A stretch of DNA of 51,216 bases from Bacillota bacterium (GTDB taxonomy: Bacteria; Bacillota; Limnochordia; DTU087; JAAYGB01), in contig JAAYGB010000011.1 of assembly GCA_012727955.1 (NCBI GenBank), forward strand, positions 1-51,216, written 5' to 3'. The stretch's first letter is position 1, and the number at the start of each line of letters is the position of its first letter. Shown here in pieces: positions 1 to 51,216 of this stretch. Made by a program: the position numbers and the translations under genes. A model generated the notes under the pieces. The model did no database searches and was not told the DNA's origin. It saw nothing but the letters and a program-made list of their open reading frames with translations.

Positions 1-2
1 AG

Positions 3-1379
3 AAATTGAACCTTCCGCCCATCGAAAGGCGCTGGGAAGCTATTACCGAAGCTGGGAACAACACCTTTCTACTGAGGAACCGGGATATCTTCTTAGATAT
101 GCTGACCGACAGCGGTGTCAATGCCATGAGCGACAAGCAACTGGCAGCGATGATGGACGTGGACGACAGCTACGCCGGTTCAGAGACCTATACTGAGTTT
201 GAAGAGAAGATCGAAGAAATCTTTGGGATGAAGTATGTACTCCCGGCTCACCAGGGCAGAGCCTGCGAGAACTTGCTGGCTCAGGCCTTTGTCCGTCCGG
301 GAATGGTAGTGCCCATGAACTATCACTTTACCACCTCGAAGGCCCACATTACCTTAAATGGCGGACGGGTGGAGGAATTAATCATCGATGAAGGTCTCAA
401 GGTCAACAGCGATCACCCCTTCAAGGGCAATATGGATATTGCCAAGCTGAAGGCAACAATCGACCACTACGGTGACCAGATTGCCTTCGTGCGGATGGAG
501 GCAGGGACCAACCTCATCGGTGGCCAACCCTTCTCCCTCCAGAACCTCCGGGAAGTTTCGGAAGTCTGCCGGGAAGCGGGGATCCTATTGGTGATGGACG
601 CCAGTCTCCTGGCCGACAATCTCTACTTTATTAAGACCCGGGAAGAAAGTTGTCGGTCCATGAGTATTCGGGAAATCACCAGGGCGATGGCCGAGCTGAC
701 TGATATCATTTACTTCTCCGCCCGGAAACTGGGCTGTGCCCGGGGGGGAGGGCTCTGCACCAATAACGAAGAGGCATATATTAAGTTGCGGGAACTGGTT
801 ACTTTATACGAAGGCTTTCTCACCTATGGCGGAATGTCCATGCGGGAAATCGGTGCCATTACCGTCGGGTTGGAGGAGACCATGGATGAAGAGATGATTA
901 ACCAGGGGCCGCAGTTTATCGCTTATATGACCGAGGAACTGCTGAAGAAGGGTGTGCCGGTGGTAACTCCTGCCGGTGGACTGGGCTGCCACATCAATGC
1001 CATGGATTTTGTGGATCACATCCCCCAAAGTCAGTACCCCGCCGGTGCCCTGGCCGCTGCCCTGTACCTGGTCAGTGGTGTGCGGGGAATGGAACGAGGA
1101 ACGTTGTCGGAGCAGCGGGATGAAGAGGGTAATGAGGTTTTTGCTGATATGGAATTGGTCCGGCTGGCTATGCCTCGGCGGGTCTTTACCCTGTCTCAAG
1201 TCAATTACGCCGTCGATAGACTAGGCTGGCTGTATGAAAATCGTCACTTAATCGGTGGCCTTAAGTTTGTAGAAGAGCCCACCATCCTGCGATTCTTCTT
1301 CGGTAAGCTAGAGCCCGTTGGCGATTGGCAGCAGCGGTTAGTAGAGAAGTTTAAGCAAGACTTCGGCGACAGCCTCTAA
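3..1379 (+). CDS. Beta-eliminating lyase, tyrosine phenol-lyase/tryptophanase family (5' partial)
   Basis: This is a PLP-dependent beta-eliminating lyase of the tryptophanase/tyrosine phenol-lyase family, which releases pyruvate and ammonia from an aromatic amino acid. The frame is open to the window edge and the visible protein lacks about 20 N-terminal residues of E. coli TnaA, so the gene probably starts upstream; the TTG at 6 is only the first possible start in view. Counting from that TTG, the PLP lysine is about residue 241 (SARK), the active-site tyrosine about 56 (YAGS), and a threonine lies in HFTTS near 109. The motif MERG (about 362-365) and the tail RLAMPRRVFT match tyrosine phenol-lyase better than tryptophanase, because the arginine sits where TPL has its substrate-selecting Arg381 and TnaA has Ile. 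I therefore favour TPL-like activity, but the substrate is inferred. A strong terminator follows. Confidence 0.85.
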   Translation, partial: KLNLPPIERRWEAITEAGNNTFLLRNRDIFLDMLTDSGVNAMSDKQLAAMMDVDDSYAGSETYTEFEEKIEEIFGMKYVLPAHQGRACENLLAQAFVRPGMVVPMNYHFTTSKAHITLNGGRVEELIIDEGLKVNSDHPFKGNMDIAKLKATIDHYGDQIAFVRMEAGTNLIGGQPFSLQNLREVSEVCREAGILLVMDASLLADNLYFIKTREESCRSMSIREITRAMAELTDIIYFSARKLGCARGGGLCTNNEEAYIKLRELVTLYEGFLTYGGMSMREIGAITVGLEETMDEEMINQGPQFIAYMTEELLKKGVPVVTPAGGLGCHINAMDFVDHIPQSQYPAGALAAALYLVSGVRGMERGTLSEQRDEEGNEVFADMELVRLAMPRRVFTLSQVNYAVDRLGWLYENRHLIGGLKFVEEPTILRFFFGKLEPVGDWQQRLVEKFKQDFGDSL

Positions 1380-1461
1380 GCTCCGAGCAAGACGGGAAAG
1401 CACCAGATGATAAAAGCACAGCTTCAATAAATACATTCCGATGAGGACATCTACTGAGATG

Positions 1462-1487
1462 GCCGCCCGATGAGGGCGGCTTTTTTT
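1462..1487 (+). terminator. Rho-independent terminator after the lyase gene
   Basis: A perfect 7-bp GC-rich stem (GCCGCCC / GGGCGGC) with a 5-base loop is followed directly by seven T residues. It separates the lyase gene from the surface-protein locus. Confidence 0.9.
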
Positions 1488-1694
1488 GTTTGTGCCCATT
1501 TCTCCTGTCAAAAAGAGCGAAAATTGCAAAAATTGTCAGTCGGAGGTGTATATTGGTCCAAAATTAGCCAACACTAGTCATGGATTCCACTGGAAAATTT
1601 TTGCTGACCTTTAGTCATATCTCAGCAGAGTCCAGATATATATTTACAGATATGTCTTTACAGCCGCGTAGTCTTGGTTATGGGGAGGGTGAAG
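1488..1694 (+). promoter_or_regulatory. Intergenic region upstream of the surface-protein locus
   Basis: This AT-richer stretch between the terminator and the first secreted-protein gene has no convincing gene. A TTGCAA at about 1523 and a TATATT about 19 bases downstream could form a weak promoter, but the spacing is long. A GGGGAGGG Shine-Dalgarno at 1682-1689 points to a GTG start at 1695. Confidence 0.3.
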
Positions 1695-2249
1695 GTGGAG
1701 AGACGGTTTTCCTGGAGGTTGGTCCTGTTTGTCCTTCTGGCTGGTCTTCTTGGCCAGGCAGGAACCGTAGCTGGAGCCAGGACCTTAGATAGCTCTACTG
1801 TTCAAATCATTGTGACGGTGCCGATGTGGGTGACCTTGGATACCGACACCGGGCTGCTACTCATCGAAGACCGAGACTTTGTCCTGACCGTGGATGATAC
1901 GGAATCTGGTACCGAGGGAATTCTTGCCGTCAAGCCCGAGGCCCTGAAGTTAGTTGCTAGAGGCAACGTTGGTTACAGTGTCATGGTTTCCCTTGAGTCC
2001 GATGCCCTGGTCAGTGTTGACGGTGAGTATGAAATACCCGTTTGGGATCTGCGCTGGCGCCGGTCCGAAGGCGATGACGAGTGGTGGCCCCTCTCAACCG
2101 AGGATGAACCGGTGATTGTTCAAATGGAACCGGGAGAGAGCATCATCGACATCGACTTTTTGTTGCTGGCCGCCTGGGATGTACCGGCCACAACTTACAC
2201 CGGAAAGGTGGTCTATACCATCATTGCTCATGAACCAGATCAGCGATAA
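1695..2249 (+). CDS. Secreted fimbrial-subunit-like protein, paralogue 1
   Basis: This exported protein of about 184 residues has no assigned function. It starts with basic residues and a hydrophobic signal segment (VLFVLLAGLLG) ending near AGA. The mature part is predicted beta-rich. It resembles the other small secreted proteins of this locus: an early strand QIIVTVPMWVTLD, a middle segment with alternating polar and hydrophobic residues, and a C-terminal strand introduced by TYTGKVVYTI. Such a last strand after an (A/T)xxYxG turn is typical of spore-coat-U/fimbrial subunit-type domains, but this is pattern recognition, not a database match. GTG 1695 is chosen because it lies 5 bases after GGGGAGGG; ATG 1680 is an alternative. 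It is the first gene of the locus and is followed 22 bases later by the secretin gene. Confidence 0.6.
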   Translation: MERRFSWRLVLFVLLAGLLGQAGTVAGARTLDSSTVQIIVTVPMWVTLDTDTGLLLIEDRDFVLTVDDTESGTEGILAVKPEALKLVARGNVGYSVMVSLESDALVSVDGEYEIPVWDLRWRRSEGDDEWWPLSTEDEPVIVQMEPGESIIDIDFLLLAAWDVPATTYTGKVVYTIIAHEPDQR

Positions 2250-2271
2250 CTATGGAAAGTGGGGGGTTGTT

Positions 2272-3477
2272 GTGAACAGCCAAAGGATTAAGGTGCTGTT
2301 GGTGGTGTTAGTAGGGGTGCTGGTCCTTTGTGGAGGGACGAGCCTAGGCTTGGCCAGTGATGTTGATCCGGAGCCGACGGTTACCATGATGCTCTTTGAG
2401 ACAGACATTCGGGAAGCCTTGAGTGAGATGGCGCTGCAAACTGGGGTCAACATCATTCCTGACCAGAGTGTTGGCGGAGTGATTACCGCGGACCTAGTGG
2501 ATGTGCCCCTTGAGAAGGCCCTGAAGATGATCATTATCGGTGGCGGTTATACCTATCGCAAGATCGATGACTTCTATCTAGTGGGACTACCGGATCCCCG
2601 CAGCACCACCTTCGGTGAGTTGGTGGAAAGCGAAGTCTATGTCCTGCGGCATGTCGATGCGGCCAAGGTACTGGCGGTCCTGCCGAGCTTTCTGAGAACC
2701 TATGTCGCCGGTGGCGATGGTAACCTGTTAACCATCACTGCGCCGCCACTGGAGCTAGAGCGGATTAAGACGCTCCTCCGGCAGCTAGATACACCCAGCA
2801 AGCAGGTGGAGGTTAAGGTGGTGGTCACTGAGGTGTCCACCCAGGCGGCTAGGGAGCTGGGGAATACCTTGCTTCGGTACGTTCCCGACGAGGGTACGGA
2901 GTTTGCCGATATCAATCTTCCACCCCGTTCCTTTGAGTTCGATGGTGTCGGCAACCTGTTGACCATCAATGCCGATGTCTATGGCACTTTGCTTACTCGG
3001 CTGAAGTTATTGCAGGAACAGCGGGAGGCTGAAATCCATGCCGATCCCAAGGTACTGGTGGCCGATGGTGAGACGGCAGCGCTTTTTTCTGGAGAAGAGC
3101 AGATTCTGCTGATTCGTTCGGAAGATTCCGTGACCGACAGGGTGGAGCGGATTGAGGTTGGCGTTTCCCTCGATGTCACCGCGGCAGTGGTTGGCGAGGA
3201 TGAAGTTGTCCTGCGGCTGTCCCCGCAGGTGAGTCACTTTGTAAATCAAGCCAGACCGGATCTGGTGGTGAAACAGAACTCCGTCGAGACCACCATTCGC
3301 CTCAAGAGTGGGCAAACGGCAATGCTGGCGGGATTAACGGTACAGGATGATTCCAGCTACAGCCGCAAGGTTCCGATTCTCGGCGACATTCCCCTGATTC
3401 GCTGGCTGTTTCGAACCGACAGCACGCAAAAGTCTGACAAAGAGTTACTTATGTTCGTGACCCCTGTCATCCAGTGA
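2272..3477 (+). CDS. Secretin (GspD/PilQ family) outer-membrane channel
   Basis: Secretins form multimeric outer-membrane channels for type II secretion, type IV pili or phage export. A signal peptide (about residues 1-28) is followed by an STN/N1-type domain (ALSEMALQTGVNIIPDQSV region), a second ring-building repeat (residues about 120-185, ending LLRQLDTPSKQVEVKV), and a C-terminal secretin domain of about 200 residues. The hallmark end VPILGDIPLIRWLFR followed by ELLMFVTPVI is clear. At 401 residues it is short for a secretin and carries few N-domains. GTG 2272 is preferred because GGGGGG precedes it; the reading frame extends further upstream but overlaps the previous gene. No secretion ATPase, inner-membrane platform or prepilin peptidase lies nearby, so its cargo is unknown. 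The surrounding genes suggest it serves the secreted paralogues of this locus. Its presence implies an outer membrane. Confidence 0.88.
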   Translation: MNSQRIKVLLVVLVGVLVLCGGTSLGLASDVDPEPTVTMMLFETDIREALSEMALQTGVNIIPDQSVGGVITADLVDVPLEKALKMIIIGGGYTYRKIDDFYLVGLPDPRSTTFGELVESEVYVLRHVDAAKVLAVLPSFLRTYVAGGDGNLLTITAPPLELERIKTLLRQLDTPSKQVEVKVVVTEVSTQAARELGNTLLRYVPDEGTEFADINLPPRSFEFDGVGNLLTINADVYGTLLTRLKLLQEQREAEIHADPKVLVADGETAALFSGEEQILLIRSEDSVTDRVERIEVGVSLDVTAAVVGEDEVVLRLSPQVSHFVNQARPDLVVKQNSVETTIRLKSGQTAMLAGLTVQDDSSYSRKVPILGDIPLIRWLFRTDSTQKSDKELLMFVTPVIQ

Positions 3478-3491
3478 AGGTGGGATTCCCC

Positions 3492-4832
3492 GTGCGGAAA
3501 CAACTAATGGCCTGGGCCTTGATGGGAATCTGGCTCCTCCTGTTTTCCAGTGTGGGATGGGCAGCGGAAGACTCCCATACCCAGGCGATGGCTTGGACCC
3601 CGAAGATAGCGCAGCAGTTGGTAGCTTCAGGCTGGGAGTACAACATCGCTTCGGCAGAGGAGCCAATGGTGGTGTACTCCCTGAGCTTTCTCGAGATTAA
3701 CTCCCGATTCAGTCAAGTGCTAGATAGTCTCTTGCAGGTGTCGGAATCGGAATTGGAAGAACCGGCCAGATGGCGATTTTCCGCGGATCCCCAGGTGGTC
3801 GAGTTAGTGAAAAAATACCCCCTTAGTCTCGTCGCCCAGCTGCAAACGGGAGTTGAAGACCAAGCAGCAGAGACGATGATGGAATCCTGGTTAGTGACGG
3901 TGGGTGACAAACCGGTGCGCCTGCGGTTGGAGGACCTCAATTTGCAGCAGGAGCGGGCAGAAGAGCGGGTTCAGTCGCGACTGGAGATTCTCCTCCAGCC
4001 CCAGCAAATCGATTGGCAGCGGGAGCAAGTGTTGACCGCCATTGAACTGAGCTATCTTGGTCAGAGGGGTGAAATTGCCGATACGCAGACGACCATCTGG
4101 ATTGGCCCAGAGCTTGGAGAACCTTTGGCCCTGGTCTCACAGCGGGGGGATGCTTCCCACCAGCAGTGGCGCCGATATTTCGCCATGTATCTGACGGCAA
4201 CGGTCTTGATGCCCGAGCAGCTGCCCAAGGATGCCGCCTTTGTCAGTGTTGGCGACATCAAGGCTCTGCAGCGTCTGCTGGCAGACAAGGGAGAGGTAGA
4301 AGGAACCCCTTCAGAACTGATTCTTTCCCTAGGCATCGCGGGCGAACAATCGGGGGGTCAAGTATCCCTGACCCATTATCTGCCGGGAAACCACTGTCTG
4401 GAGCTGGCGGTGGACTTCTTTGGTGACAACTTCAGTTACCAGGGGGCCTTAGGCTGGTATCTAGCCGAGGGACTGCGCTTAGTCAGCAGCATCGAGGAGA
4501 GTTGGTTCCAGGATCAGGGACCGGTACTGCGGGTGGGACTATCCGATAGGACAACTATCGGTGAGCATCTATCCTTGGGACTGTCCTACCTGCCGCTGCA
4601 GTTGTCCCTAAGGGACAATGAACTGTCTGTCGTGGAGTGTGGTCAATTGCTGGTCAAAGTCCAGGGCGAGGGAGTTGAGGGATGGTATCAGGGTGAGTAT
4701 TTGGCGGGAGAGTTAAATAATCAAATTGGAGTACGGTTGATGCTATCCTCGGCCTTCGGCATCCAAGGGGCTTGGGATGAACCCGCTACATCCAAGGAGC
4801 GAATTTCATTGGGTGTTGTCTATCGGTATTAA
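3492..4832 (+). CDS. Secreted protein with outer-membrane-barrel-like C-terminus
   Basis: I do not recognise this protein of about 446 residues. It has a clear signal peptide (residues 1-25, WALMGIWLLLFSSVGWA). The middle (about 95-230) has alternating strands, and TTIWIGPELGEPLAL followed by a MYLTATVL strand faintly recalls the secretin C-terminal domain of its neighbour. The last 200 residues are rich in short amphipathic strands and the protein ends in ISLGVVYRY, an aromatic-terminated strand like the signature of outer-membrane barrels. GTG 3492 is chosen because AAGGTGGG lies just upstream; a GTG at 3474 overlapping the secretin stop codon is less likely. The close packing with the secretin gene implies one transcript and a joint role at the outer membrane. 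The barrel assignment is inference. Confidence 0.6.
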   Translation: MRKQLMAWALMGIWLLLFSSVGWAAEDSHTQAMAWTPKIAQQLVASGWEYNIASAEEPMVVYSLSFLEINSRFSQVLDSLLQVSESELEEPARWRFSADPQVVELVKKYPLSLVAQLQTGVEDQAAETMMESWLVTVGDKPVRLRLEDLNLQQERAEERVQSRLEILLQPQQIDWQREQVLTAIELSYLGQRGEIADTQTTIWIGPELGEPLALVSQRGDASHQQWRRYFAMYLTATVLMPEQLPKDAAFVSVGDIKALQRLLADKGEVEGTPSELILSLGIAGEQSGGQVSLTHYLPGNHCLELAVDFFGDNFSYQGALGWYLAEGLRLVSSIEESWFQDQGPVLRVGLSDRTTIGEHLSLGLSYLPLQLSLRDNELSVVECGQLLVKVQGEGVEGWYQGEYLAGELNNQIGVRLMLSSAFGIQGAWDEPATSKERISLGVVYRY

Positions 4833-4881
4833 AAGGACTGGAGTTGAAGCAAAGGACTCTTGAGGTAGGATGTGAGCAAAA

Positions 4882-6132
4882 GTGAATGCTTCAATAAGCT
4901 TACCGAACAGCAATGCCGCCCAGGATACCAAGGAAAAGCTTCAGATCTCCTTGTTGGGTAATTTTCGCATGCAGATGGGGGATTACCCCATCTCCGTTGC
5001 CCGTTGGAAGTCCAAGAAGGCCCTCGCCTTACTGAAATACTTGGTTTCAAAGCATGGGGAAAAGGTTCCCCGGGATGTATTGATTGAGTTGCTGTGGCCC
5101 GAGGCCGAGACTGACAAGAGTGCCTTCCACAATCTCCATACAACGATCTATTACCTGCGTCGCAGTTTGAAACCTTACTTAGGCGAGGACCACGATTGCA
5201 TCAAGTACTCCAACGGCCTCTATTGGATTGAGCTGGGGGATCGCATTTGGGTGGATATCGATGAGTTTGTCGGCAGCTACCGCCAGGGCCGAGAATTGAT
5301 GGCCACCGATCCCGCCGCTAGCTGGCACCATTTTCAGCAGGCTCTCCTACTATATCGGGACGATTTTCTTGCGGAGGATCTCTATGAGGATTGGGCGGCT
5401 GCGGCCAGAGAGTACTATCGGGAGCGATACATCGAGACCACTTTGCTGGCTGCCCAGTTACTAGCCGAGTACAAGCAAGACTATACTTCTGCAGTGAGAC
5501 TTTGTCGAGACGCATTAGCTCGGGATCCCTACCGGGAAGAACTCTATCAGGCAATTCTTCGGTACTTGATCCAGGCTGGCAGATACAGTGAAGCTGCGGT
5601 GCAGTATCAACAGTGTGCAAAAATGCTCCATGATGAATTTGGACTCAGTGTCAGTCCGGAAACCAAGGCGATTTACAACCAAATGAAACAGTTGAGTCCG
5701 GTAGAGGAATCGTTGGAGTCGTCGGGGACCGGTTCCTTTGTTTGCGAGCCCCAGATCTTTAATTCCATCGTTGAGCTAGATTTGCGCCGTCAAGGGGAAC
5801 TGACCACATCTCCGGTGGTGATCCAGATGACCAGACCCGCGGGAGCCTTCACCTATGACCAGTCTCAGTTTCTCTTGACCGTGCTCAATACTGTGTTGGG
5901 CCGAGGGGACGTTGTCTGCCAGTGGGAATCTAACCAGATTGCCGTCTGGCTGGAAGACCCTAGAGAAGAGGTGGCTCGATCTGTGGTCCAAAGGATCCAA
6001 CAGCGTCTGAAGGCCAAGCCAAGGATGATGGGTGAGCTCAGCTGGCGGCTGACTCCCGTTACTCAGCTGAAATGGCCCGCGGGAAACCACAGAGCTCCCC
6101 AGCAGAGAGCCTATCGAATTCGGAAAGTCTGA
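4882..6132 (+). CDS. SARP/BTAD-family transcriptional activator
   Basis: This 416-residue cytoplasmic regulator has an N-terminal OmpR-type winged-helix DNA-binding domain (about residues 15-110, including WKSKKALALLKYL and PRDVLIELLWP) followed by a bacterial transcriptional activation domain of TPR-like helices (about 115-275, ending LSVSPETKAIYNQM). The remaining 140 residues have no recognised domain and may be a sensory or oligomerisation region. There is no receiver or NB-ARC domain. SARP regulators are best known from actinobacterial secondary metabolism, but stand-alone BTAD proteins also occur in Firmicutes. It sits between the secretin pair and the secreted paralogues on the same strand, which points to a local pathway-specific activator. 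The GTG start has only a distant AGGTAGGA site, so translation may be weak or the start slightly different. Confidence 0.85.
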   Translation: MNASISLPNSNAAQDTKEKLQISLLGNFRMQMGDYPISVARWKSKKALALLKYLVSKHGEKVPRDVLIELLWPEAETDKSAFHNLHTTIYYLRRSLKPYLGEDHDCIKYSNGLYWIELGDRIWVDIDEFVGSYRQGRELMATDPAASWHHFQQALLLYRDDFLAEDLYEDWAAAAREYYRERYIETTLLAAQLLAEYKQDYTSAVRLCRDALARDPYREELYQAILRYLIQAGRYSEAAVQYQQCAKMLHDEFGLSVSPETKAIYNQMKQLSPVEESLESSGTGSFVCEPQIFNSIVELDLRRQGELTTSPVVIQMTRPAGAFTYDQSQFLLTVLNTVLGRGDVVCQWESNQIAVWLEDPREEVARSVVQRIQQRLKAKPRMMGELSWRLTPVTQLKWPAGNHRAPQQRAYRIRKV

Positions 6133-6149
6133 GTAGAGGAGGTATCGAC

Positions 6150-6701
6150 ATGAAACGAATTACAGCGGGTCTAGTCCTACTGCTGGTTCTGGTCCTCAGC
6201 GGATGGGTCTGGGCCGGAGAAAGAAGCATCAACGTTGATCTGAATATCAAGAGTTTCATGCAAGTGCGAAATCCCGAGGAGATAAGGCTAGAATTGGATT
6301 TCACCAAGGCTACCGATGGCAAGGCTCGGGATGAGGACTATGCCATGATCTGGTGGCAGTCCAATGTCCCGGTGGTGATCACTGAAGTCCGCTCGGAGGG
6401 GTTCAGACAGCTCAAAGGGGATCGGGCAACTAACGATGTCCTGAACAATTGGGTTAACTATCTTTTTGAGACTACTGGATACGATGTCACACTCCCGGCT
6501 GGAAATAGCAAACTCCTAGGCAAAGTCCCCTTGGGGCGATATTCGGGAAACAGCAGCAGAGAGTACGCAGAGTACTCAGAGTGGCACTGGCTGAAGGTCA
6601 CCGCCCAGCTTGAGGCCCTATTAGAGCAAGCCCATTTAGTTCCTGCCGGGGAGTGGCGGGATGTCATCACTGTGACCTTTATCGATGCCGATGGTGCCTA
6701 G
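6150..6701 (+). CDS. Secreted fimbrial-subunit-like protein, paralogue 2
   Basis: A 183-residue exported protein with signal peptide MKRITAGLVLLLVLVLSGWVWA. After cleavage it has the locus-specific pattern: an early strand (INVDLNIKSFMQV), a middle SNVPVVITEVRSEGF that parallels the TNT-x-V-x-S-GF segment of its paralogues, and a C-terminal strand introduced by AGEWRDVITVTF. This last feature matches the AG(E/D)Yxxx(I/V)TVT ending of spore-coat-U-like and fimbrial subunit domains. The ATG follows AGAGGAGG with good spacing, 17 bases after the regulator gene. The next gene, the chaperone-like protein, starts 34 bases downstream, so subunit and putative chaperone are probably co-expressed. Function is inferred from architecture and context only. 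Confidence 0.65.
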   Translation: MKRITAGLVLLLVLVLSGWVWAGERSINVDLNIKSFMQVRNPEEIRLELDFTKATDGKARDEDYAMIWWQSNVPVVITEVRSEGFRQLKGDRATNDVLNNWVNYLFETTGYDVTLPAGNSKLLGKVPLGRYSGNSSREYAEYSEWHWLKVTAQLEALLEQAHLVPAGEWRDVITVTFIDADGA

Positions 6702-6735
6702 GATTACTCTGCAAACCAGAAAGGAAGGGTTGCCG

Positions 6736-8292
6736 ATGCGAACCAAGATCCGGGCTGTCTCGTTACTGCTGGTGACGGCCGCGGTGTTTCTCTGGGCTCA
6801 GACCACTGGGGCCGTTGGGGTGCGGCCCCTAGTGGTTGACATCAGTGCTCGACCCGGGGATACCCAAGAATTTGAACTGACTCTAACTCCCAGCGGTGCC
6901 CCGGAAACCGTTGCTTTGTCCTTGTATCAGCCGGTGCAGCTGATCACCGGCAGTCTCAGCTTTCAAGAACCGGACTTAGATGCTTTTCCTGTAGTTAAAT
7001 GGGTCACCTTGGAGGAGACCAGGGTTACCCTGTATCCGGGGCAGGAAAGGACGGTCAAGGGCAAGATTCAGGTTCCCTTTGACGCCGGTGGTTCCCACAC
7101 TGTGATCGTGATGGTGGAATCGGAGCCGCCGGAGGGGCAAACGGGAATTGTGTTCAAGATCCGGTATGCAGTGCGGGTCAATATTCGGGTGGACCGACCG
7201 GGACTGCGGCAAACTGCTAAGCTAGAGGACTTTGGCTTGGTATCCGGCGAGAACAACGAAGCTTTGGTAAAGGCTACGCTGGCGAATACGTCGGCCTGGG
7301 ACTATCGGGTGTCGGGAGAGGTGACCATCCGTGACTCAGAGCGTCGCCTGGTGGCAAGGCTGCCCTTAAGGAGCATTGCTAATGTAAACTCTAACTCCGA
7401 TTCACTGCGGATGTATCCCGGAAGCAGGGTGGAGTACTTTGCTGAGGTCACCAAGAGATTGTCACCGGGGGATTATACATTACGGCTGTTCATGCGTTAT
7501 GGCGATCATGGTCAAATCATCCAATCCCAAACAGTGACAATTGCCGAAGGGGATTTCAACTTCCCCAGCATTGCGGAAGTGGGAGCCTTCTCAGTGGAGC
7601 CGGCAGAGCTAGAACTGCAACTTCGTCCTGGACAGCAAAAGACGGAGGTTCTGCAGTTAATGAGTGAGGTTTCCGACACCGTCTATGTATTTATGTCTGG
7701 ATCTGAAGTCGAACCGCAGTACATGTACTCTCCCCTGGAGTGGATACAACTGCGAACTCCGTCCCAATTTGAACTCTCTGGTCGAGGGCGAAGTCGGGTG
7801 ATTATGACCATAGCCGCGCCTCGGGACGCAGAATCCGCCAGTTACCATGGGGACATTGTCCTCTCGGCTCTTTCTGAAGATGGGCAGTTGGTAAGTCAGA
7901 GGACGGTACCTATCTGCGTAACGGTAGGCGATGTCCAAACCCCTGATGCTGAGGTAAGAAGCTTGGCTGCGGTACCCTCGGATGGTGAGCTGAGCCTATC
8001 CCTTGACCTGTATAACTGCGGCAACGTTTTTCTCACTCCCCACGCTTCCATTATGCTAACCGATGCCGAGGGACTTTTTGCCGGTAGGGCCATGCTAACT
8101 CTGCCGGAAGGGGTGGACAAGGTTATCCCTCTGAAGAGTCAAGAACTCACGGGCACCATTGAGGATTTGGCTCCTGGAGTCTATACAGCGGGGATTGTCA
8201 TCGAAAGCAACGGGACCGAGGTGTTAAGTACAGAGCTGCCGCTGGAGATAGGGGGTGTTGGTAACCGATCCGATGTTCCGGCTCTGGAGTGA
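6736..8292 (+). CDS. Exported multi-domain Ig-like protein resembling a fimbrial chaperone
   Basis: A 518-residue exported protein with signal peptide at about 1-27 (LLLVTAAVFLWAQTTGA). The mature N-terminus GVRPLVVDISARPGDTQEFEL, then VTLYPGQERTVKGKIQVP and HTVIVMVESEPP, follows the PapD/DUF916-like pattern of an Ig fold that begins with an edge strand, has a proline-glycine turn and ends with an xVxVxV strand. A second similar module starts near residue 275 (FSVEPAELELQLRPGQ) and a third, more diverged, near 425. Together they look like tandem PapD-like or CARDB-like domains. No membrane anchor is visible at the C-terminus, unlike gram-positive DUF916 proteins. Lying between subunit-like genes, it could be a periplasmic assembly chaperone or a structural scaffold. 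ATG 6736 is supported by GGAAGGG six bases upstream. Confidence 0.6.
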   Translation: MRTKIRAVSLLLVTAAVFLWAQTTGAVGVRPLVVDISARPGDTQEFELTLTPSGAPETVALSLYQPVQLITGSLSFQEPDLDAFPVVKWVTLEETRVTLYPGQERTVKGKIQVPFDAGGSHTVIVMVESEPPEGQTGIVFKIRYAVRVNIRVDRPGLRQTAKLEDFGLVSGENNEALVKATLANTSAWDYRVSGEVTIRDSERRLVARLPLRSIANVNSNSDSLRMYPGSRVEYFAEVTKRLSPGDYTLRLFMRYGDHGQIIQSQTVTIAEGDFNFPSIAEVGAFSVEPAELELQLRPGQQKTEVLQLMSEVSDTVYVFMSGSEVEPQYMYSPLEWIQLRTPSQFELSGRGRSRVIMTIAAPRDAESASYHGDIVLSALSEDGQLVSQRTVPICVTVGDVQTPDAEVRSLAAVPSDGELSLSLDLYNCGNVFLTPHASIMLTDAEGLFAGRAMLTLPEGVDKVIPLKSQELTGTIEDLAPGVYTAGIVIESNGTEVLSTELPLEIGGVGNRSDVPALE

Positions 8293-8370
8293 TTTTGGAG
8301 ATTTGTCTTAGTTGCCTTTGACCGAAGGGGTTTATTCTCAAGGTAGTTAACTTCTAAAGGAGGATATCAG

Positions 8371-8907
8371 ATGAGAAAAAGACGCTTCATGATTCTATCC
8401 TTGGCCGTGGTTCTAGTCCTAGGTACAGTGGGCATTGCGGTGGCTGCTAACCTGGACGAAGCGAAAACCAGGGTCCAGTTGATCCTCGAGCCCTATGCCG
8501 AAGTGGCCTTTGGTAGCACTGGTCTTCTCTTGCGTGCCAGTATTCCCGAGGGCGGTAGAGGCTCAACGGGGCTTGTGATTAAGACCAACACTCAACTGGA
8601 TGTGACCATTAGCTCGGGTGGTTTCGGTACAGCAGCCAGCGATAATGACGAGGTGGATCCCTTTGTTAAGTATGAACTAACTCGAAGTGGTCATGACTGG
8701 TCTATCGGATTTGGTGCCGGTGAAGCTAGCAGCTTCGTTACTCCAACGGACTATCATCCCAACGGCAAGTACGGAAATGGACTGTTTGACTATGAGCTGC
8801 AGGCGGAGTTTGACGCAGCCAATGCCGATGAAGACTGGTGGAAATTCACCTCTGACCTCCACTATTTTGACGACATTGTTATCACAGTGACTAAGAAGGC
8901 AGACTAG
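8371..8907 (+). CDS. Secreted fimbrial-subunit-like protein, paralogue 3
   Basis: A 178-residue exported protein (signal peptide to about residue 25, LAVVLVLGTVGIAVAA) with a strong AAAGGAGG site. It shares the family layout: an early strand (VQLILEPYAEVAFG), the middle segment KTNTQLDVTISSGGFG, which fits the TNT-x-V-S-GF pattern best of all the copies, and a final strand DDIVITVTKKAD. The mature part is acidic, glycine-rich and has no cysteine. It is separated from the chaperone-like gene by 78 bases that include TTTGACC at 8317, similar to the motif upstream of later paralogues, so it may also have its own promoter. A strong terminator follows. Confidence 0.62.
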   Translation: MRKRRFMILSLAVVLVLGTVGIAVAANLDEAKTRVQLILEPYAEVAFGSTGLLLRASIPEGGRGSTGLVIKTNTQLDVTISSGGFGTAASDNDEVDPFVKYELTRSGHDWSIGFGAGEASSFVTPTDYHPNGKYGNGLFDYELQAEFDAANADEDWWKFTSDLHYFDDIVITVTKKAD

Positions 8908-8922
8908 GTATACAGACTTGAA

Positions 8923-8951
8923 GGCGGTTGGGTTGATCCAGCCGCCTTTTT
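8923..8951 (+). terminator. Rho-independent terminator after paralogue 3
   Basis: A 9-bp stem (GGCGGTTGG / CCAGCCGCC, one G-T pair) with loop GTTGAT is followed by TTTTT. It ends the first block of the surface-protein locus, just before the intron remnant. Confidence 0.88.
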
Positions 8952-8968
8952 GTGTGTCTGGCATGTCT

Positions 8969-9415
8969 GTTGCGCCGATGGGCTGAAAGAAGCCCTGTCG
9001 CCTAACCAGCGGGAAGACAACCCGTAAGCAGACGTTACCGGTGGCGGTAGGGTCTAGAGGAAGCTGAAGGGGTGGCGTGGAACGAAGCGAAAGCGAACCG
9101 AATATGGCTCATTAGGTGGATAACCTTGCGAAAAATGGGAAAGCCCAAAAGCTGGATAACCTAGTGAGTTTGAACGGTCGGATTCAAGCCAAGGCAGACT
9201 TACCCAGGGAGATACCCGTATCACCCTGGGTAAGTCCGATCAAGCGGAAACGCAAGTGAAAGATGAAGTGGTGCAGGAGGCAGATGAGTCCGTAGTAGTT
9301 ATGAACCCCCAGCCAAAGAAGGCTGGTAACAGACCGGAGGGTAAGACTGCGGGGACAATAACCGAAGCGTTATTGGGCTGACAGGGCCGAAAGGAGCTGT
9401 CGATTGCGAAGGGAC
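8969..9415 (+). mobile_element. Degenerate group II intron (5' domains only)
   Basis: The stretch has the look of the 5' ribozyme part of a bacterial group II intron: a near-consensus 5' end (TTGCGCC for GTGCGCC), the GTCTAGAGGAAGCTG element, AGCGAAAGCGAACC, paired GACTTACCCAGGG / CCCTGGGTAAGTC arms of a domain I stem, and GATGAGTCCGTAGTAG just before a reverse-transcriptase start. Only about 26 codons of the protein remain, and I see no domain V hairpin downstream. It is therefore a 3'-truncated, immobile relic. The 3' limit is approximate. It lies between two subunit-like genes, in the intergenic region after a terminator, a common landing site for such introns. Confidence 0.72.
9301..9381 (+). 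pseudogene. N-terminal stub of group II intron reverse transcriptase
   Basis: A 26-codon reading frame starting at ATG 9301 encodes MNPQPKKAGNRPEGKTAG and ends at TGA. The beginning resembles the first residues of group II intron-encoded proteins, which often read MNxKxKKxxNRPEGK. The reverse transcriptase, maturase and endonuclease domains are all missing. The position, right after the GATGAGTCCGTAGTAG element of domain IV, fits this reading. Confidence 0.5.
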
Positions 9416-9537
9416 AAGGCTAAGGCTGCCCACCTAGCCTTGCTCTACTCGATGTGTGCTCCCAGGCTATTTCCTTCGAGAGAAAGTGAGCGGGGAAACC
9501 AGAACTTGAGTGGTGTTTGATATCTTTCTAATTGGTC

Positions 9538-9716
9538 TTTGAACGGGACTAGCTACTCTATACGTGAAACATCGATCTGAGAGAAGGGCTCGGTTTAACT
9601 CGAAGGAGGGACAGTTCGGTATCGTGAGCCCGTAGTGTGTTAGCCTCGAAAACTGAGGCCGACACAGTGAAAGATGTGTGTAATCTAGTCTCAAGAAGAG
9701 CAAGGAGGAATTTCCA
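9538..9716 (+). promoter_or_regulatory. Leader of paralogue 4 with conserved TTTGAAC-GGGACTAGCTA motif
   Basis: The motif TTTGAACGGGACTAGCTA at 9538 is repeated almost exactly upstream of paralogue 5 (10482) and in diverged form upstream of paralogue 6 (11295). Each is followed by CTAT/ATAT-like bases at a fixed distance, as in a promoter. About 50 bases later the three leaders share purine-rich AAGGRGGGA sequences and GGCTCG/GAGCCGG elements. GGGCTC (about 9588) can pair with GAGCCC (about 9625), so a structured 5' leader of roughly 150 bases is likely. The sigma factor or regulator is unknown. AAGGAGG at 9702-9708 serves the GTG start. Confidence 0.45.
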
Positions 9717-10331
9717 GTGAGAAAGAGTTTAGTCTTAGCGTTGATGTTAATGATCGTCCTCAGCTTGAGCGTTCTAGCTGCTGCAAAGGAGCATGATTAT
9801 CCAACTACACCATTGCTTCCCAACTCCCTTGAATCAGACTGGAGTGTTCGGGAAATCGAAGTAGATATCGATGTGTTCTCCTTTGTCTATGTCGCTGAAT
9901 TCAGCACCGAGCCAATGTTCTTTGACCTAGACTCGCCGGCAGCGATGGGCGAAGCCTATAACATTACCAGACCCGTTGTATTTGGAACCAACACGCCTAT
10001 TAGGATCACCTTGTCAGAGGACTTTACCGGGAAGTTCCCGGCAACCGAGGCTCTGAACACTGCGATTCTACTGCAGAGACCTAGGAATGGAGCCTTTAAT
10101 CCGACTTCATCCTGGACGCGAACCGGCCAGCCTGGTACGAGCTCTGCACGAGCCGTATATACATTCGCCCCCGGAAAGCACGTGGGACAACTCAATGTAG
10201 GTATTGGATGGTACAACACAGGAGCGACGAGTCAGGATGCCGGTAACTGGGATGATCTTCCTTGGTGGGAAGTGTTAGCTGGAGAGTACAAAGGTACGAT
10301 TACAATGACTATTGAGGATATGCGTCAATAG
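9717..10331 (+). CDS. Secreted fimbrial-subunit-like protein, paralogue 4
   Basis: A 204-residue exported protein with a signal peptide (KSLVLALMLMIVLSLSVLAAA). It has the early strand IEVDIDVFSFVYVAEF, the middle GTNTPIRITLSEDF segment and the ending DDLPWWEVLAGEYKGTITMTI. That ending is closely matched by paralogue 5 (DELPWWKVLKGEYEGEITLIV), so these two adjacent genes are recent relatives. The last strand after AGEY is the part expected to complete a neighbouring subunit if these assemble by strand exchange; that is inference. It is the first intact gene downstream of the intron remnant. The gene has its own leader and its own terminator and so forms a separate transcription unit within the locus. 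Confidence 0.62.
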   Translation: MRKSLVLALMLMIVLSLSVLAAAKEHDYPTTPLLPNSLESDWSVREIEVDIDVFSFVYVAEFSTEPMFFDLDSPAAMGEAYNITRPVVFGTNTPIRITLSEDFTGKFPATEALNTAILLQRPRNGAFNPTSSWTRTGQPGTSSARAVYTFAPGKHVGQLNVGIGWYNTGATSQDAGNWDDLPWWEVLAGEYKGTITMTIEDMRQ

Positions 10332-10352
10332 ACCTTCCTATCCAGAAGGCAG

Positions 10353-10390
10353 GGCCTCACTCTATTGCGATGGAGTGAGGCCTTGCGTTG
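10353..10390 (+). terminator. Terminator after paralogue 4
   Basis: A 10-bp stem (GGCCTCACTC / GAGTGAGGCC) around a 10-base loop containing TATTGCGAT is followed by a weak T-containing tail. The stem sequence is nearly the same as that of the terminator after paralogue 5, which supports duplication of a whole leader-gene-terminator unit. Confidence 0.75.
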
Positions 10391-10481
10391 TATTACCCCT
10401 GAGCAGCGCGCAGCGGCAAATAAGGGGAATAAGCCAATAAAATTAACTTTTGACTCCCTTTTGAGTCCTGTTTGACTGAGA

Positions 10482-10653
10482 TTTGACCGGGACTAGCTAT
10501 CATATATTCGGCAAAATCGCGCAGTCCGAATAAAGGGGGAATGGCTCGTCTAGTGCGTTGGACAGATGCTTGAGTCGCGTTGATGCTCATATTATTGGCA
10601 CGGAATTCGGCAGTTTAGAAATGGGCACAAAAAAGCTTGAAAGGAGTACTCAA
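10482..10653 (+). promoter_or_regulatory. Leader of paralogue 5 with conserved TTTGACC-GGGACTAGCTA motif
   Basis: TTTGACCGGGACTAGCTA at 10482 is the second copy of the leader motif of this locus, with ATATT following at the spacing seen in the first copy. An AAAGGGGGAATGGCTCG stretch at about 10535 parallels AAGGGGGGATTAGCCG in the next leader. A further TTTGACT lies ten bases upstream and could be the true -35 element. AAAGGAG precedes ATG 10654. Confidence 0.45.
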
Positions 10654-11187
10654 ATGAAAAAGAGTTTGGTTATGGTATTGATGTTGTTGCTGGCTCTCGG
10701 GACAACCGCTACGGCCGCCACCCGTGATACCGCTAAGGTAAAGCTTGCCGTAGACGTTCCTGGCCATGTCGAGATTGCAGGTTTGACGAGCGATAGCGTG
10801 TTATCCGTCTCCATGAAGGAGCCAGGGGATCAAAGTACAACGAGAATGGCTTCTCTTCGGTTCGAGGTATTGACAAATACCCGTGTGAAATTCGGTTTTG
10901 CCAATGACGATAAGTTCCCTCGGTTGACTCTAAGGGATGAGGAAGGCAATGTACTTGCAGGATTCAAAGATCCTGGTAATCCGGAGTGGAGCAATCCCCT
11001 AAAATCCGATATTCAAATCAGAGGCGGGGAAGTGTCAGGTACATACAAGTATGTAGATGCCGGGCGACATTACGAATGGCTGGATTTCAGAGTCCACTGG
11101 GATAGCAGGGATGAACTTCCCTGGTGGAAGGTTCTTAAAGGGGAGTATGAAGGCGAAATCACGCTGATAGTTCAAGAGGTAGATTAG
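10654..11187 (+). CDS. Secreted fimbrial-subunit-like protein, paralogue 5
   Basis: A 177-residue exported protein (signal peptide MKKSLVMVLMLLLALGTTATA). Family features are the early strand KVKLAVDVPGHVEIAG, the middle EVLTNTRVKFGFANDDKF and the terminal strand KGEYEGEITLIVQEVD. The tryptophan pair in DELPWWKVL is shared with paralogue 4. The mature protein is highly charged and lacks cysteine. ATG 10654 is chosen because of the preceding AAAGGAG and because the signal peptide starts exactly there; an open frame further upstream is not coding-like. It is a monocistronic unit with its own leader and terminator. Confidence 0.62.
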   Translation: MKKSLVMVLMLLLALGTTATAATRDTAKVKLAVDVPGHVEIAGLTSDSVLSVSMKEPGDQSTTRMASLRFEVLTNTRVKFGFANDDKFPRLTLRDEEGNVLAGFKDPGNPEWSNPLKSDIQIRGGEVSGTYKYVDAGRHYEWLDFRVHWDSRDELPWWKVLKGEYEGEITLIVQEVD

Positions 11188-11223
11188 TCCTTCCCCGTGA
11201 AGGGTTCATAGACAAGGTGTTTT

Positions 11224-11260
11224 GGCCTCACTCTATGCGATGAGTGAGGCTTTTCTTTTG
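11224..11260 (+). terminator. Terminator after paralogue 5
   Basis: The stem GCCTCACTC / GAGTGAGGC with loop TATGCGAT is followed by TTTTCTTTT. It is almost a copy of the terminator after paralogue 4, differing mainly by a shorter loop. Confidence 0.88.
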
Positions 11261-11294
11261 CCTTTGACTAAGCTCTAAGATCTATCTGATTGGA

Positions 11295-11674
11295 TTCTGA
11301 ATGGGACAGAGTATGCTATGTCTGGTGAGTGAAAAGAGCCGGTTTACAAATAGACAATGGTTCGGTCTTGAAGGGGGGATTAGCCGATCTAGTAATGCGT
11401 TCTGCAGTTGCGTTGTGTTGGCTGTCAAAATACTCTGACGTCATGCTAGAAAACACGAAGTCAGAGTAGCATATGACTAGGAGATCAGCATAGGATCTAG
11501 AGTATCTGTGGTTTGGGAAATGTCGTAAGCCACGTTGTTGAGTCCAGTATTTACCTGGACCTTCGTAGTCCCGTCGATGTCGTTTCCTCTGGTAGTAAAA
11601 ACCTAAACGGGCACCTATGGGAGTGGCGTTGAGCTATACGGGATCGCTTCACAAATCAATGAGGAGGAAATGAA
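11295..11674 (+). promoter_or_regulatory. Long leader of paralogue 6
   Basis: This 380-base stretch has no credible gene. It begins with TTCTGAATGGGAC, the diverged third copy of the leader motif, then GAGCCGGTTTA and AAGGGGGGATTAGCCG, which parallel the other two leaders. Further down, ACTCTGAC (about 11430) and GTCAGAGT (about 11460) form an 8-bp inverted repeat around a 20-base loop. The leader is more than twice as long as its two relatives, so it may carry an extra regulatory structure. GAGGAGGA precedes ATG 11675. Confidence 0.4.
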
Positions 11675-12175
11675 ATGAAAAAAGTGTTGTTTCTCACCCT
11701 AGTATTGGTAGTTGCCTTGGGAGCTGTTGCCATGGCCAAGTCAGCCAGTGATAGCTTTGATGTTAAGCTTAATATTCTACACTATGTTGAATTAGTGCTT
11801 CCCGACAGCTTGAATCTTGAGGATATCAACTTTGCGGACGGCTATGGCAGGACCCTGTCCACGACAATGAAGCTCTACACCAATGATGATGTCTATGTAC
11901 GTTTAGAGTCTGCAGGATTTGTCGATGCTGAGGGCAACGAGAGCCCTACGCTTAATCAGTGGGTTCAATACAGCTGGACTCCTGGTACCGGCCATCCCTT
12001 CTTCCTCGGAGCCGGCAAGAGCGTAGGAGGTTGGGGACCCTACGGATACGACTTCACTGGCAGTGTTATTGACATGCCCCTCAAGGTGATTTTCAAGGCG
12101 CCCAAAGCCGATTGGTTTGCTGCACGTGCCGGTGACTACAGCGACGTGATCACGGTGACGGTTTTCGCGAAGTAG
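11675..12175 (+). CDS. Secreted fimbrial-subunit-like protein, paralogue 6
   Basis: A 166-residue exported protein with signal peptide MKKVLFLTLVLVVALGAVAMA. It gives the clearest view of the family: the early strand DSFDVKLNILHYVELVLPDSL, the middle YTNDDVYVRLESAGF, and the C-terminal ARAGDYSDVITVTVFAK. The ending closely follows the AGxYxDxxTVTV strand known from spore-coat-U and related fimbrial subunits. No sortase motif, lipobox or membrane anchor is present, so attachment would have to be non-covalent or by polymerisation. It is the last member of the array and has a strong terminator. Function is inferred. Confidence 0.65.
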   Translation: MKKVLFLTLVLVVALGAVAMAKSASDSFDVKLNILHYVELVLPDSLNLEDINFADGYGRTLSTTMKLYTNDDVYVRLESAGFVDAEGNESPTLNQWVQYSWTPGTGHPFFLGAGKSVGGWGPYGYDFTGSVIDMPLKVIFKAPKADWFAARAGDYSDVITVTVFAK

Positions 12176-12298
12176 TCTAGGATAGAGTATAGGGCACCTT
12201 ATTCTGCAAACCTATGGGGTTTCGTCTGCAGCTTGACAGGAACCCATTCCAATTAGAAATGTAAGACGGCAACTTGTTGGTTTCCGACGGACATTGCG

Positions 12299-12334
12299 GC
12301 GTTAGTGCTCAGCATCTGAGTACTAGCGCTTTTC
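12299..12334 (+). terminator. Terminator after paralogue 6
   Basis: A 14-bp inverted repeat (GCGTTAGTGCTCAG / CTGAGTACTAGCGC) around CAT is followed by TTTTTC. It closes the surface-protein locus before the arsenic operon. Confidence 0.85.
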
Positions 12335-12439
12335 TTATGCGTTACCTGCGGTGCGTAAAGCCGAGACGACGGCAGACTAGGTTGTCCATGGCTCTCAGTG
12401 CCTCTACACGGAAGGGAAAGCAGTTGAGTCAAGATTCGG

Positions 12440-12493
12440 TTGACCAGGAAAGATAAGCATGTTAGCATATAAGCGAATACTTAATCACAAGGG
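12440..12493 (+). promoter_or_regulatory. Promoter and probable ArsR operator
   Basis: TTGACC (12440-12445) and TAGCAT (12463-12468) are separated by 17 bases and form a good sigma-A-type promoter. The AT-rich TAAGCATGTTAGCATATAAGCGAATACTTA segment spans the -10 region and contains repeated TAAGC/CTTA half-sites like those bound by ArsR-family repressors. The operator assignment is inferred. Confidence 0.55.
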
Positions 12494-12877
12494 GTGGTAG
12501 TCATCACCGAACTGGTTGAACAGATGAAGGTATTAGGGAACATGACCAGGTTGAAGTTGTTGAAGCTTCTAGCCTATCAGGAGTACTGCGTATGTGAGTT
12601 GGCTGCCATCATCGGAATCAGTCAGCCGGGAGTGTCCCAGCATCTGCAAAGACTGAAACAAGTTGGGTTCGTGACGGAACGAAAGGATAGTCAGTGGGTG
12701 TACTACAAAGCCGATGAAGGGGCTCTGCATCGGTTTCAACGGGAGTTCGCTGAGTTCCTGGCTGCGGATGTAGGCACCATTCCGGAATTGGAAGCTGAGA
12801 TGAACCAAGTAGCCGGTTTAGAGCAAAATCCCCTGGTAATTGCCTGTAAGCCTAGGCGTGGGGGAAAGCTAAACTAA
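12494..12877 (+). CDS. arsR: ArsR-family metalloregulator
   Basis: A 127-residue winged-helix repressor of the ArsR/SmtB family. Helix-turn-helix residues ELAAIIGISQPGVSQHLQRL (about 35-55) and the beta-wing VTERKDSQWVYYK follow in the usual order. The CVC motif at about residues 32-34 (EYCVCEL) matches the ELCVCDL arsenite/antimonite-binding site. It would repress its own operon until As(III) or Sb(III) binds. The GTG start has a poor Shine-Dalgarno, so the exact first codon is uncertain. The arsenate reductase gene starts within 16 bases of its stop. Confidence 0.88.
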   Translation: MVVITELVEQMKVLGNMTRLKLLKLLAYQEYCVCELAAIIGISQPGVSQHLQRLKQVGFVTERKDSQWVYYKADEGALHRFQREFAEFLAADVGTIPELEAEMNQVAGLEQNPLVIACKPRRGGKLN

Positions 12878-12892
12878 GTGGAGGGATCGATG

Positions 12893-13315
12893 ATGGAAAA
12901 GCGCCCCATTCGGATCATGTTCTTGTGTACCGGAAACTCTTGTCGCAGTCAGATGGCTGAGGGCTTGGCCAAGGCCTTGGGGGAAGGGAAAGCAGAGGTT
13001 TACAGCGCCGGACTGGAGCCCCACGGGATTAATCCCCGAGCTGTTGCGGTGATGAGGGAAATCGGCATCGATATCTCCGCTAACACCTCCGATGTCATCG
13101 ACCAAGAACTACTTAGCAGCATGGACTATGCCATTACCCTTTGTTCCCATGCTGAGGAATACTGTCCGGTGACACCACCGTCGGTACAAAGACTCCATTG
13201 GGCTTTCGAAGATCCCGCCAAGGCTGCAGGTTCCGAGGAGGAAATTATGGAGAAATTCCGCGAAGTGCGGGATTCTATTGCCCGTCGGATCAAGCAGTGG
13301 CTTGCTTCAATCTAG
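12893..13315 (+). CDS. arsC: Arsenate reductase, low-molecular-weight phosphatase type
   Basis: This cytoplasmic enzyme reduces arsenate to arsenite using a thioredoxin-type cascade. The 140-residue protein has the P-loop CTGNSCR with Cys12 as the nucleophile, and the redox pair Cys84 and Cys91 (CSHAEEYC), the same 7-residue spacing as Staphylococcus pI258 ArsC Cys82/Cys89. This points to arsenate reductase rather than tyrosine phosphatase. GGAGGG lies 7 bases before ATG 12893; ATG 12890 is also possible. The thioredoxin-like gene downstream may supply reducing power. Confidence 0.9.
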
Positions 13316-13383
13316 CCGGTGAAGGGTCATCTTCCTGCTAGGATAGATCTGCATACTTTAGCCTATGGGAGGAGAAATCGCAG

Positions 13384-13617
13384 GTGAATATCAAGGTGTT
13401 GGGTTCCGGTTGTGCCAAATGTAATCAGTTAGAGGAGCTGGTGCGGGAAGTCGTCAAAGATGAGGGTCTGGATGCTGCCATCGAAAAGGTTACCGATGTG
13501 GCCAAGATCATTGGCTACGGGGTGATGAGCACGCCTGCCCTTGTCGTTGATGAAAAGGTGGTTTGCAGCGGCACACTGCCAAGTAAGGGCAAACTGAAAG
13601 AGCTGCTGATGCAGTAG
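13384..13617 (+). CDS. Small thioredoxin-like redox-active disulfide protein
   Basis: A 77-residue protein with an early CAKC active site (residues 10-13) and the cis-proline region STPALVVDEKVV, followed by a GxLPSKxxLKELL helix. This is the compact glutaredoxin/thioredoxin fold family called redox-active disulfide protein 2. Members of this family are often adjacent to DUF318-type permeases and ArsR regulators, as here. It probably hands electrons to the arsenate reductase or keeps metal-binding thiols of the permease reduced. GTG 13384 follows GGGAGGAGAAATCGCAG. Confidence 0.88.
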   Translation: MNIKVLGSGCAKCNQLEELVREVVKDEGLDAAIEKVTDVAKIIGYGVMSTPALVVDEKVVCSGTLPSKGKLKELLMQ

Positions 13618-13707
13618 GCAGCATTGTGCCTGGACGCAGAATAGTAAGGGGCGCTGCCAGTCGCAGTGCCCTATTGTTCTTGATGCCTTCGTGGGAAGGG
13701 GATTTTG

Positions 13708-14727
13708 ATGATCGTACTTCGGTGGCTCAACGACCAAGTGCTCAAGATGGAGTGGTTGGCGGTCCTGGTTGAACGGTTGGTTGTTTCTGTATTTGGTCTT
13801 GATGTGACTAGTGGACTTGGGGGCAGTATCCACTTTTTCATCTATGACACGGTGAAGATCTTTCTCCTGTTGTCGGCACTAATCTTTGGAATTTCCTATA
13901 TTCAAAGCTACTTCCCACCGGAACGAACTCGCAGGATTCTGGGAAGATTCGATGGAATCGGCGCTAACCTGCTTGGAGCCTTAATGGGAACAATTACTCC
14001 CTTTTGCTCCTGTTCATCGATTCCGATCTTCATCGGGTTTATCAATGCCGGCTTGCCCATCGGGGTCACCTTTTCTTTTCTCATCTCATCGCCCTTGGTT
14101 GACTTGGCCTCAATCCTGTTACTGGCCAGCATTCTCAACTGGAAGATTGCCTCAGCCTATGTGGTAGTTGGTATCCTGTTGGCCGTTACCGGGGGCAGTA
14201 TCATCAGTAAGCTCAAGCTGGAGAAATATATCGAGCCCTTTGTCTACAACATTGAAGTGGCGGCCACCAGCCCGGCTGATTTCACTCTTTTCAGGATGAC
14301 TTCCAGGGAACGGATTGAATTTGCCCATGCCCAGGTCAAGGACATTGTACACCGGGTGTGGCTCTACGTCCTCATCGGGGTGGGCGTTGGAGCAGCGATT
14401 CACAACTGGATCCCTGAGTCTGCGATCACAGCCCTGTTAGGAGAGAAGAATGCTTTCTCAGTAGTGCTCGCCACTGTGGCAGGGTTACCCATGTATGCAG
14501 ATATCTTCGGTACTTTGCCAATTGCTGAAGCTTTAGTGGCTAAGGGTGTTGGGATCGGTACGGTTCTAACCTTCATGATGGCGGTGACGGCCACGTCATT
14601 GCCGTCGTTGATCCTGTTGAAGAAGGTGGTTAAAGCGAGGCTATTGGCGGTCTTTGTCGGAGTGGTTACCTTCGGGATTATCATCATTGGTTATATCTTT
14701 AACGCCCTTGGGTATCGGTTCATTTAG
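13708..14727 (+). CDS. Permease of the DUF318/ArsP-like family
   Basis: A membrane protein of about 339 residues with eight or so hydrophobic segments. The signature CSCSSIPIFIGF (about 100-111) with neighbouring PLVDL and the second-half repeat PMYADIFGTLPIAEAL identify the COG0701 (PF03773) permease family, which includes the organoarsenical exporter ArsP. With ArsR and ArsC upstream, an efflux role for arsenite or a related metalloid is likely, in place of ArsB or Acr3. The cysteines in CSCSS could contact the metalloid or the small redox protein. ATG 13708 is preferred over the TTG just before it, because AAGGGG lies at a good distance. Confidence 0.85.
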   Translation: MIVLRWLNDQVLKMEWLAVLVERLVVSVFGLDVTSGLGGSIHFFIYDTVKIFLLLSALIFGISYIQSYFPPERTRRILGRFDGIGANLLGALMGTITPFCSCSSIPIFIGFINAGLPIGVTFSFLISSPLVDLASILLLASILNWKIASAYVVVGILLAVTGGSIISKLKLEKYIEPFVYNIEVAATSPADFTLFRMTSRERIEFAHAQVKDIVHRVWLYVLIGVGVGAAIHNWIPESAITALLGEKNAFSVVLATVAGLPMYADIFGTLPIAEALVAKGVGIGTVLTFMMAVTATSLPSLILLKKVVKARLLAVFVGVVTFGIIIIGYIFNALGYRFI

Positions 14728-14764
14728 ATTGACCCTTAAATTGCAATATTTAACTTCGGTTAGG

Positions 14765-14796
14765 AGAGCGACGGTCGCGGGCTGTCGCTCTTGTCG
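14765..14796 (+). terminator. Probable terminator after the arsenic operon
   Basis: An 8-bp stem AGAGCGAC / GTCGCTCT with an 11-base GC-rich loop is followed by TGTCG, so the T-run is weak. It is the best candidate for ending the operon. Confidence 0.5.
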
Positions 14797-14978
14797 TCTC
14801 AGGGAACTTGCAGCATCTGGGAGCTGATGGAAAGGTACCGTTTGGGCCAGGTTTTGTTGGTTCCTAGGAAGCGGAGTTGCTCCCTAGCTCATATGCTGCG
14901 TGAGCCGATGGCTTTTGGGGTACAAATATGATGGTCGGTTGCGGCCGTAGTCTGAACAAAAGAGATGGGGAGGAAGCC

Positions 14979-16184
14979 ATGGAACGGGCAGCCCAATTGA
15001 AGCGGTTCGTTGAGCACTTTAGAGCCGGTGAGAAAGCGCCGGAGGAACAGGCGATAGGGATAGAGCTGGAATACCTAGTCCTTGACGGTGAGAGCCTGGC
15101 GGCGGTTCCCTATAGCGGTCAACAGGGGATTGCAGACCTCCTGGGCTGTCTAGTCGCCAAGGGCTGGTCCCCGGTGTGGGAAGAGGGGCACCTGATCGGG
15201 GCAGAGAAGGACGGGGTCTCCATTGCCTTGGAACCGGGAGCGCAGTTGGAGGTTAATTTTGCCCCCGAAGAGAGCATCGGGCAGATTGAGGACATCTACC
15301 GCAGGGTCCTGGCTGAAATAGTGGAGATCCTAGAGGAGCGGGGTCAAATCCTAGTGGCCTTGGGGTATCAACCGGTGACACCCATTGAGCAGATATCGCT
15401 GCTTCCCAGACAGAGATATCGCTGGATGTATACCTATTTGGGGACCAGGGGCCAATCTGCCCATCGGATGATGAAGGGTACCGCAGCAACCCAGGTCTGT
15501 GTCGATTATACCGACGAAGAGGATTTCAGGATCAAAAGCCGGGTCATCAGCTTTCTGACGCCCTTTATGTATGCTGTCTTTGACAACGCTTCCCTCTATG
15601 AAGGTGAGGTCAACCACCCGGTGGCCCTTCGGTATAGGATCTGGAGTGACTGTGACGATGACCGCTGCGGCTATCCTAAAGGGATTTTCACCGAAGACTA
15701 CTCCTACGAAAAATACGCGGCGTATATTCTCGATTCCCCGGCCCTGATTGTCCTCAAGGACGGGCAGTTATCCTACGCTGGGGGAGAAAAGCCAGTGAAG
15801 GAATATTTTGACCCAGAGACCTTCACTGACGATGAACTAGACTACCTCCTGTCGATGTGTTTTCCCGATGTGAGGGTGCGCAGATACCTAGAGATTCGCA
15901 TGGCAGACAGTCTACCCTATCCCCTTAACTTCGGCTATGTGGCCCTGTGGAAGGGCTTATTGTACGACCAATTCAATCTGCAGCGGTTGTACACCGAGGC
16001 CAGGGAATTTGGCGAGACAGCCCTAGTGGGCCTAAGGGAGCGGGTGCTCCGGGATGGAACTCAGGCAGCTGCGGGAGCCTTCACCGTCCTGGAAAGATTT
16101 CAAAACTACCTGGAACTGGCCAAGGGTGCTCTGTCGGCGGCGGAACTACACTATCTGGCCCCCATAGAGGAAATGGTCAGTTAG
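14979..16184 (+). CDS. gshA: Glutamate-cysteine ligase, GCS2 type
   Basis: This cytoplasmic ATP-dependent ligase is expected to join glutamate and cysteine through the gamma-carboxyl, the first step of glutathione synthesis. The 401-residue protein has the GIELEYLV motif near residue 25, ALEPGAQLEVNFAP near 90, and the catalytic-core segment RYRWMYTYLGTRGQSAHRMMKGTAATQVCVDY, all typical of the plant/proteobacterial-type GCS2 fold (PF04107). ATG 14979 is preceded by GGGGAGGAAG. A permuted ATP-grasp gene follows 116 bases later, which suggests a two-step gamma-glutamyl thiol or peptide pathway. No classical gshB is visible in the window. Confidence 0.85.
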   Translation: MERAAQLKRFVEHFRAGEKAPEEQAIGIELEYLVLDGESLAAVPYSGQQGIADLLGCLVAKGWSPVWEEGHLIGAEKDGVSIALEPGAQLEVNFAPEESIGQIEDIYRRVLAEIVEILEERGQILVALGYQPVTPIEQISLLPRQRYRWMYTYLGTRGQSAHRMMKGTAATQVCVDYTDEEDFRIKSRVISFLTPFMYAVFDNASLYEGEVNHPVALRYRIWSDCDDDRCGYPKGIFTEDYSYEKYAAYILDSPALIVLKDGQLSYAGGEKPVKEYFDPETFTDDELDYLLSMCFPDVRVRRYLEIRMADSLPYPLNFGYVALWKGLLYDQFNLQRLYTEAREFGETALVGLRERVLRDGTQAAAGAFTVLERFQNYLELAKGALSAAELHYLAPIEEMVS

Positions 16185-16300
16185 GGACTGACTCCCCGGG
16201 AATTAACGCTGTCTCGGTTGAGTCAGGGTACCCGCACCGCAATTCAATGGTGTGTGCTTTCCCCGGAAACCCTTAATCTCAATCTGCGAGGGCGGGTGTA

Positions 16301-17662
16301 ATGGATTATCGGACAACAAGTGCGCTGGACTTATTCAAGGCCTTTGAGCAGCAGGTGATGGCCGATCCGAAGGCCTTTTACCAAGACTATCTTACCGTTA
16401 AGAACCACGTGGAGAACTCCACCGCCATCTACATGGGAAAGCCGGTGGACTTTATCTATCAACCGATGTTCTTTTCCCAGGACGACATCGCGAGATTCCA
16501 GCAGCTCACCGATACCCTGACGGGAATCCTCCGCAAAGTGATTGCCCAGTACCGGAAAAGTCCCGATTTTCGCCGGCTGTTTGGTTTTTCACCCCTAGCC
16601 GAGGAACTGATCCTCCTGGATCCCGGCTACCGATACAGCTTTCCCGTGGCTCGGTTTGATGTTTTTTACTCCTATGACGGCAGCTTCCAATTCTGTGAAC
16701 TCAATGCCGATGGCTCCTCGGGGATGAACGAAATCTCGGTACTTCATGACATTTTCTGGAGTGCCAAGGCTTTGGCGGGTTTCCTGGAGCAGTATCACCT
16801 GGTGGATTTCGAACTCTTCAATTCCTGGGTTGACAGTATGCTGGAGATTTACCAAGAGTTTGCTGGAAGCAGCGCCGGCAAGCCCAACATTGCCATTGTG
16901 GACTTTGATCGGGAAGGGACCATCAGCGAGTTTCAGGTCTTTCAAAACTACTTCCGGGCCCGGGGGTATCAGACGGTGATCTGCGATCCCCGAGATTTTA
17001 AGTACCGCTCCGGTCAGCTGTCGGTCAGGGGGATGAAAATCGATCTGGTATACCGTAGAGCCACCACCGCTCGGATTATCGAAGAAGCCGAGGAAATCCA
17101 GGATTTTCTCCAGGCCTACCGAGATGGCGCCGTCTGTGTGGTCGGAGGCTTTGTCTCCCAGATTATCCATAACAAAATGATCTTTGCCGTTTTGCACAGC
17201 AAGGAGTGCCAGGCCCTTCTCACCCAAGAGGAGATCGCCTTTATCAAGGCCCATGTTCCGGAGACTTTGGTCATTGACGACGATGGTTCCAACCTGCGCC
17301 GGCGGATAATCGATGACAAGGATTCTTGGGTGCTGAAACCTCTGGATCTTTACGCCGGGCAGGGTGTCTTTATCGGCAAGAACCACAGTCAGTCAGAGTG
17401 GCAAGAGATTGTGGCCGGGATTGCGCCCCAGACCTATTTGGTGCAGGAGTTCTGCCAGGTTCCCCAGCTGAGAATGGCCACCGTTGAGAAGGATGGCTTT
17501 CGCTTTGAACCCTACAACTACCTCATCGGACTCTTTATGTACAAAGAGAAGTTCAGCGGCATCTTTACCCGGGCAGGAAGAAAGGCCTTGATTGCCACTG
17601 GTGGCGAAAGCGTCAGCCTGCCCACCTTTGTTCTAGGCGGGGCTGCTGGAACGGGCCGCTAA
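16301..17662 (+). CDS. ATP-grasp ligase, glutathionylspermidine-synthase-like
   Basis: A 453-residue protein of the circularly permuted ATP-grasp / glutathionylspermidine synthase type. The FCELNADGSSGMNE segment (near 135) and WVLKPLDLYAGQGVFIG (near 345) are the two halves of the nucleotide and Mg sites seen in these enzymes. These ligases form an amide bond to a gamma-glutamyl or other peptide carboxylate. Placed directly after a glutamate-cysteine ligase, it may complete glutathione or an analogue, or attach an amine or amino acid to gamma-Glu-Cys. The substrate is not visible from sequence. The start ATG has GGGCGGG a few bases upstream. Note that the opposite strand has a long open frame that is not coding. 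Confidence 0.75.
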   Translation: MDYRTTSALDLFKAFEQQVMADPKAFYQDYLTVKNHVENSTAIYMGKPVDFIYQPMFFSQDDIARFQQLTDTLTGILRKVIAQYRKSPDFRRLFGFSPLAEELILLDPGYRYSFPVARFDVFYSYDGSFQFCELNADGSSGMNEISVLHDIFWSAKALAGFLEQYHLVDFELFNSWVDSMLEIYQEFAGSSAGKPNIAIVDFDREGTISEFQVFQNYFRARGYQTVICDPRDFKYRSGQLSVRGMKIDLVYRRATTARIIEEAEEIQDFLQAYRDGAVCVVGGFVSQIIHNKMIFAVLHSKECQALLTQEEIAFIKAHVPETLVIDDDGSNLRRRIIDDKDSWVLKPLDLYAGQGVFIGKNHSQSEWQEIVAGIAPQTYLVQEFCQVPQLRMATVEKDGFRFEPYNYLIGLFMYKEKFSGIFTRAGRKALIATGGESVSLPTFVLGGAAGTGR

Positions 17663-17669
17663 AAACTGT

Positions 17670-17752
17670 CACCGCCTGATCGCTGTCACGACCCACGGTG
17701 GGAACGGCTGCCCTTTCAGGGTTCCCACCGGCCGGTGATAGGATCAGGCGGT
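17670..17752. repeat. Long nested inverted repeat
   Basis: CCGCCTGATC (17672-17681) pairs with GATCAGGCGG (17742-17751), and inside it GGTGGGAAC (17697-17705) pairs with GTTCCCACC (17721-17729). On the minus strand the structure is followed by GACAGTTTTTAG, so it may act as the terminator of the small minus-strand gene at 17776. The plus strand lacks a T-run. A mobile palindromic element is another possibility. Confidence 0.6.
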
Positions 17753-17775
17753 AAGGTATGTCGCTGGGGTTGTCG

Positions 17776-18012
17776 CTAATCGGGATTTTCCTCCTTTGCC
17801 TCTCTTTCCTCTTGGCCAGTGGGGAGCGAGATGGAGATGATTTCTCCCTGGCCTGAGGCCAATTGGCTGAGAAGCTGTCCCAGGAAGCTAGTAGACGTGC
17901 CCGTTGAAGTGGAGGCTGTGCGCTCCTCCAGCAGATCGACGATCCGTTGGAGAAGTTCAATCATCTTGTCGAGTTTCTGCTCCAACTCTTGGAGTTTTCC
18001 GTCAAACCACAT
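17776..18012 (-). CDS. Small coiled-coil protein of unknown function
   Basis: A 78-residue protein on the minus strand. ATG at 18012 (MWFDGKLQEL...) or the nearby GTG lies 10-13 bases after AAGGAGGAG. Residues 5-30 form a heptad-like amphipathic helix (LEQKLDKMIELLQRIVDLLEE), followed by a Ser/Thr-rich linker, a hydrophobic FLGQLLSQLA patch and an acidic tail. There is no recognised domain. The strong Shine-Dalgarno and the terminator-like structure downstream support it as a real gene, but evidence is limited. Confidence 0.5.
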   Translation of the reverse strand: MWFDGKLQELEQKLDKMIELLQRIVDLLEERTASTSTGTSTSFLGQLLSQLASGQGEIISISLPTGQEEREAKEENPD

Positions 18013-18128
18013 CACAGTTTCTACTCCTCCTTCCACGACACCTTAGTATATGTGCTATCCCTTCATCTGGTGCCAGACTTTTGCTGGAAGGTAAAGAGTT
18101 TGCTCCAGACATTCTTGCTAGTCCCAGG

Positions 18129-18175
18129 AAGGCAGGCGAAGAACTATGATGTTCTTCGCCTGCCTTTGCCTTTCC
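18129..18175 (+). terminator. Strong hairpin with pyrimidine-rich tail
   Basis: A perfect 16-bp stem AAGGCAGGCGAAGAAC / GTTCTTCGCCTGCCTT surrounds TATGAT and is followed by TGCCTTTCCC. No plus-strand gene ends just upstream, so what it terminates is unclear. It may insulate the ABC operon from upstream transcription. Confidence 0.55.
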
Positions 18176-18278
18176 CACCATTGCTGTTCTTGATCAAAAC
18201 TGGTAAGATAAGAAGGTTCGCCGTAAATATTGAGTAAAATTGTACCGGTCAAGAGGAGAGTGGGAAGGGAGGAGGACA

Positions 18279-19277
18279 ATGGCCCAAATCGTGGTGGAAA
18301 ACCTAGTAAAAACCTTTAAGGTAGCCATAAGACAAGCCGGCCTTTGGCAGGCCTTTCGGGGATTGGCGAAAAGGGACCACGTCCTGGTTCCGGCCCTCGA
18401 TGGGATTTCCTTCACCATCGAGGAGGGAGAGTTGGTGGGGTATCTCGGTCCCAACGGTGCCGGGAAGTCAACAACGGTGAAGATCCTCAGTGGGATTCTA
18501 GTTCCCGATTCCGGTTTGTGTCAGGTGATGGGAAGGGTGCCGTGGCAGGAACGCATTGCCCACGTCAGGGAGATTGGTGTCGTCTTTGGCCAACGCTCCC
18601 AACTTTGGTGGGACCTACCGGTGATTGACTCCTTTGAGCTGCTGCGGGATATCTACCGGCTCTCACCGGGGGACTATCGCCAGGCCAAGGAGGAGTTGGT
18701 GGAGATCCTGCAGCTGGAGCCCCTGTTGGAGACTCCGGTGCGACAATTGAGCCTTGGGCAGCGGATGCGCTGTGAACTGGCGGCCTCCTTGCTCCATCGG
18801 CCCAAGCTGCTTTTCCTCGATGAGCCTACCATCGGTTTAGATGCAGTCTCCAAGCTGGTGGTGAGGGATTTTGTCAAGAAGATCAATCGAGAACGGGGTA
18901 CCACAGTTATTTTGACCACCCACGACATGGATGATGTAGAAGCTCTTTGCAGTAGAGTGATGATTATCGGGCGAGGGAAGATCCTATTGCAGGGAAATCT
19001 CAAGGACATCCGCCATCAAGTGACCCGGGAAAGGCGTCTCATCGTCGAGCTGGGTCAAGCCTACCCGGAGGAGTACATAGCCGCCAATGTCCAGGGAGCA
19101 CAACTGGTGAGACTGGAGGGAAACCAGGCTCACTTCAACTTCATCCCAGGGCAGATCACCCCTTCAGAACTGATCACAGAGGTGTCGAAGAAGTTGTCAG
19201 TGAGGGATTTGCTCATCGAGGATCCCCCCATCGATGAAGTGATTTCCCGCCTCTATGAGGAGCTGCATATCACATGA
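18279..19277 (+). CDS. ABC-2 type transporter, ATP-binding protein
   Basis: A 332-residue cytoplasmic ATPase with Walker A GPNGAGKST, Q-loop in VVFGQRSQLWWDLP, signature LSLGQRMRCE, Walker B LLFLDEPTIGLD and H-loop THD. The WWDLP sequence after the Q-loop and the length identify the COG4586 subfamily, always paired with two ABC-2 permeases of the COG4587 and COG3694 families. Those follow immediately. Substrate unknown; related systems are annotated as multidrug or viologen exporters. ATG 18279 has GGGAGGAGG upstream. The stop codon overlaps the next start (ATGA). Confidence 0.92.
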   Translation: MAQIVVENLVKTFKVAIRQAGLWQAFRGLAKRDHVLVPALDGISFTIEEGELVGYLGPNGAGKSTTVKILSGILVPDSGLCQVMGRVPWQERIAHVREIGVVFGQRSQLWWDLPVIDSFELLRDIYRLSPGDYRQAKEELVEILQLEPLLETPVRQLSLGQRMRCELAASLLHRPKLLFLDEPTIGLDAVSKLVVRDFVKKINRERGTTVILTTHDMDDVEALCSRVMIIGRGKILLQGNLKDIRHQVTRERRLIVELGQAYPEEYIAANVQGAQLVRLEGNQAHFNFIPGQITPSELITEVSKKLSVRDLLIEDPPIDEVISRLYEELHIT

Positions 19278-20074
19278 AGGTGTATCAGGCGATAATACGG
19301 CTGCGGTTCATGTTGTTGGTGCAGTATCGAGTGGCAGCCTTGGCGGGAATGGCTACCCAATTCATGTGGGGATTGGTAATGATTATGGTATTGGAGGCCT
19401 TTTACCTGTCAACCTCCCAGCCTCAACCCCTGTCCTTTGCCCAGGCTGTGGGATACACTTGGCTGGGGCAGGCGATGTTGGGGATGCTGCCTTGGAATGG
19501 CGATGGAGACATCCAGGAGTTAATTCGCTCCGGTAACGTGGCCTATGAGCTTTGTCGTCCCGTGGATCTTTACAACCAATGGTATGCCCGGGCCATTGCC
19601 CTACGGGTTGCCCCTACGTTGCTGCGGGCGGTACCCTTGTTTGCGGTCAGCATTTTCCTCTTGCCGGAGCGGTACTCACTGGCGCTGCCAACCCTGGGCG
19701 GCTTCGGCGCTTGGCTGGCGGCTACCTTAGGAGCACTGTTCCTAGGCTGTGCTATAACCAATCTGATGAATATTTCGCTGCTGTGGACCATCTCCGGTGA
19801 GGGGATAACCCGCTTACTGCCCGCAGTAGTGACGATTTTTTCCGGGATGGTGATTCCCCTGCCCCTCTTTCCCCCATGGGCACTGAGGATAATGGAGCTT
19901 CTTCCCTTTGCGGGATTGGTGGACACTCCGGCGCGGTTCTTCACCGGTCAGCTTCCCCCCAGCCAGCTCTGGGTGTTCTTGGCTCGCCAAGGAGTGTGGA
20001 CGATTATTCTCGTGCTTTGGGGCCGAAGGCTTTTGACCCGGGGTCTCAGGCGCATCGTGGTCCAGGGAGGGTAG
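19274..20074 (+). CDS. ABC-2 type transporter permease, first subunit
   Basis: A 266-residue membrane protein with six predicted hydrophobic segments, of the COG4587 type. Conserved family pieces include YTWLGQAMLGMLPW, ELIRSGNVAYELCRPVDLY in the first cytoplasmic loop, and FSGMVIPLPLFP before the last helices. It overlaps the ATPase gene by four bases (ATGA) and probably pairs with the permease downstream as a heterodimer. Confidence 0.9.
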   Translation: MKVYQAIIRLRFMLLVQYRVAALAGMATQFMWGLVMIMVLEAFYLSTSQPQPLSFAQAVGYTWLGQAMLGMLPWNGDGDIQELIRSGNVAYELCRPVDLYNQWYARAIALRVAPTLLRAVPLFAVSIFLLPERYSLALPTLGGFGAWLAATLGALFLGCAITNLMNISLLWTISGEGITRLLPAVVTIFSGMVIPLPLFPPWALRIMELLPFAGLVDTPARFFTGQLPPSQLWVFLARQGVWTIILVLWGRRLLTRGLRRIVVQGG

Positions 20075-20077
20075 AGG

Positions 20078-20881
20078 ATGAGAGATGGATTGAAGTTATA
20101 CCTACGCTATGTCGGAGTATCCCTGCGCAGCCAACTGCAGTATCCCGCGTCCTTTGTGATGATGATCCTGGGCAATCTGGTGACTACCGTGATTGATTTC
20201 CTGGGAATCTTGGCACTGTTTTCCCGATTTGGCAGCTTAGGGGAGTGGACTCTGCCCCAGGTGGCTGTGTTCTATGGAATGGTGCACGTTGCCTTTGCTT
20301 TAGCAGAAGCCGGTGCCCGGGGCTTTGACATCCTGCACCGCCATGTTAGGGCCGGAACCTTTGATCGGATGCTCCTGAGACCGAGGAGTACCGTTCTGCA
20401 GGTCATCGGTCTGGAGTTTCAGCTGATGCGCATTGGCCGATTCACCCAAGGATTGATTGTGTTGGGTTGGGGAATGGCCAATTTGGAGTTGACGTTGACC
20501 TTGGCGCAAATTCTCCTGGTTATCGCCTCCATTGCCGGTGGAGCCTTTCTCTTTTCCGGCCTGTTTGTGCTCCAGGCTACCCTGTCCTTCTGGTCGGTGG
20601 AAAGCCTAGAGGTGGTTAACTTGACTACCTATGGGGGAGTGCAGACCGCTCAGATGCCGATTACCATTTATCAGAAGTGGTTTCGCCGCTTCTTCACGTG
20701 GATCATTCCCCTGGCTGCCATCAACTACTTTCCCTTGATGGCCATCCTTGACCATCCCGCCGGTGGAGAGTTCCCTGTCTGGGTATCTTGGGTGTCGCCG
20801 GTGGTTGGCCCAGTGTTTTTTCTCCTCTGTCTGCAGGTCTGGAACTTTGGCGTAAGACACTATCACTCGACGGGCAGTTAG
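20078..20881 (+). CDS. ABC-2 type transporter permease, second subunit
   Basis: A 267-residue membrane protein with about six hydrophobic segments. GARGFDILHRHVRAGTFDRMLLRPRS and the late segment PITIYQKWFRRFFTWIIPLAAINYFP are typical of the COG3694 partner permease. It starts three bases after the stop of the first permease, following GGGAGGGTAGAGG. The three genes form one operon. Confidence 0.9.
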   Translation: MRDGLKLYLRYVGVSLRSQLQYPASFVMMILGNLVTTVIDFLGILALFSRFGSLGEWTLPQVAVFYGMVHVAFALAEAGARGFDILHRHVRAGTFDRMLLRPRSTVLQVIGLEFQLMRIGRFTQGLIVLGWGMANLELTLTLAQILLVIASIAGGAFLFSGLFVLQATLSFWSVESLEVVNLTTYGGVQTAQMPITIYQKWFRRFFTWIIPLAAINYFPLMAILDHPAGGEFPVWVSWVSPVVGPVFFLLCLQVWNFGVRHYHSTGS

Positions 20882-20904
20882 GGCAGGGAGCGGTAATAGG
20901 AGAT

Positions 20905-20935
20905 AATTAACGCGGTGCGCTTAATCGGATATAAT
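20905..20935 (+). promoter_or_regulatory. Promoter of the Crp/Fnr gene with overlapping inverted repeat
   Basis: TATAAT at 20930-20935 is a perfect -10 box, and TTAACG at 20907-20912 is a fair -35 with 17-base spacing. ATTAA (20905-20909) and TTAAT (20921-20925) form an inverted repeat around the -35 region and may be a regulator-binding site, possibly for the gene product itself. Confidence 0.55.
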
Positions 20936-21031
20936 GGGGGAGAGCCAGAGGCAGTAAGGAAACCGGTGCCGGCGAGGGTGCTTAACTAACGGGTAGTTGC
21001 TTCTGGCGCCGGCCGGTGGGAGGGAAAGCAA

Positions 21032-21736
21032 GTGACAAGTAACCGATGCTGTCATTGTACCGAAGGCGAACACCAGGTTCAAATAAGCTGTCTGTCCCTA
21101 GTTCCCATCTTTAACCATCTGAGTCCGGAAGAGCTGTGGGAGATTTCTCAGGCTCTTAAAGCAGAAAGCTACCAGCGGGGCGAGATGATTTATCGGGCAG
21201 GGGACCCTTCTCAACGTCTTTATATCGTCCATAAGGGGCGGGTGAAGATTTATCGGCTGGCCACATCGGGTAAGGAACAGCTGATTCGAGTGCTGGAGCC
21301 CGGGGACTTTACCGGAGAACTGGCACTCTTTAGCGAATCCACCCATGATGCCTTTGCTGAGGCTCTGGAACCCACGGAACTGTGCACCATGGATCGGGAG
21401 GTGCTGCAGGAGTTTCTGCTGCAATTTCCGACGATTTCCCTGCGGATCCTGGAGGAGTTCTCGGAACGGCTGGCCAAGAGTGAGCGGCAGACCACCAGCT
21501 TGGCAACGGAAAGCGTGGATCGCCGCATCGCCGATTACCTCTTGGAACTGTCGGAGGACAGTGGGTCATTGACGGTAACTTTGCCGGTGTCCCGTAAAGA
21601 TCTGGCCTCTTATTTGGGAACATCGCCGGAGACTATTAGCCGGCGCCTGGCAGAGTTTGAAGATTCCGGTTGGATTAGTCAAAGGGAACAGCGCCGGATT
21701 CAGATCCTGGATCCCGATGCACTGCGTTGGTGGTAA
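21032..21736 (+). CDS. Crp/Fnr-family transcriptional regulator with Cys-rich N-terminus
   Basis: A 234-residue regulator with a cyclic-nucleotide-binding-like beta-roll (about 35-130), a dimerisation helix and a C-terminal winged helix (VSRKDLASYLGTSPETISRRLAEFEDSGWI, about 185-215). The first 25 residues hold CCHC and a further cysteine before LVPIF, an arrangement common in Firmicute FNR-like proteins that suggests an Fe-S cluster, other metal or redox sensor. GTG 21032 follows GGGAGGGAAAGCAA. The gene is monocistronic. Targets cannot be told from sequence; an oxygen or redox role is likely in an anaerobe. Confidence 0.87.
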   Translation: MTSNRCCHCTEGEHQVQISCLSLVPIFNHLSPEELWEISQALKAESYQRGEMIYRAGDPSQRLYIVHKGRVKIYRLATSGKEQLIRVLEPGDFTGELALFSESTHDAFAEALEPTELCTMDREVLQEFLLQFPTISLRILEEFSERLAKSERQTTSLATESVDRRIADYLLELSEDSGSLTVTLPVSRKDLASYLGTSPETISRRLAEFEDSGWISQREQRRIQILDPDALRWW

Positions 21737-21758
21737 GAGATAGTAGATTATCTAGCGG

Positions 21759-21794
21759 GAGGGCGCCCTGGGTAATACCGGGACGCCCTCTCTT
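21759..21794. terminator. Terminator between convergent Crp/Fnr and lipoprotein genes
   Basis: GAGGGCG and CGCCCTC enclose a CCCTGGG / CCGGG inner hairpin and are followed by TCTT. It lies between convergent genes and probably works in both directions. Confidence 0.7.
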
Positions 21795-21806
21795 GGTCTG
21801 ATCGGA

Positions 21807-22472
21807 TTAGATGGTCCATTGGTTGTGAATCACGCCGACGAGATACCAGGTTCCCTGGTGTTCTTCAAAGGCCAGGCGCAGACTCTGCCAATCTAAGCCT
21901 TCGTATTGAGGATCAAATCCGGAGAAGTGATACTCAACGATAATCGCATTGGGGTACACCTCAAATTGATTCTCCAGGGTATTGCCGCTGTGGGCAATCT
22001 CGTTATAGCTAACGGTCTCGGCATTGACGAAGTCAGCAGTATAGACAAATTCATCAAAGTATTCCCGGGGAGTAAGTTCAATGGGAAACCCCGTGCCATC
22101 GTAGCTGCCCCAGGTGTACCTGGTTTCGTCGGTGCCGAAGACGGCAATCTGCTCCGGCGAAAAGACCAGATCTCCCCCTTCCCCGGTATTGACATGGCCA
22201 TAGGGAGAAAAGCGGACGCCGGAGGGATGAGCCACTTCTGCTAAAGCTGCAAAATCTCGGTTCTTGATAATTTCCAGAGTTGCCATGGCCCGGTCGGCGA
22301 TGATTTCCTCGGCTTCCTCCGGGGTGGGCTGAACCTGGGTCGGCGGTGCTTCCACCCTTTGCCGGACAAGGGGCTCCTCTGTGTCCTCTGGGGGTTTAGC
22401 CGTTGTGCAAGAGGCTAAGGTGATGGCCAACAGGACGGTAAGTAACAACCAAAGGGGTCTGTGACGCTGCAT
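21807..22472 (-). CDS. Lipoprotein of unknown function
   Basis: A 221-residue lipoprotein with signal LLLTVLLAITLASC and lipobox cysteine at about 22, followed by a Pro/Glu-rich linker (residues 25-55). The globular part (about 60-221) has the sequence style of NTF2-like or DUF-type exported domains: FAALAEVAHPSGVRFSPYGHV and a final HQGTWYLVGVIHNQWTI strand. The sequence SPYGHVNTGEGGDLVFSPEQI resembles conserved stretches in uncharacterised Firmicute lipoproteins. AAGGAGGGTTTCG precedes the ATG. It lies 80 bases after the DtxR-like gene on the same strand, but a hairpin intervenes. Confidence 0.75.
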   Translation of the reverse strand: MQRHRPLWLLLTVLLAITLASCTTAKPPEDTEEPLVRQRVEAPPTQVQPTPEEAEEIIADRAMATLEIIKNRDFAALAEVAHPSGVRFSPYGHVNTGEGGDLVFSPEQIAVFGTDETRYTWGSYDGTGFPIELTPREYFDEFVYTADFVNAETVSYNEIAHSGNTLENQFEVYPNAIIVEYHFSGFDPQYEGLDWQSLRLAFEEHQGTWYLVGVIHNQWTI

Positions 22473-22523
22473 CGAAACCCTCCTTGCCTTAGTGCAGATG
22501 TGTAGCTATCCCTAGTGTAACCG

Positions 22524-22554
22524 AAAAGAGCACCGGTGAGTACCGGTGCTCTTT
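22524..22554 (-). terminator. Terminator after the iron operon
   Basis: AAAGAGCACCGGT and ACCGGTGCTCTTT form a 13-bp stem with a short loop. On the minus strand it ends in TTTTCGG. The stem begins at the stop codon of the DtxR-like gene. Confidence 0.75.
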
Positions 22555-23026
22555 AGTCCTGGGCATGGCGAAATTCCCAGGCCCGCAGGTATCTTAGGTC
22601 CTCCCCTTCGGGATAGGACTCATTGGGCTGTAGGTTGCGGTATTCTGCCAGGGCTGTGGGATGGGTGCGAAAGTACTGGATCAGGTTGCGAATCAAGGCC
22701 ATGGTTGTTGGGGTAATGTAATGTTCGATCCCTTCCACCTGCTCGTCGATGCCTGTTTGGGAATTGAGCAGATGCAGGAAGGTTTTCAAGGTGGCATCTC
22801 TCCAGACCAGGAATTTACCGTAATGCTCGCCCAGGGGTGTGAGGGCGACGTTGCGGTATTTCTCATAGGAGATGAACCCCGCTTCGTCCAGCTTCTGAAT
22901 CATCCGAGTGACACTGGAGGATTGCACCTTCAACCGCTCTGCCAGATCAACGGCTCGCACATATCCCTGTTCCTGGACCAAGCGATAGATCATTTCCAGG
23001 TAATCCTCCATGCTTTCCGTTAGCAT
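22553..23026 (-). CDS. DtxR/MntR-family metal-dependent regulator
   Basis: A 157-residue regulator with the N-terminal winged helix (ESMEDYLEMIYRL, VRAVDLAERLKVQSSSVTRMIQKLDEAGFI) and a metal-binding dimerisation domain containing EGIEHYITPTTM. It lacks the SH3-like third domain, as in MntR. Because it ends the feo operon it most likely senses Fe(II) (or Mn) and represses the operon. Strong GGGAGGGGG precedes the ATG. No palindromic DtxR box was recognised in front of feoA. Confidence 0.88.
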   Translation of the reverse strand: MLTESMEDYLEMIYRLVQEQGYVRAVDLAERLKVQSSSVTRMIQKLDEAGFISYEKYRNVALTPLGEHYGKFLVWRDATLKTFLHLLNSQTGIDEQVEGIEHYITPTTMALIRNLIQYFRTHPTALAEYRNLQPNESYPEGEDLRYLRAWEFRHAQD

Positions 23027-23043
23027 TGGTTCGCCCCCTCCCT

Positions 23044-24450
23044 TTAAACAAGACCAAGGAATCCAGCTGCCTGGGCGATGACAAAACAGACTGTACTAGC
23101 AATGCCCGTTGTGATGGCAAAGGTGAGTGCCGGCCACTTGATGTGACCCGTTTCCCTGCCGATAACCAGCAGCGTTGTGCCGCAGGGAAAGTGGAGCAGG
23201 GAAAACAACATGGTGTTCAGCGCGGTGAGCCAGGTCCACCCGTTGGCCAAGAATAGCTGTCGCATCGCTTCAATACTGTCTAGTTCCAACATTGCCCCCG
23301 CTCCCAGATAACTCATAATCAGGATGGGGATGACGATCTCATTGGCCGGCAACCCCAACAGGAAGGCCAGAATGATGTAACCATCAAGGCCCAGGGCACG
23401 GCCGAAGGGCTCCAGCCAACGGGCTGCATGGGCCAGGACGCTCAGCTCTCCCACATAGGAGTTGGCCAGAATCCAGGTGATGGCCCCCGCGGGTGCCGCG
23501 ACCATGATCGCCCGCCTAAGGACAAACAACGTGCGATCAAAGATGGAGCGAACCAGCACCCGGCCAATCTGCGGCGGTCGATAGGGTGGCAGTTCCAGGG
23601 AAAAGGAGGACGGTACCCCCCGCAGCAGAGTTTTGGACAGTGCCCAGGAAACCAGCAGGGTCACGGTAATTCCCACCAGGACCAGAGCCACTACCACCAA
23701 AGAGGCCAGGGCATTGCCGTAGGCCCCAACCACTTGACCGCCCAAAAAGATGGCTGAAAGGGAAATCAGTAGGGGAAATCGGCCGTTACAGGGAACGAAG
23801 TTGTTGGTAATGATGGCAATCATTCGCTCCCTCGGAGAGTCGATGATTCTCGCGGCAACCACGCCCGCGGCATTGCAGCCAAACCCCATGGCCATGGTCA
23901 AGGCCTGTTTCCCGTGGGTTCCCGCTCGCTTGAAGAAACCATCGAGATTAAAGGCTACCCGAGGCAGATACCCCAAGTCCTCCAGTAAGGTAAAAAGAGG
24001 AAAGAAAATGGCCATGGGAGGAAGCATAACCGACACCACCCAGGCCAAACCCCGATAGGTGCCGGAAAGAAGCAGCCCCTGGAGCCATTCCGGCGCGGAC
24101 AGAGCTCGAAAGACTAGGCTTAGTCTTGCTTCAATGGCAAAGAGGAAGTCCGACAGCAGCTGGGAGGGATAGTTGGCTCCGGTGATGGTCAGCCAGAAGA
24201 TCCCACCAAGCAATGCTAACATCAAGGGATAGCCAAAGGTGCGGGAAGTGAGGATGTCGTCGATCCGATCATCCCAGCTGGGGCCCTCCTCCTTCGATTG
24301 GCTGACTACCTCGGCGGCAATGCTCTCCGCCTGCTGATAGATAGTGGAGACAATTTCGTCTCGGAACTGGTCACCTCTGCTCTTGACGGCACCTTGCATT
24401 TGTTCAAGGGTTTCCTGCAAAGTTCGTGGCTCAACGTATGTGGTACCCAT
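23044..24450 (-). CDS. feoB: Ferrous iron transporter, FeoB membrane part (separate gene)
   Basis: A 468-residue inner-membrane protein holding the two Gate (nucleoside-recognition) domains and the FeoB core. Family motifs include the linker DDILTSRTFGYPLM, LPRVAFNLDGFF, MGFGCNAAGVVAARI and FVPCNGRFPLLI. The N-terminal GTPase of normal FeoB is missing and is encoded by the preceding gene. The first 80 residues correspond to the helical linker after the G-domain. The ATG has its own GGAGGT site 7 bases upstream and a 38-base intergenic gap, so the split is real rather than a sequencing artefact. It imports Fe(II). Confidence 0.9.
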   Translation of the reverse strand: MGTTYVEPRTLQETLEQMQGAVKSRGDQFRDEIVSTIYQQAESIAAEVVSQSKEEGPSWDDRIDDILTSRTFGYPLMLALLGGIFWLTITGANYPSQLLSDFLFAIEARLSLVFRALSAPEWLQGLLLSGTYRGLAWVVSVMLPPMAIFFPLFTLLEDLGYLPRVAFNLDGFFKRAGTHGKQALTMAMGFGCNAAGVVAARIIDSPRERMIAIITNNFVPCNGRFPLLISLSAIFLGGQVVGAYGNALASLVVVALVLVGITVTLLVSWALSKTLLRGVPSSFSLELPPYRPPQIGRVLVRSIFDRTLFVLRRAIMVAAPAGAITWILANSYVGELSVLAHAARWLEPFGRALGLDGYIILAFLLGLPANEIVIPILIMSYLGAGAMLELDSIEAMRQLFLANGWTWLTALNTMLFSLLHFPCGTTLLVIGRETGHIKWPALTFAITTGIASTVCFVIAQAAGFLGLV

Positions 24451-24488
24451 ATCAACTACCTCCGTAGGGCTCCCTTCGCCAGGACGGC

Positions 24489-25235
24489 TTAGTTTGCAGC
24501 GAGAGAGAGCAAGTTGGGAACAATGGATTCATCTCCCTCCATGATCCGCAGGGCGACCCACCGGGCATTGAGCTCCTGGGGCAGCACCCGCTGCAGATAG
24601 GGGACCAGTTGGGCAATCTCTCCCTCCAGTTGATCGGAATAGCGCCAGCGCAGGGGCTGGGGTCTAATCCTACCGGATGCCACTTCATCGATGACAGCCT
24701 TGAGCTGGTCGAGGCCTTCGCCTTTGCGGGCTGCACAGGGTACTACGGGAATCCCTAACCTAGTGGCCAGTTTATCGACATCGATGGAAATGTGCTTGCG
24801 CTGGGCTTCGTCCACGAGATTGAGGCATAGCACCACCCGTGGGGTAATTTCCAATACCTGAAGGACCAAGTTAAGATTTCGTTCTAAACAGGTGGCATCG
24901 GCCACCACCACCGTTGCGTCGGGCTGACCAAAGCAGATGAAGTCCCGGGCGATTTCCTCCTCAACGGAATTGGCCAGTAAGGAATAGGTGCCCGGTAGAT
25001 CCACCAGCACCACATCCCGATCTCGATACCGATAGATCCCCCGGGCCGAGGTCACCGTTTTGCCGGGCCAGTTACCGGTATGTTGGTTTAGTCCCGTTAA
25101 GGCGTTAAAAACGGTGCTCTTGCCCACATTGGGGTTTCCTGCCAGAGCAACAACATAATCTCCCGACACCCCTTGCTCTAACTCTCGGCGCAGGCTAGGC
25201 ACTGGGTTCGTCGATGTATTGCTCGATTCCATCAT
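24489..25235 (-). CDS. feoB: FeoB GTPase domain protein (separate gene)
   Basis: A 248-residue GTPase equal to the N-terminal part of FeoB. It has G1 GNPNVGKST (33-41), the switch region NWPGKTV, G3 DLPGTYSL, G4 NLVDEA, and the helical spacer (GDI-like) domain after it. It ends in LLSLAAN, just where the membrane part normally continues. It must act in trans with the membrane protein encoded next. It starts four bases after feoA. No other split pieces are seen. Confidence 0.9.
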   Translation of the reverse strand: MMESSNTSTNPVPSLRRELEQGVSGDYVVALAGNPNVGKSTVFNALTGLNQHTGNWPGKTVTSARGIYRYRDRDVVLVDLPGTYSLLANSVEEEIARDFICFGQPDATVVVADATCLERNLNLVLQVLEITPRVVLCLNLVDEAQRKHISIDVDKLATRLGIPVVPCAARKGEGLDQLKAVIDEVASGRIRPQPLRWRYSDQLEGEIAQLVPYLQRVLPQELNARWVALRIMEGDESIVPNLLSLAAN

Positions 25236-25239
25236 CCCC

Positions 25240-25482
25240 TCACTCCCTTGCAGGTTGGACTAAGATTTTTTCCGTTTCCCGTTGCCGCAGGGCGATGACA
25301 GCGCCGCGTATCCTGTAAGCTGTAGGATCTCCGGAGGGACTGTAACGCAGGGTTTTGACCTGTGTTCCCGGTACCAGTCCCAGATCCAACAGTCGGCGGC
25401 GGGTGGAACCTTGAGCAGCGATGGATACCACCCTGGCTTGGGCGCCTACAGGCAGCAGATCCAAGGATATGCTGTTTGTCAT
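25240..25482 (-). CDS. feoA: FeoA-domain protein
   Basis: An 80-residue SH3-like protein that assists FeoB. The sequence LLPVGAQARVVSIAAQGSTRRRLLDLGLVPGTQVKTLRYSPSGDP and the ending AVIALRQRETEKILV match FeoA throughout. ATG 25482 is likely, though a TTG lies just before it and the AAGGAG site is somewhat far upstream. It is first in the iron operon. Confidence 0.9.
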   Translation of the reverse strand: MTNSISLDLLPVGAQARVVSIAAQGSTRRRLLDLGLVPGTQVKTLRYSPSGDPTAYRIRGAVIALRQRETEKILVQPARE

Positions 25483-25594
25483 CAATTTCAGTCACGTCTC
25501 CTTCTGGTTCGATAAAATTTACTTGAGGGTAGGAAGGTTTCCCGCAAGCAAACTTTCAGTGTTAAGCTATGATCCGGTGGCGGCAGCGGTGACA

Positions 25595-25637
25595 TAAAAA
25601 AACCGGAAGCTGCACTAGATACCGGCAGCTTCCGGTT
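25595..25637 (-). terminator. Terminator after the acetyltransferase gene
   Basis: On the minus strand AACCGGAAGCTGC and GCAGCTTCCGGTT form a 13-bp stem with an 11-base loop, followed by TTTTTT. It separates the acetyltransferase from feoA. Confidence 0.92.
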
Positions 25638-25656
25638 GAAACAGTGGGAAATGGGG

Positions 25657-26934
25657 TTAGAAACGATCCCAGATGTGGGAGGACAAATTGCCAAAGGCCT
25701 GATCCCACAGAGCAAGGTCGTCGATGGTTCCCTTTGCCTGGGCTTTCCCTAGGGACAGGGCCTGGGAGGGGGATATTGTTCCCGTATAGATCTGGCTCAG
25801 GGTCTCGATGCTCAAGGCCAGAGATGAGTGATGCTCCCCGGTGGTCTGGGTGACGGAACCTTGACCATCGGCAATGGTGAGCAGAAAACTCCCCTGGTTC
25901 CAGGGACAAAGGGGATCTGAGATCTCTATCCCCAGGGTGGCACTGGCAACGCCAAAGGGCCGGCCCTCCAGAGCCGGGATCACATCGACGATCCGGAACA
26001 TGGCCGAGGGCTCTAGGGAGCACCGGATGACCTTGGGATTGGCCATCACGTACGTCAGGGGGTCATCCTCTGGAAGGGAGATCTCGATCCTTTCCGCTTG
26101 GGAATCGTGGTTTGCCAAGAGTCCCCACAACCCCCGATAGGCCTCAAGACTTAGGGCGCAAAATTCCTGGACCTGCAGCCTCCGTCCCGATTGAGTTGAG
26201 ATAGTAAAGACGATGTATCCCTCAGGCTGGGGGCAGTCGGCCGTGGGATACCACAGATAAAGGTAGCGATAGTCCTCTTGTCCCGGGTTCGATGGACACA
26301 ATTGCTTTTCCCAGTCCCTTCGGTTTCGCCGCAGGGGACCGATGTAGGCACGAGCCCACTGGTCATATAGGGCACTGACAGCATCGATGTCCTCCTTTGT
26401 TCCTCGGCGGGTATGACCCTGGGCCGGGAGGAACTCCTTCAGATCCGAAAGGGCGATGGAGTAATGTCGCTGTACAGTCCCCAGCTCCCAACCGTACCTG
26501 CGATAGAACTGATAATTAAAGGGATAGAGCATCGAGATCGCCTGGCCCTGAGAGTGCATTCGATGCAGAGACTCCGTCAGCAGGCGGGAGGTAGCGCCCT
26601 TGCGGCGATGCTCCGGAGGACAGGCTACCGCGGCGATGCCTCCCATGGGAATTGCATTCTGACCAACATAGACTGCTTTGTCTAAGATCAGTAAGCCTGC
26701 CAGTAACTCCTGACCAGCGAAAACCGCCAGGGTTTCATCGTAGTTGGTCTTGTTGGCTTCCGCAATCACCTGTCGCTGTGCAGAAGGGATATTGAAGGCT
26801 TGAAAGGTGATATCCAAGAATCTTTCTCTTTCCTCCGGTCGGTTTGGATCTAAGGGTCGAACCACTAAGTCCGCCAATCTACTCACATCCTCTTCCGGTT
26901 TGGTTATCTGCTTCAAGGCATAATCTTGAAGCAT
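25657..26934 (-). CDS. GNAT acetyltransferase, Eis-like, with SCP2-type C-terminal domain
   Basis: A 425-residue protein with the three-part layout of the Eis family: an N-terminal GNAT domain (about 25-150) with the acetyl-CoA loop PEHRRKGATSRLL, a second GNAT-like domain (about 160-300), and a sterol-carrier-like C-terminal domain ending NLSSHIWDRF. The C-terminal carboxylate of Eis enzymes is catalytic, and the end here fits. Such enzymes acetylate amines such as aminoglycosides or small-molecule amines; the natural substrate is unknown. ATG 26934 has no strong Shine-Dalgarno; a GTG at 26886 inside GAAGAGGATGTG is an alternative. A much longer upstream frame is not coding-like. Confidence 0.82.
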   Translation of the reverse strand: MLQDYALKQITKPEEDVSRLADLVVRPLDPNRPEERERFLDITFQAFNIPSAQRQVIAEANKTNYDETLAVFAGQELLAGLLILDKAVYVGQNAIPMGGIAAVACPPEHRRKGATSRLLTESLHRMHSQGQAISMLYPFNYQFYRRYGWELGTVQRHYSIALSDLKEFLPAQGHTRRGTKEDIDAVSALYDQWARAYIGPLRRNRRDWEKQLCPSNPGQEDYRYLYLWYPTADCPQPEGYIVFTISTQSGRRLQVQEFCALSLEAYRGLWGLLANHDSQAERIEISLPEDDPLTYVMANPKVIRCSLEPSAMFRIVDVIPALEGRPFGVASATLGIEISDPLCPWNQGSFLLTIADGQGSVTQTTGEHHSSLALSIETLSQIYTGTISPSQALSLGKAQAKGTIDDLALWDQAFGNLSSHIWDRF

Positions 26935-27380
26935 AATGTGTATAGTTCTCTGCGAAGGGGCGGTTCTCCGTCTTCTGTAATAGTTTTTGCCGGGACACAC
27001 CAAAAGGACCGGAGAATGTGAGTTCCTGGGGAGAGATAAAAAGGGAATTACTTTTTGATCGAGAATTAGTATCAATTGCTGGAACATTTCAGTCAGTGGT
27101 AGAAAGGGGCATAGAATCTCGCCGATGGGTTCGGCAGGCTGTTGTCTAGGGGCAAGCCCAGGGCATCTGGGTGCTATCACGGGCTCTGTCCGGTGCATTG
27201 TCAAATTCTTGGAAACCAAGGGTTTGACATCATGCAGAATCGGGTAAAGGTGTCTGGGTTGTAGCCGTTAGGAGAGAATTATCACAAGATGGGGCCTTGG
27301 CGCAGGGTGGAGTGATCCGTCCTGCGTTTAGCGTGCAAGAATGAAGGTCTGCAACTGAAGGATTTGGTGCGTGCCTCCAA
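26935..27380. other. Intergenic region between divergent acetyltransferase and ABC exporter genes
   Basis: About 450 bases with no credible gene on either strand. It must contain two divergent promoters. TTGACA at about 27223 could be a -35 for the ABC gene, but no good -10 lies 17 bases on. TTGAT and ATCAA (about 27055-27075) form a spaced inverted repeat of unclear meaning. Confidence 0.3.
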
Positions 27381-27381
27381 A

Positions 27382-27425
27382 GAAGGAGATTGCCTATGTT
27401 TAATTAGAGAAGGAGATTGCCCATG
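27382..27425 (+). repeat. Duplicated Shine-Dalgarno/start module with three-codon minicistron
   Basis: GAAGGAGATTGCCTATG (27382-27398) and GAAGGAGATTGCCCATG (27409-27425) differ by one base and lie 27 bases apart. The first start codon opens ATG TTT AAT TAG, a three-residue leader peptide. The second starts the ABC exporter. The duplicated ribosome-binding site could reduce or tune initiation at the second start. Confidence 0.7.
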
Positions 27426-27560
27426 TACAAACTAAGAAGATTTGTTTCCTACTATCGTCCTGAGTGGAAACTTTTCCTCATCGACATGCTCTGCGCCGCT
27501 GCCGTTGCCGGGTTGGATCTGATTTTCCCGATAGTTACCCGTCTATTCGTCTATTTATGA
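27423..27560 (+). pseudogene. N-terminal fragment of the ABC exporter, cut off by an 8-bp duplication
   Basis: From ATG 27423 this frame encodes MYKLRRFVSYYRPEWKLFLI and the first transmembrane helix (DMLCAAAVAGLDLIFPIVTRLF), the normal N-terminus of MsbA-like exporters. It then stops at TGA 27558-27560. CGTCTATT occurs twice in tandem (27540-27547 and 27548-27555). Removing one copy restores a continuous frame reading TRLFMKDFIPN. The stop overlaps the ATG of the next frame (ATGA), so reinitiation is conceivable. Confidence 0.75.
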
Positions 27561-29236
27561 AGGACTTCATTCCTAACTTACGGATTCGCCCAATGTTTAT
27601 CTTTGGCGGGGTCCTGGTGGGATTGTATCTACTGCGGATGCTGGGGCAGTATGTGTTGAACTACTGGGGACACGTCGTTGGTGTGCGGATGGAGTACCAC
27701 ATGCGCAAGGATCTCTTTACCCACCTGCAGACCATGGACTTTCGCTTTTTTGATGACAACAAAGTTGGGCACTTGATGTCTCGGCTGGTTAACGACCTGC
27801 GAGATATCACGGAACTAGCCCACCACGGGCCAGAAGACTTACTAATCGCTACCCTGATGTTTATTGGCTCCTTCACATATTTGATTCGCATTAACGTCCC
27901 GATGACTTTGATTGCCTTTGCCTTTGTACCGGTGTTGGCCTGGTACGCAATTTCCCGGCGGCGTTCAATGCGAGATGCCTTTCTGGAAGAGCGACGCAAG
28001 GTCGCCGATGTTAACTCCGAAGTGGAGAACAGCTTGTCGGGAATTCGAGTGGCCAAGAGTTTCACCAACGAAGAGTATGAAATGGAAAGGTTCGACGGGG
28101 CCAACTCGAGGTTTAGGGAAGCTCGGCAACAGGCCTTCAAAGCCATGGCCGAGTACTCCTCAGGTATGACCTTTCTCACCAACCTGCTGGATGTCACCGT
28201 GCTGGTGGCCGGTGGAGTTTATGCTTACCTGGGGCATATTGACCTAGCTGACTTGACGGCCTATCTGATGTTTGTGCGGTTCTTCCTGGTGCCCATCCAT
28301 CGGTTGACGGCCTTTACTCAACAGTTTGAGCAGGGAATGTCCGGATTTACCCGGTTCCTCGACTTGATGGAGCAGAAGCCCTCGATTGTCGAAAGCCCCA
28401 ATGCCCAGGAGCTGCGAGATGTTCAGGGCAAGATTGAAATCAAGAACGTCTCCTTCGGTTACGAAGAAGGTACCGATGTGCTCAAGGACATCAACCTTAC
28501 CATCGAGGCAGGAAAGACCGTGGCTTTGGTGGGTTCCTCCGGTGGAGGAAAGACCACTCTGTGCCACTTGATTCCTCGTTTCTACGATGTCGATGAGGGC
28601 CAGATTCTTGTCGACGGCCACGACGTCCGGGATCTCACATTGCAATCTCTGCGGGCAAGTATTGGTCTAGTGCAGCAGGATGTGTTCCTGTTCACTGGCA
28701 CCATCAAGGAGAATATCCTCTACGGGCGGCCAACGGCTACCGACGAGGAGATTGTCGAGGCTGCGAAGAACGCGAGGATCCACGACTTCATCATGTCCTT
28801 GCCCGATAAATATGACACCTATGTGGGAGAACGGGGAGTTAAGCTTTCCGGTGGACAGAAGCAGAGGATTTCCATTGCCCGAGTCTTCTTGAAGAACCCG
28901 CCGATTCTACTTCTCGATGAGGCTACTTCGGCTCTGGATACCACTACGGAAATGGAGATTCAGGAGGCCCTGGAGCGGCTGTCCCAGGATCGTACCACGG
29001 TGATTATTGCGCACCGGCTATCCACGGTGAAGAATGCCGATGAGATTGTGGTCATCGATGGAGGTAGAATTGAGGAGCAAGGCTCCCATACGGAGCTGAT
29101 GGAGCGACGGGGCATCTACCACAGCCTGTATCGGGCTCAGTTCAACCGCGATGCCTTGGAAGAGCTCTTCGAAAAGCGAGGTTTGCGTCAGGCCGACAGT
29201 GATGAGGAAGCGGAAGAGGAGATTAAGACCGCTTAG
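27557..29236 (+). CDS. ABC exporter half-transporter (MsbA/MdlB type), lacking its first helix through frameshift
   Basis: This is the main body of a fused membrane-ATPase exporter. From ATG 27557 it encodes 559 residues: about five transmembrane helices, then the ATPase with Walker A GSSGGGKTT, Q-loop LVQQDVFLF, signature LSGGQKQR, Walker B ILLLDEATSALD and switch IAHRL. The motif MRKDLFTHLQTMDFRFFDDNKVGHLMSRLVNDL is the usual first coupling region. The normal first helix is in another frame upstream (27423-27560). If the 8-bp duplication is real, function may be lost or depend on coupled reinitiation. It is a single half-transporter and would act as a homodimer. An acidic tail (DSDEEAEEE) ends the protein. 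Confidence 0.88.
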   Translation: MKDFIPNLRIRPMFIFGGVLVGLYLLRMLGQYVLNYWGHVVGVRMEYHMRKDLFTHLQTMDFRFFDDNKVGHLMSRLVNDLRDITELAHHGPEDLLIATLMFIGSFTYLIRINVPMTLIAFAFVPVLAWYAISRRRSMRDAFLEERRKVADVNSEVENSLSGIRVAKSFTNEEYEMERFDGANSRFREARQQAFKAMAEYSSGMTFLTNLLDVTVLVAGGVYAYLGHIDLADLTAYLMFVRFFLVPIHRLTAFTQQFEQGMSGFTRFLDLMEQKPSIVESPNAQELRDVQGKIEIKNVSFGYEEGTDVLKDINLTIEAGKTVALVGSSGGGKTTLCHLIPRFYDVDEGQILVDGHDVRDLTLQSLRASIGLVQQDVFLFTGTIKENILYGRPTATDEEIVEAAKNARIHDFIMSLPDKYDTYVGERGVKLSGGQKQRISIARVFLKNPPILLLDEATSALDTTTEMEIQEALERLSQDRTTVIIAHRLSTVKNADEIVVIDGGRIEEQGSHTELMERRGIYHSLYRAQFNRDALEELFEKRGLRQADSDEEAEEEIKTA

Positions 29237-29239
29237 CGG

Positions 29240-29272
29240 CAATGGCCGGGACTTGTCCCGGCCATTGTTGTT
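29240..29272. terminator. Terminator between convergent ABC exporter and UPF0316 genes
   Basis: A 13-bp stem CAATGGCCGGGAC / GTCCCGGCCATTG with a 2-base loop is followed by TTGTTG. It is placed to serve both convergent genes. Confidence 0.8.
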
Positions 29273-29274
29273 GC

Positions 29275-29868
29275 CTATTGCTTGCGAAGGCGCAGGAGTT
29301 GGGAGCGGATCTTCGTTGACCGCGTTGTTGGGGTAGGGAATATCCCTTCCCGGGCACTGCGGCTGTCTTCGATGGAGTAAAAGGCCTTGGGCGAAACTTC
29401 ATGGATGATTTCCAACACCTGGGGCAGATCCTTGCGGCGAATCACTGAGTAAATCAAGGTGGCTGGGCCCCGGGCACCGCTGGCTTCCACCTTGGTGGCG
29501 CCAAAACCCGCCTGCGTTAGGCGGTTAAAGAGTGTGTCGGAGGACTTGGTGGTAATGATGTGAACAATCACTAGCCCCATGGCCAGTCTTTCTTCAATAC
29601 TAATGCCGACAAAGTTTCCCATGGCAAAGCCACCGGCATAGGCGATATAGGCGAGGACATTGCTGAGGTTATTCATCACTTGGGTAATGGCCATCAGCCA
29701 GATAAGGATTTCGACAAATCCCAGGAGCGGAGCCAGGAATTTTTGCCCTTTGGAGACAAATATGATTCGAATGGTACCGAAGGATACGTCCAGGACCCGA
29801 GCCAGGAAGATCAGTAAAGGCAGCACTACCCATTGGAAGAGGGTGGAATCAAACCAGGTTTGGTCCAC
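29275..29868 (-). CDS. UPF0316 membrane protein (DUF5698-DUF2179)
   Basis: A protein of about 197 residues with three hydrophobic helices at the N-terminus (LLIFLARVLDVSFGTIRIIFVSKGQKFLAPLLGFVEILIWL, AYAGGFAMGNFVGISIEERLAMG) and a cytoplasmic DUF2179 domain (about 110-180) ending in RxDLPQVLEIIHEVSPKAFYSIEDSR. It matches the UPF0316 family (B. subtilis YebE). Function is unknown. GTG 29868 is chosen since AAAGGAG lies 10 bases upstream; a TTG at 29889 would place the Shine-Dalgarno inside the gene. Confidence 0.87.
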   Translation of the reverse strand: MDQTWFDSTLFQWVVLPLLIFLARVLDVSFGTIRIIFVSKGQKFLAPLLGFVEILIWLMAITQVMNNLSNVLAYIAYAGGFAMGNFVGISIEERLAMGLVIVHIITTKSSDTLFNRLTQAGFGATKVEASGARGPATLIYSVIRRKDLPQVLEIIHEVSPKAFYSIEDSRSAREGIFPTPTTRSTKIRSQLLRLRKQ

Positions 29869-29980
29869 AACCGCATCGCTCCTTTGCAAGAAAATACAGA
29901 CAAGAACCTAATATCAAAGGATATACTTTGAGGCAAAACCCTTGGTCTTGAGGGAAACTTTCTGCAGGAGGAATCAGTCA

Positions 29981-30727
29981 GTGATCGATGTCTATCGGAT
30001 AGCTTGGATCGGATTGGTAGCCGGGGCTATCGGTACCGGATTAGGGGGAGCCATCACCGTGCTCTTGGGTCGGCCGGGAAATCGGGTGTTAAGCTTTGTC
30101 CTGGGCTTCTCCGGTGGGATTATGTTGGCCATCATCTTTTCTGATCTAATACCGGAGGGGTTTGCTATTTCTGGCCCCGGGATCCCCTTTATCGGCTTGG
30201 TCCTGGGGGTGGTGCTGATTCTTGGTCTGGATATAGTATTGCCCCATTTTCACCTTTTCTCCGAGGAGACAGAACGGAGCCGCTATTTGAAAACTGGACT
30301 TGTGTTGGGATTGGGGATCACGATGCACAACTTACCGGAAGGTCTGGCCATCGGTACCGGATACGTCGTTTCGGAACTGACGGGAGCCAGTCTGGTACTG
30401 GCAATGGTGGTGCAAAACATTCCCGAGGGAATGGCCATGGCCGCTCCCCTGGTGGTAGCTGCGGTCCCCGCGGGCAAGTGCGTTCTGATGACAGTCTTGG
30501 CCGGAGTGCCCATGGGACTGGGGGCCTTCTTAGGTGCGAAGTTTGGCGCTATATCCCCTCTATCCCTGTCGTTGTCCCTAGGTTTTGCTGCCGGTGCCAT
30601 GTTATACATAGTCTTCGATGAGCTCCTACCGGCGGCCCAGGACCTGTCTGAGGGTAGACAGGAGGGAACCTTTGGTGCCGTTGCCGGTGTCATTGTCGGC
30701 TTAGCACTACTGAATTTTCTCGGTTAA
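29981..30727 (+). CDS. ZIP-family metal transporter
   Basis: A 248-residue membrane protein with about eight helices. HNLPEGLAIG in helix 4 and QNIPEGMAMA in helix 5 are the metal-site motifs of the ZIP family, which imports Zn(II), Fe(II) or other divalent ions. A short histidine pair (PHFHLF) lies in the loop after helix 3. GTG 29981 follows AGGAGG. It is a single gene, with the UPF0316 gene divergent upstream. Confidence 0.9.
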   Translation: MIDVYRIAWIGLVAGAIGTGLGGAITVLLGRPGNRVLSFVLGFSGGIMLAIIFSDLIPEGFAISGPGIPFIGLVLGVVLILGLDIVLPHFHLFSEETERSRYLKTGLVLGLGITMHNLPEGLAIGTGYVVSELTGASLVLAMVVQNIPEGMAMAAPLVVAAVPAGKCVLMTVLAGVPMGLGAFLGAKFGAISPLSLSLSLGFAAGAMLYIVFDELLPAAQDLSEGRQEGTFGAVAGVIVGLALLNFLG

Positions 30728-30850
30728 GAAGGAAACAGAGATATTTCAGAAAACTAAAAATCCGCAAAGGAACCCTGGAATTGGTAGCGAAGTATAGCCA
30801 TGTCTAAATCACAGGGCAAAGGCTTCTTGAAAGGGGTTGTGGTAAGAAGT

Positions 30851-32041
30851 ATGGAACAAGTTCGATTCGGTATCATCGGTCTAGGAAACATGGGTAAGGG
30901 ACACTTGGGGTATTTTCACCGGCTGGAAGGAGCTAAGCTAACCGCAGTCTGTGATATCGACGAGTCACGGTTTAATATCGAGTTTCCGGCTGATTTTGAC
31001 CATGATGTAGAACCCATCAAGTTAGATGATTCTATCGCCCGATTCACTGACTACAAGGATCTGTTGGACAGCGGCTTGGTGGATGCGGTAATTATTGCCG
31101 TACCCCACTACTTCCATCCCGAGATGACTATCGAAGCTTTCAAGCGCGGTATTCATGTCATCTGCGAAAAGCCCGTTGCCATTACCGCTCGCGAAGCTCG
31201 GATGATGAATGAGGCTTGGGAGAAGTCCGATGTTGTCTTTGCTGCGATGTTCCAGCAGCGGACCAGTCCCATTTATCAGAAGATCAAGGAACTCCTTGAG
31301 GATGGAACTTTGGGCGAAGTGCGCCGAGTTAGCTGGATCATTACCAACTGGTTCAGAACTCAGACTTACTATGATTCCGGTGGTTGGCGTGGCAACTGGA
31401 ACGGCGAAGGCGGCGGTGTCTTGATGAATCAGTGCCCCCACAACCTCGACCTGTTCCAATGGTTCTTTGGTCTGCCTACCAAGCTGACGGCCCAAGCCTA
31501 TTTGGGTAAGTGGCATGACATTACCGTTGAAGATGATATTTCTGTCTTGATGGAGTTTGAGAACGGGGCAACGGGAAGCTTTATTACCTCCACCGGTGAC
31601 TTCCCAGGCACTAACCGCCTTGAGATCACCACGGAAAACGGGAAGCTGGTGTGTGAGAACAACAAGCTGGTCTTCTACAAGACCGAGGCTCCGGTGCAGG
31701 AGCTCCTGGACACCAGCCCACAGGGCTTCTACCATGCTCGACCAGAAGTCGTGGAGATCGAGGTTCCCGAGGCTCCTCAGGGACATATGGTAGTGACCCA
31801 GAACGTCATTAACACCATCCTGGGTAAGGAAGAGCTCTTGACTCCGGCCATCGAGGGCATCAAGTCCGTTCAGTTGGCCAACGGGATGCTGCTGTCTGGC
31901 CTGCGCAACAAGACTGTGGAGTTGCCGGTGGCCGAGGATGAGTTCGACGCTTTGCTGGAAGAGCTCCGGGCCGATGAGCGGGAGAACAGTCCAGACAAGG
32001 CCTTCATCTGGGAGGACTATCTGGCCAGCTTGGGCAAGTAA
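30851..32041 (+). CDS. Gfo/Idh/MocA-family NAD(P)-dependent oxidoreductase
   Basis: A 396-residue dehydrogenase. The Rossmann start RFGIIGLGNMGKGHLGYF, then VIIAVPHYFHPEMTIEAFKRGIHVICEKPVA (with the conserved EKP lysine), and the substrate-side GGVLMNQCPHNLDLFQWFFG including the catalytic-type histidine fit the family, which oxidises sugars, inositols or related polyols. ATG 30851 is placed at the conserved N-terminus; a GTG 12 bases earlier has a closer Shine-Dalgarno. The convergent ThuA-like gene suggests shared sugar metabolism, as in thuAB. Confidence 0.87.
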   Translation: MEQVRFGIIGLGNMGKGHLGYFHRLEGAKLTAVCDIDESRFNIEFPADFDHDVEPIKLDDSIARFTDYKDLLDSGLVDAVIIAVPHYFHPEMTIEAFKRGIHVICEKPVAITAREARMMNEAWEKSDVVFAAMFQQRTSPIYQKIKELLEDGTLGEVRRVSWIITNWFRTQTYYDSGGWRGNWNGEGGGVLMNQCPHNLDLFQWFFGLPTKLTAQAYLGKWHDITVEDDISVLMEFENGATGSFITSTGDFPGTNRLEITTENGKLVCENNKLVFYKTEAPVQELLDTSPQGFYHARPEVVEIEVPEAPQGHMVVTQNVINTILGKEELLTPAIEGIKSVQLANGMLLSGLRNKTVELPVAEDEFDALLEELRADERENSPDKAFIWEDYLASLGK

Positions 32042-32057
32042 GCTTCATGATTGCAGA

Positions 32058-32106
32058 CAAGACCCGGCAAAGACCACTGGGTGCTTTGCATCGGGTCTTG
32101 TTTTTT
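32058..32106 (+). terminator. Terminator after the Gfo/Idh/MocA gene
   Basis: CAAGACCCG-GCAAAG pairs with CTTTGC-CGGGTCTTG and is followed by TTTTTT. Confidence 0.92.
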
Positions 32107-32116
32107 GGCTAATAAC

Positions 32117-32147
32117 AAAGCCGCCTTCCCATCGGGAAGGCGGCTTT
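32117..32147. terminator. Terminator after the ThuA-like gene
   Basis: A perfect 14-bp stem AAAGCCGCCTTCCC / GGGAAGGCGGCTTT with an ATC loop. It lies between the convergent genes and probably serves the minus-strand ThuA-like gene. Confidence 0.8.
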
Positions 32148-32177
32148 AGTCCTTGGGCTGTGATTTGCCCGCGGAGA

Positions 32178-33107
32178 CTAGGAGTCGATGACTACGTCCT
32201 CTAGAGGCTTGACATTACCGAAGCTCCGGGCAGGACCGCCGGAGGGAGCTGCCCAGCGGACAGCGTTGGTCAGTACCTGCTGGACTTCCGGCTGCTTGTA
32301 AATCGGGAAGGACTCATGTCCAGGGCTGAAGTAGAAGATCTTCCCGTTTCCTCGGTAGTAGCAGCAGCCACTGCGGAAGACTTCTCCACCCTGATACCAG
32401 CTGATAAAGACTAGATTATCCGGTGCTGGGATGTCAAAGCGCTCTCCGTACATCTCCGTCTGGGGGACTACGAAGCTCTCTGGCAAGCCCTTGGCAATGG
32501 GATGGCCCGGTTCGATTACCCATACCCGCTCCCGCTCGCCGAGCTCACGCCACTTCAGGTTACAGGTGGTGCCCATCAAAGAGATAAAGATCTTGGAGAA
32601 GTGTCCGGAGTGGAGGACAATCAGACCCATTCCATCCAAGACCCGTTCCTTGACCTTGGCGACGATTTCATCGCTGACTTCATGGTGCGCAATATGTCCC
32701 CACCACAAAAGCACGTCGGTGTTGTTTAAGACCTCATCGGTGAGGCCATGCTCCGGCTCATCCAAGGTAGCAGTTCTGACGGTCATATCTGCGTTCTTGC
32801 CGAGAAACTCAGCGATCACCGAGTGAATACCATCGGGATAGATTTCAGCAATGGTCTTGCTGTTGGCTGCCCATTCCTCGCCCCGTTGGTAAATCAGCTC
32901 TGGGTTATTTTTGTACTTGTCTTGGCTGGCCAGCCACTTCAGCCACATGGGCGCTCCATTGGGGTAGGCCTCAGTTACTTCTTCCCCCGTCTCTAGGTAG
33001 GTGTCAACGGCTGCCTTGAGGCCCTGGGGAAGGTCTTGCTTCATCCGCTCATACTCGGTCTCGTGACGGTTCTCATTCCACACCGTTACGCGAATAATAT
33101 CACTCAA
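32178..33107 (-). CDS. ThuA-like (trehalose utilisation) protein with an N-terminal insertion
   Basis: A 309-residue protein with a class I glutamine-amidotransferase-like ThuA fold: [57 protein letters not shown] and [15 protein letters not shown] are the usual blocks. Between NENRHE and AEIYPDGIH there are about 70 extra residues (including [23 protein letters not shown]), which from memory most family members lack. TTG 33107 is chosen because AGGGAGGT lies six bases upstream; an ATG further up lies ahead of that site. The role may be in keto-sugar handling with the facing oxidoreductase. Confidence 0.85.
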
Positions 33108-33284
33108 AGTATAAACCTCCCTATACATAAATTGTCTATCCTGGTCATGTTCTTTTTCTTCAACTTAATGTAAATCTCCTGTGAAGGTTGTAAAAACCTC
33201 CCTCCGACACTTACAGAAGGAAAGGGACCCTGGGTCCAGAAATTGGACTAAAGGCGCGAGGGAGTTTTTGGATATGCAGAAAGG

Positions 33285-33992
33285 TTGCTGATAGCCTTGT
33301 CCCCCAAAGAAAGTTCCCGCCGGTGCCCCCTTTGTACCGCCCAGGCCCAGTGGGAGATGACCCAAGAGGGCCGGGATTTTTATCGCTGTGACACATGTGC
33401 TCTCACCTTTGTTCCCAGGGAGCAGCACCTGGACGCCGCGGAGGAAAAGCGCCGGTACAGTCAGCATCAGAACACCATCGATAACCCAGGGTATGTGAAG
33501 ATGTTTACCGATAAGTTTCCCCTGCTACGCAAGTATTGCTCCGATGTGAAGCGCATTTTGGACTATGGGTGTGGGCCCGGTCCCGTATTGGTGGAGCTGT
33601 TGCGACGGGAAGGGTACGAGGCCATTGGCTATGACCCCTACTTTGCTCCGGAGGTGGATTTGAGTCGACCCTTTGATTTAATCATCTCCACCGAAGCCTT
33701 TGAGCACTTTGCCGATCCTCGCAAAGAGATGGAGCGAATCGCTGGATTGGTGACATCCCATGGGTATTTGGCCATCATGACTCGCCAACGCAGTGAGGCC
33801 GTTGATTTGCAGTCCTGGTGGTATGTGCGGGATCCTACCCACGTAACCTTTTACGCTCCCCGCACCTTTGATTGGATGGCCCAGTATTTTGGGTACCGGG
33901 TCTTGTACCAGGATCGTACTAATTTTGTGATCCTGCAGAAGGTCCCGTCAGTGGGGGGCAGCATCAGTGAGAACGCCATTTTCGGAGGTTAG
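33285..33992 (+). CDS. Class I SAM-dependent methyltransferase with N-terminal zinc ribbon
   Basis: A 235-residue protein. CPLC and CDTC about 20 residues apart near the N-terminus form a zinc ribbon. The SAM fold starts with RILDYGCGPGPVLVELLRREGYEAIGYDPY and includes IISTEAFEHFADPRKEM. The end (VRDPTHVTFYAPRTFDWMAQYFGY) matches methyltransferase-type proteins called methyltransferase 23 or tellurite-resistance-like. Substrate unknown. The start is a TTG; either 33285 or 33297 (AGAAAGG 12 bases upstream) is possible. Monocistronic. Confidence 0.82.
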   Translation: MLIALSPKESSRRCPLCTAQAQWEMTQEGRDFYRCDTCALTFVPREQHLDAAEEKRRYSQHQNTIDNPGYVKMFTDKFPLLRKYCSDVKRILDYGCGPGPVLVELLRREGYEAIGYDPYFAPEVDLSRPFDLIISTEAFEHFADPRKEMERIAGLVTSHGYLAIMTRQRSEAVDLQSWWYVRDPTHVTFYAPRTFDWMAQYFGYRVLYQDRTNFVILQKVPSVGGSISENAIFGG

Positions 33993-33998
33993 CTAGAG

Positions 33999-34175
33999 CT
34001 ATCCTTCGGAGGTGGCGTTACTGTTTTTTAGTGCCATAATCTTGCGGACCACTGCATCGAGGGCTTCGGAAACTGCTATGACCTCATCGCTGGATAGTCT
34101 ATAGCCCTTGTCCCATAGTTCCCCTAGCTTTGCGATCAATTTCAGTCGCTCTTGCTCCAAGTCCTTTTTTGACAA
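33999..34175 (-). CDS. Spo0E-like small phosphatase family protein
   Basis: A 58-residue reading frame on the minus strand with a TTG start at 34175 and GAAGGT five bases upstream. The sequence RLKLIAKLGELWDKGYRLSS then EVIAVSEALDAVVRKIM fits the two-helix Spo0E pattern of a basic first helix, a short loop and a second helix with SxxLD. Spo0E proteins dephosphorylate Spo0A-P and delay sporulation. The assignment rests on pattern recognition of a short family. It lies in the gap between the methyltransferase and HTH genes and hints at a sporulation background. Confidence 0.62.
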   Translation of the reverse strand: MSKKDLEQERLKLIAKLGELWDKGYRLSSDEVIAVSEALDAVVRKIMALKNSNATSEG

Positions 34176-34401
34176 ACTGAACCTTCACTCCTTGCCGGTA
34201 TTGTCCCCCGAACCCTGGGATTGTAGGAATGGTCTCCGCCATCTCCTTCGCCCATCTATTACCAGGCACCTTCCCAGTGTTCCCAGATTCACCGGCCAAC
34301 TTTAGCCTCGGTGGGGAAGGGCAAGGAGAAGGACTCTGCCCCCGTAGGTGGAATGTCAAATTTGACAAATGTATATAAAATGTATTGGAAATGTACAAAA
34401 A

Positions 34402-34433
34402 TTGTCCACAGGTTATCCACAGTCTGTTGATAA
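34402..34433. promoter_or_regulatory. DnaA-box triplet, copy 1
   Basis: TTGTCCACA (34402-34410), TTATCCACA (34413-34421, perfect consensus) and TGTTGATAA (34425-34433, reverse orientation, one mismatch) lie in 32 bases. A similar triplet with nearly the same order and spacing occurs at 50937. It sits just upstream of the small HTH gene and may bind DnaA-ATP, either to regulate that gene or to titrate DnaA. Confidence 0.65.
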
Positions 34434-34472
34434 CTCAGGATAGAACTCAAGACTATTGGCGGCGGTGGCGCG

Positions 34473-34712
34473 ATGAAGATTGAAATCAGGGGAGTAGAAA
34501 AGCTGAGCTTTCGAGAAAGGCAAGTAGTAGCCCTGAAGGAAATGGGGGTCAACAATCGCCAGGTGGCCCAGCGCCTGGGGCTAACGGAAGGTACCGTCAG
34601 TACATTGCTCAATCGGGCCAAGAAGAAGGGGTATGAGGTAGTCATCGTCTTAAAGGGCGACCCCCTGGCTTTGTTTGGCAGCGATGACGAAGAAGATACG
34701 GAGCTGGACTAG
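34473..34712 (+). CDS. Small helix-turn-helix DNA-binding protein
   Basis: A 79-residue protein. Residues 10-60 (LSFRERQVVALKEMGVNNRQVAQRLGLTEGTVSTLLNRAKKKG) form a LuxR/GerE or sigma-region-4-like helix-turn-helix. The acidic tail DDEEDTELD is short. No sensor or sigma domain is attached. It begins 40 bases after a DnaA-box triplet, so DnaA may control it. The start ATG has GGCGGTGGCGCG upstream, a poor Shine-Dalgarno. Function unknown. Confidence 0.7.
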   Translation: MKIEIRGVEKLSFRERQVVALKEMGVNNRQVAQRLGLTEGTVSTLLNRAKKKGYEVVIVLKGDPLALFGSDDEEDTELD

Positions 34713-34782
34713 GGGTTGCCTTTGTGGACCTCTGAGCCTGTGACGGCAAAGACCAGAATTGCAAAGAATTGTAGTCTAGGTA

Positions 34783-34811
34783 TTGACAAAACCGTAACAA
34801 TGATCCATAAT
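34783..34811 (+). promoter_or_regulatory. Sigma-A-type promoter of a 48-residue membrane protein
   Basis: TTGACA (34783-34788), a perfect -35, is followed after 17 bases by CATAAT (34806-34811). The start codon of the small gene lies 53 bases downstream. Confidence 0.75.
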
Positions 34812-34863
34812 ATGTATACAGAATACAAAATACAACAAGGGCTCCCCAAAGGAGGGTGTCAAT

Positions 34864-35010
34864 ATGTTGATTTTGTTTGGTCTGCTGTTAGCAGGTTTGA
34901 TGCTGTTTCGCCGTGACTCCTTGGAGGAAGCACTGCTTAGGGAAGAGGATCGGGCTCTACTCCTCAGTCTGATGGGTTACGCCCACGATCCAAAACAACC
35001 GAATTACTAG
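34864..35010 (+). CDS. Small single-pass membrane protein
   Basis: A 48-codon reading frame starting at ATG 34864 with AAAGGAGGG seven bases upstream, a good promoter and its own terminator. Residues 1-15 (MLILFGLLLAGLMLF) form a membrane helix, followed by an RR pair and an acidic, leucine-rich amphipathic segment (EEALLREEDRALLLSLMGY). It is not a recognised family. The complete set of expression signals makes it a convincing small gene. Confidence 0.65.
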   Translation: MLILFGLLLAGLMLFRRDSLEEALLREEDRALLLSLMGYAHDPKQPNY

Positions 35011-35051
35011 ACGTAACAGGGACAGTATCATCAAGCTATACAAGTACTATC

Positions 35052-35077
35052 CGCCTCCAGTTGGGGGCGTTTTTTTA
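35052..35077 (+). terminator. Terminator after the small membrane protein gene
   Basis: CGCCTCC and GGGGGCG (one G-T pair) with an AGTT loop are followed by seven T residues. Confidence 0.88.
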
Positions 35078-35134
35078 TTTATTGCAGAAGGGTGAAAACT
35101 CCGTTATAAAGCTGTTAATTGTGCTCTCGAGGTG

Positions 35135-35163
35135 TTCAAATTGGTGTGATACCTGGGTATAAT
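35135..35163 (+). promoter_or_regulatory. Promoter of a 47-residue charged protein
   Basis: TATAAT (35158-35163) is a perfect -10, with TTCAAA 17 bases upstream as a weaker -35. The gene starts 36 bases downstream. Confidence 0.65.
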
Positions 35164-35198
35164 AAACTCGCAAGGAAAAAACAGAAGGAGGAAAACCA

Positions 35199-35342
35199 AT
35201 GAGAGACTACAGGAATCTGTACATCGAGAGGCTGAAGAAGTACGTTCGGGAAGAGAGGGCCGATCGGCGGGGTGACATCAACGATAGGCTCAACTTTGCC
35301 AAGAATGCCATGCTAGATAAGTTGGTGGGAAGTTATCTATAA
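35199..35342 (+). CDS. Small charged protein of unknown function
   Basis: A 47-residue frame from ATG 35199, preceded by GAAGGAGG and a TATAAT promoter and followed by a terminator at 35407. It is rich in Arg, Lys, Glu and Asp (YIERLKKYVREERADRRGDI) and likely helical, and it lacks signal or membrane segments. It may be a small acid/base-balanced DNA- or RNA-binding protein, but nothing in it is family-specific. Expression signals support its reality. Confidence 0.6.
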   Translation: MRDYRNLYIERLKKYVREERADRRGDINDRLNFAKNAMLDKLVGSYL

Positions 35343-35406
35343 TGGGTAGTTTAGCTAGTTGTGTAGGTAATCGAAGAGGTCGGCACTCACGGGGTAAAGA
35401 TGGATA

Positions 35407-35443
35407 GAGGACGGGATATTTCAATCCTGTCCTCTTGTTTTTT
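35407..35443 (+). terminator. Terminator after the small charged protein gene
   Basis: GAGGACGGGAT and ATCCTGTCCTC form an 11-bp stem with one G-T pair and a 6-base loop, followed by TTGTTTTTT. Confidence 0.9.
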
Positions 35444-35591
35444 ATTTGTGTCTAATTCCTTCGTGGAAGGGGTAAGGGGCTGGTAGTTTCCTCCTTTGTT
35501 GCAGGATCCCCGAGGTTCCAGGAGATAATACAATAGACAGGGGCTGTATTCTAAAAGTCTCTGAACATGAAGATGATGGGAGGTTTAGCCG

Positions 35592-36500
35592 ATGATGATA
35601 ACAAGCCTTTGCCGTCCCAGCCACAGATTGCTCTTGTTGGTGGTGTTTATCACCCTGCTTCTTCCGGCAGTTGCTGCCGCCGAGGAGCGGTTATCGGTTT
35701 TTGTCAGCATCCTGCCGCAAAAGTACTTTGTGGAGAGGGTAGGCGGTGAGCGAGTTACCGTCGGGGTGATGGTGGGACCGGGAGAAAGTCCCCATACCTA
35801 CGACCCAACTCCTCGCCAATTGGCCAATCTCAGTGTTGCCGACCTCTATTTTCGCATCGGCGTTGGCTTTGAGCATGTGTGGATGGATAAGTTGGCAGCC
35901 ATCAACCCGAAGATGACGGTGGTGGATACTCGCCGGCAGGTGCCCTTGCGGGCCATCGAAGGACACAGCCACCACCATGGGGAGAGCTCTGGTCACCACC
36001 ATGGCGAGGGTGAAGCCGATCCCCACATCTGGTTGAGTCCCCCATTGGTGAAAAGGCAGGCAACTACCATTTATGAGGCTTTGAGCCAAATCGATCCTGC
36101 CGGAGCCGACTATTATCGCGCTAACCTAGAAGGGTTCTGTCAAGATCTCGATGCCCTGGATCAGTGGATTCGTCATACCCTAGGGGATCTAAAGACCCGA
36201 AGCTTCATGGTCTTTCATCCCTCCTGGGGGTATTATGCCGACGCCTATGATTTGGTACAGATTCCCATCGAAATCGGGGGCTCCGAACCCAGCGCCCGGC
36301 AGTTGGCGGAGTTAATTGGCGTGGCCAGGAAAAAAAGGGTCAAAGCCATCTTTGTGCAGTCTCAAATCAATGCCAAGAGTGCTGCCGCCGTGGCCAGGGC
36401 GGTGGGGGCAAAGGTGGTGCAGCTCGATCCCTTGGCCGAGGACTACTTAGAGAATCTCCGGCAGATTACTCTCAGCCTGTACCAAGCCTTGGCTGAGTGA
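35592..36500 (+). CDS. znuA: Zinc ABC transporter substrate-binding protein
   Basis: A 302-residue exported binding protein of the cluster A-I (ZnuA/AdcA-like) type. The signal peptide covers about residues 1-30. SILPQKYFVERVGG, GESPHTYDPTPRQL with the first metal histidine, a His-rich loop (HSHHHGESSGHHHGEGEADPHIWLSP, about 118-145), HPSWGYYAD and the late Asp region (QLDPLAEDY) match a Zn-binding member. The His-rich loop favours zinc over manganese. No lipobox is apparent, so it may be periplasmic, which fits a diderm cell. GGGAGG precedes ATG 35592. Confidence 0.9.
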   Translation: MMITSLCRPSHRLLLLVVFITLLLPAVAAAEERLSVFVSILPQKYFVERVGGERVTVGVMVGPGESPHTYDPTPRQLANLSVADLYFRIGVGFEHVWMDKLAAINPKMTVVDTRRQVPLRAIEGHSHHHGESSGHHHGEGEADPHIWLSPPLVKRQATTIYEALSQIDPAGADYYRANLEGFCQDLDALDQWIRHTLGDLKTRSFMVFHPSWGYYADAYDLVQIPIEIGGSEPSARQLAELIGVARKKRVKAIFVQSQINAKSAAAVARAVGAKVVQLDPLAEDYLENLRQITLSLYQALAE

Positions 36501-36520
36501 CCAGAAGGGGAGAAGATACT

Positions 36521-37264
36521 ATGGGAAAATCCCAGCAACCGGTGCTGGAATTTGACAGAGTTAGTTTCGACTATGGTGCCGTACCTGTGCTGAGGGATGT
36601 CAGCTTTTCGGTGGAACCCCGGGATTTCATCGGGATCATTGGCCCCAACGGGGGAGGAAAGACGACCTTAATCAAGCTGGCCCTGGGCCTGTTGACTCCT
36701 GCCCAAGGCAGTATTCGGGTGTTGGGTACCAGACCGGACCTGGCTCGGTCTCGAATCGGATATGTGCCCCAGGCGATGGACTTTGATCGGGACTTTCCCA
36801 TCAGCGTGCTGGATCTGGTGTTAATGGGGCGTCTTTCCCGTCGCTCCTTGATCGGACGCTATCGGCCCGAAGACAAGGATGCAGCTTGGCGGGCCCTGGA
36901 GTCCGTTGAGGTCGCGGATCTAGCCCACCGTCCCTTAAGCGACCTGTCGGGAGGGCAGCGGCAGCGGGTGTTTATCGCTCGCGCCTTGGCCACGGAACCG
37001 GAGATTCTGATGCTGGACGAACCTACGGCCAGCGTCGACAGTCAGGCTGAGCGGGATATTTATGAGCTGCTGCGGAAGCTCAATCGACAGATGACCATTA
37101 TCTTGGTGACCCATGATTTGGGGTTTATCTCTTCCTACGTAAACAAAGTAGCCTGTGTCAACAGGGAAGTAGCTTTGCATCCGACGGAGGACATTACCGG
37201 TGAAACCATCTTGATGACCTATAACCGTTCGGTCAACATGATCCAGCATCGCTGTCATCTCTAG
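36521..37264 (+). CDS. znuC: Zinc ABC transporter ATP-binding protein
   Basis: A 247-residue ATPase with Walker A GPNGGGKTT, Q-loop YVPQAMDFDRDFPISV, signature LSGGQRQR, Walker B ILMLDEPTASVD and switch VTHD. It fits the ZnuC/AdcC/MntB family. It follows znuA by 20 bases; ATG 36521 has AGGGGAGAAG upstream, while a GTG at 36497 would overlap znuA. Confidence 0.92.
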   Translation: MGKSQQPVLEFDRVSFDYGAVPVLRDVSFSVEPRDFIGIIGPNGGGKTTLIKLALGLLTPAQGSIRVLGTRPDLARSRIGYVPQAMDFDRDFPISVLDLVLMGRLSRRSLIGRYRPEDKDAAWRALESVEVADLAHRPLSDLSGGQRQRVFIARALATEPEILMLDEPTASVDSQAERDIYELLRKLNRQMTIILVTHDLGFISSYVNKVACVNREVALHPTEDITGETILMTYNRSVNMIQHRCHL

Positions 37265-37290
37265 TCGGACCCTGAGAGAAAGGTGAGCAT

Positions 37291-38139
37291 ATGACGGAGT
37301 TTCTGCAAGCAGTGGTTAGCTTTCCCTTCCTCCAGAACGCTCTGCTGGCCGGGGGATTAGCTAGTTTGGCCTTTGGCATCACCGGTACCTATGTGGTGGT
37401 GAAGCGGATTGGGTTTATCGGCGGCGGAATTGCCCACACCGTCTTGGGCGGAATGGGGGTAGCCTACTATCTCGGTGCCGACCCCATGGCTGGAGCCTTG
37501 GTGGCTGCGGTGATTTCCGCGGGCATCATCAGCATCGTCAGACTCAGAGCGCGGCAGCACGAAGATACCTTGATCGGTGCCATGTGGGCTGTGGGTATGG
37601 CCATCGGCTTGATCTTTCTCGCCAAGACCCCGGGATACAGTGTTGACTTGACCAGCTTCTTGTTTGGCAACATTTTGATGGTAACCCCTCGGGACTTGGC
37701 CTTGATCGCTGGAATGGATCTGGTGATTGTCCTCTTGGTGGGGCTGTTTTATCGCCCCTTGCTGGCCGTTGTCTTTGACGAGGAGTACGCTCGCCTGCGG
37801 GGAGTTCCCGTAGAGGTGATGTATTTTCTCCTGCTTTGTTTGGTTTCCTTGACGGTAGTGGTGTTGATCCGGATTGTAGGTTTGCTGCTGGTGATTGCCC
37901 TTCTCACCTTGCCCGCGGCCATCGCGGGACAGTATACCCGGCGGATGGGTCCGATGATGGTCTTGGCCTTTCTGTTGGGCTTGGCCTTCACCACCGGTGG
38001 CTTGGCCCTTTCCTATGGTCCCGATTTGCCCGCAGGAGCCACCATAGTTCTGCTAGCTGGAGTGGCCTATGTGGTCTCTTTAGCTGGGAAGTCCTGGCAG
38101 AGCCGAAGGCTCCGGGTCCCGTTTAGCGGTGAAAACTAG
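37291..38139 (+). CDS. znuB: Zinc ABC transporter permease
   Basis: A 282-residue ABC-3 family permease with about eight helices. GGLASLAFGITGTYVVVKRIGFIGGGIAHTVLGGMG at the start and VVVLIRIVGLLLVIALLTLPAAIAGQYTRRM in the second half are typical. It completes the znuA-znuC-znuB operon. No Zur box was recognised. Confidence 0.92.
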   Translation: MTEFLQAVVSFPFLQNALLAGGLASLAFGITGTYVVVKRIGFIGGGIAHTVLGGMGVAYYLGADPMAGALVAAVISAGIISIVRLRARQHEDTLIGAMWAVGMAIGLIFLAKTPGYSVDLTSFLFGNILMVTPRDLALIAGMDLVIVLLVGLFYRPLLAVVFDEEYARLRGVPVEVMYFLLLCLVSLTVVVLIRIVGLLLVIALLTLPAAIAGQYTRRMGPMMVLAFLLGLAFTTGGLALSYGPDLPAGATIVLLAGVAYVVSLAGKSWQSRRLRVPFSGEN

Positions 38140-38510
38140 CAGGCGATAATAGCAGAACTTGGCCTCTTTGCGGTATTTTGACGAATTTTGCAGGGGAGGC
38201 CCCAGAGAAAAGCGAAAACTGAAGGTGCAATTGCCAACGGGGTTCTAAGTGAGAATTATTTCTCTCAGCTCTTCAGATGGCGAGGTTGATCCTGTGTGGG
38301 AGACAGACCGCTCCTCAGGTAGCTCCTTTGACCTATCCCAACAATCTCCCTTACGGGTCAACCTTTTCTCCAGCCTAATCATGCTAACCTCTGATGTACT
38401 ATCTATCGATATGATCCCGGCACAATTGGTAGCATACATTCATTGCTTCACCGCTATTTTCCCTTGATCTATATCCGGAAATTGGAAGAGCTGGTAAGGA
38501 AGGTGACTGA
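38140..38510. other. Intergenic region between znuB and the Mrp-like genes
   Basis: About 370 bases with no credible gene. A plus-strand frame at 38249-38467 has atypical composition, rich in Ser and hydrophobics, with no Shine-Dalgarno. No clear terminator for znuB was recognised. AAGGAAGGTGACTGA at the end is the Shine-Dalgarno region of the next gene. Confidence 0.4.
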
Positions 38511-38771
38511 ATGCTAGGTCTACCGATACTTATGGTTCTTATGGCCGCTGGCATCGGTGTTTATCGGATTGCTTGTGGTCCCACCAGTATCCATCGATTG
38601 ATGGGAGGTGACAGCTTCGGCTTAAGTCTTGCTTTGGCAATGATGTTAGCCGCCCTAGCCTTGGCCCGTCCAATGATCTTGGATGTGGTGATGGTCTACG
38701 GCGTGGTGCTCTTTGCCGACATTCTCCTTTTGGCTAAGTTCTTGGAAAGGGGTGATATTCACCTTGAGTAA
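38511..38771 (+). CDS. mrpF: Mrp antiporter subunit F-like (MrpF/MnhF)
   Basis: An 86-residue membrane protein with three helices. YRIACGPTSIHRLMGGDSFG after the first helix and DVVMVYGVVLFADILLLAKFLERGD in the last match MrpF (which has RxxxGPTxxDRxxxxD). This small subunit is part of the Mrp-type Na+/H+ antiporter or related hydrogenase modules. It overlaps the next gene slightly. Confidence 0.85.
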   Translation: MLGLPILMVLMAAGIGVYRIACGPTSIHRLMGGDSFGLSLALAMMLAALALARPMILDVVMVYGVVLFADILLLAKFLERGDIHLE

Positions 38772-39096
38772 CTGGATCAAAGTGTTGGGACTGAGCTTGA
38801 TCTACCTTGGTTCCGCCTTTGCGCTGGTGGCGGCCCTTGGAGTGCTCCGTCTTGATGCTTGCGCCAGATTTCACGCCTGCACCAAGACAACGACTCTGGG
38901 TATTCTATGTGTTGCCCTTGGGGGCACGTTGTACATGGGTACCTGGGATTATGGTGTGCGTTTCTTACTCATTGCCCTATTATTCTTGATCCTCAATCCC
39001 ACCGGGACCCGTGCCGTGGTTAGGGCAGGACACCGCATGGGGTTAAAGTCCCAGGGTGACACCGCCTCGCAAAGGGGGGTCGAACTCTGTGACTGA
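38764..39096 (+). CDS. mrpG: Mrp antiporter subunit G-like (MrpG/MnhG)
   Basis: A membrane protein of about 110 residues with three helices. FALVAALGVLRLDACARFHACTKTTTLGI matches the MrpG motif GxxRxPDxxxRxHAxTKAxTLG. TTG 38764 is favoured because GAAAGGGG lies about 10 bases upstream; GTG 38752 is another option. The start overlaps mrpF. Confidence 0.83.
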   Translation: MSNWIKVLGLSLIYLGSAFALVAALGVLRLDACARFHACTKTTTLGILCVALGGTLYMGTWDYGVRFLLIALLFLILNPTGTRAVVRAGHRMGLKSQGDTASQRGVELCD

Positions 39097-39334
39097 AGTG
39101 GTCTTGGGTATTCTAGGTATTCTGCTGTTGATCCTGAGCATCATCGTGGTGCGGAGCAGCAGCGCCCTTGCCGCGGTGACCTTAATGTCTGCTATTAGCC
39201 TCACCGCGAGTTTATGTTTTGTGCTAGTGGCCGCCTTAGATGTGGCTTTAACGGAGGTAATCTTAGGAGCGGGATTCGTCACGGCCTTCTATCTCAGAGC
39301 AATTGGGGAAACAAGGGGGTCTGGGAATGACTAA
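39089..39334 (+). CDS. Mrp/Mbh-type DUF4040 subunit
   Basis: An 81-residue membrane protein with three helices. VRSSSALAAVTLMSAISLTASLCFVLVAALDVALTEVILGAGF resembles the DUF4040 module found at the end of MrpA or as a separate MbhD-like protein. GTG 39089 follows AAAGGGGGGT and overlaps mrpG by eight bases. It occupies the MbhD position of the archaeal Mbh order (F, G, DUF4040). Confidence 0.75.
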   Translation: MTEVVLGILGILLLILSIIVVRSSSALAAVTLMSAISLTASLCFVLVAALDVALTEVILGAGFVTAFYLRAIGETRGSGND

Positions 39335-39351
39335 GAAGGAAGCTGACAACA

Positions 39352-39690
39352 TTGACGGTAAAGTTCTTTGAAGGGTTGCTTATTCTGGTATTTGGCGTGG
39401 GACTGTACTCGGTGTTTACCGAAAGAAACTTGGTTAAGATCGTGATGGGCAGTAACATCATGAAAACAGCGGTGATATTATTGTTGGCATCCCGGGAGTA
39501 TGCCTCGGAGCTACAGCCGGCGGCTTCTCTACCCAATGGAGCCTATGTCGAGCCGGTACCCCAAGGATTACTGCAGCTGGCCCTGGTGATCGCCGCTGCT
39601 ACGTCCGCGATGGCCTTGTCAGTAGTTGGTAAGGTCGGTAGGTACTACGGTACCTTAGATGTCCGGGAGATTAGAAGACTAAGGGAGTAG
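39352..39690 (+). CDS. mrpC: Mrp antiporter subunit C-like (MrpC/NuoK-like)
   Basis: A 112-residue membrane protein of the NuoK/MrpC family with three helices. GLYSVFTERNLVKIVMGSNIMKTAVILLL and LPQGLLQLALVIAAATSAMALSVVGKV-like segments (here VPQGLLQLALVIAAATSAMAL) are typical. TTG 39352 has AAGGAAG upstream. After this gene the set ends: MrpA/D (large ion-translocating subunits), MrpB and MrpE are not present. Confidence 0.82.
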   Translation: MTVKFFEGLLILVFGVGLYSVFTERNLVKIVMGSNIMKTAVILLLASREYASELQPAASLPNGAYVEPVPQGLLQLALVIAAATSAMALSVVGKVGRYYGTLDVREIRRLRE

Positions 39691-39806
39691 GTCTCGGTCT
39701 GCTTTAGTAAAGATTTGATTGGGTGCGGCTTTAGTTTTCCGTTACTTAGTTCAAAACCCGGTTAGGCCCAAGAGCATTTCAGCTATTCCTAGATGATTTC
39801 GACAGG

Positions 39807-39863
39807 AAGACAGCCGATAGGAAGGGGACCCACATTGTGATCCGCACATCGGCTGTCTTTGGT
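39807..39863. terminator. Inverted repeat between mrpC-like gene and the CAP-LysM gene
   Basis: AAGACAGCCGAT and ATCGGCTGTCTT form a 12-bp stem around a 29-base loop, followed on the plus strand by TGGTGTTT. It lies between convergent genes, so it probably acts as a terminator. Confidence 0.6.
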
Positions 39864-39865
39864 GT

Positions 39866-40639
39866 TTAACGGTCGGAGATGCGAATAACCTGACCTTCAT
39901 AGATGATGTTGGGGTTATTCATTCCGTTGAACTGGATAATGCGAGACAGGGGTATGCCAAAGCGGCGGCTGATACCCCATAGGGTGTCACCGCGACGAAT
40001 GATATAGGTGCGGGTTCCGCCTTGACCGGGACGCTGGTCCCGATCGGGTCTTTCCGGTTCTGGACGCTCAGGCTCCGGCGGCCGGGGAGTGGGCTCCTCG
40101 GGACGGGGAGTTGGTTCCGGCTCAGGTTCCGGTGTCGGTGTCGGGGGCTGCGGGGTATACTCTTTGCCGGCATTGGTTTGCCGGGCAAAGTGTTGGGCCA
40201 CCCGCAGGGTGCCGCCCTGCTCGATGATCCCGATACCTACATGGGTAAAACTGTTGCTGAGGATGTTGGCCCGGTGCCCGGAACTGTTCATTAGAGCTCG
40301 GTGCAGGCTTTCCACAGAGCCGCCCCGGGCAATGTTTTCCCCGGCAGTTGTGAACTGCGCCCCGGCAGCCCGCATGAGGTCAAAGGGAGTTTCCCCGGTG
40401 GGACTGGTGTGGGCGAAGTAGTTGTTTCGGGTCATGTCCAGAGCCTTGGCCTCGGCACTTTGCATCAGCTGGTGACTGATCAGGTAGGGTACTCTGCCTT
40501 GCTTTTGTCGTTCTTGGTTAATGAGCTCGATCATCTCCAGTTCCATTGCGTTTTCGTCAAAGGCAAGGGCGGTGCTGGTTAGGATAAGGCCGATGACGAG
40601 AAGTAATACCGTCTGCTGCATTATTACTGTTCGTTTCAT
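39866..40639 (-). CDS. Secreted CAP-domain protein with C-terminal LysM
   Basis: A 257-residue exported protein. A signal peptide (to about 26) is followed by a bacterial CAP/SCP domain (about 30-155; LINQERQKQGRVPYLISHQLMQSAEAKA, HTSPTGETPFDLM, AGENIARGG, SGHRANILSNSFTHVGIGI), a Pro/Glu/Arg-rich linker (about 160-205), and one LysM (TYIIRRGDTLWGISRRFGIPLSRIIQFNGMNNPNIIYEGQVIRI). LysM should bind peptidoglycan. Such YkwD-like proteins are often linked to spore or cell-surface assembly. GGAGGTG precedes the ATG. Confidence 0.9.
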   Translation of the reverse strand: MKRTVIMQQTVLLLVIGLILTSTALAFDENAMELEMIELINQERQKQGRVPYLISHQLMQSAEAKALDMTRNNYFAHTSPTGETPFDLMRAAGAQFTTAGENIARGGSVESLHRALMNSSGHRANILSNSFTHVGIGIIEQGGTLRVAQHFARQTNAGKEYTPQPPTPTPEPEPEPTPRPEEPTPRPPEPERPEPERPDRDQRPGQGGTRTYIIRRGDTLWGISRRFGIPLSRIIQFNGMNNPNIIYEGQVIRISDR

Positions 40640-40860
40640 TGTCTACACCTCCGCTAGTAGTATGGCTGGAAACGAGGTTTTTTTTCATCGGCGAAATGTT
40701 GTGTTTTACGGACTTAGCCCATTTTGCCCATCAGCGGGGGGATATGGATATGAAGGTTTTGTCTCCTTTGATGCCGAAATCTTACCAGAGCCACCGAAGA
40801 AACGTTGGCGGCTCTTATTTCTTTATTCTGTCTAAACAGCACATTTGGAGGTCGGTGCCG

Positions 40861-42945
40861 GTGCTGACTAAAGTTATTAAACGAGATGGACGGGTTGTAG
40901 ATTTTGACCAGGAGCGGATCATCAACGCTATCTTCAAAGCCGCTAAGGCCGTGGGCGGGGAAGATCGCCGCCGGGCCGGTGAGTTGTCCAATCAGGTGGT
41001 GGAGATCCTGGCGGAGCGGTTTGTCGACGGGATGCCCACCGTCGAGGATGTCCAGGATGTTGTGGAAAAGGTCCTGATTGAAAATGGCCACGCGCAAACT
41101 GCGAAGGCCTATATCCTTTACCGCAAGCAGCACCAGGAGCTTCGGGAGTTTCATCACCTGTTGATCAACACCGAAAAGATGGTGGACGAGTATGTCTCAG
41201 GGAACGACTGGAGGGTCAACGAGAACAGCAATATGAACTATTCCCTCCAAGGGTTGAACAATCACCTGATTTCCGCGGTCACCTCGAAGTACTGGCTGGA
41301 AAAGGTTTACCCTGAGCCGGTGAGACAGGCTCATCAGGAGGGAGATTTGCACATTCATGACCTGAGTTTGCTGGCTCCCTATTGTTGCGGTTGGGATCTG
41401 CCGGATCTGCTGCTTCGGGGCTTTGGCGGAGTACCCCAGAAGATTGAGAGTGCTCCGGCTCGGCACTTTCGCACTGCCCTGGGACAAGTTGTCAATTTCT
41501 TCTACACCATGCAGGGAGAAGCCGCGGGAGCCCAAGCCTTTGCCAACTTTGACACCTACTTGGCGCCCTTTATTGCCTACGATAACTTGTCCTACGATGA
41601 GGTCAAGCAGTCGATTCAAGAGTTCATCTTTAACCTGAACGTCCCTACTCGGGTAGGCTTTCAGACTCCCTTTGTTAATATCACCATGGATGTGGTGGTG
41701 CCCCGGAACCTAGCCGATGAACCGGCGATTATCGGTGGACAACCCCAGGATCGCACGCTGAAGGAATTCCAGGCTGAGATGGACATGCTCAACACCGCCT
41801 TCTGCGAAGTGATGATGGAGGGCGACGCCAAGGGACGGATTTTCAGCTTCCCGATTCCGACTTACAACATCTACGAGGGCTTTGACTGGGATAGCCCCGT
41901 GGTTGAAAAGATCATGGAGATGACGGCCAAGTACGGGATTCCTTACTTTGCCAACTTTATCAACTCTGACCTCTCCCCGGAGGATGTTCGGAGCATGTGT
42001 TGTCGCCTGCGGTTGAACAATAAGGAACTACTGAAGCGAGGCGGCGGCCTCTTCGGTGCCAATCCCCTGACGGGATCCATCGGGGTAGTTACCTTGAATA
42101 TGCCGCGAATTGGGTATCTGGCCAAGAGCAAGGAAGACTTTTTAGGTAGAGTTCGCTACCTAATGGACCTAGCCAAGGAAAGCTTACTGCTGAAACGGCG
42201 GGTGCTGGAAAACTTAATGGATACCGGTCTGTATCCCTATTCCCGTCACTACTTGGCCAGTGTCAAGGAACGTTTTGGCGACTCCTGGCATAATCACTTT
42301 AATACTATCGGTTTGGTGGGGATGCACGAGGCTCTGCTCAACTACTGCGGCAAGGGTATCGATACCCCCGAAGGCCAAGCCATCGCCAACGAGGTCCTTG
42401 ATTACATGCGGGATATTCTGGTGGAGTATCAAGAAGAGACGGATCAATTGTTTAATTTGGAGGCTACACCGGCAGAAGGTACAGCCTATCGGTTGGCTCG
42501 CATCGACAAGCGCAAGTATCCCGATATTATTACCTCGGGGCAGGACGAGCCCTATTACACCAACTCCACGCAGTTGCCCGTCGGGTTCACCGATGACATT
42601 TTCCATGCCTTGGATCTGCAGGAAGAGCTGCAGACCAAGTATACCGGTGGAACAGTATTCCATGGCTTCTTAGGGGAGCGAATCGAGGAGCCCAAGGTGG
42701 CTGCCAAGCTCCTGCGCCGAGTGATGGAGAACTATCAAATTCCCTATTTCACCATCACCCCTACCTTTAGTATCTGTCCGGAACACGGGTACATCACCGG
42801 CGAACATCCCCAGTGTCCCAGCTGTGGTGCCGAGGCGGAGATTTGGAGCCGGGTGGTTGGTTTCTACCGACCGGTACAGAACTGGAATAAGGGCAAGAAA
42901 GAGGAGTTCAAGGATAGGGAAGAGTTTGCCCTAGCGAGTAGGTAA
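40861..42945 (+). CDS. nrdD: Anaerobic ribonucleoside-triphosphate reductase
   Basis: This class III (glycyl-radical) enzyme reduces NTPs to dNTPs without oxygen. The 694-residue protein has an N-terminal ATP-cone (VIKRDGRVVDFDQERIINAIFKA, about 3-95), the catalytic barrel (for example VNFFYTMQGEAAGAQAF, NLNVPTRVGFQTPFVNITMDV), a zinc site (CPEHGYITGEHPQCPSCG) and the radical glycine about residue 667 in RVVGFYRPVQNWN. GTG 40861 is chosen for TTGGAGGT at a good distance and because the ATP-cone begins there. The activase follows after five bases. Confidence 0.95.
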   Translation: MLTKVIKRDGRVVDFDQERIINAIFKAAKAVGGEDRRRAGELSNQVVEILAERFVDGMPTVEDVQDVVEKVLIENGHAQTAKAYILYRKQHQELREFHHLLINTEKMVDEYVSGNDWRVNENSNMNYSLQGLNNHLISAVTSKYWLEKVYPEPVRQAHQEGDLHIHDLSLLAPYCCGWDLPDLLLRGFGGVPQKIESAPARHFRTALGQVVNFFYTMQGEAAGAQAFANFDTYLAPFIAYDNLSYDEVKQSIQEFIFNLNVPTRVGFQTPFVNITMDVVVPRNLADEPAIIGGQPQDRTLKEFQAEMDMLNTAFCEVMMEGDAKGRIFSFPIPTYNIYEGFDWDSPVVEKIMEMTAKYGIPYFANFINSDLSPEDVRSMCCRLRLNNKELLKRGGGLFGANPLTGSIGVVTLNMPRIGYLAKSKEDFLGRVRYLMDLAKESLLLKRRVLENLMDTGLYPYSRHYLASVKERFGDSWHNHFNTIGLVGMHEALLNYCGKGIDTPEGQAIANEVLDYMRDILVEYQEETDQLFNLEATPAEGTAYRLARIDKRKYPDIITSGQDEPYYTNSTQLPVGFTDDIFHALDLQEELQTKYTGGTVFHGFLGERIEEPKVAAKLLRRVMENYQIPYFTITPTFSICPEHGYITGEHPQCPSCGAEAEIWSRVVGFYRPVQNWNKGKKEEFKDREEFALASR

Positions 42946-42950
42946 GGTAG

Positions 42951-43673
42951 ATGTATATAGGCGGCATCCAAAAAACCAGTTTGGTGGACTTTCCCGGTAA
43001 CATCTGCGATACTCTTTTCTTCGCTGGGTGCAATCTGCGGTGTCCCTACTGTCACAATCCTGAATTGGTGAGGGGCGACGCTTCCTTGACGGCCATTGGC
43101 TGTGGAGAGGTTCTGGCCGCTTTGGAGCGTCGCAAGCACCTTCTGGACGGGGTATGTATTTCCGGAGGAGAACCGACGCTGCAGCCCGTCGCTGACCTGG
43201 TGAAGCTGCTGTCTGCGATTAAGTCCCTGGGCCTGCAGGTCAAACTGGACACCAATGGCACTAAGCCCGAAGTTTTGGAACAGCTTTTGGAACGGGATCT
43301 CATCGATTATGTAGCCATGGATATTAAGGCGCCCCTGGAGCGGTATCAAGAGGTCTGTCGGGTTGCCGTTGACACCGATGCCATCAAGAGGTCCGTTGAG
43401 ATTCTACGGAGGGGTTTGGTGGCATATGAGTTTCGGACGACAGTCCCCCGTAGTCTGTTGTCGGAAGATGACCTGCTGCAGATGGGGCAGTGGCTGCAGG
43501 GAGCAGTCCGCTTTGTCCTCCAGGCCTATCAACCGGGAGTGCACTTAGAACCCGGCTTTGTCAGCGACGAAGCGGGAGTAGAGGAATGGTTACCGGCGAT
43601 GGGAGAGAAGTTGCAGGACTTTTTTGCCGAGGTGCAAGTGCGAGGTCTGAAGGTGGCAGTCACCGTGGGTTAG
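42951..43673 (+). CDS. nrdG: Anaerobic ribonucleotide reductase activating protein (radical SAM)
   Basis: A 240-residue radical-SAM enzyme that installs the glycyl radical in NrdD. CNLRCPYC (about 27-34) is the CxxxCxxC cluster motif, GGEPTLQP is the SAM-contacting GGE, and LDTNGTKPEVLEQLL and YVAMDIKAPLERY are typical of the NrdG2 group. It starts five bases after nrdD. Confidence 0.93.
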   Translation: MYIGGIQKTSLVDFPGNICDTLFFAGCNLRCPYCHNPELVRGDASLTAIGCGEVLAALERRKHLLDGVCISGGEPTLQPVADLVKLLSAIKSLGLQVKLDTNGTKPEVLEQLLERDLIDYVAMDIKAPLERYQEVCRVAVDTDAIKRSVEILRRGLVAYEFRTTVPRSLLSEDDLLQMGQWLQGAVRFVLQAYQPGVHLEPGFVSDEAGVEEWLPAMGEKLQDFFAEVQVRGLKVAVTVG

Positions 43674-43749
43674 GAAGGCAGGCTGGCAGGCCCTTGGGTC
43701 TTGGCGCAGGCGCCTTCTTGGATAGTCTGGGAAGGAGTGTGGTTACCCG

Positions 43750-45144
43750 TTGTTACAGCGAGACGTGATTTGCGGGGTTTTGCGAGAGGCATTGTCGACG
43801 GGGGGAGACTTTGCCGAGATTTTCGTTGAGGACACACTGCGTTCCGTCCTGAGGATGGTAAACGGACGGGTGGAAGAGGGCCTGTCGGGTCGAGAACACG
43901 GGGTAGGGATTCGGATTTACCAGGGACTGTCCAGCGTCTACGCCTACACCAGTGACTCCAGCCGCAGTGGTCTGTTGGCGGCAGCCCGGCAGGCGGCGGC
44001 AGCCATTGATGGAGTCCGGGGCGAGGTGGATATTGTCTTGACCCCCAGGTCCGTCCCCAATGGACATCCCGTGGCGGTGATGCCCCACACCGTTACCGCA
44101 GCCCGCAAGGCAGAGCTCTTGCATCGAGCCCATCGGGCGGCAAGCACCTATGACCCGTTTATTACCCAGGTGCGGACGGGCATCATGGATGAGGAGCAGA
44201 ACATTCTAGTGGCCAATTCCCACGGGCTGCTGGTGGAGGATCAGCGAGTTCGCACCCGGTTTACCGTGCAGGCGGTGGCCAGCAAGGGCGGCGAAAAGCA
44301 AACGGGTAGTTCCTCGCCGGGACGGCACATGGGCTTTGAACTCTTTGAGCAAGTGGTGGACGTGGAAAAGGCAGCCCAGGAGGCAGCCCGCAGTGCGGTG
44401 ACGATGGTCAACGCCGACCTGTGCCCCAGTGGGCAGATGCCCGTGGTAATTGCCAATGAGTTCGGCGGGGTAATTTTCCATGAAGCCTGTGGTCATGGTC
44501 TCGAGGCTACCTCCGTGGCCAAGGGCCATTCGGTGTTTGCCAACAAATTGGGCGAGAGGATCGCCTCGGAATGGGTTACCGCCATCGACGATGGGACTAT
44601 CCCCAACGCCTGGGGCTCTGCCAACATCGACGATGAAGGCACACCCACTCGCCGGAATGTATTAATCGAGAAGGGGATTTTGACGGGATATCTAGTCGAC
44701 CGACTCAATGGCCGCCGGATGAACATGGAACCCACGGGCTCGGGCCGGCGTCAATCCTACAAGTTTGCTCCCACCTCTCGGATGAGTAACACCTACATCG
44801 CCGCCGGTCCCTTGACACCGGAGGAGATTATCGCGGATACGGAGACGGGCTTGTATGCCCGCTACATGGGTGGGGGCTCGGTGAATCCGGCTACCGGTGA
44901 GTTCAATTTTGCCGTGCAGGAGGGTTATCTCATCAAGGATGGCGAGATTGCCCAACCGGTACGGGGAGCTACGTTAATTGGGAAAGGTTCTGAAGTCTTG
45001 TTGAGAATCGACAGAGTGGCCAACGATCTGGGATTTGGTCAAGGAATGTGTGGCTCCGCCAGTGGCTCGATTCCCGCCGATGTGGGCCAGCCCACCATTC
45101 GGGTGTCGTCCCTCACCGTCGGGGGCAGAAAGGAGGCGCGGTAG
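43750..45144 (+). CDS. tldD: Metalloprotease TldD
   Basis: A 464-residue zinc protease of the TldD/PmbA family. The motif HEACGHGLEA (HExxxH, about 237) binds zinc, and GSANIDDEGTPTRRNVLIEKGILTGYL and RMSNTYIAAG are conserved. With TldE it forms a heterodimer that degrades unfolded peptides and processes modified peptides. The TTG start lies 12 bases after GAAGGAG. The stop TAG and the tldE ATG are adjacent. Confidence 0.92.
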   Translation: MLQRDVICGVLREALSTGGDFAEIFVEDTLRSVLRMVNGRVEEGLSGREHGVGIRIYQGLSSVYAYTSDSSRSGLLAAARQAAAAIDGVRGEVDIVLTPRSVPNGHPVAVMPHTVTAARKAELLHRAHRAASTYDPFITQVRTGIMDEEQNILVANSHGLLVEDQRVRTRFTVQAVASKGGEKQTGSSSPGRHMGFELFEQVVDVEKAAQEAARSAVTMVNADLCPSGQMPVVIANEFGGVIFHEACGHGLEATSVAKGHSVFANKLGERIASEWVTAIDDGTIPNAWGSANIDDEGTPTRRNVLIEKGILTGYLVDRLNGRRMNMEPTGSGRRQSYKFAPTSRMSNTYIAAGPLTPEEIIADTETGLYARYMGGGSVNPATGEFNFAVQEGYLIKDGEIAQPVRGATLIGKGSEVLLRIDRVANDLGFGQGMCGSASGSIPADVGQPTIRVSSLTVGGRKEAR

Positions 45145-45145
45145 G

Positions 45146-46495
45146 ATGGAGTTTACCGCCTTTGTCGACGCTCTCTTTGCCCAGGGCAAGGAACTGGGCT
45201 TTACCGATATGGAGGTCTATCAGCAGACCGGCAGCGACTTTGCCATCAGGATTTTCCAACAGGAAGTCGACGATTACTCCGTTAGTACCAGTGGAGGTTT
45301 GGGTTTTCGCGGGCGCTTTGCCGGCAAGTTTGGCTATGCCTATACGGAAAAACTAGATCCTTCCCTCATTGAGTGGCTTCTAACCAGTGCCAAGAACAAC
45401 GCCCTGGTGGTTGAGGCCGAGGATGAGGTTGAGCTCTTTGCCGGCAGTGAGGAGTATCCCCAGGTAGAGATGTCCAGTGGCAGAGACATTGACCCTCAGG
45501 CTAAGATTCGATTTGCCAAGGAGCTAGAGTCCCTGGCTCTCCAGATGGATTCCCGAGTACAGGGAGTGAACTACTGCCTCTACCAGGATCAGGCTCAGTC
45601 GGTGCGCATTAGAAACACCGAGGGGCTAGACTTGACCTGTGACAGCAGCATTGCCTTTGCTTATCTGTCGGTGGTAGTGAAGGAGGGGGAGGAGACCAAG
45701 ACCGCGTCTCGGTTTCAAGTGGCTCCCGATTTGGCCGGCCTAAATCACCGGCGCCTGGCGGAAGAGGCGGTGGCGGAGGCCATCAGTTTTCTCGGGGCTA
45801 AGACTCTGCCCTCCAATCAGTATCCAGTGATCCTTCGGGCCGATGCCGCGGTGGACCTCTTGGCCACCTTCGCTGGGGTGTTTTCCGCTGAGAACGCCCA
45901 AAGGGGCCTGTCGCTATTGGGGGAACGCATCGGTGAGGGGGTGGCCGCGGATGTGGTTACCCTGGTGGATGATCCCCATTTGCCCCAAGGAGGGTCCTCG
46001 GCGCCCTTTGACGCCGAGGGAGTGGCCACGGAGCAAACCACTGTGATTGATTCCGGAGTTTTGACTACGCTGCTTCACAACCTGAAAACGGCAGCTAAAG
46101 ATGGAGTACGCTCCACGGGAAATGGGGCTAAGGCCTCCTACAAAGGGGTTGTTACCGTCGCTCCTTCCAACTTGTATATCCAGCGGGGAACTTTGGACCT
46201 AGCAGGGCTTATGGAGACTATGCAGGATGGATTGGTGATTACCGACCTGCAGGGGCTGCACTCTGGAGCTAACCCCGTCTCTGGGGACTTTTCCCTGGCA
46301 GCCCGGGGGTATTTGGTCCAGTCCGGGCAAATAACCCGTCCAGTGGAGCAGATTACCGTGGCGGGCAACTGGTTCTCCCTGTTAAAGGACATCCGTGCCG
46401 TGGGAGCGGACCTTGAGTTTGGTTTGCCCTCATCCTTGGGTACCTACGGCGCTCCATCCTTACTGATAGAAGGGTTAACGGTTTCCGGTGAATGA
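45146..46495 (+). CDS. tldE: TldE/PmbA non-catalytic partner
   Basis: A 449-residue partner of TldD with the same fold but without the HExxxH motif, as is normal for TldE/PmbA. The N-terminus (MEVYQQTGSDFAIRIFQQEVDDYSVSTSGGLGFRG) and the end (QGLHSGANPVSGDFSLAARGYLVQSGQ) match the family. ATG 45146 with AAAGGAGG upstream. No peptide natural-product precursor was recognised nearby. Confidence 0.92.
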   Translation: MEFTAFVDALFAQGKELGFTDMEVYQQTGSDFAIRIFQQEVDDYSVSTSGGLGFRGRFAGKFGYAYTEKLDPSLIEWLLTSAKNNALVVEAEDEVELFAGSEEYPQVEMSSGRDIDPQAKIRFAKELESLALQMDSRVQGVNYCLYQDQAQSVRIRNTEGLDLTCDSSIAFAYLSVVVKEGEETKTASRFQVAPDLAGLNHRRLAEEAVAEAISFLGAKTLPSNQYPVILRADAAVDLLATFAGVFSAENAQRGLSLLGERIGEGVAADVVTLVDDPHLPQGGSSAPFDAEGVATEQTTVIDSGVLTTLLHNLKTAAKDGVRSTGNGAKASYKGVVTVAPSNLYIQRGTLDLAGLMETMQDGLVITDLQGLHSGANPVSGDFSLAARGYLVQSGQITRPVEQITVAGNWFSLLKDIRAVGADLEFGLPSSLGTYGAPSLLIEGLTVSGE

Positions 46496-46518
46496 TTTCC
46501 GAAGAACCGGCAAGAAAA

Positions 46519-46567
46519 AGGGGCCTGGGAAGCGGCACCGTGCCCAACCCAGGCCCTTGGCTTTTTT
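46519..46567. terminator. Terminator after tldE (bidirectional)
   Basis: GGGCCTGGG (46521-46529) and CCCAGGCCC (46548-46556) are followed by TTGGCTTTTTT on the plus strand; on the minus strand the stem is followed by CTTTTTCTT. It separates convergent genes. Confidence 0.85.
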
Positions 46568-46587
46568 GATTTTTCCCAAACCGCTGC

Positions 46588-46932
46588 TTAAAATCCTACA
46601 GCATCGGCGGGCATTTCGTAACCGGTAATGGTGATAGTGATCGGAAGTTGATCAGACACATCGATGGTAATGGATTCTCCGGGCTGACCGATAATCGGGC
46701 GAGGCAGCTTGACGTCAATTTGTTTGTGGTTGCTGACCAGGTCTCCTCGGCCCAAATAGGCAAGGAATCTAGTCCTAGAGCCGATATCGATGCGAAGACA
46801 GAACTGACACTCATTGCTGTTGTCGATCCTCACCTGGGTCATCGCTAAGCGACATCCCTCAGGTGGCGCAAAGCTGGTGAACTTGGTGTTGGCTGACCGG
46901 AAAATCCGGGGCTTTGGTTGTTTCAATCCCAT
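46588..46932 (-). CDS. Hypothetical protein
   Basis: A 114-residue protein with a probable start ATG at 46932, which is preceded by AAGGGGAGGG. The beginning PKPRIFRSANTKFTSFAPPEGC and a beta-rich middle (RIDNSNECQFCLRIDIGSRTRFLAYLG) lead to a strand-rich end (ESITIDVSDQLPITITITGYEMP). No signal peptide or known family was recognised. The alternating pattern suggests a small beta-sandwich. Confidence 0.6.
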   Translation of the reverse strand: MGLKQPKPRIFRSANTKFTSFAPPEGCRLAMTQVRIDNSNECQFCLRIDIGSRTRFLAYLGRGDLVSNHKQIDVKLPRPIIGQPGESITIDVSDQLPITITITGYEMPADAVGF

Positions 46933-46973
46933 CCCTCCCCTTCCTACCATATGAGGGGAGGTAGGGAGCTGTG

Positions 46974-47453
46974 CTACCAGCGATCGTAGTGGATTAGTTC
47001 TGCCAATTCCAGGCGCTCTGTGGGTTCCGGCTGTTCAGCGGCATAGCCTACGGGAACGATAACTGCCACTTCCATCCCTTCGGGAAGTCCCAATACCTGG
47101 GCGGCAATGTCCTTTTCGAACCATCGAATCCAGCAGGTTCCTAACCCCTCTTCTGTGGCCTGCAGGGTTAGGTGATCCACCGTGATGGCGGCGTTGATGT
47201 CATTGCCCGGAGGACAACAAACCGCGATTACAACCGGTGCCTGGGCAATGAAATCCTGGTGACAAGCCTTGGTTACCAGTTCCGATTTGATTTTCTCGTC
47301 CTGGATGACAACGTAGCGGCAGGGCTGTTTGTTGTTGCCGGAAGGGGCCAGCCGCATGGCCGTCAAGAGCTTGTCCAAGATTTCCTTGGGTATCGGTTTG
47401 TCCAAGTAACTGCGGATCGCTCGTCGAGATGCAATGGCGTCAAATACATTCAT
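46974..47453 (-). CDS. Nitroreductase-family flavoprotein
   Basis: A 159-residue short nitroreductase fold protein. MNVFDAIASRRAIRSYLDKPIP with the FMN-binding SRR, the segment RLAPSGNNKQPCRYVVIQD and GLGTCWIRWF are standard. Nitroreductase-like proteins use FMN and NAD(P)H; this short type often lacks a known substrate. The gene lies between the hypothetical gene and the phosphoesterase on the minus strand. Confidence 0.87.
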   Translation of the reverse strand: MNVFDAIASRRAIRSYLDKPIPKEILDKLLTAMRLAPSGNNKQPCRYVVIQDEKIKSELVTKACHQDFIAQAPVVIAVCCPPGNDINAAITVDHLTLQATEEGLGTCWIRWFEKDIAAQVLGLPEGMEVAVIVPVGYAAEQPEPTERLELAELIHYDRW

Positions 47454-47480
47454 CGGTATGACCTCCTTGAACTAAAGAAT

Positions 47481-48197
47481 TCATGTACCTGAAAAGCTGC
47501 CCACTAGCTTTGGGGTGAACCTTAAGGCATCCGCAGACGTCAAATGATAGGTGACGCCGTTGACGGTGCCCGTGACCGCGGAGTGAATCGAGTGCCCATG
47601 CAAATGCCCGTAAACACAGACGGGAACCCGATAGGCTTCCAACAGTTCGGTAAAGCCCGAGGGACTGCCATCGCCGGCAAAGGGTGGGTAGTGGAGCATC
47701 ACAAATGCGATTTTGCGACGGGCCCGCACCGCTGAATCTAAGGACAGCTGCAGCCGGTTGAGCTCCCGCTGGTAGATCTTCTCGTCGGTCTCGGGGGAAA
47801 AGTCCTGTGATTGCGGTAAAATCCATCCCCTTGTTCCGCAGACGGCAAGGTCTCCCGGCAGGGGGACAAAGTCGTTTTGGATAGCTTGGACATTAGGGGG
47901 AAGAGCTGTCCGCAACTGGGAGATACTCTGCCACCAGTAGTCGTGGTTCCCCTTACTGAGTATAATGCGGCCCGGCAGCTGGCCAAGCCAATCTAAGTCC
48001 CCTGCCACCTCGGCCAGATTCATCGCCCAGGAGATGTCCCCGGCGCAGAGGACGAAGTCCTGGGGGGCAACGGTGTTGATCCAATGCCGCCGGATCACCT
48101 CGGGGTGGTTCTCCCACAAAGGCCCAAAGATGTCCATAGTTTTGTCGTCGGCTCCGGGAAGGTGAAGGTCGGCTAAGGCAAAAACCCGATACTGCAT
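47481..48197 (-). CDS. Calcineurin-like metallophosphoesterase
   Basis: A 238-residue phosphoesterase with motifs ALADLHLPGAD, AGDISWAMN, SKGNHDYWW, LHYPPF and YGHLHGH in the correct order for the two-metal site. It resembles the Firmicute YkuE/PhoD-like single-domain group with serine/threonine-phosphatase-type motifs. Substrate unknown. GAGAGGAG precedes ATG 48197. Confidence 0.88.
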   Translation of the reverse strand: MQYRVFALADLHLPGADDKTMDIFGPLWENHPEVIRRHWINTVAPQDFVLCAGDISWAMNLAEVAGDLDWLGQLPGRIILSKGNHDYWWQSISQLRTALPPNVQAIQNDFVPLPGDLAVCGTRGWILPQSQDFSPETDEKIYQRELNRLQLSLDSAVRARRKIAFVMLHYPPFAGDGSPSGFTELLEAYRVPVCVYGHLHGHSIHSAVTGTVNGVTYHLTSADALRFTPKLVGSFSGT

Positions 48198-48355
48198 CAC
48201 TGCCAGTCTCCTCTCTGTCTACAAACCAGTATTTGCCGCTGCTTGGAGGTAAATCCTGCTAGAGAGATCAAATCCCAGGAGAAGGGCAGGATAACGGTTT
48301 GGCAACGAGGAAGGTTTTAGAGCAATAATGAGATTACAAATATGGAGTGGACACT

Positions 48356-49561
48356 ATGCTTTCTCTTGAGAAGTTGGCTCAAGCCAGAGAAAAAACCATT
48401 GAGATATTGGAAAGGGCGCAGATAGTCCTATCCCCCAATGAAGTGGATAGGATTGAAATTATCGATTTTGGGTTAGGCGATCTGCAAACCTTTGGCATTC
48501 AGCAGCTGACTTACGTCGATACTGACATATATTCCGCTGCGGAAGTGGTGGTATTCCCGGGACAAATCTGCCCTGAACATCGGCACCCTTCCTTTGGCGA
48601 TCAACCTGGCAAGGAACAGACCTTTCGCTGCCGGTTTGGAACCCTGTATCTGTATGTCACCGGCAGTCCCGTCGCCGATCGGGAACTCAAGGCTGAGATC
48701 CCTGCCGACAAGGCCCAGTACTTTACGGCACGGCGGGAGATAATTCTTGAGCCGGGAGACCAATACACCATTCCTGCCAATACTCTGCATTGGTTTCAGG
48801 CTGGGCCGGAGGGAGCGGTGATTACAGAGTTTTCCAGCGGACCTCGGGCCCAGCCTGAGGTATTCACCGACCCAGAGATTCAGAAGATTCCCCAGGTGGC
48901 CTCTCGGGGATTGAAGATGATTTTGCTTGGGGCACCGGGTTCTGGCAAGGGCACCCAGGCTCGTTTGCTGGCAACAAAATACGGCACCGCCCATCTGTCC
49001 ATGGGCAACTTGCTGCGAGAAGAGATCAGTACCGGTTCTGAATTAGGCAGCCGAGTGGCACCGATGATGAGTAAGGGAGAAATGGTTCCCGACTCCATCG
49101 TTTATGAGATCATCGATGATAAAATCGCCCAGTACAACAGCTATATCCTCGATGGATTTCCCCGGACCTTACAGCAGGCGGAACACCTGGAGCGGTCCTT
49201 GAAGGCGCTGCGCAATCAGATCGATGTGGTCTTCCTATTGGACCTTCCCGTGGAGGTTGTGATCCGACGGTTGTCGGGGCGGCGGGTGTGCGAAAAGTGC
49301 TCCCAGACGTATCATGTGGATTTCTATCAGTCCGATGTCTGCAACTGTGGAGGGAACCTGGTCCAACGACCCGACGACCATCCCGATGCCATTCGGCGGC
49401 GGATGGAGGTATACCGGGGACAAATCGGTCCTCTGCAGAATTACTACGAGGAAAAGGGACTATTGTGGACCATCGATGCCAGTGAAGAGATGGAACTTAC
49501 CTTCGGGGCCATCAGCCGGGTGTTGGATAATGAGATTATCCCCAACCGACGAAGAAAGTAG
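48356..49561 (+). CDS. adk: Fusion of D-lyxose-isomerase-like cupin and adenylate kinase
   Basis: A 401-residue fusion. Residues 1-180 resemble D-lyxose ketol-isomerase: LSPNEVDRIEIIDFGLGDLQ, FPGQICPEHRHPSF, GKEQTFRCRFG, and IPANTLHWFQAGPEGAVITEFS, with likely metal ligands His75, His77, Glu87 and His145. Residues 186-401 form a full-length adenylate kinase with P-loop GAPGSGKGT (192-200), GFPRTLQQAE, a Cys-containing LID and QRPDDHPDAIRRRMEVY. The two halves share one uninterrupted frame. The LID cysteines are spaced C-x2-C-x13-C-x1-C, while usual zinc LIDs have C-x2-C-x16-C-x2-C. GGAG lies 8 bases before ATG 48356. Each half should keep its activity; their joint role is unknown. Confidence 0.88.
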   Translation: MLSLEKLAQAREKTIEILERAQIVLSPNEVDRIEIIDFGLGDLQTFGIQQLTYVDTDIYSAAEVVVFPGQICPEHRHPSFGDQPGKEQTFRCRFGTLYLYVTGSPVADRELKAEIPADKAQYFTARREIILEPGDQYTIPANTLHWFQAGPEGAVITEFSSGPRAQPEVFTDPEIQKIPQVASRGLKMILLGAPGSGKGTQARLLATKYGTAHLSMGNLLREEISTGSELGSRVAPMMSKGEMVPDSIVYEIIDDKIAQYNSYILDGFPRTLQQAEHLERSLKALRNQIDVVFLLDLPVEVVIRRLSGRRVCEKCSQTYHVDFYQSDVCNCGGNLVQRPDDHPDAIRRRMEVYRGQIGPLQNYYEEKGLLWTIDASEEMELTFGAISRVLDNEIIPNRRRK

Positions 49562-49576
49562 GAAATTAAAGGGAAA

Positions 49577-49622
49577 GGGCGCTCCTTCTCAAGGGTTCTT
49601 GAGAGGGCGCCTCTTTTTCTTT
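49577..49622 (+). terminator. Terminator after the fusion gene
   Basis: GGGCGC-CTTCTCAAG pairs with CTTGAGAG-GGCGCC (some internal mismatch) and is followed by TCTTTTTCTTTT. Confidence 0.85.
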
Positions 49623-50746
49623 TAGTGTTCGGTCTTGGCAGCGGTAGTTTCTTCGGCGATGGCTAAGATTTTGTGGAGGATTTCTTCCCGGGCTTCATTG
49701 AGCCGAGAGAAGTCCATCGTGGGAACGTACAGACCCTCTAGCCTGCCGTGCCCCTCCTTAGCCTGCCTGACGTAGGCAATGGCCCGCTGGAGCATGGTAA
49801 AGAACAGGTCTTTGTCTGCGGCAATGTTGTCTCGGTGGGGGGCCAATTTTGCCTGGTCCAGTCCGTCATCGAGATTAATGACATCCAGTACATCGGTGGC
49901 TTCATAGGGGAAGATCTCGCCGGAGGTAGCGATCACTGTATCCAGTTGGGGTAGGATCAAGTGGTCGACATTGGTGGGAACCAGGGGACTGTGGTAGTAC
50001 TCCACATCGAGACCCCGTTCCTTGGCCCACTGCCCAATTTTCTTCAGCAGCGTTGACTTACCGGTGCCGGGGGACCCTTTGACCAAGAACTTTTTCTCCA
50101 CGGGGTCCAACAGATAGGCAAAGTGTTCCGTCGGTCCTGCCGGAGTAAAGGCAGCTCCAAAGAGATGCCGCTCCTTTCCGGGAACGGGATTGACGGAATG
50201 ACCGTTGAGAATCATGGCGGCCAGACGTTGCGTCACCTGATTGACCCAGCCAAAATCCTGGGCTTGGGTGTAGGGGGCTTCCCAATTGGCGTGGACTATC
50301 TTCGCTGCCATTAAGGCACGGTACGCGCTCTGAAAGGAGCGACTGGCGGCCTGGGAAGCCGCGATGATTTCCTCCCGTCGGTTCCGCAATTCCTGCCCAT
50401 TCCAGTACTGGCCCAGATCGACGATTTCATCGACGGCCCCGGGATACTTCGGATCCCTGCTGTGGGGTGCCGTTCCATCCATCAGCGCCACCCCGATTTG
50501 GGGAAAGACCACGGCATCTAAGGACTCCAAATCCGAGGAGCAATAGTGCAGTTCCACATCATAGCCCCGCTGGAGCATGTTATCGCTAAGATAACGCATC
50601 AAGGTGGACTTGCCTCCACCGGGTCCGCCCTTCAAGATGAAAATGCGGTTGGCCTGCTCAGGGGGTAGTACATAGTGATAATATGAATAAAAGCCTTCTC
50701 CGGTATTTCCCCCGGGATAGACTCTTTTCTCCCTTGCCCGTGACAT
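49622..50746 (-). CDS. Tandem P-loop ATPase of unknown function
   Basis: A 374-residue protein with two homologous P-loop halves. The first Walker A is GGPGGGKST (about residues 40-48) and the second GSPGTGKST (about 229-237), each followed by a YHYCSSD- or EYYHSPL-type sequence and a Walker B-like DxxxxPQ... segment. It matches a widespread Firmicute family of duplicated ATPases with no known function. The start ATG follows GAAAGGAGAGGTTGC. The gene is on the opposite strand to the fusion gene and convergent with it. Confidence 0.85.
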   Translation of the reverse strand: MSRAREKRVYPGGNTGEGFYSYYHYVLPPEQANRIFILKGGPGGGKSTLMRYLSDNMLQRGYDVELHYCSSDLESLDAVVFPQIGVALMDGTAPHSRDPKYPGAVDEIVDLGQYWNGQELRNRREEIIAASQAASRSFQSAYRALMAAKIVHANWEAPYTQAQDFGWVNQVTQRLAAMILNGHSVNPVPGKERHLFGAAFTPAGPTEHFAYLLDPVEKKFLVKGSPGTGKSTLLKKIGQWAKERGLDVEYYHSPLVPTNVDHLILPQLDTVIATSGEIFPYEATDVLDVINLDDGLDQAKLAPHRDNIAADKDLFFTMLQRAIAYVRQAKEGHGRLEGLYVPTMDFSRLNEAREEILHKILAIAEETTAAKTEH

Positions 50747-50936
50747 GCAACCTCTCCTTTCAGAACTGCCAGTGAAATCCCGTGCATATTTCTTAGTATA
50801 CGCGAGACAGCTTGGCTTGTAGGGTTAGTTCTTTTGTCCTTGCTTCGCTTAGTAGTCTATTCTTTTTTAGTGCGAAAGGTGCTTATCAATTGGGACTGGA
50901 CTAGGCCCGCAAGACTTACACAGGATTTCCACACAG

Positions 50937-50969
50937 TTGTCCACAAAATTATCCACAGCCTGTGGATTG
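50937..50969. promoter_or_regulatory. DnaA-box triplet, copy 2
   Basis: TTGTCCACA (50937-50945), TTATCCACA (50949-50957, perfect) and TGTGGATTG (50961-50969, reverse orientation) lie within 33 bases; TTTCCACAC precedes them. The order and spacing repeat those at 34402-34433. It lies between the divergent ATPase gene and the tRNA genes. No DnaN, DnaA or AT-rich unwinding element is nearby, so it is not likely oriC. Confidence 0.7.
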
Positions 50970-51024
50970 TTGGGGAACTTGTTTGTGTGTCCGGATAATT
51001 TGGCAGCCAATCTGCATTATCCCA

Positions 51025-51054
51025 TTGTCTTTTACCCCGATGTTGCGGTATAAT
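51025..51054 (+). promoter_or_regulatory. tRNA-operon promoter
   Basis: TATAAT (51049-51054) is a perfect -10 and TTGTCT (51025-51030) a fair -35 with 18-base spacing, 38 bases upstream of tRNA-Trp. Confidence 0.75.
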
Positions 51055-51092
51055 ACCTCATGCGACGATCCTCTTGGGTCGTTGCCGATTGC

Positions 51093-51168
51093 AGGGGAGT
51101 AGCTCAATTGGCAGAGCATCGGTCTCCAAAACCGAGGGTTGCGGGTTCAAGTCCTGTCTCCCCTGCCA
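51093..51168 (+). tRNA. tRNA-Trp (anticodon CCA)
   Basis: A 76-base cloverleaf with acceptor AGGGGAG / CTCCCCT, discriminator G and encoded CCA. The anticodon arm TCGGT-CTCCAAA-ACCGA gives anticodon CCA (Trp). D-loop GCTCAATTGGCAGAGC and T-arm GCGGGTTCAAGTCCTGT are normal. Confidence 0.97.
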
Positions 51169-51184
51169 CACCTTTTTCAATAGT

Positions 51185-51216
51185 GCCGATGTAGCTCAGC
51201 AGGTAGAGCACTTCCA
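51185..51216 (+). tRNA. tRNA (5' partial view; likely Thr)
   Basis: GCCGATGTAGCTCAGCAGG and the D-arm AGAGCAC are a standard tRNA 5' half, cut off by the window edge at the anticodon stem (CTTCCA). The sequence resembles Firmicute tRNA-Thr, but the anticodon is not in view. Confidence 0.8.

Follow-up and report, generated by a model that had tools for sequence, protein, structure and literature searches.

Secretins are outer-membrane pores that normally pair with T2SSE-type ATPases; in their known role they act as gates operated by ATP-powered machines. We know of no secretin that acts without a motor except phage pIV, which itself needs an assembly partner. Chaperone-usher fibres are, to our knowledge, found only with ushers, and we are aware of no secretin or Ig chaperone in TapA-TasA or in the archaeal donor-strand filaments. 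In Gram-positives, WxLIP proteins consist of two Ig-like domains, DUF916 and DUF3324, and are surface-linked and not periplasmic chaperones. They bind peptidoglycan-bound WxL proteins, and AlphaFold2 models place a strand of the WxLIP beta-hairpin into the WxL domain, beside its N-terminus (PMC10599100). DUF916 is the less stable domain of WxLIP and likely needs WxL for its stability (PMC10599100). Here we analyse a bacterial locus that combines elements of these systems and that is apparently undescribed.

The locus lies at positions 1680-12175 of a stretch of 51,216 nucleotides (contig JAAYGB010000011.1, assembly GCA_012727955.1; hereafter the window). The initial annotation had described a secretin, a barrel-like protein, a BTAD activator, a multi-Ig protein and six small exported proteins, and all of these are present on one strand (Table 1). 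The regulator carries BTAD (7e-20) and Trans_reg_C (6e-8) domains in Pfam. No sortase match was obtained among the ten locus proteins, and no prepilin-like gene was recognised among them. Between the third and fourth small genes, at 9035-9202, Rfam identifies a piece of a group II intron (D1-D4), so the three distal genes are unlikely to be part of one unbroken operon. A promoter-like element is common to the upstream regions of subunits 4-6. Downstream of the locus, genes for an ArsR-like regulator, an arsenate-reductase-like protein and a permease, as read from their sequences, appear unrelated.

Table 1. Genes of the locus, with positions in the window.
Feature	Position	Strand	Description and basis
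Small exported subunit 1	1680..2249	+	pilin-like family (predicted), subgroup c8; start ATG 1680 or GTG 1695
Short secretin (N0/STN, N1, secretin core)	2272..3477	+	Pfam; alignment of 35 relatives; grouping with other Ig-linked secretins
BAR, secretin-derived protein with predicted C-terminal 12-stranded outer-membrane barrel	3474..4832	+	hhalign, AlphaFold2, Foldseek
SARP/BTAD-type activator with degenerate GGDEF-like C-terminal domain	4882..6132	+	Pfam, sequence
Small exported subunit 2	6150..6701	+	signal peptide, family alignment
Exported multi-Ig protein, WxLIP-like putative chaperone, 518 aa	6736..8292	+	profile matches
Small exported subunit 3	8371..8907	+	signal peptide, family alignment
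Small exported subunit 4 (subgroup c6)	9717..10331	+	family clustering
Small exported subunit 5 (subgroup c6)	10654..11187	+	family clustering
Small exported subunit 6 (subgroup c6), predicted beta-sandwich like chaperone-usher pilins	11675..12175	+	AlphaFold2 model, Foldseek

Matches to Pfam Secretin (E 1e-37), Secretin_N (2e-9) and STN (7e-5) confirm the short secretin of the initial annotation. Translation likely starts at GTG 2272, since the resulting length of 401 aa agrees with that of its relatives (389-402 aa). The protein falls below the curated cut-off of every named NCBIfam secretin (for PilQ, for example, it scores 149 against 284 bits). Secretins of Ig-linked loci cluster together with a support of 93/86, apart from the other secretins of Halanaerobacter jeridensis and from the Tad secretin.

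BAR (452 aa) gave no Pfam match when searched alone. In the AlphaFold2 model, residues 281-452 form 12 regular strands with a pLDDT of about 90, as anticipated from its signal peptide and barrel-like ending, and Foldseek relates this barrel to KdgM (TMt 0.76, rmsd 3.4) and NanC (0.63). The model is weak outside the barrel (overall pLDDT 70.6, pTM 0.44). When profiles of 28 BAR proteins and 35 secretins were compared with hhalign, they aligned over 183 columns of the secretin core (prob 95, E 3e-8), and three BAR members (L070, L080 and L081) retain a full N0-N1 region (STN 1.3e-8), which the window BAR has lost. These comparisons make BAR a paralogue of the secretin with a KdgM/NanC-like barrel fused to it; its kinship with secretins rests on sequence, because the secretin-like half is poorly modelled. 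In contrast to the KdgM/NanC-type 12-stranded porins whose predicted fold it shares, the barrel sits behind a secretin-like domain and is tied to a secretin operon.

The subunit-like layout annotated for the six small proteins also held: each consists of a signal peptide and a beta-rich body, and together they form a single alignable family. Searches of Pfam, NCBIfam and PHROG with the single proteins gave nothing useful. We modelled subunit 6 with AlphaFold2 using 17 relatives (pLDDT 80.9, pTM 0.66), and a Foldseek search of the PDB returned the CFA/I pilin CfaB as the best match (E 4e-5), followed by Caf1, PapK, FimF, PapE, the pilin domain of PapG and CsuE. TM-scores were moderate (0.42-0.50) and the rmsd large. 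A sequence profile of the family, searched against the PDB, ranked CsuE (0.0035) and Caf1 (0.037) first, although weakly. A pilin-like fold for the small proteins is therefore supported, from one modelled member and a weak profile; the missing strand has not been demonstrated. An alternating hydrophobic segment is found at the N-terminus of 47% of subunits and of 14% of control N-termini, only a modest enrichment. Further subunit genes are scattered through the genome. In many relatives a subunit of subgroup c8, to which subunit 1 belongs, is encoded directly upstream of the secretin. A larger conserved protein of about 290 aa ends in a subunit domain (c8 against c4, hhalign E 2e-13), an arrangement also known from two-domain tip adhesins. 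This protein is missing from the window locus and is present in a second copy of the locus on contig C53 and in most close relatives.

The 518-residue multi-Ig protein had been likened to PapD/DUF916-type chaperones. Alone, it gives only a weak match to WxLIP_HBD (0.003), below the Pfam gathering scores, whereas WxLIP_PGBD is matched in nine of 37 relatives (best 2.2e-5) and the family profile matches the solved Enterococcus faecium EfmWxLIP1 (9i25, 9i1y) with an E-value of 1.5e-6. PapD families were absent from both the Pfam and the PDB profile searches with this protein. Of the two comparisons, that with DUF916 is the nearer one: judged by its profile, the protein is distantly related to WxLIP (DUF916/DUF3324). 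It exceeds WxLIP in length, with additional Ig-like segments following C-terminal to the WxLIP-like part.

The window comes from a deep-branching Firmicutes bacterium with two membranes. Its genome encodes one Omp85 protein, and the cell accordingly has an outer membrane; close relatives of the locus come from metagenome-assembled genomes named Limnochordia, DTU087 or unclassified Bacillota. Three secretins are present in the genome, one in a full Tad locus, one in the window locus and one on C53. The last adjoins a second BAR, a multi-Ig protein, one subunit, a larger subunit-like protein of 305 aa and a second BTAD gene. The two copies share 36% identity in the secretin, 32% in the Ig protein, 32% in BAR and 29% in the BTAD regulator, and so do not derive from a recent duplication.

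We then asked how the Ig gene is surrounded elsewhere, searching the fetched neighbourhoods with profiles built in this analysis; contigs of further genomes were scanned with a closer set of 12 Ig sequences. The Ig-protein profile matches 53 of 81 relatives. A secretin lies within 6 kb on the same strand in 61 of 65 Ig-protein loci, and in all 27 where both flanks exceed 6 kb; the four loci without one end at a contig edge. These 65 loci also contain a BAR (48), a subunit match (56), the larger two-domain protein (30) and a BTAD orthologue (22). Across the wider phylum, a secretin and subunit-like genes stand beside the Ig gene in 20 of 20 further loci. One of these (L180) is on the same contig as an earlier one (L103), so the combined non-redundant secretin count is 80 of 84, and the co-occurrence that had been proposed as a test is borne out in related genomes. 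Two main layouts recur: subunit, secretin, BAR, (BTAD), large subunit, subunit, Ig protein, subunit; and subunit, subunit, Ig protein, secretin, BAR. In the most distant loci the order is large subunit-like protein, subunit-like protein, Ig protein and secretin, followed by an unclassified protein, mostly of 230-310 aa and exemplified by L084:6654-7364, with no recognisable BAR. Halanaerobacter jeridensis DSM 23230, the type strain of a cultivated halophile, has the gene set in the order secretin, BAR, subunit, subunit, Ig protein, subunit (L110, NZ_JAFBDQ010000005.1). The set is also found in each of the class's three single-contig genomes (G015, G026 and G032). It is a conserved system.

From this we infer a joint function, and think it fairly likely that the locus encodes a pathway that works without an ATPase: pilin-like subunits would be held by the Ig protein, and the secretin/BAR pair would export them to form a fibre or coat on the surface. 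Chaperone-usher pili, whether classical, alternative (CFA/I) or archaic (Csu/Caf1), are among the closest known parallels: an Ig-like protein acts as partner in the periplasm, the small exported subunits are beta-sandwiches with a pilin-like fold (predicted here), a larger protein of two domains carries a subunit domain at its C-terminus, and the gene set includes no cytoplasmic ATPase. They differ in that neither the locus nor its genome has an usher, a secretin and BAR being found instead, and in that the Ig protein here is WxLIP-like and longer than the two-domain PapD. The usher family (PF00577) had no match in the whole genome, in a search that was positive in an E. coli control. In Halanaerobiia, a 1016-aa protein beside a 270-aa Ig protein was considered as a possible usher and found no support in Pfam or PDB profiles.

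The chief alternative is a scaffold that remains inside the envelope. The small proteins would then act as in WxL systems, on or under the outer membrane as a peptidoglycan-bound or periplasmic scaffold, with secretin and BAR as an anchor or tether and not an export route. The kinship of the Ig protein with WxLIP, whose Gram-positive members bind WxL proteins held on peptidoglycan (PMC10599100), speaks for such a role, as does the shared outline of the clusters, in which a homologous Ig protein is grouped with small and larger exported proteins. The host here has two membranes, however, the Ig protein has its extra C-terminal segments and is linked to a secretin, and the WxL domain itself is lacking: PF13731 has no match in the genome, nor was any found in 48 subunits at E-values up to 1, which gives no support to the idea that the small proteins are WxL domains. 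The modelled subunit matches pilins, and if nothing passed through the outer membrane it would be hard to see why every complete locus should have a secretin of its own. We regard the scaffold as unlikely, without discounting it.

A type II secretion-like route, in which the secretin exports the folded small proteins as soluble products and is powered by a motor whose gene lies elsewhere, for example the Tad ATPase, appears improbable. The secretin core with N0 and N1 is common to type IV pili, Tad pili and type II secretion, the usual dependence of secretins on T2SSE-type ATPases would favour this route, and one such ATPase is present in the genome. That sole genuine T2SSE ATPase (PF00437), however, sits in the complete Tad locus, which is separate and has its own secretin. 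A second, weak ATPase match in the genome looks from its sequence like SpoIIIAA, which we take it to be, and the locus secretins are on these grounds without a motor of their own. Gene clustering revealed no ATPase, platform or pseudopilin family recurring beside the loci, in agreement with the earlier view that the locus matches neither type II secretion nor type IV pili. A prepilin peptidase gene adjoins the C53 copy, which could be taken to favour a type II-like route, but it is not conserved beside the other loci and was ruled out as a partner; a dedicated Ig chaperone is also not a feature of type II secretion. That the locus is a decayed type IV pilus or type II locus, its secretin having lost its partners among unrelated neighbours, would fit a secretin without platform genes but is barely credible and is refuted by co-conservation, given intact frames, a neighbourhood shared by 80 of 84 loci from many families, and a secretin that groups with its Ig-linked counterparts apart from the other secretins tested.

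Export by the secretin/BAR pair could proceed as follows. Subunits would cross the inner membrane via Sec. In the periplasm, the multi-Ig WxLIP-like protein would bind each subunit, which by itself is incomplete or unstable in this reading, and stabilise it by strand complementation. An outer-membrane complex of secretin and BAR would receive the subunits, which would leave through it joined by their N-terminal donor strands, with folding energy and no cytoplasmic ATPase driving export; chaperone-usher pili are alike in that subunit-subunit strand exchange would be the driving force. The larger two-domain protein may serve as a tip or adhesin, and the BTAD protein may activate expression. Binding, handover, export, donor-strand polymerisation, tip role and activation are all inferred, and no interaction, export or fibre was observed.

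The initial annotation had assigned the place of the usher to the secretin as a hypothesis. Its core inference, an undescribed secretin-linked, chaperone-assisted fibre or coat system, is supported by the second copy together with what the analysis does establish: conservation of the gene set, homology to WxLIP among the relationships found, a predicted pilin-like fold, and the lack of an usher or a spare secretion ATPase. Replacement by the secretin alone does not follow, since BAR is probably its partner and the outer-membrane part is probably the pair. That this pair replaces the usher in building fibres whose subunits are linked by donor strands and folded with the help of a WxLIP-like chaperone, and hence forms a new outer-membrane assembly pathway, is a possibility that we advance only tentatively. 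Strand-complemented subunits are likely a principle shared with TapA-TasA and the archaeal donor-strand filaments, two of which, the 0406 filament and bundling pili, were also among the Foldseek matches of subunit 6. Every component belongs to a known superfamily or resembles one, but we regard the system as new by elimination, as it lacks defining features of chaperone-usher pathways (the usher), WxL clusters (the WxL domain) and type II/type IV systems (ATPase and platform); its function is untested. We found no description of it in the open-access literature, subscription journals and preprints being outside the scope of the search. Where a survey of two-membrane Firmicutes published in eLife in 2016 discusses secretins, it deals with the type IV pilus protein PilQ (PMC5007114).

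If correct, a conserved operon in which pilin-like subunits are combined with a secretin and its barrel-bearing paralogue would represent a new form of secretion and fibre assembly, and the first known secretin route in the bacterial envelope without its own motor ATPase. In Carboxydochorda subterranea L945 an S-layer is visible, yet no S-layer protein was found in the genome (PMC11456536). The system is a candidate for the surface layers seen in these lineages, this strain being one example. It is found in deep-branching two-membrane Firmicutes (Limnochordia, Halanaerobiales), lineages that have served as an argument for an ancestral outer membrane in Firmicutes. The system would connect fibre assembly in two-membrane Firmicutes with the WxL systems of their one-membrane relatives, and suggests a possible origin of the Gram-positive WxL/WxLIP clusters.

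Each of subunit genes 4-6, which encode small exported pilin-like proteins, is preceded 150-370 bases upstream by a common promoter-like element, and the leaders are long. Neither element nor leaders gave a match in Rfam; a regulator site or a leader RNA is possible. The stretch separating subunit genes 3 and 4 is interrupted by a group II intron fragment from which the reverse transcriptase ORF is absent. In both BTAD regulators, the GGDEF-like C-terminal domain lacks the GGDEF motif itself, and they may therefore sense a ligand or partner.

Features of the secretin loci and of a Halanaerobiia locus
Feature	Position	Strand	Remark
Promoter-like element, TTTGAMCGGGACTAGCTA	window, about 9538, 10475, 11290		11290 copy looser
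Group II intron D1-D4 fragment	window 8960-9660	+	Rfam match 9035-9202
BTAD regulators with GGDEF-like C-terminal domain	window 4882-6132; L004:17002-18159		
A24 prepilin peptidase gene	L004:9583-10107	-	adjoins BAR gene of C53 copy
Second conserved pair (large exported protein + Ig protein)	L155:518-5332		Halanaerobiia

The prepilin peptidase beside the genome's divergent second copy of the system (L004, contig C53) is not conserved at other loci. Away from both secretin loci, solitary subunit genes lie on contigs C51, C6, C23, C37 and C13 (L092-L096), one with an internal stop; they are possibly a reservoir of variant subunits. Contig C65 (L132) encodes what we take, from our own reading of its sequence, to be a SpoIIIAA-like protein, which suggests that this two-membrane organism has sporulation genes.

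The Halanaerobiia pair of L155 recurs in L165, L166, L170-L174 and L179. Its large member is exported, has roughly 1016 aa and carries SdrD_B and carboxypeptidase-regulatory-like domains. The adjoining partner, of 270 aa, is a two-domain Ig protein and a relative of the putative chaperone (E about 1e-15). At L155 the pair immediately adjoins the secretin locus and is accompanied by a 286-aa subunit-like protein. The large protein resembles an usher by eye, yet matched no usher profile.

Filamentous envelope structures have been seen by TEM in Limnochordia isolates, as has an S-layer in one strain, whose genome yielded no S-layer protein (PMC11456536). The present secretin system is a candidate source.
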